From a virus, in IMG/VR virus record IMGVR_UViG_3300044998_001116, positions 1-22,140 of that record: DNA of 22,140 bases; one strand, written 5' to 3'. Shown one piece after another: positions 1 to 22,140 of this stretch. Each line of letters begins with the position of its first letter. Within the stretch, counting starts at the first letter, position 1. The translations under genes and the position numbers were made by a program. Under the pieces are notes generated by a model. That model ran no database searches. It was given only the letters and a program-made list of their open reading frames with translations, and was not told the DNA's origin.

Positions 1-498
1 TGCGGTTTTGTACTTTCCATAAGGCACATTAAACTCACCCTTTGAGTTCAAACGAAAAAGTCCGTTAAAACAAGTTTTGTTCAAAAAAATAAATTGTGCC
101 GCTCTTGAAATCCAATTATCAGAGAGTTTTTTGTAGTTTACCTCAAAGCGTTGCAAATTGAAATGTCTGCGAACTGCTAAAAATAAATCATTACGTTTTT
201 CTTGTTCGGTTTGGTCATAATCTTTTTGATACTGTTCCAAAAAATCAAGCAAATCGTTGGGACGTTGTTGAATGACTTGATAAGTCAAAATCAAATCTTT
301 ATTGAGGTCTGACAGATAAGCATTTTCAATTTTGTAACGTTGTGCAAGAGCAAAGAACAAAGCACCACCACCTAAAAAAGGCTCAACATAGTTTTTGACG
401 ATGCCTTTCCTAAGTTCGTTGGGGTAGTAATTTTCAAACTGCTCTAAAAGTTGGTTTTTACCGCCTACCCACTTTATAAATGGTCTTGCTTTCGTCAT
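1..498 (-). CDS. Dam-like D12-class adenine-N6 DNA methyltransferase (partial, C-terminus off window)
   Basis: The leftward reading frame is open from the ATG at 498 to the window edge (166 codons). It begins with an F-I-K-W-V-G-G-K motif (residues 7-14) and has the SAM-binding motif E-P-F-L-G-G-G-A at 39-46. Further on come LNKTCFNGLFR and GEFNVPYGKYK, the conserved stretch of Dam and M.DpnII alpha-class methyltransferases. In this class the catalytic DPPY lies further downstream, so it is beyond the edge and cannot be checked. The family methylates adenine, often in GATC; specificity here is inferred. A -7 box TAACTTTG lies on the minus strand at 522-515. With the next two leftward genes it resembles the dpnM-dpnA-dpnB arrangement. 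Confidence 0.88.
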   Translation of the reverse strand, partial: MTKARPFIKWVGGKNQLLEQFENYYPNELRKGIVKNYVEPFLGGGALFFALAQRYKIENAYLSDLNKDLILTYQVIQQRPNDLLDFLEQYQKDYDQTEQEKRNDLFLAVRRHFNLQRFEVNYKKLSDNWISRAAQFIFLNKTCFNGLFRLNSKGEFNVPYGKYKTA

Positions 499-514
499 AT
501 AGGTTTATTTTTTC

Positions 515-522
515 CAAAGTTA
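515..522 (-). promoter_or_regulatory. -7 box (TAACTTTG) upstream of the Dam-like gene
   Basis: Minus-strand TAACTTTG matches the Bacteroidetes -7 consensus TAnnTTTG and lies 17 bases upstream of the ATG at 498. No clear TTG -33 element is seen at the expected 19-21-base spacing, so this is supported only by the -7 match and its position. Confidence 0.4.
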
Positions 523-633
523 CGATTTTTTGGTTTTTTTAAGTATTAGGCTTGGTGAAGGCGGGGATTTTACAGCAAAGCATATCAAACAATTACTAAA
601 ATATATAAAAAAATTTCCTTGTCAAATATTACA

Positions 634-1512
634 TCAGCCCTGATTTTCGTCAAGCAGATGTTTTGTGCCGTTATTTTTTGCTTCAAAATCAAACAGTTTC
701 GGGCTGACATTAATGTTTGTTTTCTTCTTTTCTTGCATAAATTCCAAACGATATTCTTCTAAAATTTTACCGTTGTTTGCCAAACGGTATTGTATCATTT
801 TGTAATATTCGGGGTGAAGTTCGCAAGAAATAAAGTTACGTTTAAGTTCTTTGCAAAGTACAATTTCAGAACCACTGCCCCCAAACAAAATAAATACATC
901 ATCATTTTCTTGTGTGCAAGACTTTATCAACATTTCTACTAAACCCAAAGGTATTTGGCAAGAGTGAAAAGTTTTTTCTTTGCTTACGTTTTTTACTAAA
1001 TCAAAATAAAACCAAGAATAAGGCATACGTCCTAAATGCCCTTCTGCCATTCTTTGTTTTATGCGTTTATCCGTTGGATTTTGATAAGGAACTGCTACAT
1101 TGTCTTTGTAAAAATTGTTTTCCTTGCTTTTTGTAGCGTGTAAAATACTGCGGTGTGCGGTTGTAAATCGGCGTGGGCTGTGTCCTACGTTGGTATTATA
1201 CACCCAAACATAATCCTGAACATCATAAGCGTTGTCGTCAAGGTATTTTACACGCAAATAGGCATTTTGCTTAGGATAATTCATCATAAACAAATTGCCT
1301 GTGGGTTTCAGCACCCGCATACTTTCTTTGGTCAATTCTATGTACCAATCTATGTAGTCATTCCATTTTTGCGTGTAGTTTTTTCCCGCATAGTTAATGC
1401 CTACATTGTAATCAGGGTCGCCATAAACCACATCTAAACAGTTGTCGGGCAACTGTTTTAATGTTTCTATAACGTCTTGATTAAAAACCTTATTTCTGAA
1501 TTGTTCAAGCAT
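634..1512 (-). CDS. Beta-class DNA methyltransferase (N6/N4, PF01555-like), DpnA-like
   Basis: The 292-residue protein has the catalytic motif DPDY at residues 32-35 (a DPPY variant) near the N-terminus and the SAM-binding motif FGGSGSE at 210-216 near the C-terminus, with the variable target-recognition segment between them. This motif order defines beta-class amino-methyltransferases. Length is typical. It follows the Dam-like gene's orientation, and the next upstream gene is a PD-(D/E)XK nuclease. DpnII-type systems carry exactly an alpha methyltransferase, a beta methyltransferase and an endonuclease, so a GATC-type system is the leading inference, though specificity cannot be read here. 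A -7 box (TATTTTTG, 1536-1529) lies 16 bases before the start, so it can be expressed independently of the damaged endonuclease gene. Confidence 0.88.
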   Translation of the reverse strand: MLEQFRNKVFNQDVIETLKQLPDNCLDVVYGDPDYNVGINYAGKNYTQKWNDYIDWYIELTKESMRVLKPTGNLFMMNYPKQNAYLRVKYLDDNAYDVQDYVWVYNTNVGHSPRRFTTAHRSILHATKSKENNFYKDNVAVPYQNPTDKRIKQRMAEGHLGRMPYSWFYFDLVKNVSKEKTFHSCQIPLGLVEMLIKSCTQENDDVFILFGGSGSEIVLCKELKRNFISCELHPEYYKMIQYRLANNGKILEEYRLEFMQEKKKTNINVSPKLFDFEAKNNGTKHLLDENQG

Positions 1513-1528
1513 TCTCTTTCTTTTGTAG

Positions 1529-1536
1529 CAAAAATA
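1529..1536 (-). promoter_or_regulatory. -7 box (TATTTTTG) of the beta-class methyltransferase
   Basis: Minus-strand TATTTTTG lies in the 32-base gap between the endonuclease stop and the methyltransferase start. It fits TAnnTTTG and predicts a leader of roughly 12 bases. The same octamer precedes the two leftward baseplate genes at 4577 and 3751. Confidence 0.45.
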
Positions 1537-1544
1537 CTAAATAT

Positions 1545-2222
1545 TTAACTATAACAAACCGACTTCACAAACTTGATACTCACAATATCTAACGGGTTTT
1601 TAAAGGTATAAGCCCAGATTTTTAAGTTTGTAATACCATTTTCTATGGTTTTGACTACGTAAACGCCATAAATTTCTTTGATTTTGCCTTTCAGTTCGGA
1701 AAGTTGACTTGCCTTGTAATAGTACAAAAACGGGTGATAGATTTGGTAAACTGCAAAACTATCATGTTTTCCATTTTTTCCTTCAAACACTCCGATAGTT
1801 CCTTGAAACTCAATAGTCAAGTCAATTTCTATCTGTATGTTATCTAATTCAAGGTGCAAATCCTTTCCAAAGTTGTAGGCAAAACTTGTTTTGGTGCGGT
1901 GCGGAAAATAGGTTTTCGGTCTTTGTGTAATGTCTATGCTATCAAATTCCGTATCTTTTCCAAACAAAAAATGATGTAAAATTCGCTGATTATTGGCTAC
2001 CGACAAAATGTTACTTTCACTGCTATTGTATTCATTTGTAACAGTCAAAACCAAAAGTACACAGAGATAGAAGATATTTTTGCCAATTTTCTTTTTGGTT
2101 ATCAACAGGTTATGTGCGTGAAACATGCGTGGAACGGTCACAAAGTGGTCAAAACCAAAAGTACATTTAAAGGCTTTTTTGGTATGTTTTTGCAACAAAG
2201 TTGCATATACATTAAACAGCAA
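1545..2222 (-). CDS. PD-(D/E)XK type II restriction endonuclease, probably with a lost N-terminus
   Basis: Residues about 62-225 resemble type II restriction enzymes: an S-E-S-N-I-L-S-V-A-N-N segment near 68-78, then QIEID at 130-134, and E147/K149 in the FEGK of the strand that follows. Together D134-E147-K149 form a plausible PD-(D/E)XK site, and a Y-Q-I-Y-H-P-F-L-Y-Y block comes after it. The first 60 residues look unlike an enzyme domain: they are encoded across two copies of a repeat (TCAAAACCAAAAGTACA, 2045 and 2149), and enzymes of this kind normally carry a further N-terminal region. The true gene probably enters at about 2045, where the inverted repeat ends, and no ATG exists in frame just after that point. 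It is likely a non-functional remnant beside two apparently intact methyltransferases. The family assignment rests on motifs only. Confidence 0.6.
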   Translation of the reverse strand: MLFNVYATLLQKHTKKAFKCTFGFDHFVTVPRMFHAHNLLITKKKIGKNIFYLCVLLVLTVTNEYNSSESNILSVANNQRILHHFLFGKDTEFDSIDITQRPKTYFPHRTKTSFAYNFGKDLHLELDNIQIEIDLTIEFQGTIGVFEGKNGKHDSFAVYQIYHPFLYYYKASQLSELKGKIKEIYGVYVVKTIENGITNLKIWAYTFKNPLDIVSIKFVKSVCYS

Positions 2223-2339
2223 ATAAACAGCGCCAAGCCACTTTTTACACCTCCTTAAAAATTTTTACGAAAAAGTCAATAGATGTTTTTTTAACTTACT
2301 TATTTACAAGTACTTATTTTCTGTGTACTTTTGGTTTTG
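2046..2339. repeat. 19-bp perfect inverted repeat bounding a 294-bp segment, with a third internal copy
   Basis: CTGTGTACTTTTGGTTTTG occurs on the plus strand at 2321-2339 and on the minus strand at 2064-2046. A third copy matches 17 bases of the left one in the same orientation (2045-2061 and 2149-2165). The arms face inward, as in a miniature inverted-repeat element, and the left arm abuts the point where restriction-enzyme similarity begins. I see no flanking target duplication. Each arm also contains TACTTTTG, a valid TAnnTTTG -7 box, so these could instead be duplicated promoter modules. Confidence 0.5.
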
Positions 2340-2342
2340 GCC

Positions 2343-2390
2343 AAATGTCTACCTAAATGTCTACCTAAATGTCTACCCAAAATGTCTACC
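2343..2390 (+). repeat. Four tandem copies of AAATGTCTACC, candidate prophage-end transposase sites
   Basis: The 11-mer AAATGTCTACC starts at 2343, 2355, 2367 and 2380, with spacings of 12, 12 and 13 bases. It lies in a non-coding gap between the host endonuclease gene and the first phage tail gene. Mu-family elements carry clustered transposase-binding sites at their ends, so this is a candidate left-end array. The other prophage end is not visible, so no matching right-end copy can be confirmed. I noticed no other exact copy in the window. Confidence 0.45.
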
Positions 2391-2471
2391 ATTTTCTGCA
2401 TAAATATTCATTCTTGTTTTTGCCTTGTTTACTTTTCTTAAAAAACAGTTTATAGTTCACAATAAAAAGTA

Positions 2472-2699
2472 TCAGGGTTCAGGGTAGGCAGTGTAGCAGG
2501 TTGCCTGCACCTGCAAAAATTTACTTAACTCTTTTTCGGCGGAATTGGCAAAATCGGGGACTTCAATAACATGATTGTCTAAAATGCTCTCTAAAGGGTA
2601 GTGGTTTAGTTCAGCAATTTGGAATGTTTTTTCAAGACCACCTCCGTACATCAGGGCGATGTCCGTCAAAGTTTGACTATGTTTTACCTGCACGTTCAT
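2472..2699 (-). CDS. Tail protein X-like, LysM-type
   Basis: A 75-residue protein whose first 55 residues (VKHSQTLTDIALMYGG... then a P-L-x-S-I-L stretch and V-I-E-V-P) resemble the LysM-like fold of P2 tail protein X, a small tail-assembly protein of contractile-tailed phages. The remaining 20 residues include C-Y-T-A-Y-P. Its start overlaps the stop of the G-like gene by four bases (ATGA), so the two are translationally coupled. It is the last gene of the leftward tail cluster and the leftmost phage gene seen. Confidence 0.6.
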   Translation of the reverse strand: MNVQVKHSQTLTDIALMYGGGLEKTFQIAELNHYPLESILDNHVIEVPDFANSAEKELSKFLQVQATCYTAYPEP

Positions 2700-3262
2700 A
2701 ACTTTTTTAACTCTTTTTCAATAACCATTGAAAGTATTTTTCTTAACTGTTTGCTGTCGCCAATAAACTGCCTGCGGGGCATTTGTATTTTATCTGACTT
2801 GTTTAGTGCCATATTCTGCCAGAACTTTGCATCGTTACTGACCTGTATATTAGCTTTGTTTTGCGAGATAGTGCCTTTCTTGGTAGTTTTTACCCTTTTG
2901 TTTGCTTCGTAATACTTTGCCCAAAAGAACTTGCGCATTTGCGGTGTAACGGGTATCTCTCCTCCTTCATTATGCGTTTTGGCATATTCCAGGTCCGAAC
3001 CGATTTCTACACTGTCCACATCAATCTTTTTGATTTCAATGCTTCTGCGTAGTTCTCCTGTTTGGATAAGTACGCTTCTGCCCCTGCGGTTTTTGAGTTC
3101 GTAGGCACGTGGCTTAAACGGTACACCTCTTACAGTTATCCCGCGTGTGATATTATCCGTAAAAAAATTTACGGCTTCATTACCTAATTTACGCATAATC
3201 TTGGGCAACACCTGTTTGCTAAACTTATCTGCCAACCTTTCAAAAACCAAATTTTTACTCAT
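2696..3262 (-). CDS. Phage virion morphogenesis protein (Mu gpG / P2 gpS-like)
   Basis: This 188-residue protein has the pattern of the virion-morphogenesis family: F-F-T-D-N-I near residue 30, an L-I-Q-T-G-E-L-R-R-S-I segment in the middle, E-Y-A-K-T-H-N-E-G-G (the YAxxHxxGG signature), and near the C-terminus P-R-R-Q-F-I-G, corresponding to the iPaRxFlG motif. The family acts in tail completion. The gene lies six bases after the gp48-like stop and overlaps the X-like gene. Assignment comes from the ordered motifs. Confidence 0.8.
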   Translation of the reverse strand: MSKNLVFERLADKFSKQVLPKIMRKLGNEAVNFFTDNITRGITVRGVPFKPRAYELKNRRGRSVLIQTGELRRSIEIKKIDVDSVEIGSDLEYAKTHNEGGEIPVTPQMRKFFWAKYYEANKRVKTTKKGTISQNKANIQVSNDAKFWQNMALNKSDKIQMPRRQFIGDSKQLRKILSMVIEKELKKL

Positions 3263-3268
3263 GGCTTG

Positions 3269-3751
3269 TTAAATCCATACAATAATATACCGCACACTTG
3301 CTACTAATACACTTTCAATCATTCTGCGTATGGTGGCTTCCAATGCTGTAAAATCACTCGATACATGGACTTCCACCGTTACAGGTGCGTAATATTCTGC
3401 ATCTGTATAAATATAATTGGGAGTAGTTTCACTTGTCAAATAAAAGAAATTCGGAGTAGTTTCTGGTACAGTCCAAAAAAGGTCGGGCAAATTGAGAACA
3501 AAAACGTTATACACCTCAAATCTGCGTAAAATATTATCAAACTTATCATTCAGCATACGTTTGAGATTGTTCGTCTGCCCGTTGTAGTTCAGCTCTTTAA
3601 TAGTAGCCGTCCTATACTGTTTTAATTCGTCAAAAATCTGCACAAAGCCATGTGCAAATACTTCTGCCCATTTAAGATGTACAGGAGTACGCAGTACAGG
3701 GGGCAGGTAATACTGCAAGGTTTTAATCAAATCACTGTCCCAAACACTCAT
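3269..3751 (-). CDS. Putative baseplate protein, gp48-like position
   Basis: A 160-residue protein of unknown family with few firm motifs. It contains two near-identical T-T-P-N-(F/Y) repeats around residues 98-113 and ends in a short hydrophobic stretch, R-Y-I-I-V-W-I. It sits directly downstream of the gp47/J-like baseplate gene, the slot held by gp48/gpI in Mu-like and P2-like phages, which supports a baseplate role by context only. A minus-strand -7 box TATTTTTG lies at 3779-3772 in the 37-base gap upstream, so it may have its own promoter. Confidence 0.5.
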   Translation of the reverse strand: MSVWDSDLIKTLQYYLPPVLRTPVHLKWAEVFAHGFVQIFDELKQYRTATIKELNYNGQTNNLKRMLNDKFDNILRRFEVYNVFVLNLPDLFWTVPETTPNFFYLTSETTPNYIYTDAEYYAPVTVEVHVSSDFTALEATIRRMIESVLVASVRYIIVWI

Positions 3752-3771
3752 TATCGTTGTAAATGCTGATG

Positions 3772-3779
3772 CAAAAATA
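3772..3779 (-). promoter_or_regulatory. -7 box (TATTTTTG) before the gp48-like gene
   Basis: Minus-strand TATTTTTG lies 20 bases before the ATG at 3751 and just after the upstream gene's stop. It fits TAnnTTTG. No -33 TTG is evident. Confidence 0.35.
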
Positions 3780-3788
3780 CTAAATTTT

Positions 3789-4577
3789 TTACACAGGAAT
3801 ATAAGTTACAGCAGTAAAAGTATTACTGTCGGTAACAGCATAACCTGCTTTGGTTTCGTAGGTTCTGCCTGCCACGGCATCAAGTTCAGCATGGCGGGCA
3901 AACTTCCACTCACCAATCACCACATCTACCGTTCCATCGGTTGCCTGTATAGCATCAATAAGGGCATTAAAGACAAAAACGCTGTCAAACGGAATACCCT
4001 TTAAGTAGTTTTTTACGGCGTTTTCAAACCGTGTTTGGTAGGTAGCCAAAGGTATTTCTCCGTTGTAATACACGGTAGCTGTTAATCGGAGCATATCCGC
4101 AGGAAAAGTAGCTACTTTTAATCTAACCCCCGCAAACTGTATTCTGTCTAAATAGGCTCCCAATGCCGTAACTTCTCCTGCGGTCAGCGGTACAAGGTTG
4201 CCACTGCTTTCTTTGGCTACTTTTATGGTCAGCACTCCGTCAATATCTACTTTGGCGCTGCACTGCTTTACTATTCTTGCGTTTTCGTCAATAGTTGTGT
4301 AATATACCTGTTCAGCAGGTAAAGTGTAACCATACTGAAACCGTTTGGTCATCTCTACATACCATTTCGTTGTGCCTATTTTGTACTTGCGTATAGTGTC
4401 ATCTACTTCTCTTTTGTGCAGGTCAAAAAGGTTCTCCATTGTCCATACCGCAAAAGCTACTATACGCAGCCACAGTTTCCATATTGCTGTATTGGAGGGA
4501 TTGGTAAGCCCCGAAAGTTCAGGAAACGCAGTTTTGTGAATTACCAATTCATCATAAATCTCGTCTAATGTTCTCAT
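3789..4577 (-). CDS. Baseplate J-like protein (Mu gp47-like)
   Basis: About 262 residues from the chosen ATG at 4577 (MRTLDEIYDELV). A start at 4646 would place the -7 box TATTTTTG (4593-4586) inside the gene, so the later start is preferred. The protein follows the baseplate J plan: an N-terminal helical region with W-K-L-W-L-R-I-V-A-F-A, a central beta region with G-T-x-x-W, and a C-terminal half with L-T-A-T-V-Y-Y-N-G and a F-V-F-N-A-L-I-D-A-I segment before the last strands. J proteins form the wedge periphery of contractile-tail baseplates. In Mu-like phages it normally follows gp46 directly; here gp46 is 6 kb away. Confidence 0.75.
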   Translation of the reverse strand: MRTLDEIYDELVIHKTAFPELSGLTNPSNTAIWKLWLRIVAFAVWTMENLFDLHKREVDDTIRKYKIGTTKWYVEMTKRFQYGYTLPAEQVYYTTIDENARIVKQCSAKVDIDGVLTIKVAKESSGNLVPLTAGEVTALGAYLDRIQFAGVRLKVATFPADMLRLTATVYYNGEIPLATYQTRFENAVKNYLKGIPFDSVFVFNALIDAIQATDGTVDVVIGEWKFARHAELDAVAGRTYETKAGYAVTDSNTFTAVTYIPV

Positions 4578-4585
4578 AATGAACA

Positions 4586-4593
4586 CAAAAATA
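4586..4593 (-). promoter_or_regulatory. -7 box (TATTTTTG) of the leftward baseplate cluster
   Basis: Minus-strand TATTTTTG sits 8 bases before the ATG at 4577, predicting an almost leaderless transcript for the J-I-G-X gene cluster. No TTG appears at the usual -33 spacing, which would fit an activator-dependent late promoter. Confidence 0.4.
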
Positions 4594-4618
4594 CGAAAAA
4601 AGATAGCAAATTTGTTTT

Positions 4619-4649
4619 TTGAAGTTAATATAAGAATTTTATACATTTG
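4619..4649 (+). promoter_or_regulatory. Rightward promoter TTG-N20-TACATTTG
   Basis: TTG at 4619-4621 is followed after 20 bases by TACATTTG at 4642-4649, a full match to the Bacteroidetes sigma-A consensus. It diverges from the baseplate cluster promoter and points into the small broken gene that follows. Confidence 0.6.
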
Positions 4650-4657
4650 CAGTATAA

Positions 4658-4897
4658 ATACCGGTAAGCTATGAATATGTTGAACTGAAAAGTTTCACAA
4701 AAGAAGATGTTGCCAGATTCACCATAGCCTCCGTGATGGGCAGAGACCCTAAAAAAATGACAGCTGTTTTAGAAAATGGTTTATACTACGTTTCTTACAC
4801 CAGGGAAGACGATAAAAAGCAATTCAAATATAAACTTAAAATAGGGGGCAACCAGGCTTTCAAGGATGGAGAAAAAAATAGTCAAACAATTCAATGA
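4658..4897 (+). pseudogene. Small accessory gene, frameshifted at its start (moron-like)
   Basis: A frame open from 4658 to the TGA at 4895-4897 encodes YEYVELKSFTKEDVARF from 4670 and, later, L-Y-Y-V-S-Y-T-R-E-D-D, with good coding character on the strand opposite to both neighbours. It has no ATG, GTG or TTG at its natural N-terminus; the first in-frame starts are GTG 4733 and ATG 4736. An ATG at 4671 is one base out of frame: restoring a single base after 4675 would give M-(N/K)-Y-V-E-L-K. A 1-base deletion is therefore the simplest reading. The C-terminus may also be shortened. I do not recognise the function. A promoter directly upstream and the location between a late cluster and the repressor fit an independently expressed moron. 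Confidence 0.55.
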
Positions 4898-4911
4898 AGG
4901 CGACTAATTTC

Positions 4912-5703
4912 CTACTTTTTCTCATTCAGAAACTTAAACTGTAAAGTAAGCTGCTGGTTTATCATACTTAAATTCTCCTCTATTTTTTTAAGTCTTCTGG
5001 CGGGCATCGGTGCGTGCTTGGTTATCCGTGCTTCAAATTTCCACAGCTCAAATATATCTTCAAAACCAATGATATACGGTTCAAAGTCGTCATTATCGCT
5101 GTGAAGTTCTAATCCACTTTCCTGCTTTACGACACGTTTTATAATAATACCGTCATTTTTGGTTACAATTATGTATATCTCTTTGTTTCGGATATAGCTG
5201 TAATGTTCAATAAAACGGCAGATAACTATATCTCTTGGGTAGAAGGTAGGCTCCATGCTATGTCCGCTGACTTCAAACGCCCTGAATGTAGCATTATGAA
5301 AATCCGCACCGGGCAAACTGATAGTAGGCAGTTTTTTAAGAAAATCTATCATTAAACCCCCGTGTTCAAAACTTTTAAGATAGCCCGCTTCGGCTTTTTC
5401 AGGCACAAGGACTATTTTCTCCTCGTTGCTGTCATCTACCACTACGGCAACAGGAATACTTCGGTTCTCCTCTTTTTTCTCCGCATTCGCATACATTTCC
5501 CCCTCTCCCGTCAGTAGCCAGTTGCGGTTTATGCCAAGTTCGTAGGCTATGTGCGTAAGTAAAGGTAGCTCTACCTCTACTTTGTTTAACTCAATTCTTG
5601 CTAACCTGCTTTGACTTATTTTTAATCTGCTTGTTAATTCGTACTGACTTAAATTTAATTTTTCTCTCAAAAATTTAATTCGCTGATTTACAGATGTATC
5701 CAT
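4912..5703 (-). CDS. Phage repressor, XRE HTH plus S24/LexA-type peptidase
   Basis: The 263-residue protein has an N-terminal HTH (about residues 5-60, NLSQYELTSRLKISQSRLARIE) and a C-terminal S24 peptidase domain. The nucleophile is Ser149 in the SGHSMEP motif, and the base is Lys189 in IIIKRVVK, 40 residues later, as in LexA and CI. An Ala106-Gly107 pair in K-A-E-A-G-Y-L is the likely self-cleavage site. About 25 further residues after the domain look like a short coiled coil. It is divergent from the early operon, with an 83-base gap holding the early promoter. The role is maintaining lysogeny; induction by DNA damage through RecA is inferred from the family. Confidence 0.9.
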   Translation of the reverse strand: MDTSVNQRIKFLREKLNLSQYELTSRLKISQSRLARIELNKVEVELPLLTHIAYELGINRNWLLTGEGEMYANAEKKEENRSIPVAVVVDDSNEEKIVLVPEKAEAGYLKSFEHGGLMIDFLKKLPTISLPGADFHNATFRAFEVSGHSMEPTFYPRDIVICRFIEHYSYIRNKEIYIIVTKNDGIIIKRVVKQESGLELHSDNDDFEPYIIGFEDIFELWKFEARITKHAPMPARRLKKIEENLSMINQQLTLQFKFLNEKK

Positions 5704-5747
5704 AATTTTAATTTATTTTGACTTGACAAATAATTTTTAATGACTTA
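5612..5747 (+). promoter_or_regulatory. Cluster of four TGACTT repeats at the repressor/early promoter, candidate operators
   Basis: TGACTT occurs in the same orientation at 5612, 5645, 5719 and 5741; the copies at 5645 and 5741 extend to TGACTTAAATTT. Two copies lie within the repressor's first codons, and two overlap the early promoter. Such clustering suggests operator sites for the repressor or the Ner-like protein, but the sites are not palindromic and AT-richness raises chance matches. Confidence 0.35.
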
Positions 5748-5753
5748 AATTTG
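5723..5753 (+). promoter_or_regulatory. Early promoter TTG-N20-TAAATTTG
   Basis: TTG at 5723-5725 and TAAATTTG at 5746-5753 are separated by 20 bases, a full Bacteroidetes promoter match, 33 bases before the Ner-like ATG. It would drive the whole rightward early operon to 10683. Two TGACTT repeats overlap it. Confidence 0.65.
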
Positions 5754-5786
5754 CACTGTGTTTAATAACAATGCACACACAAAAAT

Positions 5787-6014
5787 ATGAAAACTATCAG
5801 AACTTATTTATCAAGAAATGATATAAAAACGCTTGCCCGTCATTTTGATGTGGCGGACTTTACCGTACAAAGGGCATTGGCGGGTTACCCCAGCGAATTG
5901 TGCAAGAACATACGTGCTTATGCGTTAAACATGATTGTTGCCAAATGGCACCAGTTCCAGCAAGACTTGCCTGAGTTCCAAAAAGAATTTGAACAAACAC
6001 AAGGCAGCAAGTAA
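5787..6014 (+). CDS. Ner-like small DNA-binding protein
   Basis: A 75-residue protein with a likely helix-turn-helix at residues 12-34 (IKTLARHFDVADFTVQRAL), followed by a helical tail ending in a charged Q-K-E-F-E-Q-T-Q. It is the first gene after the early promoter and directly precedes transposase A, the position of ner in Mu, where the protein turns down early and repressor transcription. Its stop overlaps the A start by one base (TAATG). Naming it Ner-like rests on position and the HTH; sequence kinship to Mu Ner is not demonstrated. Confidence 0.6.
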   Translation: MKTIRTYLSRNDIKTLARHFDVADFTVQRALAGYPSELCKNIRAYALNMIVAKWHQFQQDLPEFQKEFEQTQGSK

Positions 6015-7864
6015 TGGCACAGATACTCAATGGTATTTTGTGGGTTACACGGCAGGAACTGCTGGAATGCGGCGTGAGTGAAGGTGCTATAAGAAGGCGC
6101 AAATTCTGCACTTTCAAGCGTGGCGTATACGCCTACGAGGACCTACCTAAAAACTGGCAACAAGCCTTAAAAGACGGCTTGTGGCAGGGCATGGAATACA
6201 AAGAGTACTGCCAGCTAAACAGAAAAAAGCAGGAGGAATACAAAGCCAAACCGCTTAAAGAATATACGCTTTTGGAGGGTTGGCAAAACTACCTGTCTTT
6301 GTACGAAAACATTCTCAACAAGGAAATGTATGCCAAAAGCGCCGCGTGTTTGTGCAACTTTATTGCAAAAATAGGTAATACGGCATCTTTGCCCCAAATA
6401 CGCAAGCATTACCACGAATACCTTGCTACTGTGCAAAACAACGGGCTTGTGCTACCTGAGAACAAAAGGGTGTTGCAGCGTAAAATTCAGTCGTACCTTG
6501 CAGAAATACCTGTTCAGGACATAGTTTGCCCCAAAAGACAAGGCAACCAAAACGCCGCAAAGCATAACGAAAAGCTCTACGCATTCGTTGTAGAAAAGCG
6601 TGCCAACCCCAACAACTACACGGGCAGGCATATATGGCGTTTAACGAAAGAATTTGCCAAACAAAACGGCTATCCCGAACCTTCATTGGCTTGGGTAAAA
6701 AACATACTCAAAGACAAGTACACCAAGCTCATCACCAAAGAAGGCAGGTACGGCGAAAAGGCAGGCGGTTTTATTCCTGCAACCCAAGATATACAGCCCG
6801 GTGCAGTGTGGCAAATAGACGGTACGCGGATTAATTTCATTCCACACTATTACAACGGCGAAAAGAAAGCGCTCTATATAGTAGCTGTTTTAGATGTTGC
6901 CACAAGGTATATTGTGGGTTATTCGCTGTGCCACAGCGAGAGTTATGTAACTGTAAGCACAGCTTTACAAAATGCGGTACAAAACGCAGGTTACCTGCCC
7001 AAAAAACTCATTATGGACAAGTTCCCTGGACACAACACTGAACAAGCAGGCAAACTGTTTAAAAAACTTCGCTTTTTAGGCACAGAACTCCTGTTCACAA
7101 GTTCCCCCACAGGTAAAAGCCACGTAGAACGTACCTTTGGCACGCTTCAAACCGTATTCATGCAGGATATACCATACTATTACGGTGAAGGTATTCAAAG
7201 CACAAGACCGTATGCCCACAAGTCTGAAAAAGCCCTCAAAAACATTACACAACAGGCAAACCGCGAAGGCTTTGACTACGAAACCGCTTGTAAGTACGCC
7301 CATCAGGTTATACGCAAATACAATACTACTCCCGTCTGCGAGTATTCAGACAAGAAAATTACCCAAAGCCCCGCAGAATTGCACGCACACGCACAAGGCA
7401 CACCCGTACAGGAATATCATATACCCTACCTATTTTGGGAAAAAAGAGAGGTTACGGTACGCGAAAATCTTATAGAATACCACGAAAACTATCAGGAACA
7501 CTACTTTTTTGTCTATGATACCGAAACGCTTAAAAAAGTTTCAGGCAAAAAGGTAGAAATATACACTAACCACGAAACCATATACATATTTCTTGGCAAT
7601 CAGTATGTTGCTTGCGCAGAACGCACCCTTGTACAACCTAACGACTGGAAAGCTATAAACGAACTCAAAAACCAAAGAAAACAACTGCAAAAAGACTTAA
7701 AAAACGAACTCAAAGCCATTACGGACAAACTTACAGAAAATACAACAGCAGAGCATGACGAAAGCTCACTCCTGCTTAAAAAAACCGCTCCCAAGCAGGT
7801 AAAAGAGCAAAATGAAACCGCATTGCTCAAATCTATGCTGGAAGACCCTTACGACTACATTTAA
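6014..7864 (+). CDS. A: Mu-like transposase A (DDE recombinase)
   Basis: A 616-residue protein, close to MuA in length (663). The N-terminal 75 residues (WVTRQELLECGVSEGAIRRR and following) form a winged-helix-like DNA-binding region. The catalytic core holds Asp269 (QIDGTR), Asp335 (LIMDKFPGHN) and Glu372 (GKSHVERTFGTLQ), the DDE triad. The two Asp positions nearly coincide with MuA D269 and D336, while Glu comes earlier than MuA E392. A beta-barrel-like region follows, then a highly charged C-terminal tail (about 550-616) suited to contact with B. It pairs prophage ends and performs strand transfer during integration and replicative transposition. Confidence 0.93.
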   Translation: MAQILNGILWVTRQELLECGVSEGAIRRRKFCTFKRGVYAYEDLPKNWQQALKDGLWQGMEYKEYCQLNRKKQEEYKAKPLKEYTLLEGWQNYLSLYENILNKEMYAKSAACLCNFIAKIGNTASLPQIRKHYHEYLATVQNNGLVLPENKRVLQRKIQSYLAEIPVQDIVCPKRQGNQNAAKHNEKLYAFVVEKRANPNNYTGRHIWRLTKEFAKQNGYPEPSLAWVKNILKDKYTKLITKEGRYGEKAGGFIPATQDIQPGAVWQIDGTRINFIPHYYNGEKKALYIVAVLDVATRYIVGYSLCHSESYVTVSTALQNAVQNAGYLPKKLIMDKFPGHNTEQAGKLFKKLRFLGTELLFTSSPTGKSHVERTFGTLQTVFMQDIPYYYGEGIQSTRPYAHKSEKALKNITQQANREGFDYETACKYAHQVIRKYNTTPVCEYSDKKITQSPAELHAHAQGTPVQEYHIPYLFWEKREVTVRENLIEYHENYQEHYFFVYDTETLKKVSGKKVEIYTNHETIYIFLGNQYVACAERTLVQPNDWKAINELKNQRKQLQKDLKNELKAITDKLTENTTAEHDESSLLLKKTAPKQVKEQNETALLKSMLEDPYDYI

Positions 7865-7888
7865 TTCAATCTTAATCTAATAAAAACT

Positions 7889-8740
7889 ATGAACAAAAAC
7901 GAAATCGTCAATCAGTTAAGCGCCAAGCTCAAAAAATTGGGCATTAGTCAAAACAAAGCCGCAAACATGTTAAATATCAGCGGCGCAACTTTAAGTAATA
8001 TTCTTAATGGCAAATGGACAAACATCAGCGAAGCAACATGGCAAAACCTTGCCCAGTTTGTGGGTTACGGACAGGAGTGGGTGCTTGCGCCTATTGCAAA
8101 CTTTGAAAAACTGCAAAAAGTCTGTTATGATGCGCAGTATAATAGCCGTAGCGTAGCCGTCAGCCATGATGCAGGCACGGGCAAAACAGCCACGCTGAAA
8201 AATTATGCCAACAATAACCCGAACGTTATGTATGTGCAATGCGAAGAGTATTTTACTAAAAAAGGTTTTTTAACCAAACTCCTTGTGGCTTTGGGCGTAC
8301 AGGATACACACGGCAGTATAGAAGACCTTGCTGAAAAAGCCGTAGAGGCTATTGGTAAGCTCTCTAAACCACTCATTATTCTTGACGAAGCAGACAAACT
8401 TAAAGACGGCGTAATCCAACTGTATAAAACCCTGTACAACAAAACCGAAGGGTATTGCGGCTTTGTGCTGTGCGGTACGCCGAACCTGCGCATCTCCATT
8501 GAGAAAAAAGCCAGAAAAGATAAACAGGGCTACAGAGAAATACTCTCTCGTGTCGGAAGTGTGTTTGTCTCTCTGAAAAATATTACCTCAAAAGACATTC
8601 GTTTAATCTGCCAAAGCAATGGTATTGCCGAAGAAGCTACTATAAATGAGATTATCAAAAGCGCACAGGGCAAAGACCTGCGCTATGTCCGAAAAACAGT
8701 AGAAAACGCCAGAATGATAGGAGGGCGGGTAAATGCGTAA
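7889..8740 (+). CDS. B: Mu-like transposition target-selection ATPase B
   Basis: A 283-residue AAA+ ATPase. The N-terminal 60 residues form an HTH (LGISQNKAANMLNISGATLS). Walker A is AGTGKT at residues 95-100, Walker B is LIILDEAD with Asp166-Glu167, and a sensor-like L-C-G-T-P-N follows. MuB (312 residues) has the same HTH plus ATPase plan: it coats target DNA, brings it to the A transpososome and stimulates strand transfer. The gene follows A by 24 bases. Its last codons contain the Shine-Dalgarno AGGAGGG (8719-8725) of the next gene, which overlaps it by eight bases. Confidence 0.92.
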   Translation: MNKNEIVNQLSAKLKKLGISQNKAANMLNISGATLSNILNGKWTNISEATWQNLAQFVGYGQEWVLAPIANFEKLQKVCYDAQYNSRSVAVSHDAGTGKTATLKNYANNNPNVMYVQCEEYFTKKGFLTKLLVALGVQDTHGSIEDLAEKAVEAIGKLSKPLIILDEADKLKDGVIQLYKTLYNKTEGYCGFVLCGTPNLRISIEKKARKDKQGYREILSRVGSVFVSLKNITSKDIRLICQSNGIAEEATINEIIKSAQGKDLRYVRKTVENARMIGGRVNA

Positions 8741-9146
8741 CCTTGTTATGTTCCTGCTGTGCGTGTCTATGTACGGATACGCACAGCCCACACGGGAGAA
8801 CAAAGAGCGTTTGTTGGCTTTGTTAAACAACCAAAACACTCCCTTTGCGAAAGAATGGATTGTTCTTGCTGTGGCAGAAAGCGGTTTAATGCACCCAAGC
8901 AACAATCTTTTTGGCATGTATCACCCAAAGTACCGAAAAACCACCTCAGTAAGTCAGGTGGGCAAATATGCAGTGTTTCTTACATGGCAGGATGCGGTTA
9001 CCGACCTTGCGTACTGGATAGAAGTATCTCCCCCCAAAGAAAACGAACCTTTTATAGAATTTATCAGACGCAGGAGCTACAACCCTAACCCTGCATACTA
9101 TACCAAACTTCAATACTTAATTAGAAAGGAGTACAACCATGAATAG
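8733..9146 (+). CDS. Secreted glucosaminidase-like protein in the early operon
   Basis: A 137-residue protein with an N-terminal signal peptide (about residues 1-18, ending Y-G-Y-A-Q). The rest resembles the glucosaminidase (FlgJ/PF01832) fold: A-V-A-E-S-G-L with a likely catalytic Glu, N-N-L-F-G-M-Y (the NLFG motif), and F-L-T-W-Q-D-A-V-T-D-L-A-Y-W. It would act on peptidoglycan in the periplasm. The start has a strong Shine-Dalgarno (AGGAGGG, 7 bases upstream) and overlaps the end of B by eight bases. A cell-wall enzyme expressed with transposition genes is unexpected, since lysis genes lie in the late operon at 19.7 kb. It might act in superinfection exclusion, or be a lysis helper. The fold call is from short motifs. 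Confidence 0.6.
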   Translation: MRNLVMFLLCVSMYGYAQPTRENKERLLALLNNQNTPFAKEWIVLAVAESGLMHPSNNLFGMYHPKYRKTTSVSQVGKYAVFLTWQDAVTDLAYWIEVSPPKENEPFIEFIRRRSYNPNPAYYTKLQYLIRKEYNHE

Positions 9147-9456
9147 TCAGGAGTTTTTAACCAAAGAAAACCAAATGCTGCGAGCAAGAGTGCAGCAATT
9201 AGAAAAACAATTACTGGTGCTTGACCGCATCATCACGGCTATGGACAAATACAGAGACATGGATGAATTCATTACCGTTGCTGTGTTGTATAAAAATAAC
9301 ACAAAACATGGTGAAATAGACCTTAAAAACAACCATGTACACGTATTTGTGCGGGATAACGAAGAAAGTGTCTACAACAACCATATCCGTTATACTTCGC
9401 TTTTAGAGGCTTATCAGTTTTTATTTAAAGACTACAACATTCAATTCATCATATAA
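9139..9456 (+). CDS. Hypothetical protein with N-terminal coiled coil
   Basis: A 105-residue protein of no recognised family. Residues 5-40 form a likely coiled coil (ENQMLRARVQQLEKQLLVLD), and the remainder looks like a small alpha/beta domain with H-V-H-V-F-V-R-D-N. AAGGAG at 9126-9131, seven bases before the ATG, supports the start, and the gene overlaps the previous stop by eight bases. The position, between the wall enzyme and Gam in the early operon, suggests an accessory early function. Confidence 0.65.
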   Translation: MNSQEFLTKENQMLRARVQQLEKQLLVLDRIITAMDKYRDMDEFITVAVLYKNNTKHGEIDLKNNHVHVFVRDNEESVYNNHIRYTSLLEAYQFLFKDYNIQFII

Positions 9457-9458
9457 TT

Positions 9459-9893
9459 ATGGATAGTATCAAAACCATCGCCGACCGCTATGCGGAGGCA
9501 AAAACAAGGTACGACCTTGTATTAGCGGAACTAGAAAGCAAACTCACTGCGATTAAAAACCAGTACAGTGAAGAATTAGAGCAATTGGAGCAACAAATTC
9601 AACAATGCGCCGATGCACTTAAAATGTTTCATGATGAAAACAACCCCATGAACCATAAAACCCTTGGCTATGTGCGTTTTGGGTACAGGGTGGGCAGGGA
9701 AAAGGTTGTCGTACAGGATGAGCAAAAACTTGCCACGCTGTTACTGCATAAAGGCTACAACGAATTTGTACGGCACAAAGTGGAGTTAGACAAATCAGCT
9801 CTGCTCAAAAAGTGTCAAAACGACCAGTATTTTGCAGACGTGTACGGAATAGATTTGGTTAAAGAATATAAATTTTTCATTGAACTGCTATGA
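9459..9893 (+). CDS. gam: Mu Gam-like host-nuclease inhibitor
   Basis: A 144-residue protein with the Gam plan: a long N-terminal helical hairpin (residues about 1-55, LAELESKLTAIKNQYSEELE and on), then a strand motif L-G-Y-V-R-F-G-Y-R-V-G, and a C-terminal helical part with H-K-V-E-L-D-K-S-A-L-L-K, matching the G-x-(V/I)-x-(F/W)-R strand and E-x-x-K helix of the family. Mu Gam binds double-strand DNA ends as a Ku homologue and blocks RecBCD-type exonucleases. The position after A-B in the early operon fits. It ends in an ATGA overlap with the next gene. Confidence 0.85.
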   Translation: MDSIKTIADRYAEAKTRYDLVLAELESKLTAIKNQYSEELEQLEQQIQQCADALKMFHDENNPMNHKTLGYVRFGYRVGREKVVVQDEQKLATLLLHKGYNEFVRHKVELDKSALLKKCQNDQYFADVYGIDLVKEYKFFIELL

Positions 9894-10270
9894 GTAATAC
9901 GGAAGCCATCAGAACTAGCCGCCTGAATCAGATTGTGGAGTTGTTTAAGTTTTTAGAACTGAACAATGATGAAAAACTACTGTATATCATGAAGTATTGC
10001 TCTGATGAATGTGTGTTGTGTAAAGCCAGGTGCAACGAACTTAAAAATTTGCTTGACTTTTTGAACAACGAAAAACGCAAATTGTTTTCCCGTCTGCGGG
10101 AAGCGGCAGTTAGTGCGGGTTGTGTACAAAAAAGCAACCGCTCTTTAATGGACACCTGGCAGATAGATGAATTACTTATGTCTAACTGGGGTCGTACGCT
10201 TAAAAACGCAAAACGTTCCCACATCTTAAAGCTCATTCATCTTTTTGAAACAGGGGGGGTTTTACCATGA
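9890..10270 (+). CDS. Early hypothetical protein with a CX3CX2CX3C cluster
   Basis: A 126-residue protein of unknown family, coupled by ATGA overlaps on both sides. It is mostly helical and basic. Cysteines 37, 41, 44 and 48 form C-S-D-E-C-V-L-C-K-A-R-C, a spacing that could bind a metal ion, though the motif sits in a predicted helix and may be structural chance. Its location, between Gam and a replication-type protein, suggests a DNA or regulatory function. The slot roughly corresponds to the Mu gp16/GemA area, but I see no sequence likeness strong enough to name it. Confidence 0.65.
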   Translation: MSNTEAIRTSRLNQIVELFKFLELNNDEKLLYIMKYCSDECVLCKARCNELKNLLDFLNNEKRKLFSRLREAAVSAGCVQKSNRSLMDTWQIDELLMSNWGRTLKNAKRSHILKLIHLFETGGVLP

Positions 10271-10683
10271 AATACTTTCTGTACAGTGAAAAGATAACAG
10301 ACAAAATAGCTCTCAATTACGTTGGGGGCTTATTAAAATACATTGAGTTTTCTGACGGGCTTACAGACGTGCAGTACGGGTGGTTTCTTAAAAACGTACC
10401 GCACAATGAGGCTTATGTTGCCAATTTTGCCCAAGTCGGAAACTTTCAGGTGTATGCCGTGCATTCCTATACGTTTGAGGACTTTTGGGAAATGTATGGG
10501 TATAAGGTTGGAAAAAAAGAACGCGTGAAAAAACTTTGGGAGAACCTTACTGAAATTGAACAGGACAAGTGCATGGTTAGTATTCCAAAGTATAAACGTT
10601 GGCTAAACAAAAACGAAGGCATAGCTCAGTGTTATCCTGAAACCTATCTTTCGCAAAAACGGTGGGAGAACGAATACAAATAG
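10267..10683 (+). CDS. Protein with a phage replication-type C-terminal domain
   Basis: A 138-residue protein. Its second half (from about residue 70), F-E-D-F-W-E-M-Y-G-Y-K-V-G-K-K-E and onward to W-E-N-L-T-E, Y-K-R-W-L, T-Y-L-S-Q-K-R-W-E-N-E, is the short helical domain often found at the C-terminus of phage replication-initiation and primosome-like proteins, where its function is not settled. The N-terminal half is unrecognised and carries no winged-helix signature. A G-rich stretch before the start may serve as ribosome binding site. It ends the early operon, 28 bases before a convergent late gene. Confidence 0.65.
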   Translation: MKYFLYSEKITDKIALNYVGGLLKYIEFSDGLTDVQYGWFLKNVPHNEAYVANFAQVGNFQVYAVHSYTFEDFWEMYGYKVGKKERVKKLWENLTEIEQDKCMVSIPKYKRWLNKNEGIAQCYPETYLSQKRWENEYK

Positions 10684-10704
10684 TGTGCGTTTAGCATCCC
10701 TACT

Positions 10705-10722
10705 GAACAATTAAACTTGTTC
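10705..10722. terminator. Weak hairpin between convergent operons
   Basis: GAACAA-TTAAAC-TTGTTC forms a six-base stem with a six-base loop, overlapping the stop of the leftward gp46-like gene and 21 bases past the early operon stop. Position between convergent genes suggests a bidirectional terminator, but the stem is short and has no T-tract. Confidence 0.25.
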
Positions 10723-11001
10723 CCATATAGCATCAATGGCAATAGTATTCCCGTTGATGCTTATTTTTTTGACGGTTGCGCCGTCATTTTCTAATGTTTT
10801 TTTAACAGCCAGCCGTATGCTTGCGGGGCTTTGTTCGTCTAAAAGCATTTTACTGATAAGCATGCCTGTAAGGGGAGCATGTTTCCAGTGTCCTGCTCCT
10901 GTAAGTAGGTTCAGGTGAAGGTTCTGTTCGTCAGCTGTACCGATAACAAAATCCCCGTTTTTTATCTGCAGTTCGCTGTTCTCATCAATAAGTATATCCA
11001 T
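10711..11001 (-). CDS. Baseplate protein, gp46/gp25-like
   Basis: A 96-residue protein beginning M-D-I-L-I-D-E-N and containing the pattern G-D-F-V-I-G-T-A-D-E-Q-N, then L-N-L-L-T-G-A-G-H-W-K-H-A-P-L-T-G, resembling the D-(L/I)-x(n)-G-D-(F/L) then L-x-T-x-x-G-x-W of Mu gp46 and related baseplate wedge proteins. It lies four bases after the gp45-like gene, the normal gp45-gp46 order. In Mu-like phages gp47 should follow; here the operon stops and meets the early operon head-on. Confidence 0.7.
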   Translation of the reverse strand: MDILIDENSELQIKNGDFVIGTADEQNLHLNLLTGAGHWKHAPLTGMLISKMLLDEQSPASIRLAVKKTLENDGATVKKISINGNTIAIDAIWEQV

Positions 11002-11005
11002 AGTT

Positions 11006-11566
11006 TTAATGTTTTACTTTGTTATTTTCAATGTTGGTATAAGTAGGCAGCGTTTTGCCTGCCAAAGCGCTGTTGAGTGCCTGTTGTAGTGCGCTGGGAC
11101 TACCGTTGCCAGGTTCGGTTACAGGAGTGCCTTGCAGTACCGTTAAAATAGCTTGCAGAATTTGGTTAATCTTGTCTAATTCGCTTTTAAGTTCCTCAAT
11201 TTTAATCAATCCGCCGAAAGTGCCGTCATTCAGTACAATGCCGTTTTTGTCCATTTGTAACTTCATATCCCCTGTTTTGAGCAGTATTTTGTCTATAACG
11301 CTGTATCCTGTTACGGCATATTCTCCGATGTTTATCTCGGTTACAATCACTTCGCTGTTTTGTGCAGGAATAAGCACAAAACCTTCGGTATTTTCGGTTT
11401 CCAAAACGGCTTTTAATCTGGCTATGGCAGGTACGTCCTCACCGCTCTGAATCGTGCAGGTAAAATCATTTTCCTGTACTTGCAACACAGTTGCAGTAAA
11501 AGTTTTTATTTCTTTAACATGCGTTCCTGCTATCATTTGAATAGCTTTTCGTAGTTTTTCACTCAT
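11006..11566 (-). CDS. Baseplate assembly/spike protein V (Mu gp45-like)
   Basis: A 186-residue protein with an N-terminal OB-fold-like region (F-T-A-T-V-L-Q-V-Q-E-N-D-F-T-C-T-I at about 22-40, V-L-I-P-A-Q-N-S-E-V-I-V-T) followed by strand-rich repeats (D-K-I-L-L-K-T-G-D-M-K-L-Q-M-D-K-N-G-I-V-L) and a helical C-terminal tail (K-I-E-E-L-K-S-E-L-D-K-I-N-Q-I-L). This is the layout of gp45/gpV central spike proteins. The ATG lies 88 bases after the portal stop, so either an own promoter or read-through drives it. Confidence 0.75.
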   Translation of the reverse strand: MSEKLRKAIQMIAGTHVKEIKTFTATVLQVQENDFTCTIQSGEDVPAIARLKAVLETENTEGFVLIPAQNSEVIVTEINIGEYAVTGYSVIDKILLKTGDMKLQMDKNGIVLNDGTFGGLIKIEELKSELDKINQILQAILTVLQGTPVTEPGNGSPSALQQALNSALAGKTLPTYTNIENNKVKH

Positions 11567-11571
11567 AAGAC

Positions 11572-11603
11572 TTGCGTGGTTTAGAAAAAAGGTTGTATAT
11601 TTG
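11572..11603 (+). promoter_or_regulatory. Rightward promoter TTG-N21-TATATTTG, antisense to the late operon
   Basis: TTG at 11572-11574 and TATATTTG at 11596-11603 are 21 bases apart, a good consensus promoter pointing right in the 88-base gap between gp45 and the portal gene, both of which run left. The downstream context TATTTGCAGT resembles that of the moron promoter at 4642 (TACATTTGCAGT). No open frame begins downstream; a short RNA, or a relic promoter, is possible. Confidence 0.45.
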
Positions 11604-11654
11604 CAGTTCTAAAAGCGACATCGGGACCTGTGGACGTAAATAGCCTTAATAACA

Positions 11655-13964
11655 TCAGTCATCCCTTTGCCGCTTATTTTTTTGATATATAAGAACGGGC
11701 TTTCTTATTTTAGTCATGCTCTCATAAGAAGTTATTGCGTAAAATGTAAGCATTTTGTTTGCTTTTCTTAATTTTACGACAAAATACCAATCCTGCATTG
11801 CTTTTGCTTTGATATAATATACGTTTTCTGTGTTACCCTTTTCGTTGTCTGCGGGTTCTGCCTGCCAAACCTCCATAATGTTCTCCCCTTGCAGCACTTC
11901 TGTTATGTAAGGCAAAAGTAAGTTTTTTAGAATGTATATCGGGTGAGTGTCTAGTTTATCTAAAAAGGTTTTGATGTCAGAATTGTATCCGCTTAACCTG
12001 TATGGTAATTTTTCAAATTGTATGTCGTATGCAATTAGTGTTGGTGTTTTCTTTTTTAGTGTTTGTTTTATGAATTTTTCGGAGGTTGTTTTTTTAACAT
12101 CCTCTCTTGTTTGTTTATGAATGCGCGCCCTGTGGGAAGCAAGGTTTAAATTTATGTTTTGAAAATACTTATGCTCCTTATTAAACGCCACACCTGTAAT
12201 ACCTGGATTGTTTTCAAATACATCTCCCTCAGTTTGAAGTTCAAGAGGTTTGTCTGTATAATTTTCGGGCAGTTCGGCAAGTTTTTTTACCGTACAACGG
12301 CAGTTATAGCCGTTAGGCGGGTAATGGGTTTCCCAAAACGGGTCGCTTACAGGTTTAATAATGCCGTCTAAGGCTTTGTGTGCGGGGCGCACATGGTCAT
12401 CATGGGCGGTAATGTACTGCAAATACGGGAACTCTTCTTTGCTTTCCTGTATCTGTATCCATTTTTTTGCCATTCTTGCAGAGGACTTAAAGTGGTTGGC
12501 TTCGGTTGCGGTATAGTTCTCATGCAGGCTTTTGTATACAGACGCCTTTCGGTCATCAGCGGCATTGCGGACTACCTCCCACACATAACGCGCTTTGGCG
12601 TAGCTGAACCTGTACGCGTTTTCCCGTAACTGTAAAAAACGATACCCTTCTAAATTGCCCCAGTTCGGATTCTTAAAACCTTTTTCAATAGCAGTTAAAA
12701 AGGTGTTTTTGTAGTATTCAAACAAAAGAGAAACAGCGTCGTTTTCAGGTAATTTTAATAGTTTTTCAGCGTTATCTAAATCGTTTTTGAACAGAAACTT
12801 ACGAATACCTTTGAGTGTTTTTTGCCAAAACGAAAGTTTTGCAGGCGGATAGTCCAAGTCCAAAGGATTGTGTTTTTTGTTTGTGTTTATAGGTTTTTTC
12901 TGTGTGGTTTTAGGTTTTGGAGGTTCAGGTTTGGTTTTAGACTGTGGTTTGGTAAAAGGCGTGTTGTATTTTTGGCTGAGGTATTCGGTATCTAAGGGCA
13001 AGCCGAGTTCTAACATTTCTTTGTGAATTTTCCATTGTTCTGCGAGTGGTAGAGTATCCTGTTGTACCCAGTCAAACGTATAATTGAGTTTGAGGTACGG
13101 GAATATAGTTTTGTTTAGCCAGTTTTTGATTTTTTCTTTGTCCTGCCATGCAATAGCTTCTGCCTGCGTCTGATGCACTTGTGCTGCGCCTACGTAGCTT
13201 TTTTCGTCAGTAGTGCCTGTTTGTCCAATAATGAGTTTTGAGAGTTCGCTGTTACATCTTTCTATCATTTTGTCGTACACTTCAAAGGCGTCAGCGCTGG
13301 AACTGTTTACAAATTCTAATTCATCTTCGGTGTCTATTACTGCAAAAGCGGCTTTGCTCATATTTTCCAAATCTCTGTATAACTGTTGCCGTGCCTGTTC
13401 ATCTTTTTTGTCGGTTTTGAGTACGCGCACGGGCATGCCAAAAAGTTCTATGTATTCGCTCCATGCGGCTGTGGCAAAACGTTTATAGAACACTATCGGA
13501 CAGGCTTTGTGTAATAAACCCAAGTCGTTTTTCTCGCCGAAAGAAAGTAAAGTCGGTTCTTTTTCTACTTTTATGCGATTTTCACCTTTGAGGTCTAAAA
13601 GAATTTCGCCTGTTACAGGAATGACGTGCCTGCGGGGAATAAGGTAAAAATCTCCCTGCCAGTATTCCAATACTGTATAACCATACAGTTCCGTTTCAGA
13701 AAGCCATGCTATCACTTTGTGTATCCATGCTGGGGCTTCGGCTAATGTTTTGCCCTGCTTGATTACAAATTCGCTTTGTAGTACATTGGCTTTGCGGTTC
13801 TGCACCACTGCGGAGGTGTGGCAGTCTATCATAATGTCTGTGTACAAGTCCTGTAAAAGGTCGTATCTGGGCCGATAGTAACTTTCTGCGGCGTATGTAG
13901 CCCGCTTCCAGTAGTCTAAATTTTTTCCAAAGGTATACTTCGGGCTTCGTTCAATGGTTATCAT
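11655..13964 (-). CDS. Fused portal (gp29, DUF935-like) and minor head protein (gp30/SPP1 gp7-like)
   Basis: A 769-residue fusion. Residues 1 to about 335 are portal-like: Y-W-K-R-A-T-Y-A-A-E near 18-27, I-D-C-H-T-S-A-V-V-Q-N-R at 46-57, and T-D-E-K-S-Y-V-G-A-A-Q-V-H at 252-264. Residues 340-370 form a Pro/Lys-rich linker. Residues 370-600 contain the gp7 minor-head domain with the signature T-A-H-D-D-H-V-R-P-A-H at 519-529 and the Cys-rich P-P-N-G-Y-N-C-R-C at 549-557. Residues about 610-769 form an extra C-terminal domain with the strand pattern N-V-Y-Y-I-K-A-K, W-Y-F-V-V-K-L and Y-A-I-T-S-Y, reminiscent of BECR (barnase/EndoU/RelE-type) nuclease-like domains seen on phage head proteins. 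In Mu the portal (gp29) and gp30 are separate genes. Confidence 0.82.
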   Translation of the reverse strand: MITIERSPKYTFGKNLDYWKRATYAAESYYRPRYDLLQDLYTDIMIDCHTSAVVQNRKANVLQSEFVIKQGKTLAEAPAWIHKVIAWLSETELYGYTVLEYWQGDFYLIPRRHVIPVTGEILLDLKGENRIKVEKEPTLLSFGEKNDLGLLHKACPIVFYKRFATAAWSEYIELFGMPVRVLKTDKKDEQARQQLYRDLENMSKAAFAVIDTEDELEFVNSSSADAFEVYDKMIERCNSELSKLIIGQTGTTDEKSYVGAAQVHQTQAEAIAWQDKEKIKNWLNKTIFPYLKLNYTFDWVQQDTLPLAEQWKIHKEMLELGLPLDTEYLSQKYNTPFTKPQSKTKPEPPKPKTTQKKPINTNKKHNPLDLDYPPAKLSFWQKTLKGIRKFLFKNDLDNAEKLLKLPENDAVSLLFEYYKNTFLTAIEKGFKNPNWGNLEGYRFLQLRENAYRFSYAKARYVWEVVRNAADDRKASVYKSLHENYTATEANHFKSSARMAKKWIQIQESKEEFPYLQYITAHDDHVRPAHKALDGIIKPVSDPFWETHYPPNGYNCRCTVKKLAELPENYTDKPLELQTEGDVFENNPGITGVAFNKEHKYFQNINLNLASHRARIHKQTREDVKKTTSEKFIKQTLKKKTPTLIAYDIQFEKLPYRLSGYNSDIKTFLDKLDTHPIYILKNLLLPYITEVLQGENIMEVWQAEPADNEKGNTENVYYIKAKAMQDWYFVVKLRKANKMLTFYAITSYESMTKIRKPVLIYQKNKRQRDD

Positions 13965-14069
13965 AACACGTCAAATTTGCTGTTAGAACTATGTTTAAAT
14001 TTTTAGATAATTTGTTTTGGGTAGGGAGAATAGGGTAAAGTAAAAAAGTGGCTGTAAAGGGGCTTAAAA

Positions 14070-14474
14070 TCAAAATTCAAAATCTTTGTTTTTGTAACGG
14101 CTTTTTATGCCTGTAAAAGCATGATTTTGCTCGTTTGGGTTCAGTTGTTTTGTGGGATAATCGGGGTTAAGCATGCCTTCGGCAACTTGTTTAAGAAAGT
14201 TAATGGCGCTGTCGTAGCGAATGCCGCGCAGTTCAGGGATTTGTCTTGGGCTGATGCGCGAATGCAAATGATACAAAGCAATATCAATCCACAGCATTTT
14301 GAAGTGGGGTGCAGGGCTGTGGAATAGTAAAGCTGTTTCGTACCTTGCGTTCAGGTAGCTGTGTATTTCTTCTTTGGCGACAAGTATAGCTTCCTGTAAA
14401 TAGACAGGATTTTGCTCTATAATACGTTCCAAAACATCAGCTTTAATGTACGGATAAAAGTCTTGCTCTTCCAT
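14070..14474 (-). CDS. Mu gp36-like protein (DUF1320)
   Basis: Start chosen at ATG 14474 (M-E-E-Q-D-F-Y-P-Y-I), one base after the upstream stop codon; an upstream ATG at 14492 would overlap that gene by 17 bases. The product is about 134 residues and carries the DUF1320 pattern: L-E-R-I-I-E-Q-N-P-V-Y-L-Q-E-A-I, then E-E-I-H-S-Y-L-N-A-R-Y (the sYL-Rhy hallmark), W-I-D-I-A-L-Y-H-L-H, and P-E-L-R-G-I-R-Y-D-S-A-I-N-F-L. It belongs to the head-completion/connector neighbourhood of Mu-like phages. A 105-base gap without gene or clear promoter separates it from the portal gene. Confidence 0.8.
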   Translation of the reverse strand: MEEQDFYPYIKADVLERIIEQNPVYLQEAILVAKEEIHSYLNARYETALLFHSPAPHFKMLWIDIALYHLHSRISPRQIPELRGIRYDSAINFLKQVAEGMLNPDYPTKQLNPNEQNHAFTGIKSRYKNKDFEF

Positions 14475-14475
14475 A

Positions 14476-15303
14476 TTACAGGTAAAATTCAAAGGTCATG
14501 GGGATAAAATATTCGTCTGTGGGGTTTGCACTGAAATACATTTTGCCATCGGGGTCTATGGTACACGCACCGTAATTCAATCCACCAAGAATAACATTAA
14601 GCGATACAACCTGACGAAATGACGGTCTGTACCCTGCGGGCAGAGTAAGAAAGGGAAAAGCAAAGTCGCTGTAGGCGCCTGCACGCATATTGCCCCTGAA
14701 CTGCACGCTTCCCCACTGGGTTTTTCTGAACCAAAGCCCTGTATTGTATGGGGGAGTGGCGGCATCAGCAAAATAGTTTTCATAGCTCGGGTTGCCAGAT
14801 GTGCCTACTCTGCGCCAAGGTTCTTGTACTTTGTCTGCTTTGAGGTTCATCTGTCCTGCCAGATAGCCTGCAGTAACCAGATTGCTCAAATACGCTTCTA
14901 ATGCGTTTTGCAGGGTAATTCTCAATACTCCTGACGAGCTCACTTTGATTGGGCTTGGGTCGCTGGTTATCGCCGTAATAGCGGCGTGATGGTTTTTAAA
15001 GATGGCTTTAGTAGAAGCGTCTGCAAACGGTCTGAAGGTTTCTTCGGCATCTGCGGGGGAAAGTTGACCTGTGGCGATGTCGGTTTCGCCGCTAAAAAAC
15101 CGTATTTTACCGTCAAGCCATACGTACCCCGCGGTAATGTTGTAGGTTAAGTCTATATTTTGGCTAACCTCGCACCCGCTCAGTACACAGGGTTGCAGGC
15201 TGTGTAAAATTTGCTCACAGCCCGTTAAGGCTTCTTTTTGTAGAGTTACAAGGTCATTGACAAACATGCCTTGTCCGCCAGGTTTAGATAACAGTTCTTT
15301 CAT
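14476..15303 (-). CDS. Fibre-like/receptor-interaction-type phage protein
   Basis: A 275-residue protein not matching a family I can name. The layout, with an N-terminal segment, an I-T-A-G-Y-V-W-L-D-G-K-I-R motif near 55-67, and a beta-rich C-terminal domain (T-G-L-W-F-R-K-T-Q-W-G-S-V-Q-F-R-G, P-A-G-Y-R-P, T-I-D-P-D-G-K-M-Y-F), is typical of phage fibres and their collar-like tip domains. The start has a good AAGGAG Shine-Dalgarno nine bases upstream (15318-15313 on the minus strand). It is unusual to find a fibre-like gene between terminase and head-completion genes. No DGR reverse transcriptase lies in the window. Confidence 0.55.
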   Translation of the reverse strand: MKELLSKPGGQGMFVNDLVTLQKEALTGCEQILHSLQPCVLSGCEVSQNIDLTYNITAGYVWLDGKIRFFSGETDIATGQLSPADAEETFRPFADASTKAIFKNHHAAITAITSDPSPIKVSSSGVLRITLQNALEAYLSNLVTAGYLAGQMNLKADKVQEPWRRVGTSGNPSYENYFADAATPPYNTGLWFRKTQWGSVQFRGNMRAGAYSDFAFPFLTLPAGYRPSFRQVVSLNVILGGLNYGACTIDPDGKMYFSANPTDEYFIPMTFEFYL

Positions 15304-16787
15304 TAAAACGTTCTCCTTTCTATGGTTTTGAATAGTTTTTTGGTTTGCATAAAGTTTGGATTGTATTTTTGAAGCAGGTAAATGGCGCCCTCATCTGCAT
15401 CAGGCGCGTCGTCATTTACAGTGCTGCCGTCTTCAAACAGTAAGGTTTGTTCTACGCTTTTTTGCATATCTGCATCGTCTTTTTGGCTGATGTCATAGAT
15501 AATCAAGCCATTTTCGTACAGGGGTGTAAGGGCTTCAATGCGCTGTAGTTTATTGGGTTTTCTGCGTTTATCTCTGCGTACAGGTAAAAAATATCCTTTT
15601 TCCTGTGATACTCTGTGAACCTCCTGCATGATAAATTCCTGTACAAACTGCTCTTCTATCCATATTTCTGCGGCGGGATATTGTTCGTGCCAATTGTACA
15701 AGGTTTCTATCATAGTTTTGATAGTGGTCTGGCGTACAAATGCTTTCAGACAATAGTACTGTATGCCGTATTTGCCCCAAAGTTTTATGGCCTTATAGTC
15801 TCCTTTGGCAGAAAAGGATGGGTCGCAGTAGATAATGAGTTTGGCTTTCTGAAAAAAATCTGCGGGCAAAGATGTGTATTGTATCCATTCGGGCTTAAAT
15901 ACTTTGCCCTCCTCTACGGGTTCGTTTTGGTATTCCCGCAAAAACTCTTTTGTGCCAATACGCTGTTTTATGTCATTAAAGTACGCTGTGGTGTATTTTT
16001 CTTTCCATGTGGGTTTATTTTTAGCATCCAGTGCGTTTGCCTGAATCACCTTAAAGCCCTTTTGCTCTAAGTTTGCGTTTATGCTGTTCTTGGCAAACAG
16101 GTTTCCTGCCAAAACAAATCGTGCATTGCCTATATCAAAACAACCCATAAGGTCTTGCAGTATCCATGTAACGGCATCTTGTATGCGGCTTCTGTTGCGG
16201 GAGAGTTCGGAAGTGTCTACGTCATCACAAACAATATAATCAGGTCTGTGGCGACCCCTGCGTAATCCTCTTGGGCTTTGTCCCATGCCCAGTGCTACAA
16301 ATGCAACCCCGTTTTGTGTAGTAAATTCTCCGTCCTGCCAGTCCCCTTGTTTAAACTGTTCTCCAAAGTCGTTAATAATTCTTTGGTTTTCCATGAGTTG
16401 CGCCTGCAAGTCTCCCAAAAGCCTTTTGGCGCTGTTTAGGTTCTGTCCCGTAATGACCCCGAATTTAAGTTCGTTTTTTACCATCAGCCATAGCGGTAAG
16501 AATACGCAGGCATGCATACTCTTGGCTGCACCCCTGTGCCACCGCAAAATAACATTGCATCGGTTGTGTGCCGTAATATAATGGCAGGCATCTATATGAA
16601 ATTTTGCACAGGACGCATTGGCAAAATCGGGAAAATAATACTGACAAAACGCGTTGTAATCATTTAGTAAAGTATTCAGACGGCTTTTTTTCTCTGTTTC
16701 GGTTTCTTTTTTTACCTGCGTGGAGGTTTTAATCTGTTCGCACAGTTTTAAGAACTCCCTGTATTCCTGTGTTTCTTTTTTTGCCAT
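15303..16787 (-). CDS. Terminase large subunit (Mu gp28-like)
   Basis: A 494-residue two-domain motor. The ATPase part has a Walker A-like R-W-H-R-G-A-A-K-S at residues 82-90 and Walker B Y-I-V-C-D-D-V-D at 184-191. The coupling-like F-V-L-A-G-N-L is at 224-230. The RNase H-fold nuclease part has D322 in I-I-Y-C-D-P-S-F-S, E378/E379 in I-W-I-E-E-Q, and a late acidic cluster D-D-A-P-D-A-D-E-G (459-467). It packages DNA by cutting prophage-host junctions. Its stop overlaps the fibre-like start by one base, and its own start overlaps the small-subunit stop. Confidence 0.9.
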   Translation of the reverse strand: MAKKETQEYREFLKLCEQIKTSTQVKKETETEKKSRLNTLLNDYNAFCQYYFPDFANASCAKFHIDACHYITAHNRCNVILRWHRGAAKSMHACVFLPLWLMVKNELKFGVITGQNLNSAKRLLGDLQAQLMENQRIINDFGEQFKQGDWQDGEFTTQNGVAFVALGMGQSPRGLRRGRHRPDYIVCDDVDTSELSRNRSRIQDAVTWILQDLMGCFDIGNARFVLAGNLFAKNSINANLEQKGFKVIQANALDAKNKPTWKEKYTTAYFNDIKQRIGTKEFLREYQNEPVEEGKVFKPEWIQYTSLPADFFQKAKLIIYCDPSFSAKGDYKAIKLWGKYGIQYYCLKAFVRQTTIKTMIETLYNWHEQYPAAEIWIEEQFVQEFIMQEVHRVSQEKGYFLPVRRDKRRKPNKLQRIEALTPLYENGLIIYDISQKDDADMQKSVEQTLLFEDGSTVNDDAPDADEGAIYLLQKYNPNFMQTKKLFKTIERRTF

Positions 16788-17215
16788 TATTGTTTGTGTT
16801 TGATGTATTCCTGCGCTAATTGCGCTACGTCTTCAGCATAATTTGGGTGCTGCATCTGAACCCAGTGCATAAAATCGGTCATCACAAAAATTCGGTTGCT
16901 CAGATTGTTTCTGCCTGATATTTTTTCGAGTGCGGCGCTCATTTTGGCAATGGCATCAATATCGCCAACCAATATTTCTTCTTTTCGAGCAAGCCCCTGC
17001 ATGAACTTGTTGCTCACCTCGTAAGCCAATTTCTCTATATTTGTAGCGCTGACCTTGCGGGCTTTTTTAATTTCCTGCCACTTGTCCTGTTTTGCCCATT
17101 TTTCTACGGTTCGCGGGCTAATGTCCAAAAGCCTTGCTATCTGCTCATTAGACAAATCGCTGTTCATGTAGTATTCCATAGCCAAAAGTTTGGCGTTGCG
17201 CTTAATGTTTGCCAT
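16787..17215 (-). CDS. Terminase small subunit (Mu gp27-like, DUF1804-type)
   Basis: Start chosen at ATG 17215 (M-A-N-I-K-R-N-A-K), giving about 142 residues; an earlier ATG at 17302 lies deep in the previous gene and adds an unlikely low-complexity N-terminus. It has an HTH for phage DNA recognition at about 27-47 (NEQIARLLDISPRTVEKWAK) with D-K-W at the end, then a helical oligomerisation region and a C-terminal segment. This is the pattern of terminase small subunits. It overlaps the HTH gene upstream by 14 bases and the large subunit by one base. Confidence 0.85.
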   Translation of the reverse strand: MANIKRNAKLLAMEYYMNSDLSNEQIARLLDISPRTVEKWAKQDKWQEIKKARKVSATNIEKLAYEVSNKFMQGLARKEEILVGDIDAIAKMSAALEKISGRNNLSNRIFVMTDFMHWVQMQHPNYAEDVAQLAQEYIKHKQ

Positions 17216-17462
17216 ATTTGTCAAACAGGTTAAGTTTAAGTTGTTGTACTTCCTGTACTTTTTGCTGATATTCGTCAATAAGCAAAAGCAGTTCTTTTTC
17301 AATGACAGGCATATTTAATTTACCGCAGGCTACGCGATAGACCTGGTCTGTGCTGTATTTGCCTTTTAGCCTGTTTACAATCTCTTTGCCGTAACCGCGG
17401 GGCAGGAGTTTGCGCATATCGGTTTTGGTACTTTTTGTAGCCGAATTTATTTTGACTTCCAT
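17202..17462 (-). CDS. Small HTH protein, candidate late transcription regulator
   Basis: Start chosen at ATG 17462, giving about 86 residues (M-E-V-K-I-N-S). It lies 4 bases after the minus-strand -7 box TATCTTTG (17474-17467), so a transcript would be almost leaderless; starts at 17510 (upstream of the promoter) or 17417 are alternatives. The protein contains L-P-R-G-Y-G-K-E-I-V-N-R-L, Y-S-T-D-Q-V-Y-R-V-A-C-G, then an acidic helical tail. The pattern looks like a short XRE-type HTH common in Bacteroidetes mobile elements. As first gene of the leftward late operon next to the divergent control region it is a candidate late activator, or autoregulator. No Mor/C likeness is seen. Confidence 0.7.
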   Translation of the reverse strand: MEVKINSATKSTKTDMRKLLPRGYGKEIVNRLKGKYSTDQVYRVACGKLNMPVIEKELLLLIDEYQQKVQEVQQLKLNLFDKYGKH

Positions 17463-17466
17463 GCTA

Positions 17467-17474
17467 CAAAGATA
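17467..17474 (-). promoter_or_regulatory. Leftward late promoter -7 box TATCTTTG
   Basis: Minus-strand TATCTTTG, four bases before the ATG at 17462, perfectly fits TAnnTTTG. I find no TTG at the -33 spacing, which suggests activator dependence. Confidence 0.6.
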
Positions 17475-17516
17475 CGCACCGTAAAAAGATTTTTCTATTA
17501 TTTTACACAAAAAGCT

Positions 17517-17535
17517 GTAATTTACTGTAAATTAC
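17517..17535. promoter_or_regulatory. 19-bp perfect palindrome between divergent late promoters, candidate operator
   Basis: GTAATTTAC-T-GTAAATTAC has nine-base perfect arms around a single central base. It is centred at 17526, about 45 bases before the predicted start of the rightward transcript and about 60 before the leftward one, typical activator distances. Partners for it are the adjacent HTH protein or a host regulator. Confidence 0.55.
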
Positions 17536-17559
17536 TATAAAATACAGCAATAATGCCCG

Positions 17560-17567
17560 TATCTTTG
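17560..17567 (+). promoter_or_regulatory. Rightward late promoter -7 box TATCTTTG
   Basis: TATCTTTG, ten bases before the ATG at 17578, matches TAnnTTTG and is identical to the leftward box. It lacks a TTG -33 element, and the palindrome lies where an activator would bind. Confidence 0.6.
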
Positions 17568-17577
17568 CAAAAAAAAT

Positions 17578-18432
17578 ATGGCAACTTATTTTCTGTATTC
17601 CGATATTAACGAATGGACAACCTATACACTGTCAGAGTTTTTGGCGGAGAAAAAGAACGAGAACCTTACAGTACGCATTAACAGCAACGGCGGTAGTGTC
17701 AATCACGGGATTGCTATGTACAATCTTCTACAGAACTACCGCGGTCAGGTAACTACGGTGGTAGACGGGGCATGTTACAGCGCTGCAGTGTTGCCATTTT
17801 TAGCAGGTGGTAGGCGCTATATGAACCCTGGCAGTACCTTGCTCATTCATTCAGTAAGTTCGGAGTATATCCCCAGTGTAGACGCAGATGGACTTCGCAA
17901 GCACGCAGATGCGATTGAACAGTTGGAAAAAATCATTATTGATATTTACATGAACACGGTCGGCAAAACTGACGAAGCTACGCGCGCAATGTTTGCAGAA
18001 ATGATGAAAAAAGAAACCCTGCTGACCGCTGAGGAAGCTGTAAAACTAGGTTTTTGTGAAATTCCAAAGCAAAGCATTTACATAGACAAAGGCGTTATGG
18101 AATTTGCTAATCATATCCAAAAAACTAACAAGAAACTGTTGCAGGAATTAGAACAGTACAAAAAACAGGAGATTGAACGTTTTTTGGAAGATGTACCCGA
18201 AGAAGCCAAAAAAGCTGTATCTGCATTAGCCCATACAAACATGGACGAAGCCAAAAAACTCAAAGAGTTTATTCTTAAAAACAGCAGACCTCCCGTGTTC
18301 AGCCAAATTCAGAGCAACGGCATCCGCAACGAATGGGCGCTGAACGACTGGCGCAAAAAAGACCCCGCGGGGCTTGAAAAACTTAAAAAAGACAATCCTG
18401 AATACTTTAACGAACTTCTTAAACGTAACTAA
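17578..18432 (+). CDS. ClpP-like prohead protease with scaffold tail (Mu gpI-like)
   Basis: A 284-residue protein. Residues about 1-165 are a ClpP-fold protease: R-I-N-S-N-G-G-S at 33-40, nucleophile Ser68 in G-A-C-Y-S-A-A, and His91 in L-L-I-H-S. The following Lys/Glu-rich helical portion (about 175-284) is a scaffold-like tail, ending D-N-P-E-Y-F-N-E-L-L. In Mu, gpI/Z provide protease and scaffold from one gene, so the role is procapsid assembly and cleavage. It is the first gene of the rightward late operon, with the -7 box ten bases upstream. Confidence 0.87.
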   Translation: MATYFLYSDINEWTTYTLSEFLAEKKNENLTVRINSNGGSVNHGIAMYNLLQNYRGQVTTVVDGACYSAAVLPFLAGGRRYMNPGSTLLIHSVSSEYIPSVDADGLRKHADAIEQLEKIIIDIYMNTVGKTDEATRAMFAEMMKKETLLTAEEAVKLGFCEIPKQSIYIDKGVMEFANHIQKTNKKLLQELEQYKKQEIERFLEDVPEEAKKAVSALAHTNMDEAKKLKEFILKNSRPPVFSQIQSNGIRNEWALNDWRKKDPAGLEKLKKDNPEYFNELLKRN

Positions 18433-18433
18433 T

Positions 18434-18811
18434 ATGGCAGAAACCATTATCAGACAAGGAGAGGATGTACTAATGAAAGTAGATATTATGGACGGCACTA
18501 CCCCCGTAGCGCTTGTGCCTTCGGCTATCAGTAACATTGTGGCGGCACTGTACGTGGGTAACACCGAAATCGCCAAATACAGCCTAAACAGCATGCCTGG
18601 ACACGGCGAATTAGATTATCACCCTACGCAAAACAATAGCATTAATATTGCGGTAGAACGCAAACAGAGCAAAAACTTCAACATAGGCGTCCTTAAAGTG
18701 GCGGTGCTTATTCAGTTTATTGACAGTAACTTTCCTGACGGCAAACACCGTGAGTTTTCGGTAGCTATCGGCAGGGTAATTAAAGGCGATAGCAAAGACC
18801 TTGATATTTAA
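18434..18811 (+). CDS. Small head protein between protease and capsid, unknown family
   Basis: Start chosen at ATG 18434 (M-A-E-T-I-I-R-Q-G), two bases after the protease stop (TAATATG); an earlier ATG at 18374 would overlap the protease by 59 bases. About 125 residues, beta-rich, with D-V-L-M-K-V-D-I-M-D-G-T-T-P-V at about 11-25 and V-L-I-Q-F-I-D near 90. Its place before the major capsid gene suggests a head decoration or structural role, inferred from position only. Confidence 0.65.
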   Translation: MAETIIRQGEDVLMKVDIMDGTTPVALVPSAISNIVAALYVGNTEIAKYSLNSMPGHGELDYHPTQNNSINIAVERKQSKNFNIGVLKVAVLIQFIDSNFPDGKHREFSVAIGRVIKGDSKDLDI

Positions 18812-18830
18812 CAACTTAACAACATAAACT

Positions 18831-19709
18831 ATGGCAGGACTTAATATAGAAATCTGGGAACGGCAAATTCAGGAGCAGTTTATCCCAAAAAATGACTTTT
18901 TGCAGGACGGTTTGGACTATTCACTATTTACCACGAATGATGGTATCAATGTACCTGTATCTGGCGAATTGATTGAGGCACGGTTTAACCCCACTTTACC
19001 CATGACGGTAACTACCCGCACAGATGACAACAATGCAGTAATCATGCACGACCTGGCTACACAACCCACGCGCATCACTAACCCCGAAAGTGTGGAACTG
19101 TCTTACGACAAAATGGAGAGTGTAATTCGTTCCCACAGAGATAGCTTACAGCAGGCTATTGGCAACCGCACTTTGTTTGAGATAGCCCCCGCATCCAACG
19201 CTGCTGCGCTTCCTGTAATTGCAGCCACAGGTACAGCCACATCGGGCAACCCTAAACCTGTCACCAAAGATGATATTGCCCAACTTGCCGAGATTTTTGA
19301 CAAAAATAACTTTCCACAAGGTAGAACATTAGTGCTTACTCCGTTTCAGTTTTGGAACTTGGTAAACAACGACACCGCGCTACAAAATCAGTACTCGTAT
19401 ACCAGCAAAGGGGGCGAAATTACAGGCACGTTGCTGTATTACTACGGTTTTAAAATCCGTATGCGCACAGGCACCCCGAATTATACGCAGGCACTCACTA
19501 AGCAGACTTTTGGTACAAATGACGCAAATAGCCGCCAGACGGCTATTGCTTATGTAGACAAAAAGTGGTTCTTTGGATACACTGACCCCAAAATGATTGC
19601 CACGCAAACCCCTGAATATCTCGGAGATGTGTTTAACTTCTGGTGTCGTTTTGGTGCAGGACGGCTTGCGTCCCGCGCGGTAGGCGCTATTGTATCGATT
19701 AATGCTTAA
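18831..19709 (+). CDS. Major capsid protein, HK97-fold type
   Basis: A 292-residue protein after the protease and small head protein, the normal capsid slot. The text reads as a compact capsid protein: N-terminal helix W-E-R-Q-I-Q-E-Q-F near residues 9-17, long helical spine with Y-D-K-M-E-S-V-I-R-S-H-R, a P-domain-like part with I-F-D-K-N-N-F-P-Q-G-R-T-L-V-L-T-P, and a late F-G-A-G-R-L-A-S-R-A-V-G-A-I. Length resembles Mu gpT (305). The HK97 fold is inferred from family behaviour and context. Confidence 0.8.
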   Translation: MAGLNIEIWERQIQEQFIPKNDFLQDGLDYSLFTTNDGINVPVSGELIEARFNPTLPMTVTTRTDDNNAVIMHDLATQPTRITNPESVELSYDKMESVIRSHRDSLQQAIGNRTLFEIAPASNAAALPVIAATGTATSGNPKPVTKDDIAQLAEIFDKNNFPQGRTLVLTPFQFWNLVNNDTALQNQYSYTSKGGEITGTLLYYYGFKIRMRTGTPNYTQALTKQTFGTNDANSRQTAIAYVDKKWFFGYTDPKMIATQTPEYLGDVFNFWCRFGAGRLASRAVGAIVSINA

Positions 19710-19731
19710 ATGATAAGGCTGGTAAAAAATA

Positions 19732-20463
19732 ATGAAAATTTTAACCATAACAATAGCTGTGATGTTGGCAGTAGTCATTTCCACGGCGCAGGCAAAAGAA
19801 AATCAAAACTTTATGAAAGAGTTTACTATTGAGTTTGTTCCTCTAAACAAACATTTCAAGGGCAACGGACAGGCAAAAACGCAGATTGTTTTGCATCACA
19901 CGGTAGGCGGAGGTAAACCCACCCCTGTGGTAGAGTACTGGGATAAATACGTTACAGGTAGAGTGGGAACACACTTTGTTATTGGAAAAAACGGGGAAAT
20001 TGTCCAAACTATGGATTTGCAGGACTGGGCAAGCCATGTAAACTGTGATGGCAAAGGCAATGTGGGCAACGGTAAACAGGTGCTGGATATTGAGCGGCGA
20101 ACAATAGGTATAGAGTTGTGCGCGTGGGGCGGTCTGGTAGAATACAAAGGCAAATTTTACACATCTTACGGAGTAAAACCGCAAAACATCATAGAGGAAG
20201 ACAAGGTATACAGGTGCGATTTTCGGGGCTTTAAGGCGTATGACAGGTACTCTGAGCCGCAACTACTTGCCCTAAAACAACTGCTTGTGTTTCTTGGCAA
20301 TACTTTGAGTTTAGACATAACCAAAACCTGCGCATCAAACTTTGAACTTTCAGACAAAGCACACGCGCAGGAAATGGTAGTATGTAGCCATACGAACTTC
20401 CGAAAAGATAAATCTGATGTGTTTCCGCAACCCGAACTGATTGACCTGTTACAGTCTTTATGA
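19732..20463 (+). CDS. Exported N-acetylmuramoyl-L-alanine amidase (endolysin)
   Basis: A 243-residue amidase_2 protein that cuts the amide link between MurNAc and the peptide stem. Zinc-site residues are H55 in V-L-H-H-T-V-G, H220 in V-C-S-H-T and D229 in K-S-D-V-F-P; T-H-F-V-I-G-K-N-G at 80-88 and Glu128 in I-G-I-E-L complete the pattern. Residues 1-22 are a signal peptide-like hydrophobic stretch ending A-Q-A-K, so export by Sec is expected and holin would not be strictly needed to move it. It heads a lysis cassette coupled by ATGA to the membrane protein that follows. Confidence 0.85.
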   Translation: MKILTITIAVMLAVVISTAQAKENQNFMKEFTIEFVPLNKHFKGNGQAKTQIVLHHTVGGGKPTPVVEYWDKYVTGRVGTHFVIGKNGEIVQTMDLQDWASHVNCDGKGNVGNGKQVLDIERRTIGIELCAWGGLVEYKGKFYTSYGVKPQNIIEEDKVYRCDFRGFKAYDRYSEPQLLALKQLLVFLGNTLSLDITKTCASNFELSDKAHAQEMVVCSHTNFRKDKSDVFPQPELIDLLQSL

Positions 20464-20648
20464 ACCACGAAAAACACGTTATTACCTTTATAGTGGGCTT
20501 TATGCATGGCTTGTACCACTTTGTGGTATCAAGCCAAGCCCTTAAAGCATTTCTTATAGGCGCCTGTACGTCCATAGGTGGCTATGTAGGATTGTGGCTG
20601 TTTAAAAAGGTTTTATTTTACATTAAAAAGCAATTCAAAAGGAAATAA
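20460..20648 (+). CDS. Small membrane protein in the lysis cassette, holin-like
   Basis: A 62-residue protein with hydrophobic segments at about 7-24 and 27-50 and a strongly basic C-terminus (K-K-V-L-F-Y-I-K-K-Q-F-K-R-K). The start overlaps the amidase stop by four bases. Small size, membrane segments and a basic tail beside an endolysin fit a holin or antiholin, but no family is recognised. Confidence 0.6.
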   Translation: MNHEKHVITFIVGFMHGLYHFVVSSQALKAFLIGACTSIGGYVGLWLFKKVLFYIKKQFKRK

Positions 20649-20651
20649 ACT

Positions 20652-21050
20652 ATGTTTGACAAGATATTAGAAGTATTAAGTGGTAAACTGTTGGAACAGG
20701 CAAGGCTGATTGTAGATGACGTTACCACAACCAAAGAGGAGAAATTAGAAAAGCTGTTAGAGTTGTACCGTTTAGAAGTTCAGGACAGGCACAGCGCAAG
20801 AATGCGAGAAATAGCTTTACGAAACACAATTGGTGTGTGGGTGCAGAACATTAGTGCGGTGCTGGTAATCCTTGGCTTTATTCTGACTTTGGTTGCTGTG
20901 ATTTATTTTCCCAAAGAAATTCCTAACAAAACCCTTGCGGATATTATGCTCGGGGCGTTAGGTACTATTGTGATTACGATTTTTAACTACTGGTACGGCA
21001 GTTCCAAACATGCCGAAGATGAACTTAAAAACCTAAAACAAAAACTATGA
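20652..21050 (+). CDS. Two-helix membrane protein, probable holin
   Basis: A 132-residue protein with an N-terminal charged helical region (residues 1-60) and two membrane segments (about 66-88 and 95-114), followed by F-N-Y-W-Y-G-S-S, a C-terminal turn often seen in phage holins, then a charged tail. AAGGAA lies upstream of the ATG. Together with the amidase and the preceding small membrane protein it forms the lysis cassette. The charged N-terminal part is longer than in simple holins. Confidence 0.65.
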   Translation: MFDKILEVLSGKLLEQARLIVDDVTTTKEEKLEKLLELYRLEVQDRHSARMREIALRNTIGVWVQNISAVLVILGFILTLVAVIYFPKEIPNKTLADIMLGALGTIVITIFNYWYGSSKHAEDELKNLKQKL

Positions 21051-21469
21051 AAGAACTGTATCTTTTTTTAACAACTGTATTGTTAGACTACAACAAAAAT
21101 CTTTTTATTGACCTGTACAAGTCTAATTACGAACAGGACGTGCTTACTGAACCTGCGGTATTAATTGAGATGACAAACGTTTCATTCAAGCCGTACCAAA
21201 AAGATGTGTTGCGGGGTGAAGTAACAGGGCGTTTGCATTATATTCAAAGCGAATATACAGACAGCAACAATGCGTCAGCCACGCGTGAGTATTCTTTGCA
21301 AATTTTAGAAAATGTGCAAAAACTTATCAGTAAAATTCACCTCGCTAAAAACGGGTATTTTAGTCAGGTATTAGTTACAGGACTTGCGCAAAACCCCGAA
21401 GTAAGCAACCAAAATATATTTGTTATAGACTTTTCTACTTCGTTTTTGCTCAAACGGAACACTGAGTAA
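21047..21469 (+). CDS. gp37-like tail protein (tail terminator position)
   Basis: A 140-residue protein, coupled by ATGA to the holin-like gene. The pattern M-K-E-L-Y-L-F-L-T, I-E-M-T-N-V-S-F-K-P-Y, R-G-E-V-T-G-R-L-H, then I-F-V-I-D-F-S-T-S-F at the C-terminus suggests the small alpha/beta proteins (Mu gp37-like) that finish the tail or neck. Sheath and tube genes normally follow, but here the tape-measure fragment begins within about 60 bases. The name is by position and weak pattern. Confidence 0.55.
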   Translation: MKELYLFLTTVLLDYNKNLFIDLYKSNYEQDVLTEPAVLIEMTNVSFKPYQKDVLRGEVTGRLHYIQSEYTDSNNASATREYSLQILENVQKLISKIHLAKNGYFSQVLVTGLAQNPEVSNQNIFVIDFSTSFLLKRNTE

Positions 21470-21524
21470 AGAGATAGTTAGGAGCATTACAGAAGCCGTA
21501 GATGTAAGCGGTATTCTTAAAAGT

Positions 21525-22112
21525 GTGTTTGAAATACTGCGCAGTGTGGTACAGACACTCGGCAATGCGTTCAGAGTAGTTTTTGCCATACTTGAACCCA
21601 TACTTAAACCTGTTTTAAGAACGGCATTTATGGCACTTGGCGAAGCGGTAAAGTTTGTGCTGAACATTGTCAAAGAGTTGGCAGGCTGGCTGAAAACCGT
21701 TACAGACAAGATTATGCAGGCAACCGATTGGGTAAAACGCAAACTCGGATTAGGTAAAAAACAGGAGATTAAAGAAAAAACCGAAGCAGGTACTCCTGCC
21801 GAAATTATGCTTGCCCAACCCGAAAAACCTGCTGCCAAAACAGCAGAAAGCGTATTTGATAAAACAAAAACAAACAATGACACAGAACTTGCCAAAGCCG
21901 ACACAGCTATCCAAAAAAACACACAGGAGATTATCAGTGGCGGAAGCAAACCTACACATATTACAATAAATATCAGCAAGTTTCAGGATTATATTCAGGT
22001 TACTACAAACAATCTGCAACAAGGAGTTCAGGATATTGAACGGCAATTAGAAGAAATGGCTCTACATGAAATTACTTGCAATCGGCGAGCTAGGAAGCTC
22101 ACCCTACGGTAA
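21525..22112 (+). CDS. Tape-measure protein, C-terminal fragment
   Basis: A 195-residue open frame from GTG 21525. The same frame is open back to 21429, with N-G-T-L-S-K-E-I-V-R-S-I-T upstream and no ATG, GTG or TTG start. The hydrophobic helical repeats (F-R-V-V-F-A-I-L-E-P-I-L-K-P-V), linker and ending (T-I-N-I-S-K-F-Q-D-Y-I-Q-V, then N-N-L-Q-Q-G-V-Q-D-I-E-R-Q) are typical of the C-terminal part of tape measures, whose full length is many hundreds of residues. The last residues (C-N-R-R-A-R-K) lie over a hairpin and look unrelated. A deletion or rearrangement removing most of the tape measure, and the sheath/tube genes, is likely. Confidence 0.55.
   Translation: MFEILRSVVQTLGNAFRVVFAILEPILKPVLRTAFMALGEAVKFVLNIVKELAGWLKTVTDKIMQATDWVKRKLGLGKKQEIKEKTEAGTPAEIMLAQPEKPAAKTAESVFDKTKTNNDTELAKADTAIQKNTQEIISGGSKPTHITINISKFQDYIQVTTNNLQQGVQDIERQLEEMALHEITCNRRARKLTLR
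22087..22100. repeat. Small hairpin GAGCT-AGGA-AGCTC
   Basis: GAGCT at 22087-22091 and AGCTC at 22096-22100 form a perfect five-base stem with a four-base loop, inside the last codons of the tape-measure fragment. It lies 15 bases before a larger hairpin. The pair may be a repeat element or a terminator. Confidence 0.35.
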
Positions 22113-22115
22113 ACG

Positions 22116-22140
22116 GTGCAACCCGCTGCGCGGGTTGCAC
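22116..22140. repeat. 11-bp perfect inverted repeat ending at the window edge
   Basis: Arms GTGCAACCCGC (22116-22126) and GCGGGTTGCAC (22130-22140) pair perfectly around TGC, a strong GC-rich stem four bases after the tape-measure stop. It stands out from the AT-rich surroundings. It could be a terminator (but no T-tract is visible) or a dispersed REP-like repeat at which an assembly breaks. Confidence 0.5.

Follow-up and report, generated by a model that had tools for sequence, protein, structure and literature searches.

The described systems with which the present locus can best be compared are phage Mu and the hankyphage p00. In Mu, the site of Mor is centred near -43.5 (PMC4390567) and that of C lies just upstream of the -35 position (PMC4461284). 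In the hankyphage, silencing of the CI-like master repressor RepC-HP raises the expression of most phage genes, and the accessible part of that report names no late activator (PMC12135933). In the literature searched, the start of late transcription in temperate phages of Bacteroidota appears undescribed.

The locus analysed here belongs to an IMG/VR record of 22,140 bases (the whole stretch, hereafter the window) from a Mu-like phage of Bacteroidota. The window carries MuA- and MuB-like genes, a CI-type repressor with a peptidase domain, a Mu-type portal/F protein, gp36, terminase, a Clp-type head protease and capsid, with the terminase operon running opposite to the protease/capsid operon, which places it within the divergent late layout of Bacteroidota Mu-like phages (Table 1). 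The 115-base gap between these operons is probably a late divergent control region. This agrees with the original prediction of late control sending packaging genes one way and head and lysis genes the other, which both the operon layout and the relatives support.

The locus resembles Mor/C control in its late promoters without a good -35 element, in the site just upstream of them and in the small dimeric helix-turn-helix (HTH) activator proposed here. However, it consists of one divergent pair of back-to-back promoters, the candidate regulator (an 86-residue protein, HTH86) is encoded inside a late operon, and no Mor-family protein was found in the window. The hankyphage shares the same architecture and the CI-like master repressor, but it has neither HTH86, nor the c16 family described below, nor the 74+21n spacing between promoter boxes set out there.

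Promoters and repeats of the divergent gap

The gap is 73% AT and contains the only two copies of TATCTTTG in the window, facing outward and 86 bp apart. Both are perfect -7 consensus boxes. No TTG is found 16–21 nt upstream of either of them, the sole TTG being 33 nt away on the terminase side, unlike the early promoter of the window, whose box at 5746 has a TTG at the usual 20-nt gap. In the relatives the boxes are mostly non-consensus, with an exact TAnnTTTG in only 8 of 88, so the late promoters of the window may need less help.

As the -7 box occupies positions -12 to -5 (PMC9723704), transcription starts can be predicted for both promoters. With the annotated ATGs, HTH86 would have a leader of 0 nt and the protease one of 6 nt. 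If HTH86 instead starts at Met16 (codon from 17417), its leader would be 45 nt long. Since leaders below 10 nt are scarce in B. thetaiotaomicron (about 3.7% of 5' UTRs; PMC7366714), Met16 may be the true start, which also fits the disordered first 13 residues of the protein.

Table 1. Positions in the window of the features considered in this work
Feature	Position	Strand	Remarks
CI-type repressor gene	4912-5703		
Early operon: 75-aa HTH-like protein at the Ner position, MuA, MuB, Gam-like, others	5787-10683	+	3' end without a c16 gene
Mu-type portal fused to F-like protein	11655-13964	-	
Terminase large subunit	15303-16787	-	phrog_38, 2.6e-79
Terminase small subunit	16787-17215	-	
HTH86, 86-aa predicted HTH protein; opens the terminase operon	17202-17462	-	overlaps the start of the terminase small subunit; alternative start Met16
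Probable divergent late promoter/operator gap, 115 bases	17463-17577		same gene-pair gap in about 70 relatives
-7 box TATCTTTG of the HTH86/terminase operon	17467-17474	-	predicted +1 = 17462
Possible degenerate operator TTATTTTACACAAAAAGCT, weak	17498-17516		11/19; mirror position for the terminase promoter, as expected from relatives with two operators
Three 10-bp direct repeats CTGTAATTTA/CTGTAAATTA/CTATAAAATA	17515-17544		17/20 matches at shift 10; 0/3,000 shuffles
19-bp perfect palindrome GTAATTTACTGTAAATTAC, main putative operator	17517-17535		dyad 17526
Second site, overlapping the palindrome and spanning the -33 position of the protease promoter	17527-17545		16/19 match to the palindrome, ranking second across the window
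-7 box TATCTTTG of the protease/capsid operon	17560-17567	+	predicted +1 = 17572
Clp-type head maturation protease; opens the rightward operon	17578-18432	+	
Major capsid protein	18831-19709	+	
Amidase (endolysin)	19732-20463	+	

Between the boxes lies GTAATTTACTGTAAATTAC, the longest perfect palindrome of the window. Measured to the box starts, its dyad is 34 bp away on the protease side (about -46) and 52 bp away on the terminase side (about -64), so that a dyad-symmetric site stands just upstream of promoters with no -33 TTG. A palindrome of equal length appeared in 55 of 20,000 shuffles of the gap (0.3%), but also anywhere in 8 of 60 whole-window shuffles (13%); for this reason its length alone does not carry the case, and its position matters more. 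The palindrome forms part of an array of 10-bp direct repeats, in which it is the best pair and which the original prediction had not noticed. Because it repeats at the 10-bp shift, a second, overlapping site is created next to it. The much weaker match TTATTTTACACAAAAAGCT might provide a mirror site at -45 from the terminase start.

The main elements of the original prediction are thus present: two identical outward-facing -7 boxes, the absence of -33 elements, the 19-bp perfect palindrome between the boxes, and leaders of less than about 10 bases, the last being right provided that the annotated ATGs are used. As for the HTH protein gene said to open the leftward operon, the open reading frame (17462-17202) is real and its HTH is predicted by AlphaFold2.

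Spacing rule and c16 family in the relatives

Relatives were gathered with a terminase profile (79 further viral contigs), and named phages by tblastn of a phage collection. The set is chosen by terminase similarity and weighted to gut phages, and many of its loci are fragments. No close relative was recovered with the protease or capsid protein as query, a DNA-level search among phages gave no match, and a single scan of genome contigs yielded one distant Clostridia prophage only.

The divergent gap is conserved in nearly all relatives whose sequence extends far enough, with terminase genes on one side and protease and capsid genes on the other, and their early operon is convergent to the terminase operon. 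This divergent layout is also found in Winogradskyella phage Peternella, Flavobacterium phage fF4 and the hankyphage, across gut, marine and fish-pathogen hosts. The inverted repeats in these gaps sort into types. In the first, the operator GTGTGnAACnnTTnCACAC is present twice, 21 bp apart; in the second, the operator GAGTGTAAAnnnTTTACACTC is present once. Both types place every operator dyad 37 bp away from where a -7-like box starts.

The distance between the outward -7-like boxes, measured on the boxes alone and ignoring the operators, is exactly 95 bp in 30 and exactly 74 bp in 14 of the 67 non-redundant relatives, with shuffle maxima of 3 and 2, respectively. The complete phage L077 has 116 bp between boxes and three operators, and the records added later gave 116 bp (L164 and L165) and 95 bp (L114). 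As read from these gaps, the spacing rule is 74+21n bp with n+1 operators. In the whole or near-whole contigs scanned, allowing up to two or three mismatches, the two main operator motifs were confined to the gap, bar one overlap of both patterns. An activator that contacts RNA polymerase requires just such a combination of a fixed operator–promoter distance and full helical turns between operators. The proposal of an operator at an activator-like distance is in keeping with this rule, since promoter-proximal operators with rigid spacing are the norm in the relatives.

A TTTG is found 19–20 nt upstream of the -7 box in 39 of 44 protease-side and 16 of 44 terminase-side promoters (55 of 88 in total). 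The operators of the relatives are flanked by A/T runs on both sides, and the flanking T run contains this -33 TTTG. The Mu-like phages of P. gingivalis and Elizabethkingia showed neither c16 nor a convincing spacing.

Gene clustering revealed c16, an undescribed HTH family of 75–96 residues whose gene usually closes the early operon, a position that corresponds to that of mor and c in Mu. A profile search found it in 18 phages at E<1e-24 (L127:12443-12673 in G014, L133:9770-10006 in G019 and 16 other contigs). Its predicted fold comprises three helices, and it has no Pfam, PHROG, NCBIfam or PDB match. The second helix of its HTH covaries with the operator: the SERTFYN type accompanies GTGTGnAAC pairs, the CYRT(Y/F)L type single GAGTGTAAA sites, and SERAMYK GAACGCAGTTC. 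Furthermore, the 74+21n spacing is present in 16 of the 18 c16 phages and in none of the four phages, the window included, whose early region is complete yet lacks c16 (Fisher p 0.002, a test that counts related phages as independent). Judging from these sequences, most relatives appear to use c16 as a candidate late regulator with its own operators. Neither this type of control nor the spacing rule was found in the open literature searched, which does not cover all journals.

At this end of the early operon, phages without c16 encode different small proteins (G004:10307-10525, L021:26070-26339, L163:25816-26079). These are alike by eye (EFFI...I..RI) and are possibly a second regulator family.

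The window shares with the c16-type phages the divergent gap, the operons and the palindromic operators between outward -7 boxes. In those relatives, however, dyads lie 37 bp from the boxes, operators advance in 21-bp steps, degenerate -7 boxes often come with a -33 TTTG, and the regulator is usually the last early gene. The window, by contrast, has its dyad at 34 and 52 bp, 10-bp repeats of a different operator, perfect -7 boxes with no -33 element, and HTH86 instead of c16, for which the best profile match in the window is 0.13. With boxes 86 bp apart, a distance outside the 74+21n series, and with these dyad distances, the rule of the relatives is not directly transferable to the window.

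Two results of the comparison could be put to the test in laboratory Bacteroides that carry hankyphage-like prophages: the concrete rule of 74+21n bp between boxes and 37 bp from dyad to box, and c16 as a candidate regulator family, together with its operators. The window seems to have swapped regulator and operator, leaving gap and operons unchanged, which makes it a case for the evolution of activator geometry. The gap may also supply a small, tight two-way promoter for Bacteroides genetics.

HTH86 as candidate regulator and rival readings

The AlphaFold2 model of HTH86, built from the single sequence, shows an HTH at residues 25-45 and a long helix at 52-83 (pLDDT about 85–90), and this helix could dimerise. 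No family model matches the protein, it has no similarity to the Ner-position protein of the window, and no sequence match gives its function; fold searches with the HTH86 and c16 models returned no significant match. A homologue search in viral contigs, phages, plasmids and 40 phage records found only L002, besides a weak match in the contig of L004 (39% over 29 residues). L002 is the only close relative of the window (76% terminase identity). Its HTH86 C-terminus is 47% identical and shows the same overlap with the terminase small subunit; the contig ends inside the HTH86 gene, before the gap.

The original suggestion that the system is perhaps distinct from Mor/C stands, as no match to the Mor family (PF08765) was found in the window. 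None exceeded the Pfam cut-off in any of 39 phage records, and neither HTH86 nor c16 matches Mor.

The boxes, the repeat array, the operon layout and the rigid operator–promoter spacing of the relatives point to the following mechanism. Two sigma-A-type promoters, each with a good -7 box and no -33 element, would face outward from the gap. A small dimeric HTH protein would bind the palindromic 10-bp-repeat array between them and recruit RNA polymerase on both sides, so that the terminase/portal operon and the protease/capsid/lysis operon would start together. The regulator would most likely be HTH86, standing in for the early-operon protein c16 that most relatives seem to use. An activator encoded only within the operon that it activates requires priming, and leaky transcription could possibly provide this and set off a positive feedback loop.

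We put the chance that HTH86 activates the gap promoters in place of c16 at about even, both its binding and the activation being inferred. Its candidacy is favoured by the lack of c16 in the window, by its own presence there, by the unique palindrome and by the dyad at -46, near the -43.5 of Mor. Against it, the candidate of most relatives is a different small HTH family, encoded at the end of the early operon. The main rival, which we consider unlikely, makes HTH86 an autorepressor: the promoters would be strong unaided, and binding to the array would keep the late genes off in the lysogen or limit them late. The perfect TATCTTTG boxes would suit such a role, as would tandem 10-bp sites, which favour cooperative repression; HTH86 is the first gene and adjoins its own putative operator, the overlapping second site lies over the -33 region on the protease side, and Flavobacterium promoters may not require a -33 element (PMC7366714). 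However, the best site lies at -46/-64, upstream of the promoter core, the lysogen already carries a CI-type repressor gene, and the operators of the relatives precede an otherwise defective promoter at a constant distance, the signature of activation.

Alternatively, the palindrome could be recognised by a different protein of phage or host origin, for example the 126-aa product of the early operon (9890-10270), with HTH86 having some other role. That the candidate of most relatives comes from the early operon and that HTH86 is rare both speak for this, yet we regard it as quite unlikely: the window has no c16-like gene, and no recognised DNA-binding domain was found in its last early genes, one of which (10267-10683) resembles replication initiation proteins. 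A packaging (pac) site recognised by the terminase small subunit is a highly improbable reading of the repeats. They do adjoin the terminase gene, and this subunit carries an HTH, but the fixed 37-bp spacing to both promoters serves no packaging role and the hankyphage, with the same layout, packages from its left end, taking in host DNA at that point (PMC12135933). Hardly any credence is given to a bidirectional terminator or chance AT-rich sequence, which the A/T runs around the operators of the relatives and the composition of the gap might suggest. No terminator-like site was found in the gap of the window, the flanking T run in the relatives holds the -33 TTTG, and the box-spacing statistics argue against chance.

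C-terminal tails and further observations

HTH86 ends in QLKLNLF(DKYGKH), the last early protein of the hankyphage (L021:26070-26339) in QLSLF, and several c16 members in QLxLF. An xLF motif near the C-terminus is present in 11 of 18 c16 proteins against 3.5% of other ORFs, and the strict QLxLF in 5 of 18 against 0.4%; as c16 members are related to each other, this enrichment counts as one observation, not many. We take these tails to resemble sliding-clamp binding peptides (QLxLF or QLxLxLF). By analogy, the HTH late regulators might bind the host sliding clamp by their tails while on the divergent operator, coupling late transcription to replication, although we judge this decidedly unlikely. 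If true, late genes would be on only with replication clamps loaded, a T4-like principle built from unrelated parts. T4 late transcription, which relies on the gp45 clamp, gp33 and gp55, is tied to replication (PMC2988020, PMC7892883). The resemblance to T4 is by analogy only, through the clamp-motif-like tails of HTH86 and several c16 proteins; unlike in T4, no phage-encoded clamp or sigma factor was seen here.

A conserved 80-aa protein with a weak, sub-cut-off Mor-like HTH is often found beside a DNA methyltransferase gene (L102:1423-1665 in the hankyphage, L104, L106, L107). It was discarded as a late activator on account of its position near the late end, next to methyltransferase genes, which is unlike that of a late activator.

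In the window, positions 634-2222 hold an N6/N4 DNA methyltransferase beside a DUF6997 protein at the contig end, possibly restriction-modification cargo. The early operon includes a glucosaminidase-like gene (8733-9146), flanked by MuB and the Gam-like gene. The tail genes are split (4646-2472 and 11566-10711): V and W end the terminase operon, while the J, I, G-like and X-like genes are found past the repressor. It therefore looks as if the early module had been inserted between W and J, which is odd, since the early genes of transposable phages usually mark one end.

Finally, a tRNA-Met (CAT) gene separates the late -7 box from the protease gene in L054, L061, L063 (which has two), L080, L085, L089, L101, L014 and L004. 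None was present in the two paired-operator loci checked; apart from L004, the loci with the tRNA gene are of the single-operator 74-bp type or carry the same motif. In such loci, the tRNA gene would head the protease operon.
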